A stretch of 64,000 bases of DNA from Acidobacteriota bacterium (lineage in GTDB: Bacteria > Acidobacteriota > Thermoanaerobaculia > Multivoradales > Multivoraceae): positions 62,001 through 126,000 of the forward strand of contig JAJCXN010000056.1 of assembly GCA_029263415.1 (NCBI GenBank), written 5' to 3'. The notes under the pieces were generated by a model. It was not told where the DNA came from. It made no database searches and saw only the letters and a program-made list of their open reading frames with translations. Below are positions 1 through 64,000 of this stretch, piece after piece. How positions within the stretch are numbered: position 1 is the first letter of the stretch; each line of letters begins with the position of its first letter. Made by a program: the position numbers and the translations under genes.

Positions 1-1437
1 GATGACGTCCTGTTGCAGCCCGGTCTTTCCGAGGTGCATCCCAACGACATCGACCTGAACACTCGGATCACGCGAGGAATTGCGCTCAAGACACCGCTGA
101 TCTCAGCGGCCATGGACACCGTCACCGAGTCCCGGCTAGCGATTGCCATGGCACAGTCGGGTGGCATCGGCATTGTCCACAAGAACCTTTCGATCGAACG
201 TCAACACCGTGAGGTCGACAAGGTCAAGCGCTCTGAAGCCGGGATGATCGTCGATCCGATCACCATGAGGCCCGATCAACGCATTCATGAAGCCCTCGAG
301 ATGATGGCTAACTACAAGATCTCGGGCGTTCCGATCACCGACGACGACGGGCACCTGGTCGGGATCTTGACCAACCGAGACCTGCGCTTCGAGACGGATC
401 ACAACCGCCCCATCGGGGACTTGATGACGCGTCAGAACTTGGTGACAGTTCCGGTCGGCACAACTCTCGAACAGGCGAAGGCCAAGCTCCACGAGCATCG
501 CATTGAAAAGTTGCTGGTCACGGATCCCGCGGGCAATCTCAAGGGTCTAATCACGGTCAAAGACATCCAAAAGATGCAGCAGTACCCGAATGCTTGCAAA
601 GACGATCTCGGGCGTCTGCGCGTGGGCGCTGCGGTCGGCGTCTCGGGCGATTTCCTTGAACGAGCAGCGACCTTGATCGAGGGCAAGGCCGATCTACTTG
701 TTGTCGATTCATCGCACGCGCATAGCCGCGGTGTCCTCGATGCCGCCGAGACGCTGCGGGATCGCTTTCCCGACGTGCAGATCCTGGTGGGAAATGTGGC
801 AACTGAGGCGGGTGCCAGGGCACTCCTTGATCGCGGCGTTGACGGCATCAAGGTTGGGATTGGTCCTGGCAGCATTTGTACCACCCGCATCGTTACCGGA
901 GCGGGTGTGCCTCAGATCACGGCCATCCAAGCGTGCCGCCGCGCGGTCGAAGGTACCGACGTACCAATCGTTGCAGACGGCGGCATCCGCTTTTCAGGAG
1001 ACCTCACCAAAGCCATCGCAGCCGGCGCCCACGCGATCATGGCGGGCTCGCTGCTCGCAGGTGCTGAGGAGAGCCCCGGCGAGACCATCCTCTACCAAGG
1101 GCGGACCTACAAGGCTTACCGCGGCATGGGTTCGCTTTCCGCAATGGCCGCTGGCAGTGCCGATCGCTACTTTCAAGATTCGACCGATCGCAATTTCAAC
1201 AAGCTCGTACCCGAGGGGATCGAAGGCATGGTGCCCCACAAGGGAAACGTCGAGCAGGTGCTGGTTCAGCTCACCGGCGGACTCCGACAAGGAATGGGAC
1301 TGGCTGGCTGCGCTGACATCGAAGAACTGAGAACCAAGTCCATCATGCTGCGTACGACCGCAGCAGGCCAGAAAGAGAGCCACGCGCATGACGTGGTCAT
1401 CACCAAAGAGGCGCCGAACTACTGGGTCGAACGGTAG
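1..1437 (+). CDS. guaB: IMP dehydrogenase, 5' end outside window
   Basis: Frame is open from base 1 ([12 protein letters not shown]); IMPDH motifs [12 protein letters not shown]-domain segment, active-site loop [18 protein letters not shown]. Confidence 0.97.
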
Positions 1438-1470
1438 CAAGCTGACCTCGACCTCGACGCGAGTTAGAAA

Positions 1471-2442
1471 CTAGAGGCCCATACTCCTGCTCCATAGCGC
1501 CAGAAACTCCTTCGGATCCAGCGCCCAAGGCAGATTGGTTAGCAAGCGTAGCTGCACCGAGCCGGTGTGATCGAGCTCGACAACGTAGAGGTCTTCGTAG
1601 CGGACGCCGAACTGACCCGGTTGATACAGCGCTGGCTCGATGGTGATCGCCTGGCCTGCACTGACCGTGCCGCCGGGGAGTTGCGCGAACTGAGCCGAGA
1701 ACGTCGGGTGCTGATGCAGTTCGCCGCCTACCCCATGCCCAAGACCGTGCACGTAGCCGGCGCCGATGCTGAGCACTTCACCATGCTCGTCGACCTGCGC
1801 ATGCCAGCCCATGCGACGGAACTCAGCGCACGCGGACTGCTGTAGAGCGAACCCTCGAACACTGCCTCGCTCACGCAGGGCTGTCTGAAGCTCCTCCACA
1901 ACCAGCGCTTTGACCGTCACAACGTCGGCCGCGGCGCGAACCAACTCACGCGCTTGGGCACTCTCGCAGCCAACGCAGAAGGTGCGCGAGCAATCACTGA
2001 AGACGGGATGTTCGCGCGACAAACTTTTTGGAAACAGATCGATCAACACGCACTCCCCGACCGCGATCCGCTGGATGTCCTCTCCGATGTGGTGAGGCTC
2101 CGCCGCAGGCGCCCCCACGGCGATCAGATTGCCCTCCGGCTGAGTTAGACCAGCCGCAGTCAACGTCTCCGCGATCACTCCACGGAGACCGCCGACCGTG
2201 AGCGGAATCCCGGCGAGCCAAAGCGTCTCCCCGTCTCTCACCGCGGCAGCTAAGAGCCGAGCTGCCGCGAGAAAAGCACTGTTCGAAATGCTCGCGACTC
2301 GTTCGATCTCCGCCAGTTCAGCTGCGCTCTGCTTTTGAACGCACTCGCCTTGAGCGGGGTTCAGAACACCGTCCTCACCAACGTCGGTCCCGTCAGTACT
2401 GTCGTTTGCAACAGTCATAAGCGACGAAATAGCAAGCACCAC
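1471..2442 (-). CDS. M24-family metallopeptidase (Xaa-Pro aminopeptidase-like)
   Basis: GLGHGVGGELHQHPTFS...AITIEPALY...GVRYEDLYVV typical of the M24 pita-bread fold. Confidence 0.85.
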   Translation of the reverse strand: MVLAISSLMTVANDSTDGTDVGEDGVLNPAQGECVQKQSAAELAEIERVASISNSAFLAAARLLAAAVRDGETLWLAGIPLTVGGLRGVIAETLTAAGLTQPEGNLIAVGAPAAEPHHIGEDIQRIAVGECVLIDLFPKSLSREHPVFSDCSRTFCVGCESAQARELVRAAADVVTVKALVVEELQTALRERGSVRGFALQQSACAEFRRMGWHAQVDEHGEVLSIGAGYVHGLGHGVGGELHQHPTFSAQFAQLPGGTVSAGQAITIEPALYQPGQFGVRYEDLYVVELDHTGSVQLRLLTNLPWALDPKEFLALWSRSMGL

Positions 2443-2463
2443 GCTCCACCCCGCGGACGCTGC

Positions 2464-2838
2464 CTAGGCGACACCCTCAGCTGAGGAAGCCGACGTCTCG
2501 TCTGCCGGTAAGTGCTTTTCAACGAAGTCCACCAGGCGCGGCTTTGGCACGGCGCCCATCGTCCGATCGACCGGCTCGCCGTCCTTGAACATGATCAGGG
2601 TCGGAATGCCTTGCACCTGATACTGGGCGGCGAGATCTTGGGCGTTGTCGACGTCGAGCTTGGCGATCTTGACCGCGCCGCCGAGTTCGTCTGCCATTTC
2701 TTCCAACACCGGCGCGATCTGGCGACACGGACCGCACCAGGTTGCCCAGAAGTCAACCAGGACCGGGACATTTGATTGGAGTACCTTCTCGCCAAAGGTC
2801 TCGGAGGTCACAGTAAACAAGTTAGCTGAATCAGTCAT
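2464..2838 (-). CDS. trxA: Thioredoxin
   Basis: 124 aa, VDFWATWCGPCRQIAPVLEE active site and GIPTLIMFKDGE. Confidence 0.95.
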   Translation of the reverse strand: MTDSANLFTVTSETFGEKVLQSNVPVLVDFWATWCGPCRQIAPVLEEMADELGGAVKIAKLDVDNAQDLAAQYQVQGIPTLIMFKDGEPVDRTMGAVPKPRLVDFVEKHLPADETSASSAEGVA

Positions 2839-2914
2839 CGGCTATTGGGCCCTTTAGCAGTATTCATGAATGAAAGCCCAACCACCGCGGCCGGACCTCC
2901 GAATTGTTCTCTAA

Positions 2915-2952
2915 GATGAGTGAACAGGATGAGTGAACAGGATGAGTGAACC
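2915..2952. repeat. 13-bp tandem repeat (gatgagtgaacag), about 3 copies
   Basis: Direct reading: gatgagtgaacag gatgagtgaacag gatgagtgaacc. Confidence 0.95.
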
Positions 2953-2970
2953 ATACCGTAGCGGCTCTCC

Positions 2971-3972
2971 TCACTCGACCACGGAATCTTCCGGCGCCCC
3001 CACTAGAGGGTCTGCCAGGGGATCTGACAACGGATCGGAGAGCGTACGGAAGTAGTCTCGAGCGCTATCGACATCGCGAGAGATCTGCGCAGACAAGTCC
3101 ATGGTGGAGTGAAACAACATCTCATCCCGCAGACGGCGGAAGAAGGAGAGTTCCACCTGTTCCCCATATACGTCGCTGCGAAACTCGAGGATGTGCGTCT
3201 CAACGACCTGCTGGTAGTTCTCATAGACGGTGGGGCGCGTACCAATGTTGGTCACCCCATCGAAAACAGTCGGAAAGCTGGGGAACTGAACCCGCGAGGC
3301 GTATACCCCGGTTGCCGGAATCAGCTCATTCGCGGCATCTAGATTGATGGTCGGCCATCCGATCTTCTGCCCCATGCGATCGCCTTGAACGATGGTTCCA
3401 GTAATGGAATAGGCCCTTCCTAGGAGTTCATTTGCCCGCTCAACGGCACCTCCTGCCAGCAGCCCGCGGATCAAAGTGCTTGACACCCGATTCCCCTGGG
3501 ATCGTACTTCGTCGACCGCCTCTGCACAAAAGCCAAGCTCCTGCCCAAAGGCCGCAAGCTGCGCAAAGTCGCCCTCTCGATCTTTGCCAAAACTGAAGTC
3601 AGAACCCACCATCACGTGCTTCGCCTCGAGTCGCTTGGCGAGAAAGTCTCGAGCGAAGCTCTCGGCCGACATGCGCGAGAACTCAGCATCGAACTTGACG
3701 AACAGGACAAAGTCCACGCCCGACTCGGCTAGGAGCTTCCCCTTCTGTCGCGCCGTGGTGAGCGCCAAGGGCGCCGCGTCACCCTTGAGCACCTTGAGCG
3801 GATGAGGATCAAAGGTGACCACCACCGAGAAAAGGTCCTCCGCCTTCGCTCGCTCAACAACCTGCGCCAGCACCTCACGTTGGCCGGCATGAACGCCGTC
3901 GTAGTTGCCGATAGTAACGACGCACCCGTTGGGTAAGTCAGGCGCATCGATCGCGTTGTGAATGGTCTGCAT
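2971..3972 (-). CDS. ribF: Bifunctional riboflavin kinase/FAD synthetase
   Basis: TIGNYDGVHAGQREVL, VVTFDPHPLKVL, GRAYSITGTIVQGDRMGQKIGWPTINL. Confidence 0.95.
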   Translation of the reverse strand: MQTIHNAIDAPDLPNGCVVTIGNYDGVHAGQREVLAQVVERAKAEDLFSVVVTFDPHPLKVLKGDAAPLALTTARQKGKLLAESGVDFVLFVKFDAEFSRMSAESFARDFLAKRLEAKHVMVGSDFSFGKDREGDFAQLAAFGQELGFCAEAVDEVRSQGNRVSSTLIRGLLAGGAVERANELLGRAYSITGTIVQGDRMGQKIGWPTINLDAANELIPATGVYASRVQFPSFPTVFDGVTNIGTRPTVYENYQQVVETHILEFRSDVYGEQVELSFFRRLRDEMLFHSTMDLSAQISRDVDSARDYFRTLSDPLSDPLADPLVGAPEDSVVE

Positions 3973-3992
3973 TGGGTACTGCTCGACGCTCT

Positions 3993-5435
3993 TTAGGCGA
4001 ACACCGGTTGAGCTACGGTCACTAAGGGGTCGTCGGTCGGGCCAACAATCCGTCCGATCAAGTCTTCGGGATGCGCCTCCGTGATCTCAACATCGACGAA
4101 CTGCCCAAACGGGGCAATGCCGTCATTGACTAAAACACGACCATCGACCTCAGGAGCCATTCCGTGGTGACGCGCCTCGAGTAGGTGATCGGTTTCCTTG
4201 CACATGCCCTCGAGCAACATGCGGTAGGTGCCGCCGACCAACCGTTCGCGGTTGGCGTGCCCGATGGGACTCTGCAGTTCCATCAGCCGGCGCCTACGAT
4301 CCTTGGCCACCTCACGCTCCGGTCGATCTGCAAGCTTCGAGGACGGTGTATCTTGCTCAGGGCTAAAGAGGAAAGCGCCTAGGTGGTCGAACTGCGCCTC
4401 TTCCACAAAATCGAGCAAGTGCTCAAAGTGCTCTTCGGTTTCGCCGGGAAAGCCAACGATGAAGGTGGTACGCAAGAACACATCGGGCGCTAAGCGCCGC
4501 GCCTCTGCAAGCTGTTTCAGATACCGCTCCGCGTTGCCACCGCGCCGCATTGCCGTCAACATTGCCGGGTGCGAATGCTGTAGAGGCATATCGAGGTACG
4601 AGCAAAAGCGCTCCTCCTCACCCATCAGCTCAAGCAGACCATGATCGAGCGTTGTCGGGTAGGCGTAGAGAAAGCGAAGCCAAGGTACAGACGTTCGCTC
4701 GAGCAGCGCTTCAGCCAAGCGCAGCAGGCCGTGCTTGCCAAGGCCCAGATCCTCGCCATAGCGAGTGGTGTCTTGAGCGAGAAGGTTGATCTCAACCACA
4801 CCTTGGTCGAGCAGCTGTTGAGCCTCGTTGACCAAGCTGTCGATGGTGCGCGACCGAAAGCGGCCTCGCCAGACCGGAATCGCACAGAACGTGCAAGGGT
4901 TGTTACAGCCCTCTGCCACCTTGAGGTAAGCGTGCCCACTGGTTGTCAGTAGACGGGGCGCCTGGTGGTCGAAAACCACATGAGCGGCCGACTGGGTTGG
5001 TGCGGAGGCCGATTGCAGCTGGATCAAGGATGTGACATCCCGCAGATCGTCGAGGCCGATAAAGCCGTCGATCTCGGGCATCTCGGCCTGAAGCTCTTCA
5101 CCGTAGCGATTCACCATACAGCCCGCGACCAAGACTTCCTTGGGGCCCGAGCCCGATTCTTTGAGATCTATCATCTCGAGGATCGTCTCGATTGACTCTT
5201 CTCTAGCTTCGTCGATAAAGCCACAGGTGTTGACGATCACCGTATCCGCCTGCTCGACGTCACTGATGATCTCGTAGCCTTGACCCTTGAGCTCACCCAG
5301 CATGATCTCGGTGTCCACCAAGTTCTTGGGGCAGCCAAGAGAGATCATCCCGACTCGTTTGCGGGTCTCTGATTCCTTTGGGTCAGGGTACACGTCGACT
5401 TCCGCTGTTTGGGCTGGATTGTGTTGGATCGTCAT
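3993..5435 (-). CDS. rimO: Ribosomal protein S12 methylthiotransferase RimO (start set at MTIQHNPAQ; ORF extends to 5585)
   Basis: MISLGCPKNLVDTEIMLG, radical SAM CNNPCTFC, C-terminal TRAM-like region. Confidence 0.93.
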   Translation of the reverse strand: MTIQHNPAQTAEVDVYPDPKESETRKRVGMISLGCPKNLVDTEIMLGELKGQGYEIISDVEQADTVIVNTCGFIDEAREESIETILEMIDLKESGSGPKEVLVAGCMVNRYGEELQAEMPEIDGFIGLDDLRDVTSLIQLQSASAPTQSAAHVVFDHQAPRLLTTSGHAYLKVAEGCNNPCTFCAIPVWRGRFRSRTIDSLVNEAQQLLDQGVVEINLLAQDTTRYGEDLGLGKHGLLRLAEALLERTSVPWLRFLYAYPTTLDHGLLELMGEEERFCSYLDMPLQHSHPAMLTAMRRGGNAERYLKQLAEARRLAPDVFLRTTFIVGFPGETEEHFEHLLDFVEEAQFDHLGAFLFSPEQDTPSSKLADRPEREVAKDRRRRLMELQSPIGHANRERLVGGTYRMLLEGMCKETDHLLEARHHGMAPEVDGRVLVNDGIAPFGQFVDVEITEAHPEDLIGRIVGPTDDPLVTVAQPVFA

Positions 5436-5590
5436 GGTGGGATGCTGGCTCCTTAGCCACTCAGAAGGAATCGTCCAGGAGTCAAACCCGGAGGGCGCGG
5501 GACCGCAGCGCGACGCTACCATTCCCTGTGCTCGTTTGTTCCAAGGATTCCCTCCGCTCGAACCGTCAACATCTCTCAATCTCACTCAAA

Positions 5591-6436
5591 ATGAAGCCAT
5601 TCACCGTTCAGTCCACCGACGCCGTCTCCGTCCCAGTCCACGTTCTAACCCCTGGGTCGGCGAACGACCCAAGTCCGCCATTCTTGATGGTGCACGCAAC
5701 CGGCTTTCACGGCCGCACCTACACCACTCTGGCGAGAGCTCTGGCTGCTCGGACCACCAGCACCATTCTGGCGCCTGATCTCAGAGGACACGGCGACTCC
5801 CCGAGTCCGAGCAACGGGCGGTATCGATGGGAGGGTTTCGCCGAAGATCTCACGGCAGTGGTCGAGGAAATCGGCTCGACCGGCCTGAGTGCCTTCGGTC
5901 ATTCGATGGGCGCAGCGATCCTGCTTCGAGTAGAGCTACTCCGCCCAGGAACGTTCTCTAGGTTGTATCTCTTCGAACCCATCGTCTTCCCCCCATCGGC
6001 GCAAGGGCGCACGGTCAACTCCCCGCTGGTCGAGGCATCCCGACGCAGGCGCTCCGAATTCCCCTCATTCGAAAGAGCGATCGAACGCTTTGCGTCAAAA
6101 CCACCCCTAAACCTGCTCGAACCCGCTTGTCTGGGAGACTACGTCCGACATGGCTTCTCGCCCACTGAGCAGGGCACAGTGACACTCAAACTGCCGGGAG
6201 TCGAAGAGGCCGACGTCTACCGGATGAGCCTCGGTCTTGACACTTGGGAACACCTCCCTCAGATCAAGAGTGAAGTCACCATTGCCTACGGGCAAATCGA
6301 GGGCCCGGGGCCCGCCTATGTTGCGCCGCTCATCGCGGAAAAGCTGCCCAACGCGACCATACGTCGTTACCAAGACTTGGGACACTTCGGCCCGCTCCAA
6401 GCGACCTCTAGGATAGCGGCAGACATTCGCCCATAG
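5591..6436 (+). CDS. Alpha/beta hydrolase (start set at MKPFTVQSTDAV)
   Basis: VHATGFHGRTY, LAPDLRGHGDSPSP, AFGHSMGAAILL nucleophile elbow, C-terminal DLGHFGP. Confidence 0.85.
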   Translation: MKPFTVQSTDAVSVPVHVLTPGSANDPSPPFLMVHATGFHGRTYTTLARALAARTTSTILAPDLRGHGDSPSPSNGRYRWEGFAEDLTAVVEEIGSTGLSAFGHSMGAAILLRVELLRPGTFSRLYLFEPIVFPPSAQGRTVNSPLVEASRRRRSEFPSFERAIERFASKPPLNLLEPACLGDYVRHGFSPTEQGTVTLKLPGVEEADVYRMSLGLDTWEHLPQIKSEVTIAYGQIEGPGPAYVAPLIAEKLPNATIRRYQDLGHFGPLQATSRIAADIRP

Positions 6437-6460
6437 GCCTTTTCGGCGATCGTCCCGCAT

Positions 6461-6484
6461 CCCTCCCGGTCTACACCCGGAGGG
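6461..6484. other. Intergenic hairpin: 10-bp arms with one C-C mismatch, CTAC loop
   Basis: ccctcccggt ctac acccggaggg between the hydrolase stop and cinA-like start; no T tract. Confidence 0.5.
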
Positions 6485-6505
6485 CACTGCGGATAGGATC
6501 AATCC

Positions 6506-7231
6506 ATGACCCGCACAGCAGCCGCCTTGCTCATCGGCAACGAGATTCTCACCGGCAAGATTCAAGAGACCAACCTGGCCGTCCTCGCCAAGGAACTCTT
6601 CCGTCTTGGGGTGGAGATGCGCCGCGTGGTCATCTGTCAAGACAAGATCGACACCATCGCCACCGATCTCAGAGAGTTGAGCCAGAACCACGACTACGTT
6701 GTCACCAGCGGTGGAGTCGGCCCTACCCACGATGACGTGACCATCAAGGCGGTTGCTCAGGCGTTCGACACCGAAGTGGTGCGCAGCGAGGAGCTTGAGT
6801 GTCGAATCCGGGAACTAGTCGGTGATCGGCTCAACGACGGCCATCTCAGGATGGCCGATGTGCCCAAGGGCGCCGACATGGTGGAGGCTGGTGAATTCGA
6901 CTGGCCAACCATCCGCATGCGAAATGTTTACGTCCTGCCAGGACTACCAGGGATCTTCAGGGCCAAGATACCGATGCTCCGCGACAACATTGGGGCGACT
7001 CGGCCGTTCTTGAGTAAGGCAGTGTTCACGACCTTGCGGGAGACGGACATCGCTGAGTTGCTGAGTGCCATCGAGGATGAGCATCCGGAGGTGGATGTCG
7101 GGAGTTATCCGGTGTTGAATGAGAAGTATCGGGTGCGGGTCACGTTTGACGGCAAGGATGGAGCGGCGATTGATTTGGCGGTGGCGGATTTGTTGGCGGG
7201 GATTCCGGAAACGGAGATTCTGCGGCGGTAG
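6506..7231 (+). CDS. CinA-like / molybdopterin-binding (MoCF) domain protein
   Basis: ALLIGNEILTGKIQETN and YVVTSGGVGPTHDDVTIKAVAQAF. Confidence 0.9.
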   Translation: MTRTAAALLIGNEILTGKIQETNLAVLAKELFRLGVEMRRVVICQDKIDTIATDLRELSQNHDYVVTSGGVGPTHDDVTIKAVAQAFDTEVVRSEELECRIRELVGDRLNDGHLRMADVPKGADMVEAGEFDWPTIRMRNVYVLPGLPGIFRAKIPMLRDNIGATRPFLSKAVFTTLRETDIAELLSAIEDEHPEVDVGSYPVLNEKYRVRVTFDGKDGAAIDLAVADLLAGIPETEILRR

Positions 7232-7442
7232 AGGCGACTCCCATGGTGTGGTCGTGGGCGCGGGGCACTTGGATGGAGGCAGTGACGATGCACATACAGC
7301 GGGCGATGGCCCGTTCCGTGTAGCTCACAAAAGCGCCAGAGGGACTCGCCAGGAACACTGGTCACAACGTTGAGCGAGTGGCAGCCTTGAACACCGATCC
7401 GTCCCACGTTCATGGGCCGAAGCGGTTGACTCCGGTAGTCTC

Positions 7443-8978
7443 TTGTCTACCAACCTCTCGGAGTTCGCCATCCTGTATCTACAGTTTCTTCTCGCACTTC
7501 TGCCCAACTTCACCCCCGCGGTAGCGCTGTCCGCGACCGAATTGGATTGGACTGCCAAAGTCGATCCGTGGGTCGCAGCTAGCGTCGCATCGGGCGCCAC
7601 CGCTGAGTTCGTAGTGTTCTTGAAAGAGCAGGCCGATCTCAGCGGTGCCGCAACCTTGCCAACCAAGGGCGAGAAGGGGTACTACGTCTTCTCACAGCTC
7701 ACCGCGCTCGCTGAGCGGAGCCAAGAACCGGTACTCAACGAAATCCGCGCTCGAGGACTCCTCCACCGGCCCTACTGGATCGCCAACATGATTTGGGTAA
7801 CGGGAAGTCAGGCAGATGTGGCTGCACTTGCATCGCGTAACGACGTCCATCGAATCAACGCAAACCCTTTGACGGCGCTCGAGAAGTCACAGCTGATGAG
7901 CGACCAGCACCGAATCGGGGGTCCCGAAGCAAGTCTGGTGCACATTGGCGCGACCGACCTCTGGGCAGCCGGGTTCACCGGCCAGGGAGTCGTCGTCGCC
8001 GGTGCCGACACCGGGTACGACTGGACTCACCCAGCACTGAGGGACCAATATCGGGGCTGGGACGGCAGCAGCGAGACTCACGACTACAACTGGCACGATT
8101 CAATCCACTCTGGAGGAGGCATCTGCGGCGCGGACTCTCCGTTTCCATGCGACGACAATAACCACGGAACCCACACCATGGGAACGATGGCCGGCGATGA
8201 TGGCGGTTCGAATCAGATCGGCGTTGCTCCCGGAGCTCGCTGGATCGGCTGCCGCAACATGGATCAAGGGAACGGCACGCCGATCACTTACAGCGAGTGC
8301 TTCCAGTTCTTCCTCGCACCCACCGATCTGAATGACCAGAACCCAAATCCGCTCCTGGCTCCCGACGTGATCAACGGATCATGGAGTTGCCCAGACTTCG
8401 AAGGATGCACCGACCCTGAAGTTCTTCGGACCGTGGTCGAGAACGTACGCGCAGCAGGAATGGTGGTGGTGCAATCAGCGGGCAATGCTGGTTCGGGTTG
8501 CAGCACGGTCGACACACCAGCGGCAATCTACGACGCGGCATTCACCATCGGCGCGGTCGACCTTTCAGACCAGATCGCCAGCTTCTCATCGCGTGGCCCA
8601 GTGGCGATCGACGGCAGCAACCGACTCAAACCAAACGTCTCGGCACCTGGTGTCGGCATCCGCTCGTCCGTTCTTGGCGACAGCTACTCCACATTCAATG
8701 GCACCAGCATGGCCGCCCCGCACGTGGCGGGAGTCATCGCACTGTTGATCTCGGCCGATCCCAGCCTCAGCGGCCACCCCGACGCCTTGGAACAACACTT
8801 GATGGATACCGCCGTAGACGGAGTCACGGTGGCGCAATCCTGCGGCGGCACCCCCGACACGGTCTTTCCCAACAACACCTACGGTTACGGATCTGTGCGG
8901 GCGGCCATCCCGACCAACCTCTTTGCTGACGGCTTCGAGAGCGGCGACACGACGCTGTGGTCGGCAACGCTCCCCTGA
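7443..8978 (+). CDS. Secreted subtilisin-like serine protease (S8) with I9-like prodomain and C-terminal FESG tag
   Basis: Catalytic motifs GADTGYDWTHP, NNHGTHTMGTMAG, FNGTSMAAPHVAG; TTG start with hydrophobic N-terminus. Confidence 0.9.
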   Translation: MSTNLSEFAILYLQFLLALLPNFTPAVALSATELDWTAKVDPWVAASVASGATAEFVVFLKEQADLSGAATLPTKGEKGYYVFSQLTALAERSQEPVLNEIRARGLLHRPYWIANMIWVTGSQADVAALASRNDVHRINANPLTALEKSQLMSDQHRIGGPEASLVHIGATDLWAAGFTGQGVVVAGADTGYDWTHPALRDQYRGWDGSSETHDYNWHDSIHSGGGICGADSPFPCDDNNHGTHTMGTMAGDDGGSNQIGVAPGARWIGCRNMDQGNGTPITYSECFQFFLAPTDLNDQNPNPLLAPDVINGSWSCPDFEGCTDPEVLRTVVENVRAAGMVVVQSAGNAGSGCSTVDTPAAIYDAAFTIGAVDLSDQIASFSSRGPVAIDGSNRLKPNVSAPGVGIRSSVLGDSYSTFNGTSMAAPHVAGVIALLISADPSLSGHPDALEQHLMDTAVDGVTVAQSCGGTPDTVFPNNTYGYGSVRAAIPTNLFADGFESGDTTLWSATLP

Positions 8979-9928
8979 GCACCAACTTGGCTGATGGCCG
9001 CGGATCGCACTACAAGCTTGCTCGCCACCTTCGATGGACAACCCGGCCAGTGCCCGGTCGGTGAAGGCCACCGTGGTCGGCCGAGCTTCGTGCTGCCGCT
9101 GAGGGCGAGCCGGATACCGAACAATCACGATCTGCGTGTCCAGAGCCGCTACGGTCCAACCCAGTGACAATTGGTCTTACTCCGGTTGTCGGGCCAAGAG
9201 CTATGAGAGTTGGGTGATGCGTCGCACCCGACGAAATCCTGAACCTGCTTGTTTGCAGATGACAGGAGGCACTCTCCAACTGTGCTGCGTGGCCGAAACT
9301 CGTCGTAGCTGATCCTGGCTGACGAAACCGGGACGCTTCCGCAATGCCCTCCTCCTTCCGTTCTGAGGGACTCGATCTTCACCAGGGAACCGCGTCCCAT
9401 ACCGGCATAGAGAGGCACAGCAGTATGAGGACGCCGCAACCGATTGTTCTGGAACCATCGGGCTGGACTCCCAGCTTCCGCTCGCCACGGCTCCCTCTGC
9501 CACCGCGCTTCAAGATGCCTCGACCGCGAACGCTGCACGACCAGGCTTCACTAGCGACGAAGGAGGTGAGGGCGTCCCCCGAAGTCGGCAGCTCGTCCCA
9601 CGGGAGGCTGCGCACCGAGGAGCCCTTCACAAACGCGCTGGTGTAGCCCAACCCGTCGACGGCGACGAGTGCGCAGGCAAGGCCCCGCCTACCCGCTCGA
9701 GGGAAAGCCGCAGCCGATGCCTAAGGGGGGATCCCGATCCGCCGACAGGAGCGAAGACGCACGCCGCAATCGCGACCAAACCGAACGATCCCCATCCACC
9801 CTCATCGCCTGCCGACATCGCGAACCCATCAACATCCCGCCCCTTCACCCACGCGCCACAACCCCTCGCACTCAGCACAACACTCACGCCACCAACCACA
9901 CCGCCATCGCCATCACTAGAACCTCGCC

Positions 9929-11806
9929 CTACAGCACCCCCTGCAAATCACAGAACCGCCGAAACCTCGAATCCTCCCGCCCCCGCAACTCAGCAAACGT
10001 CCCTTCCTCCACCAACCGACCACAATCCAAGAACGCAATCCGATCAGCCTTCCGAACCGTCGCCAATCGATGTGACACCACCACCAGCGTGACCTGCCCT
10101 CGTAACTCCTCCAACGTCCGCTGAATCCGATCCTCGGACTCAGCATCCAGAGCACTGGTCGGCTCATCCAGCAACAACAACCGAGGCCGTCGCACGAGTT
10201 CCCGCGCGATTGCCAGCAACTGCGATTGCCCACCTGAGAGAGGTTGTCCCTCTTCGCCAACGATCGTGTCGTAGCCGGCTGGGAGGTTACGGATGAATTC
10301 ATCGCAGTGAGCGTCCCGTGCTGCATCCTCAATCCGCTGCTGAGAGACGTTGCCATTGCCGAGCCTGAGGTTCTCTGCGACCGTGCCCTGGAATACAAGC
10401 GGGTTTTGGGTGACGTAACCAAGGCCCGTGCGCAGTGCCCCAATGTTGGTGTCGTCAATGGCCACGCCGGCCACCACCACACTCCCCTCACTTGGCGGCA
10501 ACAGACCAGCCATCACATCCAGCAGAGTGGTCTTGCCGGCGCCTGACTCGCCGACGACAGCGACAAACGACCCAGGTTCGACCGTCCAATCGAGCCTTCT
10601 CAATACTTCACGCTCGGTTCCATTGCCATCATTGGACCGGTAGGCCCTTCGACTCTGATCCGAGTACCGGTAACTAAGCGCAGAGACTTTGAGACATGGC
10701 GATGCGTCGCCAAACACCCGCTCGTAGCCACCGTCCTCATTGCTCGCGCTGACCGCTGGCCTTTGAGCAGCCAGAAGCTGCCCTTTTCGTGTTTCCAGAA
10801 TCTGGATTGAGCCGCGCACTTGAGAGTAGACCTGCCAGTTCATCTGGAACAGATCCAACTCCATTACACAACGGTAGAGGAAGAGTAGCGACGCAACCAA
10901 GATGCTCAACTCCAGTGAGAACACCTGATGGGCAAGGTAGAGAACACCGCACATGGTCGCCACCACAAGAGGCTCCTGAACTGCTCTTTGTAGTGCCGCC
11001 AGCATTCCCTGCCTCCTTCCTACTGAGAGTGAGGCGCGGGCGTCCTGTGTCACGCGGTCTTTCATCGCCTCGAAGCGGCCCGTTGCACGCAAAAATTTGA
11101 CCGAGCGCACGGCTTCAGCAACCCGGATCGAGTAGTTGGCCAGTCGTTTGCTGCTCTCCTGCGATGCGCTTTGCGACCGGTCGATGATGCGCCTCACTAA
11201 CCAGGTGGACGACGCCGCAAGAACCAAAAAGAACACGCCGATCTCTGGTGCGAGAAAGAACGCTGAAGCTGCAAGCATGATCACCTTGAGAAGCAAACTG
11301 AACGCGAAGGTGTAGGTGTGCAGGGCACGAATGACTTGAGCGAGTTCGGTAGCCATCTCATGTGCGAGACGGGGCCCTTGTCCAACCAAGACTGGGTAGT
11401 CGGCGCGACCGACCAACTCCAAGAACTCAGTGCGAGCGCGAAAGCCGAACTCGTGCAAGGTCAGGTTTCGATAGGCGGTAGACACAAACGCGACTACGCC
11501 CTTGAACGCAAAGAGTCCGGCGATCACCAGTAACACGCCGCCGAGGTCAAGGGCGCCAGTTGCCGAAGCCAACATGCGTGCCGCTGTCCCGTTGGCGACT
11601 GCTCCGCCAACCCCTTGTTCGCTCGCAAAGCCAGCCACCTCGAGCAACGGGATGAACATGAGAATGCCGAGACCCTCCAAGATCGCTTCGACAATGCCAA
11701 GCCCCACCAGCACGAAGAACCGCCAGCCCAGGTGAGACCAGACCATTCCGAAGTCATCCAGAAACGGCAGCCGGGACCAGACACCTGTTCCACTCTCAGG
11801 CGGCAT
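9929..11806 (-). CDS. ABC transporter, fused permease and ATP-binding domains (start set at MPPESGTGVW; ORF extends to 11998)
   Basis: Walker A GESGAGKTT, signature LSGGQSQ, Walker B LLLLDEPTSALD, N-terminal TM region. Confidence 0.93.
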   Translation of the reverse strand: MPPESGTGVWSRLPFLDDFGMVWSHLGWRFFVLVGLGIVEAILEGLGILMFIPLLEVAGFASEQGVGGAVANGTAARMLASATGALDLGGVLLVIAGLFAFKGVVAFVSTAYRNLTLHEFGFRARTEFLELVGRADYPVLVGQGPRLAHEMATELAQVIRALHTYTFAFSLLLKVIMLAASAFFLAPEIGVFFLVLAASSTWLVRRIIDRSQSASQESSKRLANYSIRVAEAVRSVKFLRATGRFEAMKDRVTQDARASLSVGRRQGMLAALQRAVQEPLVVATMCGVLYLAHQVFSLELSILVASLLFLYRCVMELDLFQMNWQVYSQVRGSIQILETRKGQLLAAQRPAVSASNEDGGYERVFGDASPCLKVSALSYRYSDQSRRAYRSNDGNGTEREVLRRLDWTVEPGSFVAVVGESGAGKTTLLDVMAGLLPPSEGSVVVAGVAIDDTNIGALRTGLGYVTQNPLVFQGTVAENLRLGNGNVSQQRIEDAARDAHCDEFIRNLPAGYDTIVGEEGQPLSGGQSQLLAIARELVRRPRLLLLDEPTSALDAESEDRIQRTLEELRGQVTLVVVSHRLATVRKADRIAFLDCGRLVEEGTFAELRGREDSRFRRFCDLQGVL

Positions 11807-12034
11807 TCCTGACGGGCGTTCTAGCTTAGGTGTCGAAGACTCCGGAGGCGGGGACGAGGAGGGCAAAAGGTGGATCTCGCAGAACAGTTGATGGCGTGAC
11901 ACGTCGTGCCGGGGATGGTACCCGGTAACGGTCAGCCGAGGCTCGTCTTCGGCAATCGGCGATACAGTCTCAAGCCGAGCGCTCGGCGCCCGTATCACTC
12001 GAACCTATTGGATAGATCAGGAGAAGCTCAGCTC

Positions 12035-13525
12035 ATGTCGAAATATGTTCTTGCCTTGGATCAAGGTACGACCTCGAGTCGGTCCATTCTCTTCCGCAAG
12101 AACGGCAAGAGTGTCGCTGTTGCGCAGAAGGAGTTTCCCCAACTGTTCCCATCCCCGGGGCATGTTGAGCACGACCCAGAAGCCATTTGGAAAACCCAGC
12201 TCGCAACTGCGAAGAACGTCCTGCGCAAGGCCAAAGCCAAGGCTGGCGACGTGGCTGCCATCGGCATCACCAATCAGCGGGAGACAGTTGTCCTGTGGGA
12301 CAAGAGCACAGGCAAGCCGATTGACAACGCCTACGTCTGGCAATCGAGAATCACCGCCAAGCTGTGCGATCGACTGAAGGCCAAAGGGCTCGAGCCCATG
12401 GTCACCAAAAAGACGGGCCTCGTCCTTGACCCTTACTTCTCGGGCACCAAAATCAAGTACCTGCTCGATAAACACAAGCTCCGTGCGCGCGCCCGCAAGG
12501 GCGAGATCTTGTGCGGCACCATCGACACCTTTCTCTTGTGGCGCCTCACTGGAGGCCAGGTGCACGCCACCGACCCGTCGAACGCCAGTCGCACGTTGCT
12601 GTTCAACATCCATACTCAGAAGTGGGACGACGAATTGCTCAAGATGCTTGGTGTGCCGCGCGCAATGCTGCCCGAGGTGCGCGACTCTTCAGGCGACTTT
12701 GGCGTCACCGACAAGAAGCTCTTCGGTTCTGAGATCCCAATCGCCGGGATCGCCGGTGATCAGCAAGCCGCCACCTTCGGCCAAGGCTGCTTTCAACCTG
12801 GCATGGTCAAAAACACCTATGGCACCGGCTGCTTCCTACTGATGAACACAGGATCCAAGCCGGTGCCCTCATCCAACGGCCTATTGACCACAGTCGGTTG
12901 GCGGATCAACGGTGAGACGACCTACTGTTTAGAGGGTTCAGTCTTCGTTGGCGGCGCTGCGGTGCAGTGGCTGCGTGACGGTCTAGGCTTGATAAAGAAG
13001 TCCTCAGATGTAGAGAAACTCGCCGCCACCGAGCCGGATGCTGGCGGCACCTACTTGGTCCCAGCGTTCGTGGGTCTGGGTGCGCCCTACTGGGACCCCT
13101 ATGCCCGCGGCATCTACGTCGGCATCGAACGCGGCACCACCGCTGGGCATATGGCGCGTGCCACTGTCGAGTCGATGGCCTACCAAACGGCTGATGTGGT
13201 CAAAGCAATGGCCCAAGACTCGGGCCTCAGACTACGCGGACTCAGAGTCGATGGCGGCGCGACGACCAACGACGCCTTGATGCAGTTTCAGTCCAATCTA
13301 CTGGGCACCCGCCTCAAGCGACCGTTGGTTGCTGAAACCACCGCGTTGGGCGCTGCTTACCTCGCCGGCCTCGCAGTCGGCTTCTGGAAGACCCAAAAAG
13401 ACGTGACCAGCAACTGGGCTCTCGATCGCGAGTTCGCCCCCAAGATGACACCTGCTCAACGACGCAAAGGGCTCGCCGGCTGGGCTTCGGCAGTTGAACG
13501 AAGCAAAGCGTGGATCAAGCCTTAA
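12035..13525 (+). CDS. glpK: Glycerol kinase (ATG preceded by aggag)
   Basis: [68 protein letters not shown]. Confidence 0.97.
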
Positions 13526-13532
13526 GGGCGCA

Positions 13533-14957
13533 ATGAGTATCGATAACGTACTTCTCGGCTTTCATGGCGCCGCGCGCACCGTCACCGGTTCGCGCTACTT
13601 ACTGCATGCCTGCGGCCAACGCACGGGCATCGACGCTGGCATCTTCCAAGGGTACAGGTCCCTGCGAAGACTCAACTGGCGTGAACCGCCGTACCCGGCC
13701 CATACGGTGGACCGGATTCTCCTGACCCACGCGCACATCGATCACATCGGCTTCTTGCCGCGGTTGGTGCGCAACGGGTTCAAGGGTCCGATCCTGTGCA
13801 CAGATGCAAGTGCCGAGTTGGTCCGCCTGCTGCTGATGGACTCCGCAAAGATCCAAGAAGAAGACGCCCGTCACGCCAACAAATACAGGTACAGCAAACA
13901 TAGCCCTGCCCTCCCGCTCTACTCCTCTCAAGACGCCAAGGCTACGCTCAAGCAGCTGGAGGTGATCGACCCGAACGGGTGGGTCGACGTGGGTCCTCGA
14001 CTACGCGCCCGTTGGACCGGCGCCGGCCACATCCTCGGATCGTGCTCGATCGAGATCGAGATCACCGCCAACCGTGGCAACACTGGGACCATCGTCTTTT
14101 CCGGCGACATTGGCCGCTACGACATGCCGCTTCATCCAGACCCGCAACCGCGTCCAGAATCTCAAGTTCTGGTCTGTGAATCGACCTACGGCGGTCGCAA
14201 TCACGACCTGGATGTCTCTGTGGACGACCAAATGGCAACCGCGATCAGTCGTTGCCTAGAGCGCCGTGGCACTGTGCTGATTCCTGCATTTGCGGTCGGC
14301 CGATCCCAGCAACTCACTTTCATCCTGCGCCGATTGATGCTGGAGGGCCGCATTCCTCAAGCAAGGGTACACATTGATAGTCCGATGGCGGTTAACGCAA
14401 CCGGGATCTATGGCCGTCACATGGACGAGCACCACCTCGACGCTGATGTCTTCGAAGACGGTCGCCAGGTGCTCTTTCCTGACGATGTCGAGCTGCACAA
14501 AACAGCCAAGCATTCCAAAGAACTCAACCGCATGCGAGGCCCACGCATCATCATTTCCGCATCCGGCATGCTCACCGCGGGCCGGGTCCTCCACCATCTC
14601 AAGCGTCTGGTGGGCGATCGTAAGAACTTGGTCGTCCTGGCCGGCTATCAAGCACCGGGCACACGCGGGCGAGCGATTCTTGAAGGCCAGCGTACGGTGC
14701 GCATTCACGGCCAGGATCTCGCCGTTCGTGCTGAGTGCGTCTCGCTACACGGACTCTCGGCCCATGCCGGGCAAAGCGAACTCATGCGCTGGGCAGCCTC
14801 CTGCGAGACCAAACCGCGTCAAACCTTCTTGACCCACGGCGAGCCCGAGGCGGCTTGGGCACTCGCCCACAAGATGGAGCGCGAGCTGGGTTGGAACGTG
14901 GATCTACCCGAACTCGATCAAACGCTGGACATCACCGACGCGCTAGGGCTGGGCTGA
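13533..14957 (+). CDS. Beta-CASP metallo-beta-lactamase-fold hydrolase (RNA exonuclease/CPSF-like family)
   Basis: GAARTVTGSRYLL, LTHAHIDHIGFLP, GAGHILGSCSIEIE, FSGDIGRYDMP, IISASGMLTAGRVLHHL. Confidence 0.92.
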   Translation: MSIDNVLLGFHGAARTVTGSRYLLHACGQRTGIDAGIFQGYRSLRRLNWREPPYPAHTVDRILLTHAHIDHIGFLPRLVRNGFKGPILCTDASAELVRLLLMDSAKIQEEDARHANKYRYSKHSPALPLYSSQDAKATLKQLEVIDPNGWVDVGPRLRARWTGAGHILGSCSIEIEITANRGNTGTIVFSGDIGRYDMPLHPDPQPRPESQVLVCESTYGGRNHDLDVSVDDQMATAISRCLERRGTVLIPAFAVGRSQQLTFILRRLMLEGRIPQARVHIDSPMAVNATGIYGRHMDEHHLDADVFEDGRQVLFPDDVELHKTAKHSKELNRMRGPRIIISASGMLTAGRVLHHLKRLVGDRKNLVVLAGYQAPGTRGRAILEGQRTVRIHGQDLAVRAECVSLHGLSAHAGQSELMRWAASCETKPRQTFLTHGEPEAAWALAHKMERELGWNVDLPELDQTLDITDALGLG

Positions 14958-15023
14958 TTCGGTCTGGGCCTGATTCGGTCTGGGGTTGTTCGCTCTGCTA
15001 CTGATTCGCTTAGGATTCGCTCT
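14951..15023. repeat. Degenerate ~15-bp tandem repeats (gggctgattcggtct-like) spanning the stop codon of the MBL gene
   Basis: gggctgattcggtct / gggcctgattcggtct / ggggttgttcgctct / gctactgattcgctt / aggattcgctct. Confidence 0.85.
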
Positions 15024-15208
15024 AGGTTCGAGTCAGGGCCGGCAATCTCTCGCTACTTCTGTGACATGGGATTGAATCAAGACTGTAGAACGACGGCGTG
15101 TAATTCAACGGTCTCAGTTCACTACCGGTTGCAGTTGCCACGAAAGATCACCGACCCGACTCAATCTCAACAGACCCACCTCGCAAGCACTCGGTTCCAA
15201 ACTCAACG

Positions 15209-16063
15209 ATGACCAACGCCAACGATCCTGGCAAGGAACTCACCGCCGCCACCGCGACCGAGGAGAACCGGTTCGCGCGCATCGTTTTCCATTCCATTTG
15301 CAGCGCAGCTTGCGCGATCGTCCCGGTGCCGTTTTTGGACGAACACCTGATCAAACTCACCCGCAGACGAATGGCTCGGGAGTTTGCCGCCGCTCGCGAA
15401 CTCGAACTCAGCGCCGCTGACGTGGCGGCTCTCTCAGGTACAGAATCGAAACCCCTAGGATGGGGGTGCTTCGGCGCTCTCGCCCTAGGCCTGGCGTTCA
15501 AGGTCGCGGTTAAGATTCTGCGCCGCTTTTTCCGCACGATTCTCTTCTGGCTCTTGGTCAAAGATGCCGCCGACGCCGCCTCTCGCACCTTTCACGAGGG
15601 CTATCTCATTGACCGCGCGCTGGACCGTCCAGTTCCTGGACCGGGAGCGGCTCAGCCGGCAGCCTCCCCCGAGCCCTCCGCGATGGCTCGACTCAGAGTG
15701 CCAGTGGAACGCGTTCTGGCCAACGTCAACACCAAAGGTCTTACTCACGCTTTTCGGGGCGTCTTGGGCGGCAGCCGAACGCTCCTCGTCAGTGTGGCGC
15801 GCACCCTGTCTCGACTGACAGGGCTCCGAGCAGAAGCGGACGACGGCGAGCAGACTCTCGAACGTCAGCTCGCCGATAGCATCCCCGCGTCTCTGGTCGA
15901 ACGCGTAGCTCGGCAGGTTCTTCAACAGGGCGACTACTTGAGACACCTCGACGAGCTTCTCGCCGACCAGTTCTACCAAGCCCAGCCCGTTGCGGCGACG
16001 CCTGCAGACTCGGCGAGCGGTTCGGATCAAGAACCGCGCCCGACCCCTGAGGCCATAGAATGA
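15209..16063 (+). CDS. Hypothetical protein with central hydrophobic segment, no recognised domain
   Basis: 284-aa ORF with plausible codon usage; GCFGALALGLAFKVAVKILRRFFRTILFWLL hydrophobic stretch; ATGA overlap with next ORF. Confidence 0.7.
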   Translation: MTNANDPGKELTAATATEENRFARIVFHSICSAACAIVPVPFLDEHLIKLTRRRMAREFAAARELELSAADVAALSGTESKPLGWGCFGALALGLAFKVAVKILRRFFRTILFWLLVKDAADAASRTFHEGYLIDRALDRPVPGPGAAQPAASPEPSAMARLRVPVERVLANVNTKGLTHAFRGVLGGSRTLLVSVARTLSRLTGLRAEADDGEQTLERQLADSIPASLVERVARQVLQQGDYLRHLDELLADQFYQAQPVAATPADSASGSDQEPRPTPEAIE

Positions 16064-16998
16064 TGCTTGTCCTTGAATTCCCCCTTCAAGGGTTCTGCGA
16101 TCCTTCGACCGAGCCGACCTTGAACGAACCTCAGTCCCCAACCATCGATCCGGGTCCTCGCGAGCGCATCAAGCGCAAACTGCCCAAAGACCTGCTTCGA
16201 CCGAAACCTCCGGTCCGCCCCGGCGCCAAGCCCGACGGTGCACTGCGGCTGATGACGCTCAATCTCGCGCATGGGCGCAAGCGCGGACCACACCAGCTGT
16301 TGCAGCGCAAGCCTCGACTGGAGCGCAACCTACACCTAGTCGGCGACCTGATCGATGAGGCCGAGCCGGACGTCATAGCGCTGCAAGAGGCCGATGGTCC
16401 TTCGTCTTGGAGCGGCAACTTCTGTCATGTATCTCGCTTGTCGGAGGTGAGCGGTCTAGAGCACCACTATCGCGGCCCGCACACTCAAAGAAACTTCGGG
16501 CGGCTGCAACTGCAGTGCGGTACCGCCATCTTGAGTCGACTGCCCATCCTGCAGCAGCAATCAGTGACCTTCGGACAGAACTGGCGCGACAACAAGGGCT
16601 TCGTGGTGGGAGAGATCCAGGTTCCGCAGTGGAACGACACCACGATCCTGGTGGCATCCGTGCACCTCGACTTCTTGGCGCCTCAGGTACGGCGTCGCCA
16701 AGTGCAGCAGATCATCGAAGTGCTCGGTGAGCGGAAACATCCTCTGGTACTGCTCGGAGATCTCAACTGTTCAGCTCTTGAGGACCCGAAGACGCTGCAG
16801 CTCTTGCTGCATGACCTTAACCTCGAGGCCTGCGACCTCCACATCCATCGACCGACCTACCCGTCGTATCGGCCGTTACGACGGCTTGACTGGATCTTGG
16901 CCTCTCCGGAGCTGCGCTTCGCGAACCCGGCCATGCCTCTCGAGGCCCAGGTCTCCGATCACCTCGCAGTACTTGCTGACCTCGTCCCGGCGACCTAG
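16060..16998 (+). CDS. Endonuclease/exonuclease/phosphatase family protein
   Basis: TLNLAHGRK, IALQEADG, LLGDLNCS, RLDWILAS, VSDHLAVLADL. Confidence 0.85.
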   Translation: MMLVLEFPLQGFCDPSTEPTLNEPQSPTIDPGPRERIKRKLPKDLLRPKPPVRPGAKPDGALRLMTLNLAHGRKRGPHQLLQRKPRLERNLHLVGDLIDEAEPDVIALQEADGPSSWSGNFCHVSRLSEVSGLEHHYRGPHTQRNFGRLQLQCGTAILSRLPILQQQSVTFGQNWRDNKGFVVGEIQVPQWNDTTILVASVHLDFLAPQVRRRQVQQIIEVLGERKHPLVLLGDLNCSALEDPKTLQLLLHDLNLEACDLHIHRPTYPSYRPLRRLDWILASPELRFANPAMPLEAQVSDHLAVLADLVPAT

Positions 16999-17018
16999 GA
17001 ATTACAGACGCAGCCCTC

Positions 17019-17046
17019 TGATCTCGGATGTGTGATCTCGGATATG
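17019..17046. repeat. 14-bp tandem duplication (tgatctcggatgtg / tgatctcggatatg)
   Basis: Direct reading, between convergent genes. Confidence 0.9.
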
Positions 17047-17069
17047 TAGTCTGCGACTGGATCTGGGGC

Positions 17070-18758
17070 TTACCCAAGCCGGCCTGCAGTGAGCTCTCCG
17101 GCTAAGTATTCGCACGACCTCACGGTCAACGCCATCATGGTCAGCGTGGGATTGACACAGCCAATGCTGACAAACGAACTGCCGTCCATGACGAAGAGAT
17201 TGTCAACGTCGTGAGTCTGTTGAAACTCGTTGACCACTGAGGTCTTCGGATCAGCACCCATGCGGGCAGTACCCACCTCGTGAATGCAGAAACCTGGCGG
17301 CGGCGTCAGTTGAAACTTGGCCACTTCCTCCACCCCACTCGCTTCCAGCATGTTGACGGCTTCAGCCACCATGTCCTTGGCCATCTTCCGTTCATTGTCG
17401 CCCCACTCGCAGTCGATATGCAGTACCGGAATACCCCACTTGTCGACTTGCGCCGAGTCAAGCGTCGCGCGGTTCTCCGGTTTCGCCAGCATCTCACCCC
17501 AAGCACCGATCTGCATGTGAGCTACGTTGGCGCTGCGCTGAGCATGTTTCCACTCCGCACCGAAGCCTGGATTCGCGGCAGCGTGCTCGTAGACGGTGAC
17601 GTTTTCACCTCCCTGGTAGCCAAAACCACGGATGTAGTCGCTCTCTTTGGTCTCGAGATTCTTGAACCGAGGAATGTAGATCCCGTTCGGTCGATTGGCT
17701 CGCTCGGGCTTGCGACTGAGCTTCGGCATCACTCCTTGCGCTCCAGACATGAAGTGATGATCCATGAGGTAGCGCCCCAAAGCATCAGAGGAGTTGGCCA
17801 GGCCTGCCTCACCGTCGCGTCCCTTTGAGTTGAGCAGAATGCGGGTCGAGCCGAGAGTCGACGCAGCGAGGATCACGACCTTCGCCTTGACCTCCATCTC
17901 CTTGCCGCTAGCAATGTCCACGTAGGCGATCCCCTCCGCTTTGCCTTCAGCGTTGAGCACGACGTTGCGTACATGGGCATTAGCAACCAACGTGAACTTG
18001 CCAGTCGCTTCTGCTGCGGGCAGCGTTGAATTGTTGCTGGTGAAGTACGAGCCGGTGGAACAACCCCGATGACAGGGTCCACAGTAGTGGCATGCAAGCC
18101 GACCGTTGTGGTTGCGCGTCAGCACCGCAGCTCGTCCAATCGTCATGCGACGGCCGAGTGAGGCAACTCCCTTTGCCAGCTCCTCTTCGCCGCAGCTGTA
18201 TGCCATCGGGGGCAGGAACTGGCCATCGGGCAGCACCGGGATGCCCTCCCGCCTGCCCGACACACCAATGAACCGCTCCACCGCGTCGTAGTAGGGAGCC
18301 AGGGTGGCATAGTCGATCGGCCAGTCATCACCATAGCCGTCGTGCGACTTAGCTTTGAAGTCATAGTCGCTCATTCGATACGACTGCCGACCCCAAAGTA
18401 AGGTTCGACCGCCTACCTGGTTGCCGCGAATCCACCAGAAGGGTTTGCCCTTAGCGGTTGTCACCGGGTTGTCGATCTCGTCTTCGAAGAAGTGAGCGTT
18501 GGTTTCCTCGCAGGCGTAGCACCGTTTCTGAATCGGGAGTCGCTCCAACACCGGGTTACGTGGATCCTGTTTTCCTCGCAGCGGCAACTCATGCGGTAGC
18601 ACGTGTTCTGTGAAGTCTTTGCTAGAGATCTCGCGCCCTTTCTCCAACATGCACACCTCGAACCCCGCCTCGCAGAGCTGCTTTGCTGCAAAACCACCAT
18701 TCGCGCCTGAGCCCACCACGATCGCATCGTAGGCCTTTGTGTCATTGATTCGTCGCAT
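17070..18758 (-). CDS. GMC-family FAD oxidoreductase, copy 1
   Basis: YDAIVVGSGANGGFAAKQLCEAGFEVCMLEKG dinucleotide fold; GMC C-terminal NLFVMDGSSFVSIGCVNPTLTMMAL. Confidence 0.9.
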   Translation of the reverse strand: MRRINDTKAYDAIVVGSGANGGFAAKQLCEAGFEVCMLEKGREISSKDFTEHVLPHELPLRGKQDPRNPVLERLPIQKRCYACEETNAHFFEDEIDNPVTTAKGKPFWWIRGNQVGGRTLLWGRQSYRMSDYDFKAKSHDGYGDDWPIDYATLAPYYDAVERFIGVSGRREGIPVLPDGQFLPPMAYSCGEEELAKGVASLGRRMTIGRAAVLTRNHNGRLACHYCGPCHRGCSTGSYFTSNNSTLPAAEATGKFTLVANAHVRNVVLNAEGKAEGIAYVDIASGKEMEVKAKVVILAASTLGSTRILLNSKGRDGEAGLANSSDALGRYLMDHHFMSGAQGVMPKLSRKPERANRPNGIYIPRFKNLETKESDYIRGFGYQGGENVTVYEHAAANPGFGAEWKHAQRSANVAHMQIGAWGEMLAKPENRATLDSAQVDKWGIPVLHIDCEWGDNERKMAKDMVAEAVNMLEASGVEEVAKFQLTPPPGFCIHEVGTARMGADPKTSVVNEFQQTHDVDNLFVMDGSSFVSIGCVNPTLTMMALTVRSCEYLAGELTAGRLG

Positions 18759-18834
18759 CGATGTCGCTACCTTTGGAGAGGTGGGTCGGATTGACCTACC
18801 TGGAAAGAACTGCTGAGTGTCCGTTTGGGAGTGT

Positions 18835-20247
18835 TCATCGTTTCACGAGCGGGCTGACAAGCAAACCAACGATCGGTAGCGCGCTGCTCAGCAGGAGCGC
18901 TTGCGAGTAGGCACCGGTGACATCCTTAGACAAAGCGAAGAAAGCCGGACCGAGCGCACTGGCGATCACCAAGAACATGGTCATCATGCCCGAGATCGAC
19001 CCGAGGTAACGGCGACCAAAGAGACGCGGGAGCGCTGCAACAGTGAGCGGACCATAGCAACCGCCGGCGATTCCCCAACCCGCGACCATGACCCACCTCC
19101 AGACTGGATCTTGAAGATTGGTCGCTGCAAAGAACGCAACTGCCTCACCGATCAACATGAGTTGTACCAACCGCACAATCGGCACACGGTCCACCAAGTA
19201 GCCAACGAAGAATCCGAGCAGTACACTGACGAAGGAAATGGGTATGAACAGGCCCACGGCTTTGCTTGCATCCAAGCCGTTCAACGCTCCCAGATCAACG
19301 ATATGAAAAGTCAAGGCAGTTCCTACCAGCGCTTGGATCGCGATCGCGCCGGTCAGCAACCAAAAGTCGAGAGTGCGCATAGCCTCTGAGCGCGTCGCGT
19401 TAAAATCTAGAGGAGCCTCAGAGGTAACAGCGCCTCCGCCAACATCCCAGCCCTCGATCTCGAGCTCGGAGATCTCGGCTCTTCCTTCGGCTTTCAGACC
19501 TGTGGTCGAAGACAATGGACTCGAAGACAATGCGCCGTTCGCCGGTAGCGCCACCCCATCGACACACTGCCCGATGTCCTCCGGTCGATCGCGGAAGAAG
19601 ACAACAGCGATCACTCCCACGACCAGTACTACGATGCCCATCTCCCGCCATGCCTCGCGCCAGCCGGAACTGTTGATCCACGCCAACAACAGCACCGGCG
19701 CCAGGGAGAAACCGAAACTAATAAAGGCTCCCGAACTAGCGGCCACTAGCCCTCGACGCTGATCGAACCAACGCCCCATCATTGTTCGACTAGCGAGCGT
19801 CAGTAGTCCTTGACCAGAGAACCTCAAGAACAGGAACGTCACCGCAAAGAACGCCGGCGCGGCCCACGCGCCACCCAGGGGCTCACCTAGTACTTTGCTG
19901 AACCTGGCGACCGCAACATCGCTGAATGACAGCAGCCACAGGGTCGCGCACAACGCCAAGCACGCGCACAGGGCCACTGGGCGCACACCATAGCGATCGA
20001 TCCACTGACCACCCCACGGCAACAGCAGTCCACTGAGGACTGTACCAACGAGGTAAGCGTTGCTAAACGCCAGACGAGAGGCTCCGGTCGCACCAAGAAC
20101 CGAGTCGGTGAACACACTCAGTCCCATGGTCTGGCCCGGGATACTGGCTAGTACTCCGATCGTCGATAGTCCGACGATCATCCAACCATAGAAGAACGGA
20201 AGCCGCCCGGGATCGAACGGGAATCGCGGTCCTAACAGGGTCTTCAT
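18835..20247 (-). CDS. MFS transporter
   Basis: About 12 hydrophobic segments, RYGVRPVALCA loop, GWGIAGGCYGPLTVAALPRLFGRRYLGSISGM. Confidence 0.88.
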   Translation of the reverse strand: MKTLLGPRFPFDPGRLPFFYGWMIVGLSTIGVLASIPGQTMGLSVFTDSVLGATGASRLAFSNAYLVGTVLSGLLLPWGGQWIDRYGVRPVALCACLALCATLWLLSFSDVAVARFSKVLGEPLGGAWAAPAFFAVTFLFLRFSGQGLLTLASRTMMGRWFDQRRGLVAASSGAFISFGFSLAPVLLLAWINSSGWREAWREMGIVVLVVGVIAVVFFRDRPEDIGQCVDGVALPANGALSSSPLSSTTGLKAEGRAEISELEIEGWDVGGGAVTSEAPLDFNATRSEAMRTLDFWLLTGAIAIQALVGTALTFHIVDLGALNGLDASKAVGLFIPISFVSVLLGFFVGYLVDRVPIVRLVQLMLIGEAVAFFAATNLQDPVWRWVMVAGWGIAGGCYGPLTVAALPRLFGRRYLGSISGMMTMFLVIASALGPAFFALSKDVTGAYSQALLLSSALPIVGLLVSPLVKR

Positions 20248-20265
20248 CGATGGCTCATCGGAACT

Positions 20266-20946
20266 TCATCGACTGCGCTCAACGCCCAACCGAGGACAGC
20301 GGTGCGCTAGCGGGCACTCCGTGCACTTGGGACTCAGTGGCACGCAGATCTGTTGTCCTAGGCTGACCAGGGTCTTGTTGAGATCGATCCAATAGCGTTT
20401 GGGCAGTTTATCCCTGAGCGCCCACTCGGTCTGCTCGGGAGTGTTGGTACGGACATAACCCCATAGGTTGCAGATCCGATGCACATGCGTATCGACACAG
20501 ATCGCATGCTTCTTGAAAGCTTCGGTGAGCACCAGGTTCGCGGTCTTGCGACCGACACCCGGCAACTGCACCAACTCGTCAATGGTGTCGGGAACGACAC
20601 CGCCAAATTCGTCGCGCAGCATCCTGCCGGTCATCTTGAGATTCTTTGCTTTGGTGCGGTAAAAGCCAACCGGAAAGATCAGCTTCTCGAGCCGAGCAAT
20701 GGCGAGTTGCGCCAGCGCCTCCGGGTCAGGTGCGACCTTGAACAATCGGTGTGAGGCCGCAGCTGTGGTCTCGTCCTTGGTGCGCGCCGAGAGCAGTGTC
20801 GAGATCAGTACTCGATATGGATCCTGGCTGCCTTCGGCGATCAGAGTGACCACCGGCGGTGCTGTGTCCCGCAGCGCATGCTGGATCACGCGCAACATCG
20901 ACCCGATCCGCCGGTTGTCGATCAGCGCGATCGGCCCCGGTGTCAT
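20266..20946 (-). CDS. nth: Endonuclease III (HhH-GPD, 4Fe-4S)
   Basis: LPGVGRKTANLVLTEAF, VDTHVHRICNLWGYV, C-x6-C-x2-C-x5-C cluster motif at C-terminus. Confidence 0.95.
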   Translation of the reverse strand: MTPGPIALIDNRRIGSMLRVIQHALRDTAPPVVTLIAEGSQDPYRVLISTLLSARTKDETTAAASHRLFKVAPDPEALAQLAIARLEKLIFPVGFYRTKAKNLKMTGRMLRDEFGGVVPDTIDELVQLPGVGRKTANLVLTEAFKKHAICVDTHVHRICNLWGYVRTNTPEQTEWALRDKLPKRYWIDLNKTLVSLGQQICVPLSPKCTECPLAHRCPRLGVERSR

Positions 20947-21039
20947 CGTTGACCGAGCGACGCGCTTGTGCAGGCTCCGGTGCTCAGGCGTGCGGTGGGC
21001 GCCGAGTCGCTTGCGGCGTGGAACAATTCCAGCAGGCTC

Positions 21040-22032
21040 TTAAGCAAGAAAGTCGACCTCCGTGCCGATCCCTTGCTTGCGGGCCTGCTCGACCACCATG
21101 CGAGCGAGTGCAACGTCCTGGACAGCCAAGCCGGTCGAATCGAACACTGTGATCTCTTGCGCGGTCTCGCGACCCGGCTTGAACCCAGCGCAGATCGTGC
21201 CCAGCGTTCCATGGATCGCTTCAGGTTCGAGTACGCCCTGCTCGAGCGGCACATTCACCTCGCCACTGTGTCCGGCCTGTTCGTAGTCATCGACCACCAC
21301 CTTGCCCTCTAGGAGGATCGCAGCCTCGAGTTCCTGCTTGCCCGGCGCATCAGCACCCATGGCGTTGATGTGGGCTCCGGGCTTCACCCAATCCCGCCTA
21401 ACGACCGGTGTCCGGCTCGGTGTGGCACAGCAGACGATGTCGCAACCACTTGCATGCTCGACTGAGACAGCCTGGCCTGAAACCTCTTCGGCAAAGGCGA
21501 CAGCAGCGTCCTGTTTGCGATCTGACGCAAATACCTCGAGCTCCGGAAACACCACTTGCAATGCGCTCAACATGGTGCGCGCCTGCACCCCTGAACCAAC
21601 GAATCCAACCGTGCGTGCATCGTCTCTCGCGAGATACTTTGCTGCGACTGCGGCCGCGGCACCGGTGCGAGCCGCGGTGAGAAAAGTCGCGTCGAGCACC
21701 GCTAGAGGCTGCGCTGTTTCAGGATCGCTCAAGATGTACATGCCCAACACCGCAGGCAGACCGTGCTTTTCGGGATTGCGAGGGTGGGAGTTGACCCACT
21801 TCACGCCGGCTGAGCCGTCAAAGTAGGCGGGCATGGCCCGAAAGTCGCCGTGATAGCGCGGCAGATCCAAATAGACCTTCACCGGCATCTGCGTTTGATC
21901 CTGCCCGTGCGCTACAAACGCTTTTTCGATCGCGGGCACGGCCAGCGACATGTTCATCAGCGAACGGACTTCGCTCTGGGTGAGTACCAAGGTCAATCGA
22001 GTCTCCTTGCCATCACGCTGACGGAGCGCCAT
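21040..22032 (-). CDS. Ornithine cyclodeaminase/mu-crystallin family protein (exact start uncertain)
   Basis: TAARTGAAAAVAAKYLARDDARTVGFVGSGVQARTML, HINAMGADAPGKQEL. Confidence 0.9.
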   Translation of the reverse strand: MALRQRDGKETRLTLVLTQSEVRSLMNMSLAVPAIEKAFVAHGQDQTQMPVKVYLDLPRYHGDFRAMPAYFDGSAGVKWVNSHPRNPEKHGLPAVLGMYILSDPETAQPLAVLDATFLTAARTGAAAAVAAKYLARDDARTVGFVGSGVQARTMLSALQVVFPELEVFASDRKQDAAVAFAEEVSGQAVSVEHASGCDIVCCATPSRTPVVRRDWVKPGAHINAMGADAPGKQELEAAILLEGKVVVDDYEQAGHSGEVNVPLEQGVLEPEAIHGTLGTICAGFKPGRETAQEITVFDSTGLAVQDVALARMVVEQARKQGIGTEVDFLA

Positions 22033-22564
22033 CGGTATCCGCAGAGCGTGGATCAGTAGGACTGAAATCGAGCTCCCCAGCGGCTCGTTTTCTCAATAGG
22101 TGTTTGCTCAGTTGCTGTAGGAAGCGCAGCTGAGCCGGGTGGACCTTATCCTTCGCCTCGCCCAAGGTGAAGAATCCGAAGCGATCGATCTCGGGAACTT
22201 CGATCACCGCGCCCGACTTGGGCGGCCACTCGATCTCGAACGTATTGCTCTGGAGCTCGTCCGGGTCACAGCTACCCTCTAGGGCCCATGCGATGACTAC
22301 CTTTCCACTCTTGTACCGAATCTCACCGAGCGGAATATAGGACTCAAGGTCCCGAGGCACGCGTTGGATGCCAGTCTCTTCTTTGAACTCCCGGCACGCC
22401 GCATGAAACGTATCTTCGCCCTCTTCCACCATCCCCTTTAGCAATGTCCATGTGCCCTCGTCCTTGTTGCGATAGAAAGGACCACCGGGATGCCCCAGCA
22501 GAACTTCGAGATTCTGGTCGGTCAAGCGGTACATCAGGATCCCCGCACTCAGTTTGGACAAGAC
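22013..22564 (-). CDS. NUDIX hydrolase (start near 22564 inferred; ORF extends to 22672)
   Basis: Nudix box GMVEEGEDTFHAACREFKEETGI. Confidence 0.88.
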   Translation of the reverse strand, partial: VLSKLSAGILMYRLTDQNLEVLLGHPGGPFYRNKDEGTWTLLKGMVEEGEDTFHAACREFKEETGIQRVPRDLESYIPLGEIRYKSGKVVIAWALEGSCDPDELQSNTFEIEWPPKSGAVIEVPEIDRFGFFTLGEAKDKVHPAQLRFLQQLSKHLLRKRAAGELDFSPTDPRSADTDGAPSA

Positions 22565-22636
22565 TCGCCTCCTTCCGCTTCGGTCCGATTTCCGGCGGGG
22601 AGGTGCTCCCGGCCATTGACCAAGAGACCTTAGACC

Positions 22637-23557
22637 ATGATTCAGCACATGCCCACCCACAGTGAAGAGCACCCGGTCCTCGACAAGATCATTGAGACGC
22701 TACGCGCCCAACGCCAGGTCAAGGGTGCCACTTGGGCCCAACGACGCTTGGCGATGGAAGCCGTGCAAGCACAGCTAGCTTTGCCGAAATCGGTGACGGT
22801 CGAGGCCACCAAGGCGGGCGGCGTCAAGGCTGCTTGGATCAGACCGTCTACCTCCGAAGCGGCTGACCGAGCCGTCATTCTGTACCTGCACGGCGGCGGC
22901 TACGTATTGGGATCGATCACCACCCTCCGCGAGGCAATAGGACGGTTGGCGGTGGCGACCAACGCCAACATGCTCGGCGTGGACTATCGGCTAGCTCCCG
23001 AGAACCCCTTCCCTGCCGCCGTCGACGACGCTGCGGCCGCGTATCGTTGGCTCCTGTCTCAAGGAACGCCCGCAAACCGGATCATCGTCGCCGGCGACTC
23101 AGCGGGCGGCGGCCTTGCGGTGGCGACCTTGCTGCGCCTCCGTGAATCAGGCGACCCGATGCCCGCCGGTGCGGTCCTGTTGTCACCGTGGGTCGATCTA
23201 ACCTCAAGCGGCGAATCCCTGACAACACGCAAAGACGCGGATCCGATGGTCGGCGAACAAGGCCTTGTTGAGATGGCCAACGCATATGCCGCGGGGCGCT
23301 TGCACGACTCGGAAGCGTCACCGCTGTTCGCTGAACTTTCGGGACTACCACCTTGCCTGATCCACGTTGGTGATGCTGAGGTGTTGCTTGACGATTCGCT
23401 CCGACTCGCCCAAGCCCTCCGAGACGCGGGCGGCGACGCCAAAGTCGAGGTCTGGGATCGCATGATCCACGTCTTCCAGGCCTTCCCACAACTCCCGGAA
23501 GCCGCTCAATCTCTGGAACGGATCGGCACCTTTGTCAACGAGCAGATCGGGCACTAG
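22637..23557 (+). CDS. Alpha/beta hydrolase, HSL-type esterase
   Basis: YLHGGGYVLGS oxyanion motif, GDSAGGGLA nucleophile, MIHVFQAFP. Confidence 0.93.
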   Translation: MIQHMPTHSEEHPVLDKIIETLRAQRQVKGATWAQRRLAMEAVQAQLALPKSVTVEATKAGGVKAAWIRPSTSEAADRAVILYLHGGGYVLGSITTLREAIGRLAVATNANMLGVDYRLAPENPFPAAVDDAAAAYRWLLSQGTPANRIIVAGDSAGGGLAVATLLRLRESGDPMPAGAVLLSPWVDLTSSGESLTTRKDADPMVGEQGLVEMANAYAAGRLHDSEASPLFAELSGLPPCLIHVGDAEVLLDDSLRLAQALRDAGGDAKVEVWDRMIHVFQAFPQLPEAAQSLERIGTFVNEQIGH

Positions 23558-23654
23558 GAGGCACGTTTCTTGGCTCGAACGTCCCTTCGGTCGAGTAAAA
23601 CAAGGCGCAAACAATAGCTAAAATGCTATTCCCCGACCTTTGGAGATCACTGCT

Positions 23655-25082
23655 ATGCATACCAATTCAGAAGCCCGCTCCAACGCCGCGCGTCAGCGAG
23701 TGTTCTGCTGCTTGACGCTTGTGTACGCCGTCGTCGCCAGCGCTGCCGTCGCTCAGCCAGGCGGCTATACGGGCCCCAACGTGGAGGTCACGGAAGGTCC
23801 AGATATCACCGTCTGGAACATCGCTAGTGCCATGAGCTACGGTCCGGTTGGCAGCATCCGCGCCTATTCGGTTGGCACCGACTCCTGCAACATCGGTAGC
23901 GTCGACGCCAAGTGGTGCGATGTCGCCAACCAAGCCAACTGCATGGCGCAACCCGGATGGGACATCGCCGATCACCCGGTGATTTCACAAAACCTCTATC
24001 GCCTGCGCACCAACGGCGAGAACGGCGCGTTCCGACAGATCGGCCAGGGTTGGCTAAAGCATGGTTTCAACTCAACCAACACCACTCGATCCGACTGTCG
24101 AGGCAACATCGGAGGTGTGCCCCAGTCTTGCCCGAGCACGCCCGGGGGCGCATCGCTGGTGGTCGGCTGCACTGATTTCTACAGCGCCGGAACCAACGCC
24201 GCTCAATCCATGGCACCACGCTCTGAAATGATCAGCGCTGCTGGCGGTGATTTTCCAACCAACTACACACAGCCAGGTGGAGGCGGGTTCAGCGCCATTG
24301 AAGGTCGCATGCAAGCAGAAGAGGTCGATATCGACCCCTCTGAGGCCGCCAACGTGGGAGCTGATTACTGGGTCGAAGCGCACTACCTCACCGAAGACGA
24401 CGCGACGTTTGCTGGCTACGGCACCGGTGATGAGCGCAACGGACGCAATGGCCTCAACAATGCGTCCTACCGTCGGGTGACGTTCAGCGGAGGGTTCACC
24501 TTGACAGTTGACGGCTCGACACCAACCCAACGCGAGGCTCCAGCAATCTACGCATGGAAAGCACAAGACCCCGAGGTCGAGATCATCGAGTTCGATCTCG
24601 ACACCACCCCTACCCAGCGCTTCCACATCGCCTACAAGGTCACCGACTTGCCGGTTCGAAGCGGCGCCCCGCTGGTGCACACTGAAGTGGTCGTGCACAA
24701 CATGAACTCTGATCGCTCCGCTCGAGCGCTCGAGATCCAGTTTCCTGCCGACTCCACGATCAGTAGTCAAGGCTTCCACGACGTCGACTCTCACTCAGGG
24801 GAGCCCTACTCGGTTACCGATTGGGCCATGCCCGTGGTCGCCAACACCGTGCGCTGGGAGACCGAGACCCACGCCACCAACATCAACGCAAACGCCCTGC
24901 GCTGGGGCACCGCATATACGTTCTGGTTCGACTCCACTCAAGACCCGCGTGATGCTTCTTGGACGCTCGAACTGTTCACACCTGGTACACCACAGCAGGT
25001 GACGATTCCGATCGGCAATGTTCTGTTTGCGGATAATTTTGAGTCCGGCACCACAGCAGCTTGGACGTCGGTCACTCCGTAG
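23655..25082 (+). CDS. Secreted protein of unknown function with C-terminal FESG tag
   Basis: Signal-peptide-like N-terminus (VFCCLTLVYAVVASAAVAQ); 19-aa C-terminal tag shared with the subtilase. Confidence 0.8.
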   Translation: MHTNSEARSNAARQRVFCCLTLVYAVVASAAVAQPGGYTGPNVEVTEGPDITVWNIASAMSYGPVGSIRAYSVGTDSCNIGSVDAKWCDVANQANCMAQPGWDIADHPVISQNLYRLRTNGENGAFRQIGQGWLKHGFNSTNTTRSDCRGNIGGVPQSCPSTPGGASLVVGCTDFYSAGTNAAQSMAPRSEMISAAGGDFPTNYTQPGGGGFSAIEGRMQAEEVDIDPSEAANVGADYWVEAHYLTEDDATFAGYGTGDERNGRNGLNNASYRRVTFSGGFTLTVDGSTPTQREAPAIYAWKAQDPEVEIIEFDLDTTPTQRFHIAYKVTDLPVRSGAPLVHTEVVVHNMNSDRSARALEIQFPADSTISSQGFHDVDSHSGEPYSVTDWAMPVVANTVRWETETHATNINANALRWGTAYTFWFDSTQDPRDASWTLELFTPGTPQQVTIPIGNVLFADNFESGTTAAWTSVTP

Positions 25083-25229
25083 TTCGGCCACGCCGTAGTT
25101 GCTGCGCTCCTTAGGGTTCACAAGCGGCTAGCAACTCCATCTGATACCGGCAGCCTGCCGGTCTGGTCCCTGGTCGCAATCTTGCCGTTGGCCACAACGA
25201 AGATTCACATCGCACCATAGACTCGGCCC

Positions 25230-27194
25230 ATGCCAGCCCTCCCCATTCTCCAATCACCAGCGGGCACGTCGCGCATTCGCCCGTCCAAGACCTCGAAGTG
25301 GCGTGCGGGCGTACTGGTGGTCTTTCACTTGTTGATCGCCGCTCACATCACCTATTGGATGGTGCGCGGCAGTGCTATCACTCCGGTAGAGCCGTCTGAG
25401 GCCGTCGCATTCTCGCGAGCAGGCGTCGTCAACGCCGGACTGATCTTCTTCGCAACGACCATCGCACTGACTGCGGTCTTTGGACGCTTCTTCTGTGGCT
25501 GGGCCTGTCACTTGGTTGCTCTGCAGGATGCATCGCGCTGGTTGCTCGAGAAGTTCGGGCGGAGACCTGCCCCGCTGCGTGCTCGATTCCTGGGTTGGGT
25601 TCCCATGATCTCGTTTCTCTACCTCTTCATCTACCCGCTCTATCAGAGGCTTGGCGCGGGAGACCCGCTGTTCAGCGGCACCACGGAGATGGTGACCACA
25701 GACTTTTGGGGTCGATTCCCGGGCTGGGCCCTCGCACTGCTGACCTTCTTCATCTGCGGCTTCGCAATCATCTACTTTCTTGGCGCCAAGGGCTTTTGCA
25801 CCTACGCTTGTCCCTACGGAGCAGCGTTTGCCGCCGCGGACCGAGTATCGCCGATGCGTATCCGCGTCACCGACGCGTGCGAAGGATGCGGTCACTGCAC
25901 CGCCGTGTGCACCTCTAACGTTCGCGTTCACGAAGAGGTGCGTGACTTTGGAATGGTGACCAGCGCCGGATGTATGAAGTGCATGGACTGCGTCTCCGTG
26001 TGTCCCAACGACGCCTTGTTCTACGGCTTTGGGACCATTCCTCTGTTGGCCAAGCGCCGAGCCGAGAAACCGGGTCCTGAAGCCAACAAGAACTATTCGC
26101 TACCGCTGTGGGAAGAGCTGCTGCTAGCCCTTGCGGGGTTCGCAGGCTATTTGACCTTCCGTGGCCTTTATGGCGCGGTGCCGATCCTGATGGCCCTCGG
26201 AACAGCGGCCATCTTTGCCTTCCTTGCGCTCTTGACGGCGCGCCTCATCGTCCATCCGCACGCGGCCTTCAAGGGGTGGCGACTCAAACGGAACGGCGAA
26301 CTGCTCCGCGCTGGACGGTTCGCGGTTGTCCTGCTGCTGGCAGCGCATCTCTTCTGGGCCCATTCGGCGTTCATGCGCTGGACCCTCAAAGCAGCTGAGC
26401 ACGGCTACTTCCAAACAGTCCTGTTGCGATCCGCGTCGCTCAACTTGGCTCAGCAGACACCAAACGCGGCGAACCTTGAGTTTCCTCAGCAGGTGCTCGA
26501 ACGATACCGGACACTCGAACGCTGGGGGCTCGCGCGCACGATGGGCCTTAGCGCACGCCAAGCCTCTCTGGCTCTGGTCGTGGGAGACCTGAGCACTGCA
26601 ACCCTACAAGCCGAACTCTCAATCGACCGAGGCGAGTTCCTGGAAGACGCCAGTATGGTGTTGGCCACCGCCCAAGCTCGGTCTGGAGCGTTCGCTGCGG
26701 CCTCGGAGCACTATCAAGTAGTCACTCAATCCTGGCCTGGCAACCTCCAGGCCCACCTCGGTCATGGCCTCATGCTGGCGGAGCTCGGCCGTTTCCAAGA
26801 GGCAGCAGTAGCGTTCAGTGAGGGCTTAAAGATGCAGCCCAGTTCCCCGGAGCTGCGCTACAACCTGGCCCTTGCCTCGGCCTACAGCGGCGACCTTGAC
26901 GCAGCGATTCATTGGTTCGAGCAAACCCTCCATGTAGCACCCGATCACCAGCAAGCAAGCGACAATCTCGCCGGCAGTTATGCCCAGCTCGGCCGCTTCC
27001 AGGAGGCGCGCGAACACCTCTTAGCGGCCATCGAGAACGGCGACGCTCCTGTGTCGACACACCTGCTCCTTGCGCAAGTACTGCTCGAACTCAACCTTGC
27101 TCCCCAGGCGCGAACTCAGATCGAGAACGCGCTTAGCCTCGAACCCAACTCTCGAGAAGCCAACCAATTACTCCAAGCACTGAGCAATCGCTGA
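25230..27194 (+). CDS. Polytopic 4Fe-4S (NapH/CcoG-like) polyferredoxin fused to TPR repeats
   Basis: FFCGWACHLVALQ, FCTYACPYGAAF, CEGCGHCTAVC, CMKCMDCVSVCPNDALFYG; C-terminal TPRs. Confidence 0.88.
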   Translation: MPALPILQSPAGTSRIRPSKTSKWRAGVLVVFHLLIAAHITYWMVRGSAITPVEPSEAVAFSRAGVVNAGLIFFATTIALTAVFGRFFCGWACHLVALQDASRWLLEKFGRRPAPLRARFLGWVPMISFLYLFIYPLYQRLGAGDPLFSGTTEMVTTDFWGRFPGWALALLTFFICGFAIIYFLGAKGFCTYACPYGAAFAAADRVSPMRIRVTDACEGCGHCTAVCTSNVRVHEEVRDFGMVTSAGCMKCMDCVSVCPNDALFYGFGTIPLLAKRRAEKPGPEANKNYSLPLWEELLLALAGFAGYLTFRGLYGAVPILMALGTAAIFAFLALLTARLIVHPHAAFKGWRLKRNGELLRAGRFAVVLLLAAHLFWAHSAFMRWTLKAAEHGYFQTVLLRSASLNLAQQTPNAANLEFPQQVLERYRTLERWGLARTMGLSARQASLALVVGDLSTATLQAELSIDRGEFLEDASMVLATAQARSGAFAAASEHYQVVTQSWPGNLQAHLGHGLMLAELGRFQEAAVAFSEGLKMQPSSPELRYNLALASAYSGDLDAAIHWFEQTLHVAPDHQQASDNLAGSYAQLGRFQEAREHLLAAIENGDAPVSTHLLLAQVLLELNLAPQARTQIENALSLEPNSREANQLLQALSNR

Positions 27195-27331
27195 CGTTCG
27201 TCACACCACTGGCTATCGCGCGCGAGGCCGCTTGTAGCAGCCTCATTTATCCGTCTTCAATGCGAAGTCAATAGTCAATACACGATCAACACAACTAGCG
27301 TCCGCGACCTCCGGCGCTAGACTCTCGACCT

Positions 27332-30300
27332 ATGTCGACACCAATTCCACAGCCACCCGACCGGCCCCTGGTCGGCAACGTCTTCGACCTGTCCGCTGAC
27401 ACACAGGTTCAAGACCTGCTTCGTCTATCCAAGCAATACGGCGAAATCTTCTTCCTCGAACTCGCAGGCCGACGTCTAATCGTGCTCTCGAGTTTCCGCC
27501 TTGTGGACGAGGTCTCCGATGAGAAGCGCTTCGACAAGCGCGTCTGGGCTCCACTCAAGCAAGTGCGCCGCTTCTCCGGCGACGGGCTATTCACAGCGCA
27601 TACCTTCGAGCCGAACTGGCAGAAGGCGCACAACATTCTGTTGCCCAATTTCAGCATGGTCGCGATGAAGCGCTACCACCCGATGATGCTCGACATCGCG
27701 CGTCAGATGTTGGACAAGTGGTCGCGCCTCAATCCCGCCGACGACCTGGACGTCGCCGACGAAATGACCCGACTCACGCTCGACACCATCGGCTTGTGTG
27801 GCTTCGACTACCGCTTCAACTCGTTCTACCGCGAACGCCCTCACCCCTTCATCCGTGCAATGACTCGCTCGCTCGCGATCTCCATGGATCGGTCGGTCAG
27901 GCCTGAGATCTCCAATCACTTTCGCATTCGGCAGAATCGGATCTTTAAGCGTTCGGTAGATCTGATGAACGACACCGTCGACGGCATCATCCGTGAGCGA
28001 CGAGAAAGTGGCGAGGATCTCTCTCATCGCGTGGATCTGATGTCGGCCATGCTCACTGGCAAAGATCGCGACACCGGTGAGTCACTCGACGATCTCAACA
28101 TCCGCTACCAGATCATTACCTTCCTGATCGCTGGTCACGAGACCACCAGCGGGCTGCTCTCGTTTGCCACCCACTACTTACTCAAGCATCCAGCGGTAAT
28201 GGCCAAAGCTCGAGAGGAAGTCGATCGCGTGCTGGGGCTTGATCCCACCGTCGACCCCACCTATCGGCAGGTCACCGAACTACGCTACGTCAGACAGATC
28301 CTCAACGAAGCTCTCCGGCTGTGGCCTACCGCGCCCATGTTCTCTTTGTTCCCCAAGGAAGGGACTGCGGTACTTGGCGAGGAGTACGAGATCGACAAGC
28401 GAGACGGGCTCGCCGTCTTGATCCCAGCGTTGCACCGCGACCCGGAGATCTGGGGTTCCAATGCCGAAGCCTTCGATCCGGAGCACTTCTCACCTGAGGC
28501 CGAGCGCACCCGCCCAGCGAACGCATTCAAACCCTTCGGCAACGGACAGCGAGCCTGCATCGGCCGCCAGTTTGCGATGCACGAGGCCGCCCTTGCACTC
28601 GGCATGATGCTGCAGCGCTTTGACCTATTCGATGCGCACAACTACAAGCTCGAAGTCAAAGAAACCCTCACCCTCAAGCCGCACGGTTTCAAGATACGCA
28701 TTGCCCCAAGACAGATTCCAGCAGAAGGCGATGTCGCGACTCCGAGTTCCGATGCCGCGAAGCACCCAGCCGAGCCTTCGGAGGTGCCAGTTACGGCACG
28801 CGCGCCAGCCCACGGGACTCCACTCACGGTCCTCTATGGTTCCAATATGGGCACCTCAGAGGCGCTCGCAAATCGGATCGGCTCAGATGGCGAACTTCAG
28901 GGCTTCGCAGTCTCAGTGGAGCCGCTGGATCACCGCACCCGAGGACTGCCGAAGACTGGAGCGGTGATACTGGTCAGCGCCTCCTACAACGGACACCCGC
29001 CGGATAACGCAAAGCGCTTCTGCGACTGGTTGATCAACGAAGCTCCCGCGTCGAAAGCAGCTGATGGACTTCCGTTTGCGGTCTTTGGCTGCGGCAATCG
29101 GGACTGGGCCGCCACCTATCAAGAGATCCCTAGGTTGCTCGACCAACGCATGGCCGAGTCTGGCGGCCATCGTTTGCTGGTGAGAGGCGAGGGCGACGCG
29201 GCCGACGACTTCGACGGAGATTTCGAACGCTGGTACTCGAAACTCTGGCCCGCCGTGCTCGACCAGTTTCAGCTCGACATCAAAGCACCAAACCAAGAGA
29301 CCAACAACGAACCTGCAACGCCGCTGCTGCGCGTCGAAGTCATCCAAGACCGACATCCCAGCCCCTTCGTCAAGGCCTTTGGCGCCAAGCCGATGACCTT
29401 GATTTCCAACATTGAGTTGCAAGCGGCTAGCTCGCCGCGGTCGACCCGGCACATCGAATTCGCCCTACCCTCAGCCGTGACCTACAACACCGGCGATCAT
29501 CTCGGGGTGATCGCACAGAACCATGAGGCGTTGGTCAGACGCGTCCTGGAACGGTTCGCCTTCGATGAGCAGACCAGAATACGCATTCAAGCTGCGGTCG
29601 CAACCCGCACCGACTTTCCAGTCGACCAGCCGATCGCCGTGCACCAACTCCTCACCGATTACGTTGAGCTGCAAGACGTCGCCTCACGCTCGCAGATTGC
29701 TGCCCTCGCCCGCTACACCGAATGCCCACCCGACAAGCAGGGTCTCCTTGAATTGAGCGGTTCGACCGACGAACACCAAGACCAATACCGCACTCGGGTC
29801 TTGGAACCGCGGCGTTCGATTCTCGACCTGCTCGAGCAATACGCCGCCTGCGAGATCCCCTTCGGTGCATTTCTGGGCTTGCTCGCTCCCTTACGGCCAC
29901 GGTATTACTCAATCTCTTCTGCGCCTCTGGTCACAGATCGGATCTTGAGCATCACGGTCGGGGTGATCGAAGGTCCAGCTCGCAGCGGCAACGGAACGTT
30001 TCGGGGCACCTGTTCGCACTATCTCGCAGACAAGACCAAAGGCAGCGTGATCTACGCCTTCGTACGCGATGGTCAGTCGATGTTCAAGCCACCCAAGGAT
30101 CCATCGATACCGATGATCATGATCGGGCCCGGCACCGGACTGGCTCCGTTCCGCGGTTTCTTGCAGGAGCGTCAAGCGCAGAAGGCCGCGGGCGCTACGG
30201 TCGGCCACTCCATGCTGTTCTTCGGCTGTCGACGTCCCGCCGAGGACTTCCTCTATCGCGAGCAGCTCGAGGGCTTCGAAGCTGACGGCGTAGCCGCCCT

Positions 30301-30571
30301 GGATGTTGCGTTCTCTCGAGAGACTCCAGATGCCAAGAGCTATGTTCAGCATCGGCTCAAAGCCCGAGCAGACGATGTGTGGGAGTTACTGGAGCAGGGC
30401 GCGCAGATCTACGTGTGCGGCGACGCTACCGCCATGGCCCCCGAAGTCAAAGACGCGTTCTTGCATATTCACCAATCGAAGACCGGTGGCGACGCGAAAG
30501 ACGCGAAGGAGTGGCTCGATGCTCTCACAAGCAACCATCGCTATCTGGTCGACGTCTGGTCCTCCGCCTAG
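27332..30571 (+). CDS. Self-sufficient cytochrome P450 / NADPH-P450 reductase fusion (CYP102/BM3-like)
   Basis: I-helix AGHETTSGLL, ExxR NEALRLWP, heme loop FGNGQRACIG; flavodoxin YGSNMGTSEALANRI; FAD RYYSISSAP; NADPH MIGPGTGLAPFRGFLQER. Confidence 0.96.
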   Translation: MSTPIPQPPDRPLVGNVFDLSADTQVQDLLRLSKQYGEIFFLELAGRRLIVLSSFRLVDEVSDEKRFDKRVWAPLKQVRRFSGDGLFTAHTFEPNWQKAHNILLPNFSMVAMKRYHPMMLDIARQMLDKWSRLNPADDLDVADEMTRLTLDTIGLCGFDYRFNSFYRERPHPFIRAMTRSLAISMDRSVRPEISNHFRIRQNRIFKRSVDLMNDTVDGIIRERRESGEDLSHRVDLMSAMLTGKDRDTGESLDDLNIRYQIITFLIAGHETTSGLLSFATHYLLKHPAVMAKAREEVDRVLGLDPTVDPTYRQVTELRYVRQILNEALRLWPTAPMFSLFPKEGTAVLGEEYEIDKRDGLAVLIPALHRDPEIWGSNAEAFDPEHFSPEAERTRPANAFKPFGNGQRACIGRQFAMHEAALALGMMLQRFDLFDAHNYKLEVKETLTLKPHGFKIRIAPRQIPAEGDVATPSSDAAKHPAEPSEVPVTARAPAHGTPLTVLYGSNMGTSEALANRIGSDGELQGFAVSVEPLDHRTRGLPKTGAVILVSASYNGHPPDNAKRFCDWLINEAPASKAADGLPFAVFGCGNRDWAATYQEIPRLLDQRMAESGGHRLLVRGEGDAADDFDGDFERWYSKLWPAVLDQFQLDIKAPNQETNNEPATPLLRVEVIQDRHPSPFVKAFGAKPMTLISNIELQAASSPRSTRHIEFALPSAVTYNTGDHLGVIAQNHEALVRRVLERFAFDEQTRIRIQAAVATRTDFPVDQPIAVHQLLTDYVELQDVASRSQIAALARYTECPPDKQGLLELSGSTDEHQDQYRTRVLEPRRSILDLLEQYAACEIPFGAFLGLLAPLRPRYYSISSAPLVTDRILSITVGVIEGPARSGNGTFRGTCSHYLADKTKGSVIYAFVRDGQSMFKPPKDPSIPMIMIGPGTGLAPFRGFLQERQAQKAAGATVGHSMLFFGCRRPAEDFLYREQLEGFEADGVAALDVAFSRETPDAKSYVQHRLKARADDVWELLEQGAQIYVCGDATAMAPEVKDAFLHIHQSKTGGDAKDAKEWLDALTSNHRYLVDVWSSA

Positions 30572-30884
30572 AAACATCTTTGCGAAAAGCGCGTCCGGCA
30601 CACGATACCTGCCATTCGTCACAGCTATCGGAACCGATCCCGAACGTGAAACGTCTATTGCTCGGAGGTCTACTTTTAGAGCCGGATCGCAGCGCCCGCG
30701 GGACGTTCCCCTTGCACTGCCCCGGCTCATTTTTTTGGCACCCTTCACTCCCGTCTGGTGAAACCTTTTCAGCTGATCTGGCGTTGTGATCATCAGTAGT
30801 CACCGCCAAGAGGCCGCTGGGGGCTCGCACCGGCTGGCTTCACGATCCAAACGGGTTTCACGATCCAGTAAGAGGTATCCAACG

Positions 30885-31973
30885 ATGGGCAATCGCAACC
30901 ACGGAACAAAGACCGACACCACCAAAACCCAAACTCGATGGCGCGGACCAGCAGTCGCAGCCGCAGCGGTTGCGGTCGTATTGCCACTGACCGCATTCGC
31001 CGGGATCGGCGCGTGGAACGGCGTACAGCGCGTGATGCTCGGTACCGCTGTCGAGACAGCTCCCATCACTGCAGCTGAGCTTGCACCCGCGCGCGAGACG
31101 GAACCCCGAACGCGCCAAGAGAGGCGCGAAGGCAAGTCCACCTCTGGCAAGGCTGGATTCCTAGGCGTCTCCACCACTGGCCTGACAGATCAGCTCCGTG
31201 ATCGCTTCGACGTTCCACGCGGTCACGGTGTAATGATTTCCGAGATCACCGACAACAGCGCCGCCTACCTCGCGGGCTTAGAGGCCGGCGACATCATCAC
31301 CGATGTCAACGGGACAACGATCTCCAGCAGCTCTGACTTGAGTCGCGCCATTCGCCGTGCCGGCGCCGACAGTACCGTCGCGATCGAGGTCTACCGTGAC
31401 GGTCGCGCTCAGATTCTTGACGCAACCCTCCAGGCGGCCTCAACCCGGACGGCCTCCTACAGCTGGCGCAGCGATGACGGCGACTCGGATGATTGGGACA
31501 CAAGTAACTGGAACAACGGTGACTGGTCTCCTGAGGGTATCGAAGCGTTCGCCGAGCGGATGGCAGAGTTCGGCGAACGATGGGGCGAAATCGGAGCACA
31601 GTTCGGCGAGATGGGTGCAGAAATCGGAGCACAGTTCGGCGAGGGCTTCGCTGAGAATTTCGAGCAGAACGCTGAGGCCTGGGCCGAGCGCATGGAAGCC
31701 TGGGGTGAGGAGTTCGGGCGCCGCATGGAGGCAAAGTTCGAGAATGGTGAATGGGACGAGCGCTCGTTCAGTTTCAATCACGACGGCGACTTCGATTCTG
31801 AAGAGTTCGAGGAAATCATGCACGAACTCCATGAGAGACTCGAAGGTCTGAACCTCGAAGGCATCGGTCAAATCGTCGAGGAAGCCATGCAGGGTGTCAA
31901 CTGGGAGTCACTCGGAGCGGATGTCTCCGCCGCAGTCGAAGAAGCGATGAAAGCTCTAGACAACGAGCGCTAG
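30885..31973 (+). CDS. Membrane-anchored PDZ-domain protein with acidic repeat tail
   Basis: TM AVAAAAVAVVLPLTAFAGIG; PDZ GFLGVSTTGLTDQL...GVMISEITDNSAAYLAGLEAGDIITDVNG; agagg RBS upstream. Confidence 0.85.
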   Translation: MGNRNHGTKTDTTKTQTRWRGPAVAAAAVAVVLPLTAFAGIGAWNGVQRVMLGTAVETAPITAAELAPARETEPRTRQERREGKSTSGKAGFLGVSTTGLTDQLRDRFDVPRGHGVMISEITDNSAAYLAGLEAGDIITDVNGTTISSSSDLSRAIRRAGADSTVAIEVYRDGRAQILDATLQAASTRTASYSWRSDDGDSDDWDTSNWNNGDWSPEGIEAFAERMAEFGERWGEIGAQFGEMGAEIGAQFGEGFAENFEQNAEAWAERMEAWGEEFGRRMEAKFENGEWDERSFSFNHDGDFDSEEFEEIMHELHERLEGLNLEGIGQIVEEAMQGVNWESLGADVSAAVEEAMKALDNER

Positions 31974-32001
31974 AGCAGACGCCAGCCTGTGCCCAAGCCT
32001 G

Positions 32002-32030
32002 AGGGGGTTGGAGAGAACCTCCAATCCCCT
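32002..32030. terminator. Hairpin terminator between convergent genes (12-bp stem, 5-nt loop)
   Basis: agggggttggag agaac ctccaatcccct with one G-U wobble, between stops at 31973 (+) and 32032 (-); short T content only. Confidence 0.7.
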
Positions 32031-32031
32031 T

Positions 32032-35000
32032 CTACTGCTCTCGCTTGGTCACAACAACGTCCTTGATGCCCAGCATCACGGCGTCATGAAGCTCTCTGCG
32101 CACGGCTGAGATCTTCCGGTTGTCCCGAGTCGGATGCACACGGTTGGTGAGCAAGACAACGGCGACCTCTCGCACTGCATCGACCCACAGCGAAGTCCCG
32201 GTAAAACCGGTGTGCCCGAACGACCCGGCCGCGAAGTAGTCTCCGGCACTACTCCGACCTGACGGAGTGTCCCAACCGATCGCCCGGCTACTCGCCTCAA
32301 CCACATTCGTCCGTTGGGTGTAGCGGCGGATCGTTGACTGCTTGAGAAGACGAACGCCGTCGAGGTGGCCTCCGTTCATCAGCATCTGTAGGAAGCGCCC
32401 AAGATCGGAGGCGGTCGAGAAGACTCCGGCGTGAGGAGCGATGCCTCCAAGGCCTGCCGCGTTCTCATCATGCACCTCGCCCCAGACCAGCCTTCCTCGC
32501 CACTCGGGATCCATCTCCGTCGGAGCAATTCGCGAGAGCGGCAACGAGGCTGGCGCCGCGGTCGGCCGGTACGTAGTCGAGCGCATCGAAAGAGGTCTGA
32601 AAATCTCTCCTTGAGCTAACTCATCGAGTGTACGTCCCGTGGTGCGTTCGAGAATCTCTCCCAAGAGCAGGATGCCCAGATCAGAGTACTCCACCGACGA
32701 TCGTGGTTCGGTGTTGAGCGGCATGCCGAAGATCTCGCTCAAGTAGCCGACTCTGGATCGCTCGGTCGGGACTGTCCGCTCGCCGTGGCGCTTGTATAGG
32801 TCGGTCCACCAGAGGATCCCAGACGTATGCGACAGAAGATCCAAAACTGTGATGCCGGCCTTGGCTGGGCCCGCAAACTCGGGGAGATAGCGTTGCACCG
32901 GAGCGTTGAGATCGAGCAAGCCCCGTTCCTCGAGGAGCATGCATAAGGTGGTGGTAACAACGACCTTGGTGAGCGAGGCAATGTCATAGAGCGTGTCGAG
33001 CTCGACGTCGGCTGCTCCTAGGTCGTAGGAAAGTCTGCCAACGGCTTCGTGAAAGACCACCCGCCCGTGTCTGAGCACCATTGCGGCTGCACCAGGAAAC
33101 GCCTTGTCACTGACTGCTCGATGCAAAACCTCTCGAACCTCGCGCGCGAATCCCGGTTCAAGCCCCAACGTGCTTGGATCCGTCACTGGTTCTGCAGACC
33201 AGCGCGGCCGATCCAGGACCCGACTCTCCATTGCTCTCGGCCTCACGTCCTCGGCTGAGGTCAGCGTAGGCACAACCTCCACCGGAAGGCGGCCAGTGAT
33301 CGAGTGCTCGCCATAGATCGCTTGCACCGACGCCGTCTGCGAATAGGTCGACGCATCAAACAAGCCGAGCTCAGCGTCGGCGCCAAGAGCCAAGGTCCAC
33401 GGATCACCGAACGTGACAAACACAGCTGGGATGCCGCGCGCTTGAGCAGCGCCGATCCACTTGTCGACCCAAGCCCAAGCCGTGGACAGCGCCTCGCGCC
33501 CCCCTAAGCGCTGGGCTTTGTTCTGGGCTGCGGGCAAGTCGTCGGGCTCGGCACCTTCCGTCGCAAGCGCTTTCGTGCCGGCATTCGCATTCGCACCGGC
33601 TTCAGCTTGCCGATCTGGCACTTCAGGCACCAACCTCAACCTCCCCCAGGACCGGCGACTCGCATAACTCGCAACGAGCACGGCGTCCGCATCTGCGATC
33701 GCCTCTAGAATCGTGGAGTCTCTATCCGCAGCCGAGCTAGGGCGAACCCAGTAGTCGTTGACCGACTCCGCTCTGCGTCCGAGCTCGCGCGCGACCATAC
33801 GGGGGTTGGTCGTTCGATCAAATTCGTCGAGCAGCGAGATCACCAACACTTTGCCATTCCAACAAGTACCGAAGTTCTTGGTGCCACCAAAACAACGACC
33901 TGGCACGCCTGCGGTGAGCGACTCCTGGCCCACACCGGGCTTCACCCAGGTGACCGCGGCACGAGCGATCTGCTGCGCAATGCGGACAGAGTCAGAGCGG
34001 TCGGCAGTCAGTGGAGTCGTAGACCCCGAACGCGGTCGGTTTCCTAGCAGCCCGAGCTTCGTCTTCGCCTGCAAGATTCTTGAGACTGATTCATCGAGGC
34101 GCTGCTCACTCACCTCTCCTCTCGCCACCGCGCGCACCAAAGCATCGACCGCAACGCGCGGATAAGGAGGCAGCAGTAGCAGATCCGTACCCGCCTTCAC
34201 TGCATCGATGACCACCGAGCCGTGCCACGCGCCACGAGCGCCTTCCATGTCAAGCGCATCGCTGACAATCAAACCGTCAAATCCCAGTTCGCGGCGTAGA
34301 AGACCTCTCAACACCTGCTGCGAGCGCGAGGCAGGAGTGTCGTCGTCATCGAGTGCCGTGACCACCAAGTGGGCGGGCATGACGCCCGCGACACCAGCGT
34401 CGACAACGGCTCTAAATGGAACCAGTTCACGCTCGCGCAGAGTGGCAAGGCTTTCTGTCAGCCGCGGCAATTCAAAGTGCGAATCCTCAACCGTCGCACC
34501 GTGGCCAGGGAAGTGTTTCGCAACCGCCAATGCGCCAGCCGCCTGGACCCCGCGAACAAAAGCTGCTCCGAGCACTCCCACCTTTTCTGGGTCGCTGCCG
34601 AACGAACGCGTACCAATCACCCGATTATCTGGTTCCACAGCAAGATCAAGTACCGGTGCCAGAATCAAGTGGATCCCCAACTCAAGCGCTTCAACAGCGG
34701 TCACCCGCCCGACCTCCTGCGCCAACTCACGGTCGTCAGTGGCGCCGACTGCCATGGCCACCGGAAACCTCAGGCCCCCGTCCAACCGCATGCCGATGCC
34801 CCACTCGGCGTCCAATCCAATCAACAACGGCAACGCGCTCGCCGCCTGCAATCGATCGATCGTCGACTTTACTGACAGTGGATCGCCACCGAACAACACG
34901 ACGCCGCCGATGGTTCCGCTGCGCGCTAGAGCAACGACCTCTTGCAGCCCCGGATCGTCATCACTGAGAAAGGTCCCCGGAAGCCGTGGAAACACCATCT

Positions 35001-35133
35001 GCCCCACCTTCTGCTCGATGGTCAGGTCGGAAATCGTAGGGCCCTGCGCAACCAGAGTGGAGCACACGCAGATCACCAGCAACCCCAAAGTGCCTGCTTG
35101 CGCGATGAATCTCGACTGCGATCCCAATTTCAT
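32032..35133 (-). CDS. Glycoside hydrolase family 3 (NagZ-like) fused to class C beta-lactamase-like serine hydrolase
   Basis: GH3: AKHFPGHGATVEDSHFELP, LIVSDALDMEG; hydrolase: DIASLTKVVVTT (SxxK), YSD, HTGFTG. Confidence 0.93.
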   Translation of the reverse strand: MKLGSQSRFIAQAGTLGLLVICVCSTLVAQGPTISDLTIEQKVGQMVFPRLPGTFLSDDDPGLQEVVALARSGTIGGVVLFGGDPLSVKSTIDRLQAASALPLLIGLDAEWGIGMRLDGGLRFPVAMAVGATDDRELAQEVGRVTAVEALELGIHLILAPVLDLAVEPDNRVIGTRSFGSDPEKVGVLGAAFVRGVQAAGALAVAKHFPGHGATVEDSHFELPRLTESLATLRERELVPFRAVVDAGVAGVMPAHLVVTALDDDDTPASRSQQVLRGLLRRELGFDGLIVSDALDMEGARGAWHGSVVIDAVKAGTDLLLLPPYPRVAVDALVRAVARGEVSEQRLDESVSRILQAKTKLGLLGNRPRSGSTTPLTADRSDSVRIAQQIARAAVTWVKPGVGQESLTAGVPGRCFGGTKNFGTCWNGKVLVISLLDEFDRTTNPRMVARELGRRAESVNDYWVRPSSAADRDSTILEAIADADAVLVASYASRRSWGRLRLVPEVPDRQAEAGANANAGTKALATEGAEPDDLPAAQNKAQRLGGREALSTAWAWVDKWIGAAQARGIPAVFVTFGDPWTLALGADAELGLFDASTYSQTASVQAIYGEHSITGRLPVEVVPTLTSAEDVRPRAMESRVLDRPRWSAEPVTDPSTLGLEPGFAREVREVLHRAVSDKAFPGAAAMVLRHGRVVFHEAVGRLSYDLGAADVELDTLYDIASLTKVVVTTTLCMLLEERGLLDLNAPVQRYLPEFAGPAKAGITVLDLLSHTSGILWWTDLYKRHGERTVPTERSRVGYLSEIFGMPLNTEPRSSVEYSDLGILLLGEILERTTGRTLDELAQGEIFRPLSMRSTTYRPTAAPASLPLSRIAPTEMDPEWRGRLVWGEVHDENAAGLGGIAPHAGVFSTASDLGRFLQMLMNGGHLDGVRLLKQSTIRRYTQRTNVVEASSRAIGWDTPSGRSSAGDYFAAGSFGHTGFTGTSLWVDAVREVAVVLLTNRVHPTRDNRKISAVRRELHDAVMLGIKDVVVTKREQ

Positions 35134-35222
35134 GTTTACCCCATACCTCTAGAACTTCAGGCTTAATCGGCGGGTCGATGATACTCCCCCGCAACAAGTG
35201 CGCTGTTAGCATCCCGACTCCC

Positions 35223-35783
35223 ATGACTGGTTCCCAACAGCCCCAAGTAGATCCCGCCACCAACAATGGTCGCCCGATTCCGACCACCGTTGCGCCCGAT
35301 CACTGGCACCAATGGCAGGCCACTCACCGCGCCACACTGTGCTTTGTCATCAAAGATGAACGCGTCCTTCTGATTCGCAAAAAGCGAGGTCTCGGCGCAG
35401 GAAAGATCAATGGACCCGGCGGCAAAGTTGAGCCAGGCGAGAGCCTCGAAGAGTGTGCCGCGAGGGAAACGCGCGAAGAGCTGCTCATTGAGCCACTCGG
35501 GCTCGCGAGAGCTGGCCGCTTGAAGTTCCAGTTCACCGACGGCTACGGGATCGATGTCACCGTGTACCGTGCCAGCGATTTCTCCGGGACACCGACAGAG
35601 ACCGACGAAGCGGTACCGATCTGGTCGGACCTCGACACCATCCCGTTCGAGGAAATGTGGCAAGACGACGAACTCTGGTTCCCGTTCATGCTCGCGCACC
35701 GGCCCTTTGAGGGTCGGTTCATTTTCGACGGCGACCGCATGGTCGACCACGTGCTTGAGATCGCAATGGAGGCAGGGTCTTGA
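35223..35783 (+). CDS. NUDIX hydrolase, MTH1/MutT-like
   Basis: INGPGGKVEPGESLEECAARETREELLI Nudix box; ATG 35223. Confidence 0.88.
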   Translation: MTGSQQPQVDPATNNGRPIPTTVAPDHWHQWQATHRATLCFVIKDERVLLIRKKRGLGAGKINGPGGKVEPGESLEECAARETREELLIEPLGLARAGRLKFQFTDGYGIDVTVYRASDFSGTPTETDEAVPIWSDLDTIPFEEMWQDDELWFPFMLAHRPFEGRFIFDGDRMVDHVLEIAMEAGS

Positions 35784-37060
35784 ACCGGTTGAGATCTAGA
35801 AAGTTCCGCTGCGCGCTCTGGTGCTTGCTTCTCCTATCGCCGACGGTTGCAATCGGTCAAACGCCGACGGCGACTACCCCCCAAGCGGTTGAGAGCGAGT
35901 CGCCAGTTCAATTGCCAGTTCAATTGCCAGATCAATTGCCAGATCAACTGCCCGATCAACTGGGCGCCCGACTCAGCCTCAGGCTCAACACCTTCGTCGA
36001 ACGGACCGGCATCCCTGCGGCAGGCGCTGCATTGATCTCGGCGACCGGCACCCGTGAAATCGCGGTTGCTGGCTACCGCACCATCCAACGCAAGCACTTG
36101 GTGACTCGAAACGATCTGTGGCACATCGGCTCGATTAGCAAGTCCTTCACCTCAACCTTGATCGCTCGGCTGATCACCCAAGGCACTGCGCTCAAGCAAC
36201 CGAGTGAAGGCAACCTCGACTGGCAAACCAAGCTCTCCCAGATCTTCCCGGAGAGCATCGACACACCGTTTGCGGGAGTCACCGTCGAACAGCTGCTTGC
36301 GCATCGCAGCGGCTTTGAGCCGAACGCTGAACCACGCTTCATCGCGCTGCGGGCCAGCAAACTCCCGATCATTGAACAGCGTAACCTGGTCATCGCGTCG
36401 GTCCTGAGCACGGCTCCGAGCTCCGAACCGGGTACTGAAATGCTCTACTCCAACAACGGCTACCTGCTCGCTGGAGCGATCGCAGAGCGCCTACTCGGCA
36501 GGCCCTGGGAAGAGGTTCTCGCAGACCAGGTTATGCGCCCCTTGGGCCTTGCGACCTTCGGCTTTGGTGCCCCCGATCCCGGAACGGAGGGCCTTCAGCC
36601 CCAAGGGCACTTCGGCCGGAGCAACGATCGCCTGAGTCCGGTCAAAGGCCTGGTCGCGGACAACCCCGCCTACATGGGTCCTGCAGCCACCCTCCACCTA
36701 TCGCTAGCTGACCTCGCGACCTATGCGCATGCGCACCTCCTCGGCGAGATCGGCGTTGCCAGCTCCGGGTCGTGGCCCGAACCGTTGCTGCCCCGAAGCG
36801 TCTTCCAACGCCTACATGCCAGCCGATCAAGCCAGACTTATGCACTCGGATGGGACAACCTCAAATCGCCGGCTGGTCCCGGTCAAAGCGCGACGGAAAG
36901 AGTCATTTGGCACAACGGGTCCAACACCATGTGGTACGCCTTTGTTGGGCTTTTTCCAGAATCAGAGGCGGCCGTGATCGTGACCATCAATGCCGGGCTG
37001 CACAATGCTTCCGAAGTCGATAGGTTTGCGCTGCAACTGCACCATGAGTTCTCTCACTGA
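35780..37060 (+). CDS. Secreted serine hydrolase (class C beta-lactamase family)
   Basis: Signal peptide; GSISKSFTSTL (SxxK), YSNNGYLLAG (YxN), WHNGS (HxG-like); 4-bp overlap with the NUDIX gene. Confidence 0.9.
   Translation: MNRLRSRKFRCALWCLLLLSPTVAIGQTPTATTPQAVESESPVQLPVQLPDQLPDQLPDQLGARLSLRLNTFVERTGIPAAGAALISATGTREIAVAGYRTIQRKHLVTRNDLWHIGSISKSFTSTLIARLITQGTALKQPSEGNLDWQTKLSQIFPESIDTPFAGVTVEQLLAHRSGFEPNAEPRFIALRASKLPIIEQRNLVIASVLSTAPSSEPGTEMLYSNNGYLLAGAIAERLLGRPWEEVLADQVMRPLGLATFGFGAPDPGTEGLQPQGHFGRSNDRLSPVKGLVADNPAYMGPAATLHLSLADLATYAHAHLLGEIGVASSGSWPEPLLPRSVFQRLHASRSSQTYALGWDNLKSPAGPGQSATERVIWHNGSNTMWYAFVGLFPESEAAVIVTINAGLHNASEVDRFALQLHHEFSH
35903..35962 (+). repeat. In-frame 12-bp tandem repeat x5 encoding P[VD]QL
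   Basis: ccagttcaattg x2, ccagatcaattg, ccagatcaactg, cccgatcaactg. Confidence 0.97.
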
Positions 37061-37173
37061 CTCACCCGCAGTCCGAAGGCGGCTGTAAGTCTGTACTCGC
37101 TATTCCAGAATCGGGTGAATTCAACAATCACCGATTGCACCTCTCAGAATCTCACCTGTAGAAGGAACCCTCT

Positions 37174-38034
37174 GTGACCGCTCAATTTCTTGCTGGCCAG
37201 CCGGTGGCCGAAGCCGTACTCGACGACCTCTCTGCTCGAGTCAAGGCTCTGCGTGACCGCGGAGTCGTGCCCGGTCTGGGTACCATTCTGGTGGGCGACG
37301 ACGCCGCCAGCGCCGGCTACGTGCGCAAGAAGCACGAGACCTGTGAGGCCGTTGGAATTCGCTCGTTTCACGAACAGGTTGCCGGCAACGCGACCCAGGC
37401 CGACCTGCTCGCCGCCGTCAGTCGACTCAATGATGACTCTGCAGTGCACGGCTTCTTGATCCAGCATCCTGTGCCCGGGCACTTCGACTTCAACGCGGCG
37501 CTCCTGCACATGGATCCAACCAAAGATGCAGACGGACTGCATCCAGTCAACCTAGGGCGGCTCGTTTTGCAAGAGGACGGTCCGGTTCCCTGCACACCCG
37601 CTGGGATTCAGGCAATGCTTGCGCACTACGAGATCGAGACCCAAGGCAAGCACCTTGTAGTCATCGGCCGCGGACCGACACTGGGGCGACCGCTCTCGCT
37701 GCTGATGACCACCAAACACCCCCACGCCAATTGTGCAGTGACCGTGGTTCACACTGGAGTGAGCGATCTCGTCGCGCACGCAAGGCAGGCCGATATCGTG
37801 GTTGCCGCGGTCGGCGTACCGGGTTTTGTCACCAAAGACATGATCAAGCCTGGAGCTGTGGTGGTCAGCGGCGGCATCAGTTGGAAGGGCAAGAAGCTGC
37901 TCGCCGACGTCGACGAATCGGTTGGTGAGATCGCCAGCTGGATCACTCCGCGACTCGGCGGTGTCGGACCAACCACGGTGGCCATGTTGCTGCGCAACAC
38001 AGTGACTCTCGCCGAAGCTCACTCCGCACCGTAA
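37174..38034 (+). CDS. folD: Methylenetetrahydrofolate dehydrogenase/cyclohydrolase
   Basis: TILVGDDAASAGYVRKKHETCEAVGI, DGLHPVNLGRL, PCTPAGIQAML, GRGPTLGRPLSLLM, GGVGPTTVAMLL. Confidence 0.97.
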   Translation: MTAQFLAGQPVAEAVLDDLSARVKALRDRGVVPGLGTILVGDDAASAGYVRKKHETCEAVGIRSFHEQVAGNATQADLLAAVSRLNDDSAVHGFLIQHPVPGHFDFNAALLHMDPTKDADGLHPVNLGRLVLQEDGPVPCTPAGIQAMLAHYEIETQGKHLVVIGRGPTLGRPLSLLMTTKHPHANCAVTVVHTGVSDLVAHARQADIVVAAVGVPGFVTKDMIKPGAVVVSGGISWKGKKLLADVDESVGEIASWITPRLGGVGPTTVAMLLRNTVTLAEAHSAP

Positions 38035-38096
38035 GCGAACCTGGCCGAAGCTCACTCCGCAGCGTAGCGAGCCTGGCCGAAGCTCCGCTGTAGCCT
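38008..38096. repeat. ~32-33-bp degenerate tandem repeat, 2 full and 1 partial copy, covering folD 3' end
   Basis: ctcgccgaagctcactccgcaccgtaagcgaac / ctggccgaagctcactccgcagcgtagcgagc / ctggccgaagctccgctgtagc. Confidence 0.95.
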
Positions 38097-38153
38097 GCTC
38101 GCGAGACCGAGCGTTCGCGGCCAATCGTACCTAGGCGCGCCTTCAGACGCGCT

Positions 38154-38231
38154 GTCAAGGTGCGAGGTCAAGATGCGCGAGCAAGGCCCGCAGTCAAGAC
38201 GCGCGGTCGAGGCCAGCGGCCAAGATCTCGT
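38154..38231. repeat. 13-bp minisatellite, 6 contiguous degenerate units, covering the 3' end of the ankyrin ORF
   Basis: gtcaaggtgcgag gtcaagatgcgcg agcaaggcccgca gtcaagacgcgcg gtcgaggccagcg gccaagatctcgt. Confidence 0.9.
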
Positions 38232-39720
38232 CCATCCCATCGACCCCGGTAGGCAGCCAGGTCGCATCGACCGGTGCTCCTGCATCGACCAACGCACGCG
38301 CAGTGCGCAGGTGATCTGAGCCCGGCGAAACAAACGCCTTCGCTCCATGGATGCAGGCACTCAGCGGGGTGCCGCCAAACCGATTGCGCCGCGAGAGCGG
38401 TGGGTCGGAGTCGCGCTCCAAAAGAAGCTCGACTACCTCAGCCCAGCCTCGAAAGCTGGCGCGATCGATCGCCGTCGAATCCTCGGGGCCGGGTACGTGC
38501 GGGTCAAGACCCAGGTCGAGAAACCGACGAACGGTACCCAATCTTCCGTTCCATGCAGCGATCGGCAGCAGCTCACGATCCTCATCTGCGAGTCCTGCAA
38601 CGATGCCCATGACGTCGCAACTGAGATCGAGTCGCTCGAGCACATCATCGTCCTCGCACCAACACCCAGTCAACAAACGTGTGACTTCGTCGCTGTTCTT
38701 CATCAAGACGCGGTATGCCTCGTGGTGCCCCCGCTGCTTCGCGATGTCGTGCGGTGTTGCGTCGAAACCCAGAGTCCATTGAAGAATCGTTCCACCCCAA
38801 TCATCCGACACTGCCACATAAGGATCACGCCCGATACGACGGGTAGCCGCGGCAGGGTCTTCCTTGAGCGCACGAGCAACAAGGTGCACATCACCGAGCG
38901 CCGCAGCAAGAAACACGTTGCACGAGGCGCCGCGAGCGATCAAAAACCGAGGCACTTCGGTCCCAGCAACTATCAAGTGCTCGGCAGCAGTCGAGCCATG
39001 GTCAATGCAACGGGCGTCGATCTCGGCACCTCGTTCCAGCAACAAGGCCGCTGTCTCCACAGTCCTCGCGTAGTGCAACGCACGCTTGCCGTCACCAAAG
39101 GGACGATGCACCAGATCCGGATCTGACGCGAGCATCGCCTCGATCTTTGAAGTCCAACCCAACCCGGCCGCTACCCCAAGATCGACCTGCGCGCCATGGT
39201 CCATGAGCCACCGAGCCTGTGCCTCGTCCACGTCATCGAGCACACCGAAACCGCCCGCCCACCAATCACTACGTGCATTGATGTCCGCTCCAGCTTCAAG
39301 CAGCACTTCAAGTATCGCCCGGTGATTCTTCTGTTGCACAACAGCTGGGCAATCGAAGTGAAAGAGTGGCGCGTCGATATGGGGCCGCACTAGGTCTAGC
39401 TGGCGCGCGAATAGCTCACTGAGACCTTTGGCATCGCCAGCGAAGACCAGCTCAACGAAGCGCTTGATCGGCTCAGATACCGAGGTCAAGACGCGAGCTT
39501 CAAGCGCTCCCCAACTCAGGGCCTGGTTCTCTCGGGCGATGATCAGGCGGGCCGCCTGGAGCGACCACTGACCTTCGCTTGTTCGCTCTTGCGCAGTAGG
39601 GCTTCTCTTCGGGAAGCTCTCCACGAATCGTAGCGCCGCACTCGGCGCACCGAGAGCTGCGCTCGCCCGAAGCGTCTCGGCGTCCCTCAGGTAGTCCGCG
39701 AGATCGCCTTCGGTTCTCAC
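38194..39720 (-). CDS. Ankyrin-repeat protein
   Basis: Repeats such as ILEVLLEAGADINARSDWWAG, AALLLERGAEIDAR, VVELLLERDSDPPLSRRNRFGGTPLSACI. Confidence 0.85.
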   Translation of the reverse strand: MRTEGDLADYLRDAETLRASAALGAPSAALRFVESFPKRSPTAQERTSEGQWSLQAARLIIARENQALSWGALEARVLTSVSEPIKRFVELVFAGDAKGLSELFARQLDLVRPHIDAPLFHFDCPAVVQQKNHRAILEVLLEAGADINARSDWWAGGFGVLDDVDEAQARWLMDHGAQVDLGVAAGLGWTSKIEAMLASDPDLVHRPFGDGKRALHYARTVETAALLLERGAEIDARCIDHGSTAAEHLIVAGTEVPRFLIARGASCNVFLAAALGDVHLVARALKEDPAAATRRIGRDPYVAVSDDWGGTILQWTLGFDATPHDIAKQRGHHEAYRVLMKNSDEVTRLLTGCWCEDDDVLERLDLSCDVMGIVAGLADEDRELLPIAAWNGRLGTVRRFLDLGLDPHVPGPEDSTAIDRASFRGWAEVVELLLERDSDPPLSRRNRFGGTPLSACIHGAKAFVSPGSDHLRTARALVDAGAPVDATWLPTGVDGMDEILAAGLDRAS

Positions 39721-39726
39721 GGTCGG

Positions 39727-40458
39727 CTAGCTCTGTGGAAAGAGATCGCCAGCAAGCTCCTTCAGCAGAGCCAGCCGCCTTGACTCATCAACGCCTAGCA
39801 ATTCAGCCAAGTCCGCAAGCCACTGGAGCTCCTTGGCCTTGAGCTCACCGTCAGCGCGTAGCACCAAAACCGCAAACTCGAGCAGCGTCTCGGGATCCTC
39901 GCCCTCCGGCAACATCCCGGCCAGCTCTGCTGCTGCCGCTGGGATCACCAGGTCACGACGAATCTGAGACTGCTGTTGATCCGTCAATCCTGAGTCCGAA
40001 AGGTGCTCCTGAATCGCTGCTTTCTCCCTAGGATCTAGCATGCCGTCCGAAAGAGCGGCGGCTACCATAGTGCGCACAATCGCGTACAACAGTTCTTGGG
40101 ACTGGGCTTTGTCTTCTTTAGGTAGCGGCGGCACTTCGCTTGTTGCCGGAGCCATCGGCACTGGCACAGGAGGCAGCCCTGGCAGCCCTGCTGCACCGGC
40201 CGTGGGTAGCGGTGGCAAATGACTTGCCGCGGGCACTCCACCACTTGCAGTCGGGCTGCTGACGCTGCCGACACCGGCCGAGCGCAGAAAGGAGCCAGTA
40301 CCGGCACCCTGAGACTTTTGTGAGAGCATCCCGCCGGCCAATGCCGCGCCACCCATCATCAATAGTCGTTTCGACCCGATTCGTCTGATCAGTCGGGTTG
40401 CGTTGAACCCTGTCTCGCGCCGGACCAACTCACCAACCATCGAATCAAGAAAGCCCAT
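39727..40458 (-). CDS. DUF533/TerB-like protein (start set at MGFLDSMV)
   Basis: N-terminal helix and Gly/Ala segment, C-terminal TerB-like ALSDGMLDPREKAAIQEHL...LRADGELKAKELQWLADLAELLGV. Confidence 0.75.
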   Translation of the reverse strand: MGFLDSMVGELVRRETGFNATRLIRRIGSKRLLMMGGAALAGGMLSQKSQGAGTGSFLRSAGVGSVSSPTASGGVPAASHLPPLPTAGAAGLPGLPPVPVPMAPATSEVPPLPKEDKAQSQELLYAIVRTMVAAALSDGMLDPREKAAIQEHLSDSGLTDQQQSQIRRDLVIPAAAAELAGMLPEGEDPETLLEFAVLVLRADGELKAKELQWLADLAELLGVDESRRLALLKELAGDLFPQS

Positions 40459-40653
40459 GACCCCAATTTCCTCCACTAAATGAACGATTCTGGAACGAGT
40501 GCAACCCCGGTTCACCGGTGATGAGGCAACCCGCAGTCGCCTTGCCAGTATATGGGGGGTGCCCTCCACCGTGCCTCAATAGCGCTTACGCGAACCAGCC
40601 CCCATCGATTCCACTCTCCTCCCTTGGCAGCGCAAACTAGTGACGCAAAGGTC

Positions 40654-42984
40654 CTAGCAGCGCCACTGTCCTTCGCCTTCCAACAGATCGGCCTGCGAGT
40701 CTGGACCCACCTCTTCGATCGGCTTGGCCGAGTAGTTGCCCTCGCCGTCCATCACGCGCAAGTTGGCACGGTCTGCCAGATGCCGGAACAGAACGTCATC
40801 GCGAAGGCCTACAAGCAGCTGCTCATCTCTGACAGGGAACAGCACCTCGACCCTTCGATTTAGATTCCTAGGCATGAGATCAGCACTTCCCAGCCACAGT
40901 TCCTGATCACCACCATTACGGAAGTAGTACATCCTGGTGTGCTCCAAGAATCGGCCGACGATCGTGGTCACCCGAATTGTCTCACTCAGTGCAGCCACAC
41001 CCGGCCGCAAGCAGCAGATCCCTCTGACCTGGAGATCGATCTCGACTCCTGCCGAAGATGCGGCGTACAACGCCTCGATGCACTCTTGATCCACCAGCGA
41101 ATTCATCTTGAAGGCTAAGTATCCAGTGCCGGTCTGCCGATGGCTCTCGACCTCGCGCTCGATCCGTTTCACTATCTGCTCTCGAAGATCTCCAGGAGCT
41201 ACCAACAGGTGGCCATAGTCGCTCCTGCGTGAGTACCCAGTGAGGGCATTGAATAGGTTGCCGACGTCTCGACCGATTTCAGCGTTGCTGGTGAAGTATC
41301 CAATGTCGCTGTAGACCCTCGCATTCACCGGATTGTAGTTACCGGTGAACAGGTGCACGTAGGTTCTAACCCCGCTCTCCTCCCGGCGCACCACCAACGA
41401 CATCTTCGCGTGGGTCTTGAGCCCAACCAACCCGTAGGTCACATGGACTCCCGCTTTCTCCAAGGCGCGAGCCCAGACAATGTTGTTCTCTTCGTCAAAC
41501 CGCGCCTTTAGCTCGACCAAGGCGGACACTTGCTTGCCGTTCTCCCGCGCCTCCATCAATGCCTGAACGATCGGCGAGTTGCTACCCACGCGATAGAGCG
41601 TCTGCTTGATCGCAACTACCTTCGGATCAGTAGCAGCTGAACGCAGAAAATCGACCACCGGACTGAAGCTGTCGTAGGGGTGATAGAGGGCAAAGTCCTT
41701 GTTGGAGATCTGCTCGAACAAGCCGTCCTCAGTCAGGTCTTTTCGCGAGTGCGGCTGAAAGGGCGCAGCCTTCAGCGCCGGCATATCGAGGTCCGCAAGC
41801 TCGGACAGTTTGACGTAGCCTAAGAGACCATCGCTCACATAGACCTGATAAGGCTCCAGCCCGAGGTGCCCTAAGAGCGCATCCCTAAGATCATCCGGCA
41901 TGCCAGCTTCTACCTCAAGCCTTACCAGCGAGCCGAAATGGCGCTGCCCCACCACCTCCGCCATCGCAGTCAGTAGGTCGGAGGCCTCGTCGTCTTCGAT
42001 ATCGAAGTCTGCATCGCGAGTTACACGAAACGCGTGGACGCCCCGAATTTCGAGTCCCGGAAACAGCATGTCCAGATTCGCAGCGACCAACTGCTCAAGC
42101 GGGACGAACCGCTGAGACTCATCGCCGCTGAGCCCATCGTCCGGAGAGTCCTTCTTGCGCGGCACTCGCACGAAGCGGTCGATCGTCGCCGGCACCTTGA
42201 CTCGACCGAAGCGTTCTCCAACCTCCTCGTCGTAGACCAAGACGGCGAGATTGAGGCTGAGGTTCGAGATGTGAGGAAACGGGTGCCCTGGATCAAATGC
42301 CATCGGCGTGAGCACCGGAAAGATCTCGGCCGAGAACAACTCTCGCAGCCGATGCTTCGATCCTTTGCCGAGATCCGAATAGTCCTCGACCTTAACCCCG
42401 GCCTCGCGTAAGGCCGGACGAAGATCGTTGGTCCAACACGTCTCGGCTTCCTTGATCTCGGCCCTGACGTAGCGGCGAATCGCGACCAGCTGCTCGCGCG
42501 GCGTCATGCCGTCCGGCGGCGCCTCAACCACTCCTGCGGCATGCTGGTTGCGCAGACCAGATACCCGGATCATGAAGAACTCGTCTAGGTTGCTGGCATA
42601 GATCGACAAGAATCGCACCCGATCGAGCACCGGACGACTCGAATCTAGCGCTTCCTCGAGAACCCGCGTATTGAACCGCAGCCAAGAGAGTTCACGATTG
42701 ATGAAACGCTCGGCACCAACAGGTGCGGTGGCCTCAACCTTGTCTGCTTCACCCTCACCGGCCACAGTCTCAAGAAGCTCAGTCCCAGCCGGTTCAGTCC
42801 CAGCCAGCCCAGTCCCAGCCAGCTCAGTCCCAGCCAGCTCAGTCCCAGTGACAGCCCCACCATGCGCGACCCCCTCTAGCTGAGCCCCATCAACTTCAGC
42901 GGGCTCGTAGACCTCAGCAGTTGAGGCCCAATCGGGATCTGGCGCGTTCGCGTTTCTCGCAAGGCCGTCGTCGGAGCCGTTCAT
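40654..42984 (-). CDS. ppk1: Polyphosphate kinase 1 with repeat-containing N-terminal extension
   Basis: FINRELSWLRFNTRVLEEA, YASNLDEFFMIRVSGL, HPYDSFSPVVDFLRSAATDP, HAKMSLVVRRE, HLFTGNYNPVNARVYSDIGYFT. Confidence 0.96.
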   Translation of the reverse strand: MNGSDDGLARNANAPDPDWASTAEVYEPAEVDGAQLEGVAHGGAVTGTELAGTELAGTGLAGTEPAGTELLETVAGEGEADKVEATAPVGAERFINRELSWLRFNTRVLEEALDSSRPVLDRVRFLSIYASNLDEFFMIRVSGLRNQHAAGVVEAPPDGMTPREQLVAIRRYVRAEIKEAETCWTNDLRPALREAGVKVEDYSDLGKGSKHRLRELFSAEIFPVLTPMAFDPGHPFPHISNLSLNLAVLVYDEEVGERFGRVKVPATIDRFVRVPRKKDSPDDGLSGDESQRFVPLEQLVAANLDMLFPGLEIRGVHAFRVTRDADFDIEDDEASDLLTAMAEVVGQRHFGSLVRLEVEAGMPDDLRDALLGHLGLEPYQVYVSDGLLGYVKLSELADLDMPALKAAPFQPHSRKDLTEDGLFEQISNKDFALYHPYDSFSPVVDFLRSAATDPKVVAIKQTLYRVGSNSPIVQALMEARENGKQVSALVELKARFDEENNIVWARALEKAGVHVTYGLVGLKTHAKMSLVVRREESGVRTYVHLFTGNYNPVNARVYSDIGYFTSNAEIGRDVGNLFNALTGYSRRSDYGHLLVAPGDLREQIVKRIEREVESHRQTGTGYLAFKMNSLVDQECIEALYAASSAGVEIDLQVRGICCLRPGVAALSETIRVTTIVGRFLEHTRMYYFRNGGDQELWLGSADLMPRNLNRRVEVLFPVRDEQLLVGLRDDVLFRHLADRANLRVMDGEGNYSAKPIEEVGPDSQADLLEGEGQWRC
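42781..42855 (-). repeat. In-frame 15-bp tandem repeat x5 in the ppk1 N-terminal extension
   Basis: agtcccagcc(ggttc/agccc/agctc/agctc) plus agtcccagtgacagc; encodes GTELA-type pentapeptides. Confidence 0.97.
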
Positions 42985-43142
42985 TGCCGATGTCCTGAAG
43001 TTGGTGTGCTGGAATGCAAAGCATGCGAGATTCGCCCGCTGAGGCAATCGGTAAAGCTACCAGACCGCAGGCAAGTCCTGTATAAAGAACACTTACGCGC
43101 GGCCGACCATTTTTCATCCTTCTCTACGAGGTCCCCTACCCC

Positions 43143-43658
43143 ATGTTCGAACTCATGATCATGCGTCACGCAAAATCTGACTGGGACGCTGGCTCCGCCA
43201 ATGACCATGAGCGGCCACTGTCAAAACGGGGTTCCAGGGCAGCACAGAAGATGGGCGACTTCCTGGCGAAGGCGGGTCGTGTGCCGGACATCGCGTTGTC
43301 GTCAACCGCCATGCGCGCCCACAGCACCGCGCAAACAGTTCTAAGAAGCGCAGCTGCTGCCGGCCATGAGGTTCCAAAGCTCTCCAAGCACTCTGAACTC
43401 TACGGTGCAAGCGTCGACGAATGGCTGTTGTGCGTTAGCAGTGCGCTCTTTCAGCGGGAACCAACACGGGTTCTGGTCGCCGGGCACGAGCCGACCTGTT
43501 CGAGCGTTCTTCGAGTGCTCACCGGGACCAATGCGCGGTTCCCAACAGGCACCGTCGCAACTGTCCGTGTGGAAGACCCGAGGCAACTGGCGGTGCCGGA
43601 ATCGCACCGGGCCCCTTGTTTGCTCGAGGCCCTCGTTATCCCGCGCCTTCTCGACTGA
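43143..43658 (+). CDS. SixA-like histidine phosphatase
   Basis: ELMIMRHAKSDWDAG (RHA), SSTAMRAHSTAQTV, VAGHEPTCSSVL. Confidence 0.9.
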   Translation: MFELMIMRHAKSDWDAGSANDHERPLSKRGSRAAQKMGDFLAKAGRVPDIALSSTAMRAHSTAQTVLRSAAAAGHEVPKLSKHSELYGASVDEWLLCVSSALFQREPTRVLVAGHEPTCSSVLRVLTGTNARFPTGTVATVRVEDPRQLAVPESHRAPCLLEALVIPRLLD

Positions 43659-43672
43659 GGCAGCCTGAGCCC

Positions 43673-45877
43673 TTAGGTCGATCGACGCCTCACCGCAACC
43701 AGTGTTACATCATCAGATGGTGGCGCGCCTCCAGTTGCGGCCTCTAGCGACTGCCGCAGGCAATCAACCAGGTGCGCCGGACCGCCAGCACTAGATTCCA
43801 CGACCAGCTCGACCAAGCGTTCATAGCCGATCGGTTCACCGCCTGCATCGGCCTGCTCAGGCAATCCATCGGACAGCAAGACGATCGTGTCACCGGGCTC
43901 GAAATCGTGTTCGAACTCACTGTATTCGACCCTCGACATCGCACCAAGAGGAACCGCATGGCACACCACTTCCTCTACCTCACCCGACGGACGCAGGCGG
44001 TATGCGGGCGGCATCCCTGCCGAAGCAAAGGTCAAGCGATGCCGCCGCCGATCAAGCCGCAGCAACAGCAACGACATCGCCATTCGCTCTAGGCTCATGC
44101 TGCGCAGTGGACCTGCGGCTTCGTTCAAGAACGTGGCCAAACCAGTCCGAGCACCAGCGGTCAAGAACAGGGTGCGAATCACAGTGACCAGAGTCGCGGC
44201 CCGCGCTCCATGCCCGGTGGCATCTCCCAGAGCAATGGTCAAATAGTCATCGTCTAGGCTGAAATCGTAGTAGTCGCCGCCGACCTCGGTCGCGGTGCGG
44301 TGGTAGACCGCCAATTCGAACTCTTCGAGATCCGGAACTTGATCAGGCAGCATCGCTAGCTGAAACTTTCGCGCTTCTTCGAGTTCCGATCCCCGGCGCC
44401 GATTCTCCGACTCGAGAAGAGTACGCTCGACCTCTTTTCGTTGGTTCTCAAGTTCTTGCTCTACCAGCTGCTGCTGATTGCTCTCGAGTCGCGAGGCCAT
44501 ACGATTGAAGGTCAGTGCCAGGTGCCCGAGTTCATCGCGACCGCGCACCGGAGCCCGGGCGCCTAGGTCGCCTCCAGCAAGCTTCTCTGCCTCCGCCGAC
44601 AAGCTGCTGATGCGCTGGGTGAGGCGCGAAGACAGAGGCAGAATGCCGACCAGTGAAAAGCCAATCATCCCGAAACCCAGTAGCAGATTGCGGCCGGTCC
44701 GATTCCGAATATCAGTGAACGACGCATCATACGGACGCGCGATTCCGAAGGTCAGCTCTGAGGAAACATCGAGCTGGTGGGCGATCAACCAGCCTTCGCG
44801 ACGAATCAGCACCGGCTCCTCGCTCGTACTAGCCAGATCTTGCGGTTCGTCGAAAAGCACCATCAGTTGATCGAAGCTCTCGGTGGCGACCGTATAGACG
44901 TTGTTCTCAGCGTCCACCGCGAACGGGATCTCGTCGCCGTTGTGTTCGATCCCTCTCAACACTCCGTTGATGAACTGGCTTACGTCGAGTTCAGGAACTA
45001 GTGAGGAAGGCCCGCGTTCAGCATGACCCATCGCGTCGCCCAGGATTCGCTGGACGTGCCGTCTCTTCCGAGCGAGCTCCGCCGTCTCGAGCCCCAGGCG
45101 CGCCAAGGCCCCCAGATTCCCTGTCTTCGCAAGGCGTTCCATCTCACGGCTGCGCTCGGCCAGCTTGCTCGACAGGCCGTCGAGATGTTGCTGCGCCGCT
45201 TCGCGCGATGCGCCCTCGATGACTCGGGCGTTTGGAACAAACATCGGCCACGTCGACCAACGGTCGGAGTCGGTCCGAACTCGGAACGGACTTCGAGGAT
45301 CACCCGACGGACTGCCGGAGCGAACTCGACGCGACTCATCGCCCTCAGCGTCCCGCTCGACTTTGAAGACCATTCCGTCGAACCGCGCCATCTTTTCAAC
45401 GAACCGGCGGCGCAGTTCTTCCTTGTCCAGCAGTGGCTCGCCCGGCTTGTCGAAGCTAGGCCCAATCTCACCAGGCACAACAGGCGGCGGTGGCGGAATC
45501 TCAGCAACCAGGTCGTCGAGATTGGTCTCGACCGTCCACTCAGCCTCTGCCGTCTGGTCGAAGCGCCAACCCTGAATTGCCGAGGCTACTGACCCCATGT
45601 CGACCATTGCTGCCTCAATGGCCTCCTCGACCGCCTGCACCTCCATGCCCATCTCTGGTTCAGAGAGCTTCTGGTCAAGACCTGAGAGCCCGCGACGCAG
45701 GTCCTCGCTGGCTACCTCCATGTTCTCTTCGAGGCGCTCCGTGAGTTGACGCGCCTCGGTCTCGAGCAGCGACCTTAGGGCCGCCACGTTGGTCCAATAG
45801 GAATAGCCCACCACCCCGGTCAACGGGACAATCGCGAGCAGGAGGAAGGCAAGGATCAGTTGGGTACGTAGGCGCAT
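43673..45877 (-). CDS. Membrane receptor with HAMP domain and SpoIIE/PP2C-type phosphatase domain
   Basis: N-terminal TM, second TM, HAMP-like LSAEAEKLAGGDLGARAPVRGRDELGHLALTFN, GGDYYDFSLDDDYLTIALGDATGHGARAA, LLSDGLPEQAD. Confidence 0.9.
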   Translation of the reverse strand: MRLRTQLILAFLLLAIVPLTGVVGYSYWTNVAALRSLLETEARQLTERLEENMEVASEDLRRGLSGLDQKLSEPEMGMEVQAVEEAIEAAMVDMGSVASAIQGWRFDQTAEAEWTVETNLDDLVAEIPPPPPVVPGEIGPSFDKPGEPLLDKEELRRRFVEKMARFDGMVFKVERDAEGDESRRVRSGSPSGDPRSPFRVRTDSDRWSTWPMFVPNARVIEGASREAAQQHLDGLSSKLAERSREMERLAKTGNLGALARLGLETAELARKRRHVQRILGDAMGHAERGPSSLVPELDVSQFINGVLRGIEHNGDEIPFAVDAENNVYTVATESFDQLMVLFDEPQDLASTSEEPVLIRREGWLIAHQLDVSSELTFGIARPYDASFTDIRNRTGRNLLLGFGMIGFSLVGILPLSSRLTQRISSLSAEAEKLAGGDLGARAPVRGRDELGHLALTFNRMASRLESNQQQLVEQELENQRKEVERTLLESENRRRGSELEEARKFQLAMLPDQVPDLEEFELAVYHRTATEVGGDYYDFSLDDDYLTIALGDATGHGARAATLVTVIRTLFLTAGARTGLATFLNEAAGPLRSMSLERMAMSLLLLRLDRRRHRLTFASAGMPPAYRLRPSGEVEEVVCHAVPLGAMSRVEYSEFEHDFEPGDTIVLLSDGLPEQADAGGEPIGYERLVELVVESSAGGPAHLVDCLRQSLEAATGGAPPSDDVTLVAVRRRST

Positions 45878-46001
45878 GAATACTTGGAGTTGGTCGACTG
45901 TTGATACAACGCACGGTCCATCGGAAAGTTCAAAGGCAGAGCCAGCTTTCGTTCGATCCGAAACAGCGACAACCTGGGACTAAGCCCTGTCGTCGGGATT
46001 C

Positions 46002-46517
46002 CTACCAAGCTCGCGCACTCAACACTTCATTGATGGTTTCGGGTCTGACCACGTCAACGCCCAAAGTACCGGAATGCGCCAGCGTCTCTGAGTCGCTGGT
46101 AACCAACACCGCTCCGCTGCGTTCCGCGAGCGCGAAGAAGTGGCGATCCGCGGTCATCGTAGCGGCAAAGTCTTTTGACGCGGAGCTCGATTCTTGGGTG
46201 AGTGCACCGACCGGACTGTCATCGACGGTCGCCAGAATCTCCAAAGCGTTCATCCAGCGCAGCGCATCGGCCCCACTCCAGCGCCCCTGATCTTGAGCAT
46301 CTGGATCCTCGAGCGAAGCGGCCAGCGAGGCTCTTACGGGCTCATCGAGGACTAGCTCAACCGAACGCTTTGAGATGTGATCGAGCAGGGTCGCGCAACC
46401 GCCTCTTGGATCCAGCAGGGCACCGATCAGCACAGTCGGATCGACCACGATCTTCAGGGTTTTGCTCGACAAGTTGTTCACGCCCGGACTCCACTGGGTA
46501 CGGTAGTTGTTGAGCAC
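46002..46517 (-). CDS. PIN-domain protein, putative toxin
   Basis: KIVVDPTVLIGALLDPRGG and ADRHFFALAERSGAVLVTSDSETL; directly downstream of a Phd-like ORF. Confidence 0.7.
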   Translation of the reverse strand: MLNNYRTQWSPGVNNLSSKTLKIVVDPTVLIGALLDPRGGCATLLDHISKRSVELVLDEPVRASLAASLEDPDAQDQGRWSGADALRWMNALEILATVDDSPVGALTQESSSASKDFAATMTADRHFFALAERSGAVLVTSDSETLAHSGTLGVDVVRPETINEVLSARAW

Positions 46518-46550
46518 GGCTCGGAATCAAGTCCCAAGCGAAACTGGAGC

Positions 46551-46829
46551 TCAGGTCCGGCGCTTTGGCTCTGTAAGAGTTCTACGCTTGGTGCGTCTGG
46601 CCAGTTCAAGAACCTGGGCGGCCGTCAGCTTGCGCTGGTCTCTCTCAAGAATGGCACGAATCTCCATTTCTGCAGCCTTTTCGAGCCGTTGATACTTCGA
46701 ATAGGGCATGAGCGCCGCCAACGGACGGCCGCGCCGCTCGATTACGAACTGATCACTCTGATCTTCGACACGGTCCAAAACCGTACCGAGATGCTGGCGA
46801 AGATCGCCGGGTTTAATGGTCTCTGACAT
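46551..46829 (-). CDS. Phd/YefM-family antitoxin
   Basis: SETIKPGDLRQHLGTVLDRVEDQSDQFVIERRGRPLAALMPYSKYQRLE. Confidence 0.8.
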   Translation of the reverse strand: MSETIKPGDLRQHLGTVLDRVEDQSDQFVIERRGRPLAALMPYSKYQRLEKAAEMEIRAILERDQRKLTAAQVLELARRTKRRTLTEPKRRT

Positions 46830-46928
46830 GACTATCGGCTCCGCGCACAAGGCGGCTGAAAGAATGGAGGGCCGATAAGTGTAGCGGAATGAGTGGTTTG
46901 GCGTAAAGGCAGCTTCTCTAAGAGACCG

Positions 46929-47876
46929 CTATTCCTTGGCCTCGCGAGGGACTCGCGAGCCTTCTTGGCGGTGCGGTTGGCCGTCCTTGCGCCGCCCAGA
47001 AAGAGCAGTGACTACCCCATGAAACGTCTTGACCTCCTGGCGGGTCGGAATCGCTCGGCTGAGATGGGCCCTCAGATTGAGGATCATGCCGTCTCGCTTC
47101 TCCGGCACCCTGAAGAACCGCGCAGTATCTAGCTCCTGCTCCAAATGCTCAAATAGCTGGATAAGCTCTCCGGCCGTTGCCGGCTCCTCAAGCGCTGCGG
47201 TGCGGCGCTCCAGCCTACGACGGCGAGGATGCACCGCGCGCTCCAAAGGCCGCGTCCCTACTCCCTCGACTTCAAAGGCTGGTCCTTCGTTCTCGAACAA
47301 CACGCTCTCGCTCAGTCCCGATCGGTGCCATTCCCAGGCCACTAGCATCACAGCCTGCGCCAGGTTCAACGACTTACAGGCATCACTCAACGGCACTTCG
47401 AGGACCCGCGTCGCAAGGACCAGGTCGGGATTCTCGAGTCCGGTTCGCTCAGGCCCGAACAACACGCCGCAGGTTGCTCCGGAAGCTGTGGCCTCGCGCA
47501 GCTGCTCTGCAGCCACGACTGGGCCGACCACCGGCTTGGCCAGGTCTCGCCCGCGCCCGGTGGTCGCGAACACCAACTGAAGATCGGCGATCGCGTCTTC
47601 CGTGCGCTCGAAGACCCGAGCACCATCAACCACCGAGACGGCGCTGGTTGCGGCATTCCTTGCCTCGGTGTTGGGCCAGCCGTCACGAGGGCGCACTAGC
47701 CGCAAGTCGGTCAGCCCACAGTTGAGCATCGCCCTCGCGCATGCTCCAATATTGAAACCAAGCTGTGGATCAACCAAAATGATCGCAGGAGTCGAGCCAC
47801 ACGCCTGCTCTTCATCGCCCTTTGGTTCGGCGATCTCGCCGGTCACAGTTGCGGCCCATCCGCATCGCCAAGCCAC
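46929..47876 (-). CDS. trmJ: SpoU/TrmJ-type RNA methyltransferase
   Basis: IILVDPQLGFNIGACARAMLNCGLTDLRLVRPRDGWPN, GVLFGPERTGLENPDL, LNLAQAVMLVAWEW. Confidence 0.88.
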   Translation of the reverse strand: MAWRCGWAATVTGEIAEPKGDEEQACGSTPAIILVDPQLGFNIGACARAMLNCGLTDLRLVRPRDGWPNTEARNAATSAVSVVDGARVFERTEDAIADLQLVFATTGRGRDLAKPVVGPVVAAEQLREATASGATCGVLFGPERTGLENPDLVLATRVLEVPLSDACKSLNLAQAVMLVAWEWHRSGLSESVLFENEGPAFEVEGVGTRPLERAVHPRRRRLERRTAALEEPATAGELIQLFEHLEQELDTARFFRVPEKRDGMILNLRAHLSRAIPTRQEVKTFHGVVTALSGRRKDGQPHRQEGSRVPREAKE

Positions 47877-48640
47877 TGCACATGGACACGCGCCATGTCC
47901 CCCATGTAGTGAGGAAAGTCGAGCGCCACCGCAGCCTCTAGGTGCTTAAGCGCGGCAGCAGGCCGATCATTGACCTCGTCCCACAGGCCTAAGTAGAGAT
48001 GCGCGTAAAACAGTTGACAGCTCAGAACACCCACGCGACTGGTCTGCGCTTGCTCCATGACTGCGGCCTCATCAGCTGATCCCTGGAACAACTCGTAGAT
48101 CTTCTCCATCGGCACCCGCCGGTCAGGCCCGACTGGCAGGATCGCCCTGCGGGCTGCAGCGATGCCATCTTTGCGTGCGACGCACAGGAAGTGCCAAACC
48201 GCGTTCTCAACATCGTCGGGATTGACCGTCCGATGCGATACGAACTGTGTGATGCAATCGTCCCAACGCTCGGCATAGTAGAGCGAAAGGCCCCGCTGCC
48301 ATAGCTGCGGTCCCAGTCGCGGCTCGAGTTCGACCGCGCGATCGAAATCTCTCAAGGCCGCCTTGTTATCGCCCAACTTGAAGTGCACACCGCCACGACG
48401 AGCCAAGACAACCGCGTCGCCTCGCTGACCAGCCAGCACCGCGTCGTAGGCCGCCAGCGCCTGCTTCAAGCGTCCCGAATCCTCTAGGGATACCGCGTAG
48501 TCGACGCTACCCTCTGGTGGTTGGGCACGGAGCGTTTGAGTCGCCGCCAAGGTTGGCAGAGCACTACTCGCAGAAAGCACCACAGCATTCACGATCAACG
48601 CGACCACCGACGCTGAGAGCCGCCCTGTCCCCAGTCTCAC
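47843..48640 (-). CDS. TPR-repeat exported protein
   Basis: Signal-like N-terminus, TPR KQALAAYDAVLAGQRGDAVVLARRGGVHFKLGDNKAALRDFDRAVELEP. Confidence 0.8.
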   Translation of the reverse strand: MRLGTGRLSASVVALIVNAVVLSASSALPTLAATQTLRAQPPEGSVDYAVSLEDSGRLKQALAAYDAVLAGQRGDAVVLARRGGVHFKLGDNKAALRDFDRAVELEPRLGPQLWQRGLSLYYAERWDDCITQFVSHRTVNPDDVENAVWHFLCVARKDGIAAARRAILPVGPDRRVPMEKIYELFQGSADEAAVMEQAQTSRVGVLSCQLFYAHLYLGLWDEVNDRPAAALKHLEAAVALDFPHYMGDMARVHVQWLGDADGPQL

Positions 48641-48646
48641 GCGCGT

Positions 48647-49036
48647 CTACTCCACGATCGCTTGGTAGGTGGTGTTGGCGAAATCTTGGCGAATGTTGAG
48701 TTGGGAGTAGTGCCTCACCTGAGTCATCAGTATTCCATCCTCGGCTTCTTCGAAGTGCACCACTTTGCCGTGACGAGCGATCGAAGTCACCGTGCCCGCA
48801 ACTTCGCCGGGGTCGATGTACCCCGGCATCATTCTGCTCACTCGCTCGAGTCGCTCAGACGACATACCGACGCTCTCACGCGTGGCCATCTCCAGGCCCA
48901 GCGACTGAGCATGATCAGCGGTCTTGTTGCCTGCGGTCGCCTTAGAGGGCTCTGAGCCCAACGCCGCGCTGGCGATCAGCAATCCAGCGCCCACCAACGT
49001 TGTACACCGACAGACGGGTAGTTCGATCCTCAACAC
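48647..49036 (-). pseudogene. Core-deleted serine hydrolase relic (N- and C-terminal ends only, frame intact)
   Basis: N-part RESVGMSSERLERVSRMMPGYIDPGEVAGTVTSIARHGKVVHFEE and C-part ILMTQVRHYSQLNIRQDFANTTYQAIVE resemble the two ends of class C serine hydrolases; no SxxK, YxN or HxG. Confidence 0.65.
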
Positions 49037-49148
49037 AGTTTCTCCTTCAAAGCCAAAGATCTCTAGTCTAGAGCGCGGATCGATCTACGCTCAACAACGC
49101 AGCACTTAGAGGTGAGCGCAGCACCGAACTGCGGTTTGGCGGTCTTTG

Positions 49149-50054
49149 TCAGGGAGGTGAAGCTGCGGCTGTGCGACGCTTGCGCGCATCGAGTTGCTTG
49201 ATCAACGAAACCGCTCTAGCGTAGTCTTCGCGGAAGCCGACGTTGGCTCCGCCCTCGGCCTTCTCGATTGCTCCAGCCAGGCTCAACAACAGATTGCCTA
49301 CCATCGCTTGAACTTCGGGATCCGGTGCGGGAGTCAGATTCTGAGCCACCGCCACTAGCGGTACTCGCAGTGCTCGAATCTCCTTACCAACGGCTCCCGG
49401 GTGCCCCTCCTCGCGATACGCCGATCGCAGCGCGCTCTCCACCTTGCGCAGCGGCGCCATCACCGAGTCGTATTGCCCCCACCACGCCGGCAGATGCTTC
49501 TTCGACCGCTGTTGGTCAGCGATATCTTGACGGCGACGTTCGGCGTAGCGTTCCTCGGCCTGCGAGTTGAGCGCCTCAAGCTGCGAGCTACCCCCACTTG
49601 AACCGGGCATTGAGTTGTACTTGCCGTTAAGCCACTTGCCGCCGGTGGTACGGAAGCGAAAGTTGACGCGTGCGATATCGGGAACGTTGCGCTCCGTGTC
49701 CCAAGGAGTAATGCTGCGCTTCCAAGATTCGGTCTTAAAACTTGCCGACTCTCCGGAACCCAAGGTCGCCGGCACCAGCAGAATCTGTCCGCCGCCATAA
49801 GAGTTTCCTCGAGAATCCATCAAGGATGCGAAGATCACCACATCGGTCAACGGCTCGAGCGAAATATTACGAACACGACCCACCAACTCGACGTGCTCGT
49901 TGGAGGTGTTCAAGATCCACTCGGTGACTTCGATCTGCTCCTCATTCGCTCTAGCTTGTGCCAATGCAGCCTCTTGGACCACCAATAGGCCAAGTAGCAG
50001 GCCAAGCAAGAAGAGTGGAAGTACTCGCCGTAGATCGCTGCTGAGTCGAATCAT
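49149..50054 (-). CDS. Secreted FxLYD-like domain protein
   Basis: Signal peptide (LPLFLLGLLLGLLVVQEAALAQ), VELVGRVRNISLEPLTDVVIFASLMDSRGN. Confidence 0.65.
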   Translation of the reverse strand: MIRLSSDLRRVLPLFLLGLLLGLLVVQEAALAQARANEEQIEVTEWILNTSNEHVELVGRVRNISLEPLTDVVIFASLMDSRGNSYGGGQILLVPATLGSGESASFKTESWKRSITPWDTERNVPDIARVNFRFRTTGGKWLNGKYNSMPGSSGGSSQLEALNSQAEERYAERRRQDIADQQRSKKHLPAWWGQYDSVMAPLRKVESALRSAYREEGHPGAVGKEIRALRVPLVAVAQNLTPAPDPEVQAMVGNLLLSLAGAIEKAEGGANVGFREDYARAVSLIKQLDARKRRTAAASPP

Positions 50055-50319
50055 GAGCCTAAGTCCCGATGTCATGAGCAAAGTTCTGGAGGATCACACC
50101 CCATCAGCGATCAGTGTATCGAAGACCCAGCGCCCTGAGCGGCCGTGCGCAATCCTGAGTAGTCCTAAGGAGCACTAAGGCCCTATGGAGCACCCACCGA
50201 CACGATCAAGGGCAAGGTTCCAGAAATCGCCTCAGCCACTGCTCGCCTGACCAGCACGAATCAGAATGCGTTAGCGTGAAGCACGTCGGAGCCCACTCGA
50301 TCCAGAAGTTGGCAGTTCA

Positions 50320-51180
50320 TCAACTTTGAACCGCCGCCTGACGCCGGACGAAGTCGGCCAGTTGAGTGGGCGCTCTACCCAACAACCGGCTAAGCGTCGT
50401 GCTGCTGCCGCCGAGCCCGTGCAGATCGTAGTAGCGGAACATGGCTAGCAGAGCTTGACGTCGGTATCCCCGGATTCCTAACGTCTCTGCATGTTGCTGC
50501 CAGATGTCCAGCGATTGCACTACTGCGCACACGCGGCGACCCAAGACATGACCGAGCACCTCTGCAATCGCGTCACCGTCCATCCAATGGCACCCGCACA
50601 GTTCGTAGATCGCTCGTTCGTGCCCCGACTCCCCGAGAACCAACGCCGCGACCTCTGCGACGTCCCCGATATCCACCAGCGACAATCGAGCCTCACGGGA
50701 ATACGGTCGCTCGTAGACACCTTGTGTTGCAATCTGCTCCCAACCCACGACCAAGTTTTGCATGTACGGCGCGGGCTGCAGAATGGTGAAATCAAGCCTC
50801 GAGCGGATAAGAAGTTCTTCCACCCGCAGCTTCTGCCAGTGATGAGGCATGGCTTCAAGCTGTGGTTGCAGCACTGAGTGATACACAACCCGCTCGACCC
50901 CCAACGACTCCGCGGCAGCGATCGCGACCTTGCCTAAGGCAACCTCCGCAGGGTGAACGTTTGGGCAGATGTAATAGACCGCACTGCAGTCGGAGAGGGC
51001 TGACTGCACCGACTCAAGCACCGCCATGTCCCCCACCCTGACGTCAGCCGCTCCGTCCTCTAGAAGTTCAGCGATCTGGTCCTCTCGTCGTACCAAGGCG
51101 CGCACCTGAGCACCAGAAGAACTCAGTTGTCGCACCACAGCACGGCCCGTCTTGCCAGATGCTCCGGTCACCAGAATCAA
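50320..51180 (-). CDS. NmrA-like NAD(P)-binding family protein
   Basis: MILVTGASGKTGRAVVRQLSSSGAQVRALVRR. Confidence 0.88.
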   Translation of the reverse strand: MILVTGASGKTGRAVVRQLSSSGAQVRALVRREDQIAELLEDGAADVRVGDMAVLESVQSALSDCSAVYYICPNVHPAEVALGKVAIAAAESLGVERVVYHSVLQPQLEAMPHHWQKLRVEELLIRSRLDFTILQPAPYMQNLVVGWEQIATQGVYERPYSREARLSLVDIGDVAEVAALVLGESGHERAIYELCGCHWMDGDAIAEVLGHVLGRRVCAVVQSLDIWQQHAETLGIRGYRRQALLAMFRYYDLHGLGGSSTTLSRLLGRAPTQLADFVRRQAAVQS

Positions 51181-51256
51181 CTCAGACTCCTCCTATACTC
51201 ATTAGCGATCGAACAACACCCGAGTCAGTGCTTTAGACAGCCAACAGGAACCCACG

Positions 51257-52750
51257 ATGCAACAGATCCACCACTACATCAACGGGCAGCGCTGCCCCGG
51301 ACGCTCGGGACGGACCGCTCCGGTGTTCGATCCAGCCACAGGTACCCAGACCAGCGAGGTCCTGCTTGCCTCAACAGACGAAGTCGGTGTTGCGGTCAAG
51401 GCGGCTCATGATGCGTTCGATAGCTGGCGACGTAGCAGCCTCTCTGAGCGCACCAAGCTCATGTTCAACTTTCGCAATCTGCTTGAGCTCAACGCATCAG
51501 AGATTGCCAGCCGCATCACAGCGGAGCACGGCAAGATCAGCAGCGACGCGCTAGGCGAGGTGGCCCGCGGCATTGAAAACGTCGAATACGCGTGCGGCAT
51601 CACCGAGCATCTAAAGGGCAGCTATAGCGAGCAGGTCTCAAAGGGCGTCGATGTGACTACTGTCCGGCAACCGGTTGGCGTAATTGCAGGCATCACTCCT
51701 TTCAATTTTCCGGCCATGGTGCCCTTGTGGATGATCCCGAACGCGGTCGCGTGCGGCAACACGTTTGTCTTGAAGCCGTCGGAGAAGGACCCTTCGGCGA
51801 CCCTGCTGATTGCGGAGCTATTCCAGGAGGCGGGCTTCCCGAACGGGGTTCTCAACGTCCTCAACGGAGATCGGGTCGCCGTCGAGGGCCTCCTCGAGCA
51901 CCCACAGGTCAGTGCCGTGAGCTTCGTTGGATCGACTCCCATCGCGCGGAGCATTCATCAACGGGCAAGTGCCAAAGGCAAGCGGGTTCAGGCACTTGGC
52001 GGCGCGAAGAACCACATGCTTGTCATGCCCGATGCCGACTTCGCAGCAGCAGCCGACGCCGCAGTCTCAGCCGCCTTCGGCTCCGCGGGTGAGCGTTGCA
52101 TGGCGATCTCGGTGGTGGTTGCCATCGGCGATGCCGCTGATCCGCTGGTGGAGGCGATCCGGCAGCGGTCTTGTGGCCTCAGGGTCGGGCCTGGTAGCGA
52201 GTCCGCATCCGAAATGGGGCCCTTGATCACTCGCGAACATCGCGATCGTGTGAGCGACTACATCGGCGAAGGCATCGCGGCAGGTGCAACCGCGGTGATT
52301 GACGGTCGTGAGAGCCAACTGCATCAACACGGCTTCTTCCTGGGAGCCACGCTGCTCGATCACGTCACAGAGGAGATGTCAGTCTACCAAGATGAGGTGT
52401 TCGGGCCGTTATTGAGCGTGGTGCGCGTCGCGAGCTACGCGGAGGCGATGCAACTCCTCACCGCCAACCCATATGGCAACGGCGCTGCGATCTTCACCAG
52501 CAACGGCGGCACCGCCCGACGCTTTCAACAGGATGCCGAGGTCGGCATGCTGGGCATCAACGTCCCAATCCCGGTACCGGTCGGCAACCACTCGTTTGGC
52601 GGCTGGAAGGACTCTTTGTTTGGCGACGCCCACATGTATGGACCAGAAGGTGTTCGCTTCTACACTCGCGCTAAGGCGATCACCAGTCGATGGCACGCTG
52701 CCACCGACGGCGACCGTGGCGTCGACCTAGCGTTTCCAAGCACCAGCTAG
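51257..52750 (+). CDS. mmsA: Methylmalonate-semialdehyde dehydrogenase (CoA-acylating)-like
   Basis: VGVIAGITPFNFPAMVPLWMIPNAVACGNTFVLKPSEKDPS, GGAKNHMLVMPDAD, GSAGERCMAISV, PIPVPVGNHSFGGWKDS. Confidence 0.93.
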   Translation: MQQIHHYINGQRCPGRSGRTAPVFDPATGTQTSEVLLASTDEVGVAVKAAHDAFDSWRRSSLSERTKLMFNFRNLLELNASEIASRITAEHGKISSDALGEVARGIENVEYACGITEHLKGSYSEQVSKGVDVTTVRQPVGVIAGITPFNFPAMVPLWMIPNAVACGNTFVLKPSEKDPSATLLIAELFQEAGFPNGVLNVLNGDRVAVEGLLEHPQVSAVSFVGSTPIARSIHQRASAKGKRVQALGGAKNHMLVMPDADFAAAADAAVSAAFGSAGERCMAISVVVAIGDAADPLVEAIRQRSCGLRVGPGSESASEMGPLITREHRDRVSDYIGEGIAAGATAVIDGRESQLHQHGFFLGATLLDHVTEEMSVYQDEVFGPLLSVVRVASYAEAMQLLTANPYGNGAAIFTSNGGTARRFQQDAEVGMLGINVPIPVPVGNHSFGGWKDSLFGDAHMYGPEGVRFYTRAKAITSRWHAATDGDRGVDLAFPSTS

Positions 52751-52970
52751 TTCCTCACCGATACTGTCCGGCCACCAGAACAGCTTCAGATGGCCGACCC
52801 CAAAGTTCTCGCCGTCGGTGACTATTTGTGCGGATCAGATCGACCCGTTGCAGTATCGGTCGATCGTCTTGGTTTCGAGACGCTCGATAGCAAGCGGCTA
52901 TGATCTCGCAGCACACCGAACCGAAGGTTGCATCGAGCATCGCTTAGGAAACTAGAGGGAGACTGCAAGC

Positions 52971-54653
52971 ATGGCGGCGAAGATCTACGATGCGATTGTT
53001 GTTGGTTCGGGCGCGACCGGGGGCTGGTCGGCGAAGGTCCTGACCGAGGCTGGCATGGAAGTGCTGATGCTCGAGTCCGGAACGTCGTTTGACGAAACCA
53101 AGGACTATCGCGAGCACACCCTCCCCCACGATCTGCCGCTGCGAGGACGCCCCGACCCGCGCAACGAGCTTCTGGAGCGTCGTAAGGTTCAGCAATACTG
53201 CTACGCCTGCACTGAGGTCAACGCCGACTTCTTCATCGACGACGTCGACAACCCCTACACCACCGCACCCGGGAAACCGTTCAACTGGATTCAAGCGAAC
53301 AAAGTCGGCGGCCGATCGCTACTCTGGGCGCGGCAGTCTTATCGGATGAGCGACTACGACTTCAAAGCCGCGAGCCGCGACGGCTACGGAGAAGACTGGC
53401 CGCTCGAGTACAAGGATCTCGCTCCCTACTACGATCGGATGGAGCGCTACATTGGCGTGTCTGGCAACAAGGAGGGCTTGGACGTTTTGCCGGACGGCGA
53501 CTTTCTGCCACCGATGGCCTATTCGTGTGGCGAGCAGGATCTCAAAGCGACGCTCGAGGGCAAGTTTGGTGTGCCCATGACCATCGGTCGGACAGCCGTC
53601 CTGACTGAGAGCCGCGGTGACCGCCTGGCATGCCACTACTGCGGCCCCTGCCACTACGGCTGTCGCACACGCTCGTACTTCAACTCGCCGCAAACGACTC
53701 TTAGAGATTGTGCGGCAACTGGCAAGTTCACTCTGGTTCCCGAGGCCATGGTCGAGAAGGTCACCACCAACGCCGAAAACCTCGCCGACGGCGTGACCTA
53801 CTTCGACAAGCCCACCGGCGAACGCCGCGAGGCCAAAGCCAAGATCGTCATCCTGTGTGCCTCGACACTCGCCTCCACGCGCATCTTGCTCAACTCGGCA
53901 TCAGGCGGCATTGCTAACTCGAGCGATGTACTTGGTCGCTACGTCATGGACCACATCTACGCCACCGGTGTCGGCGGCAAGTATCCCAAGCGTGACGGCG
54001 CAAAAGCTGAGAACGCTCAACGGCCGAACGGCATCTATGTGCCTCGCTTCCAGAACCTGGACGATCCAAAGACTCACACCAAGAAGTTCCTCCGTGGGTA
54101 TGGCTATCAGGGCGGCGAAGGCCTCACCTCGTGGGATCACGCCTTGAGAAAGAAGGGTTTCGGTGCAGCGTTCAAGGATGCCATCCCGGACGAAACTCAA
54201 TCGCGAATGTCCCTCGGCGGCTTCGGTGAGATCTTGCCGCGCGCCGACAACCGAGTCACTCTAGACGAGAACGTTACCGACAAATGGGGTGTGCCGGTCT
54301 TGCGCATGCAGTGCAGCCTGGGCAGCAATGAACTCGCCATGGTCGATGAACTATTGCAGCGTGGGGCTGAGTTCCTCGAAGAGCTCGGATGCAAAGACAT
54401 CCAGATCCGAGACAATCCGGCGCCAATGGGATCCGGAATCCACGAAGTCGGCAGCGCGCGGATGGGCGAGGACAAACGAACGTCCTATCTCAACGAGTTC
54501 CAGCAATCTCACGAGATCAAGAATCTGTTTGTCATGGACGGCGCCTCTTACGTCTCGATTGGTTGCGTCAACCCCACCCTGACCATGATGTCGCTCGCGC
54601 TCCGCTCCAGCGAATACCTAGTCGAACAAGCCAAACGAGGTGAGCTGTCATGA
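52971..54653 (+). CDS. GMC-family FAD oxidoreductase, copy 2
   Basis: YDAIVVGSGATGGWSAKVLTEAGMEVLMLESG; colinear with copy 1 along its length. Confidence 0.92.
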   Translation: MAAKIYDAIVVGSGATGGWSAKVLTEAGMEVLMLESGTSFDETKDYREHTLPHDLPLRGRPDPRNELLERRKVQQYCYACTEVNADFFIDDVDNPYTTAPGKPFNWIQANKVGGRSLLWARQSYRMSDYDFKAASRDGYGEDWPLEYKDLAPYYDRMERYIGVSGNKEGLDVLPDGDFLPPMAYSCGEQDLKATLEGKFGVPMTIGRTAVLTESRGDRLACHYCGPCHYGCRTRSYFNSPQTTLRDCAATGKFTLVPEAMVEKVTTNAENLADGVTYFDKPTGERREAKAKIVILCASTLASTRILLNSASGGIANSSDVLGRYVMDHIYATGVGGKYPKRDGAKAENAQRPNGIYVPRFQNLDDPKTHTKKFLRGYGYQGGEGLTSWDHALRKKGFGAAFKDAIPDETQSRMSLGGFGEILPRADNRVTLDENVTDKWGVPVLRMQCSLGSNELAMVDELLQRGAEFLEELGCKDIQIRDNPAPMGSGIHEVGSARMGEDKRTSYLNEFQQSHEIKNLFVMDGASYVSIGCVNPTLTMMSLALRSSEYLVEQAKRGELS

Positions 54654-55237
54654 CCAAGCCCCCGAAACCGCAGCCAACTGGCCTGTCGCGGCGCAGCATG
54701 CTCGGCGCGGGTGCAACCGCTGCCGTCGCCTTCCCAGTGCTGCCGGCCCTGGCGGCAGTCAAGACCCCCGCAGCAGTGATCGACGGCTGGACTCCCAAGT
54801 TCTTCACCGCGCAGCAAGGAGCCGTGGTCGCGGCCTTGAGCGACGTCATCCTGCCTAAGACCAGCACACCGAGCGCCACCGAAGCCTTGGTTCATGAGTA
54901 CATCGACGAAGCGTTGTCTGTGGCAGAAGCCGACGAGCAACTGGAGTTCTTGGGCGGCCTCGCCTGGCTCGAAGACCACGCTATCGACCGCTTCGGTGCC
55001 CGCCTGGAAGCTCTAGTCCCTGATCAGCAATCGGCGCTATTGATGGAGATCTCTGACCACCACGATCATGCAGGACGCCTCAAAACTGGCGCCGCATTCT
55101 TCGTCGATTTGAAGCAACGCGTCCTGTTCGGTTACTACACCTCCAAGATCGGGCGGACCGAAGCGCTGGGCAAGCCGGCAGCTGTCAAACGAGAGCGTCT
55201 CGTGGGCTGCACCCACGGCTCCGGCCATCACCCGTAA
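54650..55237 (+). CDS. Gluconate 2-dehydrogenase subunit 3-like protein with Tat-type signal
   Basis: LSRRSMLGAGATAAVAFPVLPALAA; ALSDVILPKTSTPSATEALVHEYIDEAL; 4-bp overlap with GMC copy 2. Confidence 0.85.
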   Translation: MTKPPKPQPTGLSRRSMLGAGATAAVAFPVLPALAAVKTPAAVIDGWTPKFFTAQQGAVVAALSDVILPKTSTPSATEALVHEYIDEALSVAEADEQLEFLGGLAWLEDHAIDRFGARLEALVPDQQSALLMEISDHHDHAGRLKTGAAFFVDLKQRVLFGYYTSKIGRTEALGKPAAVKRERLVGCTHGSGHHP

Positions 55238-55253
55238 TCGTGCGCACCCAGCG

Positions 55254-56441
55254 ATGACCGGCGCACTATCAGGTTTCCGCGTCCTCGACCTGACCCAAGT
55301 CATCTCGGGTCCGATGGCGACCCGCATCCTGGCGGACCAGGGCGCTGACGTGGTCAAGGTCGAACCACCGAAAGGCGACATTCTGCGAGCGATGGCCGAG
55401 CCCATAGGCGCCGGCCCTACCTTCTGCACGATCAACCGCAGCAAGCGCTCAATCGTCCTCGACTTGCAGACCAATGCGGCACGAGAAGTCCTGCTCGAGC
55501 TGGTCGATCAGGCCGACGTCTTCATTCAGAACATGCGACCCGGGGTCGCCGCAAAGCTGGGTATGAGCGCGGAGGAGGTACGCGCCCGCAACCCGAAGAT
55601 CATCTACGTGTCGATCTCTGGTTTTGGCGAGACCGGCCCGTTCAGCGGCAAGCGCGTCTACGATCCAATCATTCAGGGTCTTTCAGGCCTTACCGACATC
55701 CAAGGCGGAGTTCAAGGTCCTCCGCGCTTGATGCGGGTGATAGTTCCCGACAAGGTCACCGCTCTCACCGCGGCTCAAGCAATCACTGCGGCCCTGCTTG
55801 CACGGGAGCGTACCGGCCAAGGCCAGCACGTACAGCTGTCCATGCTCGACGCAGTTCTCGCCTTCATGTGGCCGGAAGGCATGGCGTACCACACCCTTCT
55901 GGATCAAGCCCGCGAGCAAGTGGACCGTCGCGACTTGGTCTACCCAACTCTCGACGGCCACATCATCGTCTCAACGGTGGCCTACCGCGAGTTCGAAGGC
56001 TTCTGCCGAGCAGCCGACACCGAGCACTGGCTAGAAGACGATCGCTTTCAAGATGCTGCGGGCCTGATTACATACGCGCGGGAGCGGCTGGAGCTGATGG
56101 CCCAGGCGCTCACCACGCGAACCAGCGCAGACTGGCTTGTACGCTTGGACGCAGAAGATGTGCCCTGCGGTCCGGTGCTCGCGCGCGCCGACATTCATCA
56201 ACATCCTCAGGTGATCGCGAATCAGATTCTGGTCGAAGGCCAGCATCCGGTGGCAGGCACCATCCGCCAGCCGCGCCCGGCCGAGCGCATGGACGGTACG
56301 CCGTCTCTGATTCACTCACCCGCACCGGCGTTGGGTGCCCACACGGAGGAGGTCTTGACCGCCCTTGGCATCACCGGCCACCGGTTGACCGCACTGCGCG
56401 CGAGTGGCGCATTCGGTCAGAGCGTCAACCCTGGTGACTAA
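55254..56441 (+). CDS. CaiB/BaiF-family CoA-transferase
   Basis: GFRVLDLTQVISGPMATRILADQGADVVKVEPPKGD, RNPKIIYVSISGFGETGP. Confidence 0.95.
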   Translation: MTGALSGFRVLDLTQVISGPMATRILADQGADVVKVEPPKGDILRAMAEPIGAGPTFCTINRSKRSIVLDLQTNAAREVLLELVDQADVFIQNMRPGVAAKLGMSAEEVRARNPKIIYVSISGFGETGPFSGKRVYDPIIQGLSGLTDIQGGVQGPPRLMRVIVPDKVTALTAAQAITAALLARERTGQGQHVQLSMLDAVLAFMWPEGMAYHTLLDQAREQVDRRDLVYPTLDGHIIVSTVAYREFEGFCRAADTEHWLEDDRFQDAAGLITYARERLELMAQALTTRTSADWLVRLDAEDVPCGPVLARADIHQHPQVIANQILVEGQHPVAGTIRQPRPAERMDGTPSLIHSPAPALGAHTEEVLTALGITGHRLTALRASGAFGQSVNPGD

Positions 56442-56477
56442 CTCAGTCTCTGCAATGAATGGCGAACGGATCGTGCG

Positions 56478-57446
56478 TTACTTACGCGCCAGCAACCACC
56501 ACTTCATGGACGAACTCACGAGTTCAGCAGCATCCTGCTGCACAAAGTGTGAAGCATCCGGCGCAGTCACCAGCGTGTAGTCAGCGGCAATCCAATCCCA
56601 CGTGTTGTTTAACCCGTCTGAGTGCAAGGCAGTATCTTTGAGACCATGGAACTGGAGAACGGGGATCTTAAGAGCAGGCACTTCGCGCCCCGCACCCGGA
56701 CCGCCGTCCCCGTAGTTCTCCTTGTAGTAGGCGAGCATGCCGTCGAAGCTGGAGCGCTTGAATGCCTCCACGTAGAGCTTGCGCGCCTCTCCGTCTGTGA
56801 CCCAACCAGACAAGGTTTCGGGGCGCATGGGCATACCAAAGAAGATGTCAGGATCGGTCGCTTTGCCCTCTCGGAACTTACGAGCGTAACCACTATTCTG
56901 TTGCTGTTCTTGGTTGTTGGCCATCTCTCGAGCGAGCGCGTTCGGATGCGGCAGATTGAGGATGATGAGCTTGTCGACAACAGACGGCACATTAAGCGCT
57001 ACTTGCCAAGCGACCGCGCCACCCCAATCGTGGCCGACCACTGTGGCCGTTTCAACGCCCAAACTCTTGATGACGGTAACAACATCGCCCACCAGGTGCT
57101 GCATGTTGTAGTTCGACTGGCCTTCTGGCTGGCCGCTCTTGTTGTAACCCCGTTGGTCAATCGCAACCACCTTGAAGTCGCTTGCCAACGCTTCCATCTG
57201 ATGACGCCAGGAGTACCAGAAGTCAGGGAAACCGTGGATCATCACCACCACTGGGCCTTCGCCCAAAGTTGCATAGTGGATCTTCACGTCGCCGTTGGTG
57301 GCATAGCCGTGCTCGACCCGGCTCATCAGGTCACCATCAGCAGCAAAAAGTAGGCCCCCGCTCAGCACTGACGACACAAGCACTACTAAAAACACAGTCT
57401 GGATCAAAGTTGGCTTTCGCACGTACATCTCCCTTGGTCGGCGCAA
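56478..57446 (-). CDS. Secreted alpha/beta hydrolase, epoxide hydrolase-like
   Basis: [49 protein letters not shown]-terminal hydrophobic signal. Confidence 0.9.
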
Positions 57447-57630
57447 CCACCGATTCGTTTTGTTTTCGGCCCAGCAATCAGTCTAACCTGAACGATCGGC
57501 ACTCTCTTTTGACATAGCCCCACTGCGGAGCCCTTTGCCAGAAACCCCGTCAGAGTTCCACGCCAAGTCGCGCTCCCGCATCGTTGCGCTGTGCTCCCGC
57601 GGTCTAGCTCGGCCTGTTCGATCCCTCTCC

Positions 57631-57682
57631 CGCGGCGACAACCTCTGCGCCCGTTGCGCGGCGACAATTCTGCGCCCGCTGA
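57631..57682. repeat. 26-bp tandem duplication
   Basis: cgcggcgacaacctctgcgcccgttg / cgcggcgacaattctgcgcccgctga. Confidence 0.9.
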
Positions 57683-57759
57683 ACCCTTGGGCCTGCCGCC
57701 TATCCAGCTCAGGCATCTATCTCAGAGCGTTCGAGCCGACAACGGGGCCAAGCGACGCC

Positions 57760-59301
57760 CTAGTTCGAGCTCTCCTCAACCGTCGCACTCGAATCCGGCG
57801 ACAGATCGAGCTGCAAGATGGTTCCGCTGCTCCCGTCGAGCCCATCGAGTCCGCCGAATCGCAGTCGCTTTCGCTGCGTCGGATCTGCGGTCAACACTTC
57901 ACAGCCGCTGATCCGGTACTCACTATCGAGGAGGTTGCTGCGCCCCGCAAACCGGACAAAGCACGGGCCTGGTAGTCGAACTGAGGCGGTACTCCCGCCG
58001 TCCAGCTTGAGCTTGGTCCGTCGACCAGCCCCAGCGAAGTCGACCACCACTTGAGAGTTATCAATAGCCCAAGCACGCTGAGTTTCGAAGCCAATCAACG
58101 TTAGTTCTGCTCCTCGCGCATCAACCCCAAGCGCCTTGCAGCCCTCCACACCAGCGCTGCCATCGCGCACCCTGAGCATCACGTTCCCTACGTTCTCAAG
58201 GCTGGCCTGCGATTTCTCCACCACGAGGACAATCGGATCCAGCAGCCCCGAGATCTCCGCCGATGCAGAGTTCTTCAACGTGAGGGTCGCATTGCCAACA
58301 TGCCCCTGCATCTGCAGACTTCCCGAGATCCAGTCGAGGGTGGCGGAGCCTTCGGTTTGCACCAGGCCTGCAATGCTCTCGCGCGCAGTCAGTTGGAGCT
58401 TGCTAAAGGAGCTTCGCGTCACAGTGAGCTCGGAGTTGGCCAGGCTCAAAACTATGTCCGAAGCAGTCACCTCCTCTACCTCCACCGAGCCGTTGACCGC
58501 CGACCCGGAGAGCGCAGCAGTAGATCCGACGATCGTCATCGATCCACCCTGTTGCTTCAAGGTCAACGAGCCAATGGCCCCGGCGACTGAGACGGTAGAA
58601 TCGTTGGACACTACCGTCGAAGCGCCCGAGATCTCATCGATCTGAGCGGTGGTCGCGCTCAGATCGAGCTTGATCGGTCCGGCCGGCGCTTCGGTCGATC
58701 CAGTCACCTGAAGAGTCGCTTCGCGAACCACAAGTTCCACAGCCAATGCTCCCGCTACCGAGACCTGGCCGTTGCCAACCTCGCCGCGAACGGTCGTCCT
58801 TGCAGAACTGGCATCGCCGCGCGTAAGCACTTCGATCTCGCTATACCTGGAGTCAATCGTCAGGACTCCGCCTGCAGGAAGCACTACCTCGATCTCCACC
58901 ACAAAAGGATCGGCGGTTGCTTGCGCCGCACCGTCCGCGCCGGTCGCAGCAGGCTCGACCAACTGTCGGGTCAGGACGCCCTGCTGGGCATCAAAGGAGA
59001 ACTCACCGGCAGCGACCGCTACTCCAGGATTCTTGATCTCCACCCGTCCTTCCGTGGCTTCACTATCGACCACCACCCTTAAGACGAGGTCGCTCGCGAT
59101 GATGGCGAGGTCTGAGCCTTCAAAAGCCAGGGTCGCTGGCACTTCGACGCCTTGTGCACGCGTCTCCTGAGCGATCGCAGCGGAAGCAAGCACGAACGCC
59201 AACGTCTTGGCGACCCTGTTGCGCCGCGTTCGTTGTCGCCACAACGTCTCGACCAACCGACGGAGTCGTTGGCGCAGCCAAAGAGACCCTGTTTTCGTCA
59301 T
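57760..59301 (-). CDS. Exported repetitive beta-rich protein, head-GIN/auto-adhesin-like
   Basis: Arg-rich signal-like N-terminus; long series of alternating hydrophobic and polar strands such as GSLTLKQQGGSMTIVGSTAALSGSAVNGSVEVEEV. Confidence 0.65.
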   Translation of the reverse strand: MTKTGSLWLRQRLRRLVETLWRQRTRRNRVAKTLAFVLASAAIAQETRAQGVEVPATLAFEGSDLAIIASDLVLRVVVDSEATEGRVEIKNPGVAVAAGEFSFDAQQGVLTRQLVEPAATGADGAAQATADPFVVEIEVVLPAGGVLTIDSRYSEIEVLTRGDASSARTTVRGEVGNGQVSVAGALAVELVVREATLQVTGSTEAPAGPIKLDLSATTAQIDEISGASTVVSNDSTVSVAGAIGSLTLKQQGGSMTIVGSTAALSGSAVNGSVEVEEVTASDIVLSLANSELTVTRSSFSKLQLTARESIAGLVQTEGSATLDWISGSLQMQGHVGNATLTLKNSASAEISGLLDPIVLVVEKSQASLENVGNVMLRVRDGSAGVEGCKALGVDARGAELTLIGFETQRAWAIDNSQVVVDFAGAGRRTKLKLDGGSTASVRLPGPCFVRFAGRSNLLDSEYRISGCEVLTADPTQRKRLRFGGLDGLDGSSGTILQLDLSPDSSATVEESSN

Positions 59302-59422
59302 TCCCAGGAGTCTACAGCCGACAGAGGATGCCCCTTAGCCCTCCGGCTGAAAACCCCAGGGACAAAACCGCAGCCATCAAAGAGTGCCTTAGGACAGCCT
59401 CAACCCGCCTTACGCTCGACAG

Positions 59423-60736
59423 CTATCCGTCGCTTGGAGCAACTGAAGCGGCCAGTGCATCGAACAATGCCCAAGTCTCCGCCTCCATCACTCCATCCCA
59501 AGCCTCTTCCCAGTCGCTGGTTTTCACCACTACCAGATCAAGTTCGGGATTCACCATGATCAACTGCCCGTGGATCCCTTCCGCGACGAAGGAGTGATCG
59601 GCATCAGGGAAAGTCCACCACTGATACTGATAGCCCAGCTTGTAACCGGCCATTAGGTTGCCAGGTTGAACGTGGTCCTGCGACGGCACCGTGGCCTCCT
59701 CGACCCATCCTTCGGGAAGCACTCTCTCTCCTTCAACGAATCCGTCGTTGGCCATGAGCAAGCCGAATCGAGCGTAGTCCCGCAAGGTGGCGTTGAATCC
59801 GCCGAGAGCGCATTCCACCGGAGGCGCCACCAGTTGATCGGTGCCAGCACCGGCCTCAAGCTGAGCCTCATATATCTCTAGCGGGAGGTCTACGATCCAA
59901 CTCGCATCGGCTTCCGCCCCCATGGGGTTCCACAATGCTCTCTCGGTGTAGGCCGCCATGTTCTGACCAGTGACGGTGCGCAGCAATCGGCCCAGAATGG
60001 CGGTGTCGAGCGAGGCATACTCGAACTTGATTCCCGGCTCACGCTTGCTGGGGTAACTCCTAGCGAGCTCGTCCAAGCGCTCTGGCCCCCCGAAACAGGC
60101 CGCTCCCAGCCGTGCTATGTCGGAGTTCTCATCCGCGTACACCTCAGTGAAGCCGATGCCTGATGACATTTGCAAAAGGTCGACGATCGCCACACCGTCG
60201 TACCCGGTCCCCACGAGATCGGGCAGATACTTGGTCACAGGATCATCGAAGCTCTCAATCAAGCCTTCGGCCCTCGCAATCCCCAGCAACGTTGAGGTGA
60301 ACGACTTGGCCACAGACATCGAAAGAAACCGCGAGTTCTCATCAGCACCGCGGAAGTAGGCCTCGTGCAGAATCTCGGAGCCGCGCAGGACGATCAGGCC
60401 GGTCGTGCGAGTTCGCTCGGGAAAGTCATCGAGCGTATGGCTCGCTCCATCAAAGGTGTACTCGATCTCGAGCGGCGACGCAGCCCGTCTTAGTTCACTG
60501 GTGTACTCAGGCGCCGACACTAGCCGACTGGGAAAATGCTGGTCGGTCGAACGCAGACATTCGGTGATGTGATCAGGCGTTAGGCAGGTGATCGTGGTGA
60601 GCTCGCTGCCACCTCCAGCATCGCCAGATCCCGCAGAATCGGTCTCGACAGCGGGCTCAGATGTACAGCCCAACGCCAAGAGGCTGCCCGCACAGAGAGC
60701 GACGACGGAGCTGCGGGCAAAATCTAATCGTGTTCT
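59423..60736 (-). CDS. Serine hydrolase (class C beta-lactamase family), probable lipoprotein
   Basis: SMSVAKSFTSTLLGIA (SxxK), KFEYASLDTAILGRLL, lipobox-like ALGC; start set at MRTRLDFARS. Confidence 0.88.
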   Translation of the reverse strand, partial: RTRLDFARSSVVALCAGSLLALGCTSEPAVETDSAGSGDAGGGSELTTITCLTPDHITECLRSTDQHFPSRLVSAPEYTSELRRAASPLEIEYTFDGASHTLDDFPERTRTTGLIVLRGSEILHEAYFRGADENSRFLSMSVAKSFTSTLLGIARAEGLIESFDDPVTKYLPDLVGTGYDGVAIVDLLQMSSGIGFTEVYADENSDIARLGAACFGGPERLDELARSYPSKREPGIKFEYASLDTAILGRLLRTVTGQNMAAYTERALWNPMGAEADASWIVDLPLEIYEAQLEAGAGTDQLVAPPVECALGGFNATLRDYARFGLLMANDGFVEGERVLPEGWVEEATVPSQDHVQPGNLMAGYKLGYQYQWWTFPDADHSFVAEGIHGQLIMVNPELDLVVVKTSDWEEAWDGVMEAETWALFDALAASVAPSDG

Positions 60737-60784
60737 CATCGGAATCAAACCTCTTGTCGTTAGGGATACGAAATCGCTCATCGA

Positions 60785-61726
60785 TCATTCAGCTGTTGCT
60801 GAGAGCGCTGACCGAAGATCTCCGTTCGCTGCCTGCAAAGCGGCACGCGCGGTCTCCGTGGAGACGCTCAAGCGGCCCTTGAGAACGGCCACTTTGACAT
60901 CGCCACCCGCCTCTTCGAGCAGCTGCCTTGCCTCCATCGGATCAACCGAGACAAGACAGCAAACGATCCGTTCAGCGCGATCGCGCAGCTTGGCCGAGCC
61001 ACACCTCAGGTCGACCATCATGTTTTCGAAAACTTTGCCAAGCCTCACCATGGCGGTGGTGGTCAGCGCATTGAGAACCGCCTTAGTCGCTGAGCCAGCT
61101 TTGAGACGAGTGGAGCCCGTAAGGATCTCTGGCCCGGTATCTAGACAGATCACCAGATCTGCACTGCTCTCGACACGCTCTCGTGGCGCACAAGAGATCA
61201 GGACGGTCTTCACTAGCTTCGACTTCGCACCGCTCAGGGCTCCGAGTACATAGGGTGTCACTGAACTCGCTGAAATGCCGATCACTAGGTCGCCCGCCTT
61301 GAGGCTGAATCCGATCGCTCTGCCAGCTTCAACATCATCTTCTGCCCCTTCGGTAGCGCGAAACACCGCATCCGGACCACCTGCAATCGCCGCTTGAATC
61401 GTCTCGGGATCGCTACCGAACGTAGGCGGACACTCGGCAGCCTCCAGAACACCCAAGCGTCCGCTGGTGCCAGCACCAACAAACACCACTCGACCGTCGG
61501 CAGCTATCGCCTCAGCCAACCATCCAGCCGCCAACGCGACCGCGACACTCTGCTCTCGGGCCGACTCAAGGCCACGCCGATCCTCGCGGAGAAGCAACGT
61601 CACAATCGACTCGCTGTCGAGTGTGTCCAAGTCCATGCTAGCGGGATGCCGCGCCTCAGTACTGAGCCCGGACCACGGCCGACTACCGCTAGACTCCGAT
61701 CGATCTTGCATCATAGACGACAGCAT
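60785..61726 (-). CDS. murQ: N-acetylmuramic acid 6-phosphate etherase
   Basis: VVFVGAGTSGRLGVLEAAECPPTFG, GDLVIGISASSVTPYVLGAL, LKAGSATKAVLNALTTTAMVRLGKV. Confidence 0.95.
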   Translation of the reverse strand: MLSSMMQDRSESSGSRPWSGLSTEARHPASMDLDTLDSESIVTLLLREDRRGLESAREQSVAVALAAGWLAEAIAADGRVVFVGAGTSGRLGVLEAAECPPTFGSDPETIQAAIAGGPDAVFRATEGAEDDVEAGRAIGFSLKAGDLVIGISASSVTPYVLGALSGAKSKLVKTVLISCAPRERVESSADLVICLDTGPEILTGSTRLKAGSATKAVLNALTTTAMVRLGKVFENMMVDLRCGSAKLRDRAERIVCCLVSVDPMEARQLLEEAGGDVKVAVLKGRLSVSTETARAALQAANGDLRSALSATAE

Positions 61727-61796
61727 ACCGGCTCTCGCATGCCTTCTTGAAGGCGGCCAGCGAACGCCTGACTGCCGCTACACCGGAGAATGACGC

Positions 61797-62699
61797 ATGC
61801 CATACGTCGTCGGAATTGACGCCGGCGCCACGAAGACCGTCGCACTTCTCGCCAATGAGAACGGGGAGATCCTCAGTTCTGTACGCGGGCCTGGTGCCAA
61901 TCTCGTCTTGCACGGCGAAGCGAGCGTCGAATCAACGCTGCGCACAGTCATCGGTGACCTCGACTCACCAGATTCTGTGAGCGCAATCTGCATCGGTATC
62001 GCAGGAGCCGATCGGCCGGGTGAAGCAACCACTGTCCGTGGCATCCTGGAGCGCATTGATACCAGTCCAACCGTGCACGTGGTGAACGATGCGCACGTGG
62101 CCCTACTTGCAGGAGCACCTTCAGGCAGCGGCATCGTGGTCGTGGCCGGCACTGGCTCCATCGCCTATGGGGTTGCAAACAGCGGCCAGCGCGCACGCTC
62201 TGGGGGCTGGGGTTACCTGCTCGGTGACGAAGGATCGGCCTTCTGGCTGGGCCACGCAGCCCTGCGTGTTGGGCTTCGAGCGCTCGACGGGCGCGGCCCT
62301 GAGAGCACTTTGTACGACCGTATTCAAGCACACCTTGGGCTCAAAGACTCAGCGGCGGTGGTCAGCTGGTTCTACCATCAAGAAAGGGCTCGTATTCGGG
62401 TCGCACGACTCGCTGCCATTGTGGAAGAAGCATCCGTCGATGGCGATCAGACCGCCACTCGACTGCTCGATCAAGCAGCTCATCATCTGGCCTCGGCAGC
62501 TGCCTCGGTTGACCGACAACTCGGGTTCGATAGCCGCTATCGACTCGTCCTTGCAGGTGGCGCCTTCGAGGCCTGCCCGAGTCTGATCGAACGCTACAGC
62601 TCTGAGATCGACCCTGAGCGAATCGAGGTTTACAGGCTAGCGGGTGAGCCTGCACTCGGGGCAGTCCTGCTCGCCTTACAGCAGCTCTCGCCAGAGTAG
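61797..62699 (+). CDS. BadF/BadG-type sugar kinase (N-acetylglucosamine / MurK-like)
   Basis: YVVGIDAGATKTVALLANENGEIL, VVAGTGSIAYGVANSGQRARSGGWGYLLGDEGSAFWLG. Confidence 0.92.
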   Translation: MPYVVGIDAGATKTVALLANENGEILSSVRGPGANLVLHGEASVESTLRTVIGDLDSPDSVSAICIGIAGADRPGEATTVRGILERIDTSPTVHVVNDAHVALLAGAPSGSGIVVVAGTGSIAYGVANSGQRARSGGWGYLLGDEGSAFWLGHAALRVGLRALDGRGPESTLYDRIQAHLGLKDSAAVVSWFYHQERARIRVARLAAIVEEASVDGDQTATRLLDQAAHHLASAAASVDRQLGFDSRYRLVLAGGAFEACPSLIERYSSEIDPERIEVYRLAGEPALGAVLLALQQLSPE

Positions 62700-62730
62700 C
62701 TCTGCAGCACAGACATCTGGAGACCCAAGT

Positions 62731-62794
62731 AACTGCCAGCCCAAAGAGCTGGCAGCCCAACGAACTGTCAGGCAAAAGAACCTGGGGAGCCACA
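62731..62794. repeat. 16-bp degenerate tandem repeat, about 4 units
   Basis: aactgccagcccaaag / agctggcagcccaacg / aactgtcaggcaaaag / aacctggggagccaca. Confidence 0.8.
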
Positions 62795-62855
62795 GACACT
62801 GACAGCGCCGATTGCGGAGAATCTGAGTAGGCCTGCGCTCTACCCTAAGGGCTAG

Positions 62856-63068
62856 TCACTTTTTGAAGGGGCGGATGGGGCCGGAAGGTTGGTCGGGCTC
62901 CACACTGCGACGCTGAGGCGGCTCCAGACGCCCAGACTTTCGCAACGCAGTGCGCAGCACAAAATCAAGCTGGGCGTTCACGCTGCGCAACTCATCGTCC
63001 GCCCATCGACGCAGCTCGTCGAGGACCTTCGGATCCGTGCGCAACAAGAACGCCTCTCGTTTGCTCAA
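62856..63068 (-). CDS. Small ribbon-helix-helix (Arc-like) protein
   Basis: [49 protein letters not shown] start overlapping the SPFH stop. Confidence 0.7.
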
Positions 63069-64000
63069 GTGTAGAGCGATCCAGTGTTGACCACCGGCTG
63101 GGTGTGCTGATCACTACACAGCACCACCAAGAGGTTGGACACCATGGCAGCCTTGCGCTCATCATCTAGCTCAACGATGCCATCTCGCTTGAGTTGGTCA
63201 AGTGCCATCTCAACCATGCCAACCGCACCCTCGACGATTTTGGAGCGCGCAGCAACCACCGCTTGCGCCTGCTGGCGTTGCAGCATCGCGGCGGCGATCT
63301 CGGGCGCGTAAGCTAGATGACTGATACGCGCCTCGATCACTTCGACGCCCGCCTTGTCCAAGCGCTCTTGAATGTCGTCCTTGAGTTCGTCACCTATCTC
63401 AGTAGTGTTGCCGCGCAAGCTGATCTCGTGATCTTCACTGTCGTAGGGATGACGGCTGGCCATGTTGCGCAAAGCGGCTTCACTTTGCACCTCTAGGAAA
63501 TGCTCGAACTCATCGACCTCGAACAGGGCCTCAGCGGTATTGACCACGCGCCAAACCACGACACCTGAGATCTCAACTGGATTGCCGTCGCGATCATTCA
63601 CCTTCGACGGTCTGCTTTGGGTGCGACCACCCTTCACTACCCTGCCAGCGCTGTCTTTGGTGTCAGCCATCTGCTGAGACCCCGTCTCGAAGTTGCGCAC
63701 TCGTAGCGAGACCTTCTTCTTGGAGTAGAACGGGTTCACCCAGAAGAAGCCTGAGTCGCGAATCGAGCCCTTGTAGTCGCCAAAGAGCAGAAGCACCCGA
63801 GCTTGGTTCGGAGCAATGGCCATGAATCCGAAAAGCGCAAGGAGCCCGATCACGATGCCGACCACAGCGATCGGCAGCAGGAACATTGGACCGCGGTTGG
63901 TGGCAACGATGATTCCGAAGGGACCACCAAGCAACAAAACAAGGCTGATCATCAAAGGTACCCAGCCAGACATTGGACGGATGATGCGTTCTTGATTCAT
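63065..64000 (-). CDS. SPFH/band-7 domain membrane protein
   Basis: Two N-terminal TMs then [48 protein letters not shown] at the window end. Confidence 0.92.

Follow-up and report, generated by a model that had tools for sequence, protein, structure and literature searches.

The minus-strand ORF at 49036..48647, which encodes 129 aa from a GTG start and is a remnant of a serine hydrolase, probably arose recently as an in-frame deletion derivative, effectively a pseudogene, of a secreted enzyme of the S12/class C beta-lactamase type. It lies in the window, i.e. the whole stretch of 64,000 nucleotides that was analysed. A sequence resembling a ribosome-binding site (AAGGAG) is found 5 nt 5′ of the GTG, and the codon-position GC of the remnant (0.60/0.47/0.71) is still coding-like. 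The initial annotation had the ORF opening with a signal peptide, and a signal-peptide-like stretch is seen by eye at its start. The parts of the remnant and the gene that follows it are:

48647..49036, minus strand: remnant ORF, with GTG start at 49036 and TAG stop at 48647-48649
48956..49036, minus strand: probable signal peptide, aa 1-27, read by eye from a hydrophobic stretch and a candidate cleavage site, ALG/SEP
48749..48895, minus strand: N-terminal hydrolase end, aa 48-96, aligned with intact orthologues
48737..48748, minus strand: junction residues EAED, aa 97-100, a simple fit to neither parent
48650..48736, minus strand: C-terminal hydrolase end, aa 101-129 (GILMTQ...TYQAIVE), 72% identical to the final 29 residues of the intact orthologue L007
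47843..48640, minus strand: downstream TPR gene, with TPR profile matches and a distant NlpI-like match, 6 bp after the stop of the remnant

Two ends of one hydrolase, and the missing core

The two halves had been read as the N- and C-terminal parts of the same hydrolase family. Compared separately with hydrolases, both fall in a single subfamily of full-length PF00144 (S12, class C beta-lactamase-like) enzymes and match it at the correct ends, namely: aa 48-96 at the one and aa 101-129 at the other. With L007, identity is 50% over aa 18-106 (E 1e-19) and 72% over aa 101-129 (E 3e-8), where the remnant aligns to the C-terminal 29 residues of the full-length protein. Similar values hold for the orthologues of the subfamily, being about 50% over the whole N-terminal stretch and about 70% to the last 29 residues. 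In several of 40 related genomes, e.g. at G009:C19, G012:C141 and G022:C248, both halves of the remnant are matched within one open frame. The C-terminal half is specific to the subfamily: the host paralogues reach E 0.09 there at best (L004), and the subfamily signature GILMTQxRPYTHLNIRQD is represented in the remnant by HYSQLNIRQD.

The intact orthologues match PF00144 at about 1e-64 (217-260 bits in intact relatives) and, from end to end, the PDB esterase 7pp3 (1e-108). A Pfam search with the remnant alone gives no family match at E <= 1, the gathering score not being passed, and Pfam and NCBIfam searches of the remnant returned nothing useful. Relative to PF00144 serine hydrolases (MEROPS S12 / class C beta-lactamase-like esterases) such as the 7pp3 esterase, the carboxylesterase 4ivi and EstB (1ci8), the remnant corresponds to ~50 residues at the start of the mature protein and 29 at its end, but is without ~318 core residues and every catalytic motif. 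With the intact orthologues L007, L098 and L090 of a related genus (g2), and L026 of another, it shares the subfamily signature and the N-terminal region; these proteins are ~443 aa long, whereas the remnant has 129 aa.

The host genome (G000; 6.89 Mb in 60 contigs, 99.2% complete) carries the remnant ORF in single copy, and also four intact paralogues (442-474 codons), whose matches to it are confined to the N-terminal half. An intact orthologue of the remnant is absent from this genome, in which the other copies are at most 48% identical. A search of the host with an intact orthologue recovered only those paralogues (<= 48%) and the two ends of the remnant, and the middle of the hydrolase was not found as an orphan piece.

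The spacing from HFE to GILMTQ is 322 residues in intact genes and 4 in the remnant, with ~318 codons (~954 bp) missing and the reading frame preserved. The SxxK motif (SMTK in intact relatives) is absent from the 129-aa ORF, and the second (YxN; YGP or YSV in relatives) and third (KTG/HxG; WGGA in relatives) motifs lie within the missing stretch. These results bear out the earlier description of a middle that has gone, together with SxxK, YxN and HxG, from a frame that remains intact. The junction, which had been put at about 48734-48751, is found at aa 97-100 (48737-48748), inside or adjoining that range. From established knowledge of the family, we infer that the remnant cannot catalyse the PF00144/S12 reaction, even if it is perhaps still translated and exported.

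Candidate route of a probable deletion

The loss would comprise ~954 bp lying after the first beta strand and before the last strand, with all the catalytic motifs. The likely route would be replication slippage, or else recombination, between two short direct repeats in the same frame, one encoding G-x-P-M-T-R close to the N-terminus and the other G-I-L-M-T-Q close to the C-terminus. Among the g2 orthologues, the GAPMTR and GILMTQ codons make up a direct repeat that is in frame but imperfect, GGCnnCCnGATGACCCnG, usually with 12-15/18 matches, as measured in relatives rather than in the true parent gene and at a site picked after the junction was known. In most g2 orthologues, no other in-frame 18-mer pair from the compared regions scores higher, while the repeat is weak in L026 (8/18). 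From HFE to the repeat, the remnant is ~5 codons shorter than its relatives. On all these counts, the break points are approximate. The residues EAED count against the repeat model, under which a further loss of about 5 codons is needed, and also against a blunt join, under which two hydrophobic residues must have become E and D.

The frame may have been kept by chance (1 in 3), by the repeats being in frame, or because of the disturbance that a frameshift would bring to the TPR gene, which lies 6 bp downstream. Since in the related genus the flanking sites are usually the best in-frame repeat, nothing further would be needed for a repeat-mediated deletion to leave the frame unbroken. Deletion between short direct repeats is an established general source of bacterial pseudogenes. 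The remnant resembles such pseudogenes in its single large internal loss and in the candidate short repeats at the ends of that loss (in relatives), but differs in that its frame is preserved and its ORF is still open.

Distribution, divergence and alternative explanations

The initial annotation had proposed a comparison of the locus in related genomes. The search covered 40 relatives, drawn from the host's own family and from other families. Matches occur in every genome of the same family and in none from another family. The intact subfamily is present in 20 of the 21 genomes of g2 and in G003 of another genus; the sole g2 genome without it is 88% complete. An alignment-based search over one genome per species was also carried out, and the best 80 of 380 loci were examined, some of the genomes behind these loci being also among the 40 relatives. 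The neighbours in this public collection carry the labels Acidobacteria, Thermoanaerobaculia, Holophagales or Vicinamibacteria and are mostly metagenome assemblies; on that basis the host is probably an Acidobacteriota. All the family members among the best 80 of 380 loci are full length or cut by a contig end. Neither the 40 relatives nor the best 80 of 380 loci contain the deletion, or short homologues that would make up a family of mini-proteins. A scan of genome contigs with the remnant alone as query and a scan of viral contigs found no relative, and a literature search found nothing relevant. Halves belonging to different families, or widespread 129-aa homologues, were the outcomes set against the initial annotation's reading; neither was observed.

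Several short frames of other hydrolase copies were considered as parallel deletions and rejected: those in G013 (twice), G018 and G023 are due to contig ends, and that in G015 to a frameshift. A member of the hydrolase family in the last of these genomes (L171, at G015:C7) is apparently broken by a frameshift, and decay of extra copies is thus not confined to the host genome.

Across the 78 residues that make up the two ends, the identity of the remnant is 68% to g2 and 60% to G003, compared to 71% between g2 and G003. It keeps 36 of the 47 residues that are invariant in the intact group (77%), a proportion close to that of the adjoining intact TPR gene (64/82, 78%); a nearby intact oxidoreductase is ~72% identical to g2. 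A few near-invariant core residues are changed in the remnant, e.g. L85S and P53R. Change in the ends is thus roughly on a par with that in working genes, a level that fits a late loss in the lineage. That they are not unusually diverged points to a recent deletion, as far as one lineage and 78 residues can indicate.

The initial annotation had offered a recent deletion, an assembly artefact and a domesticated secreted mini-protein as possible explanations, of which the recent deletion is the best supported. If the gene were intact in the organism and the assembler had skipped about 950 bp, the ends would likewise show no excess divergence, this being predicted alike by an assembly error and by a very recent loss. 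Moreover, the assembly is a draft in 60 contigs and the only one available for the species or genus. However, assembly collapse normally needs a repeat of k-mer length, while elsewhere in the genome the ORF is matched over at most 31 bases, at 87%, and the flanking 2.6 kb contains no repeat that extends across the junction. The missing middle is found neither as a separate piece nor at a contig end, and the junction is ~110 kb inside a 380-kb contig. The lack of both a junction-spanning repeat and an orphan middle makes a repeat-driven collapse unlikely, and we regard a skip by the assembler in general as an unlikely explanation. Chance similarity, or an old separate family that owes nothing to deletion, is scarcely credible: the remnant has no Pfam match of its own, but its halves match the two ends of one gene with the E values given above and no short family was found among the best 80 of 380 loci, by which this explanation is refuted.

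It is very improbable that the first helix and strand of a hydrolase with the beta-lactamase fold, fused to its last strand and helix, make up a new exported mini-protein that is expressed and selected for a non-catalytic secreted role, perhaps linked to the TPR protein. An open frame with a start, a ribosome-binding-like sequence and a signal peptide, together with the coding-like GC and the tight spacing to the TPR gene, would be expected of such a protein, yet the same data are explained by a recent deletion. Moreover, none of the relatives examined has the short form, the AlphaFold2 models are not confident (mean pLDDT 42, or 46 when homologous ends are included), there is no excess conservation and some residues that are near-invariant in the core, such as L85 and P53, are changed. 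The TPR gene is also not beside intact copies in the best 80 of 380 loci. The mini-protein option of the initial annotation therefore finds no positive support from relatives, fold or conservation.

Most likely the ORF is what an ordinary deletion has left, in one genome, of a member of a known family. In annotation it should be labelled as an S12-type hydrolase remnant and not as a hypothetical secreted protein, which has little import beyond that. Were expression and within-species conservation of the short form established, the remnant would provide a small example of a new protein formed by the loss of an enzyme core.

Neighbouring genes and other features of the window

The TPR gene starts with a GTG 6 bp past the stop of the remnant, and its product is also exported-looking; its match to the lipoprotein NlpI is distant and far below the cut-off. 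The remnant and the TPR gene are probably on one transcript, and retention of the frame may simply spare the downstream gene from disturbance. Promoter and terminator scans gave nothing above chance. In related-genus genomes, the intact orthologues are followed by an ApaH-like gene, whereas the remnant is followed by the TPR gene. In the best 80 of 380 loci, no intact hydrolase has the TPR, 310-aa or SpoU gene as a neighbour, and the host's ApaH-like gene is on another contig than the remnant, so that synteny gives no pointer to the ancestral position. The 310-aa protein (49149-50081, minus strand) is exported-looking and has a weak FxLYD match below the cut-off; it shows no Pfam match, and a search of 40 genomes from the family and order yielded no relative.

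A perfect 14-nt inverted repeat is present at 48779-48792 and 49922-49935, with one arm in the remnant ORF; by a simple estimate it is a ~1% chance event. Further along the window, a gene for a PIN-domain protein (PF01850; 46002-46517, minus strand) adjoins one for a Phd/YefM antitoxin (PF02604; 46551-46850, minus strand), the two forming a VapBC-like toxin-antitoxin pair. Finally, the minus-strand gene at 32032-35133 encodes a 1033-aa protein that is apparently a fusion of a GH3 (NagZ-like) part, recognized by eye, and a class C beta-lactamase-like part, its second half matching the hydrolase family.
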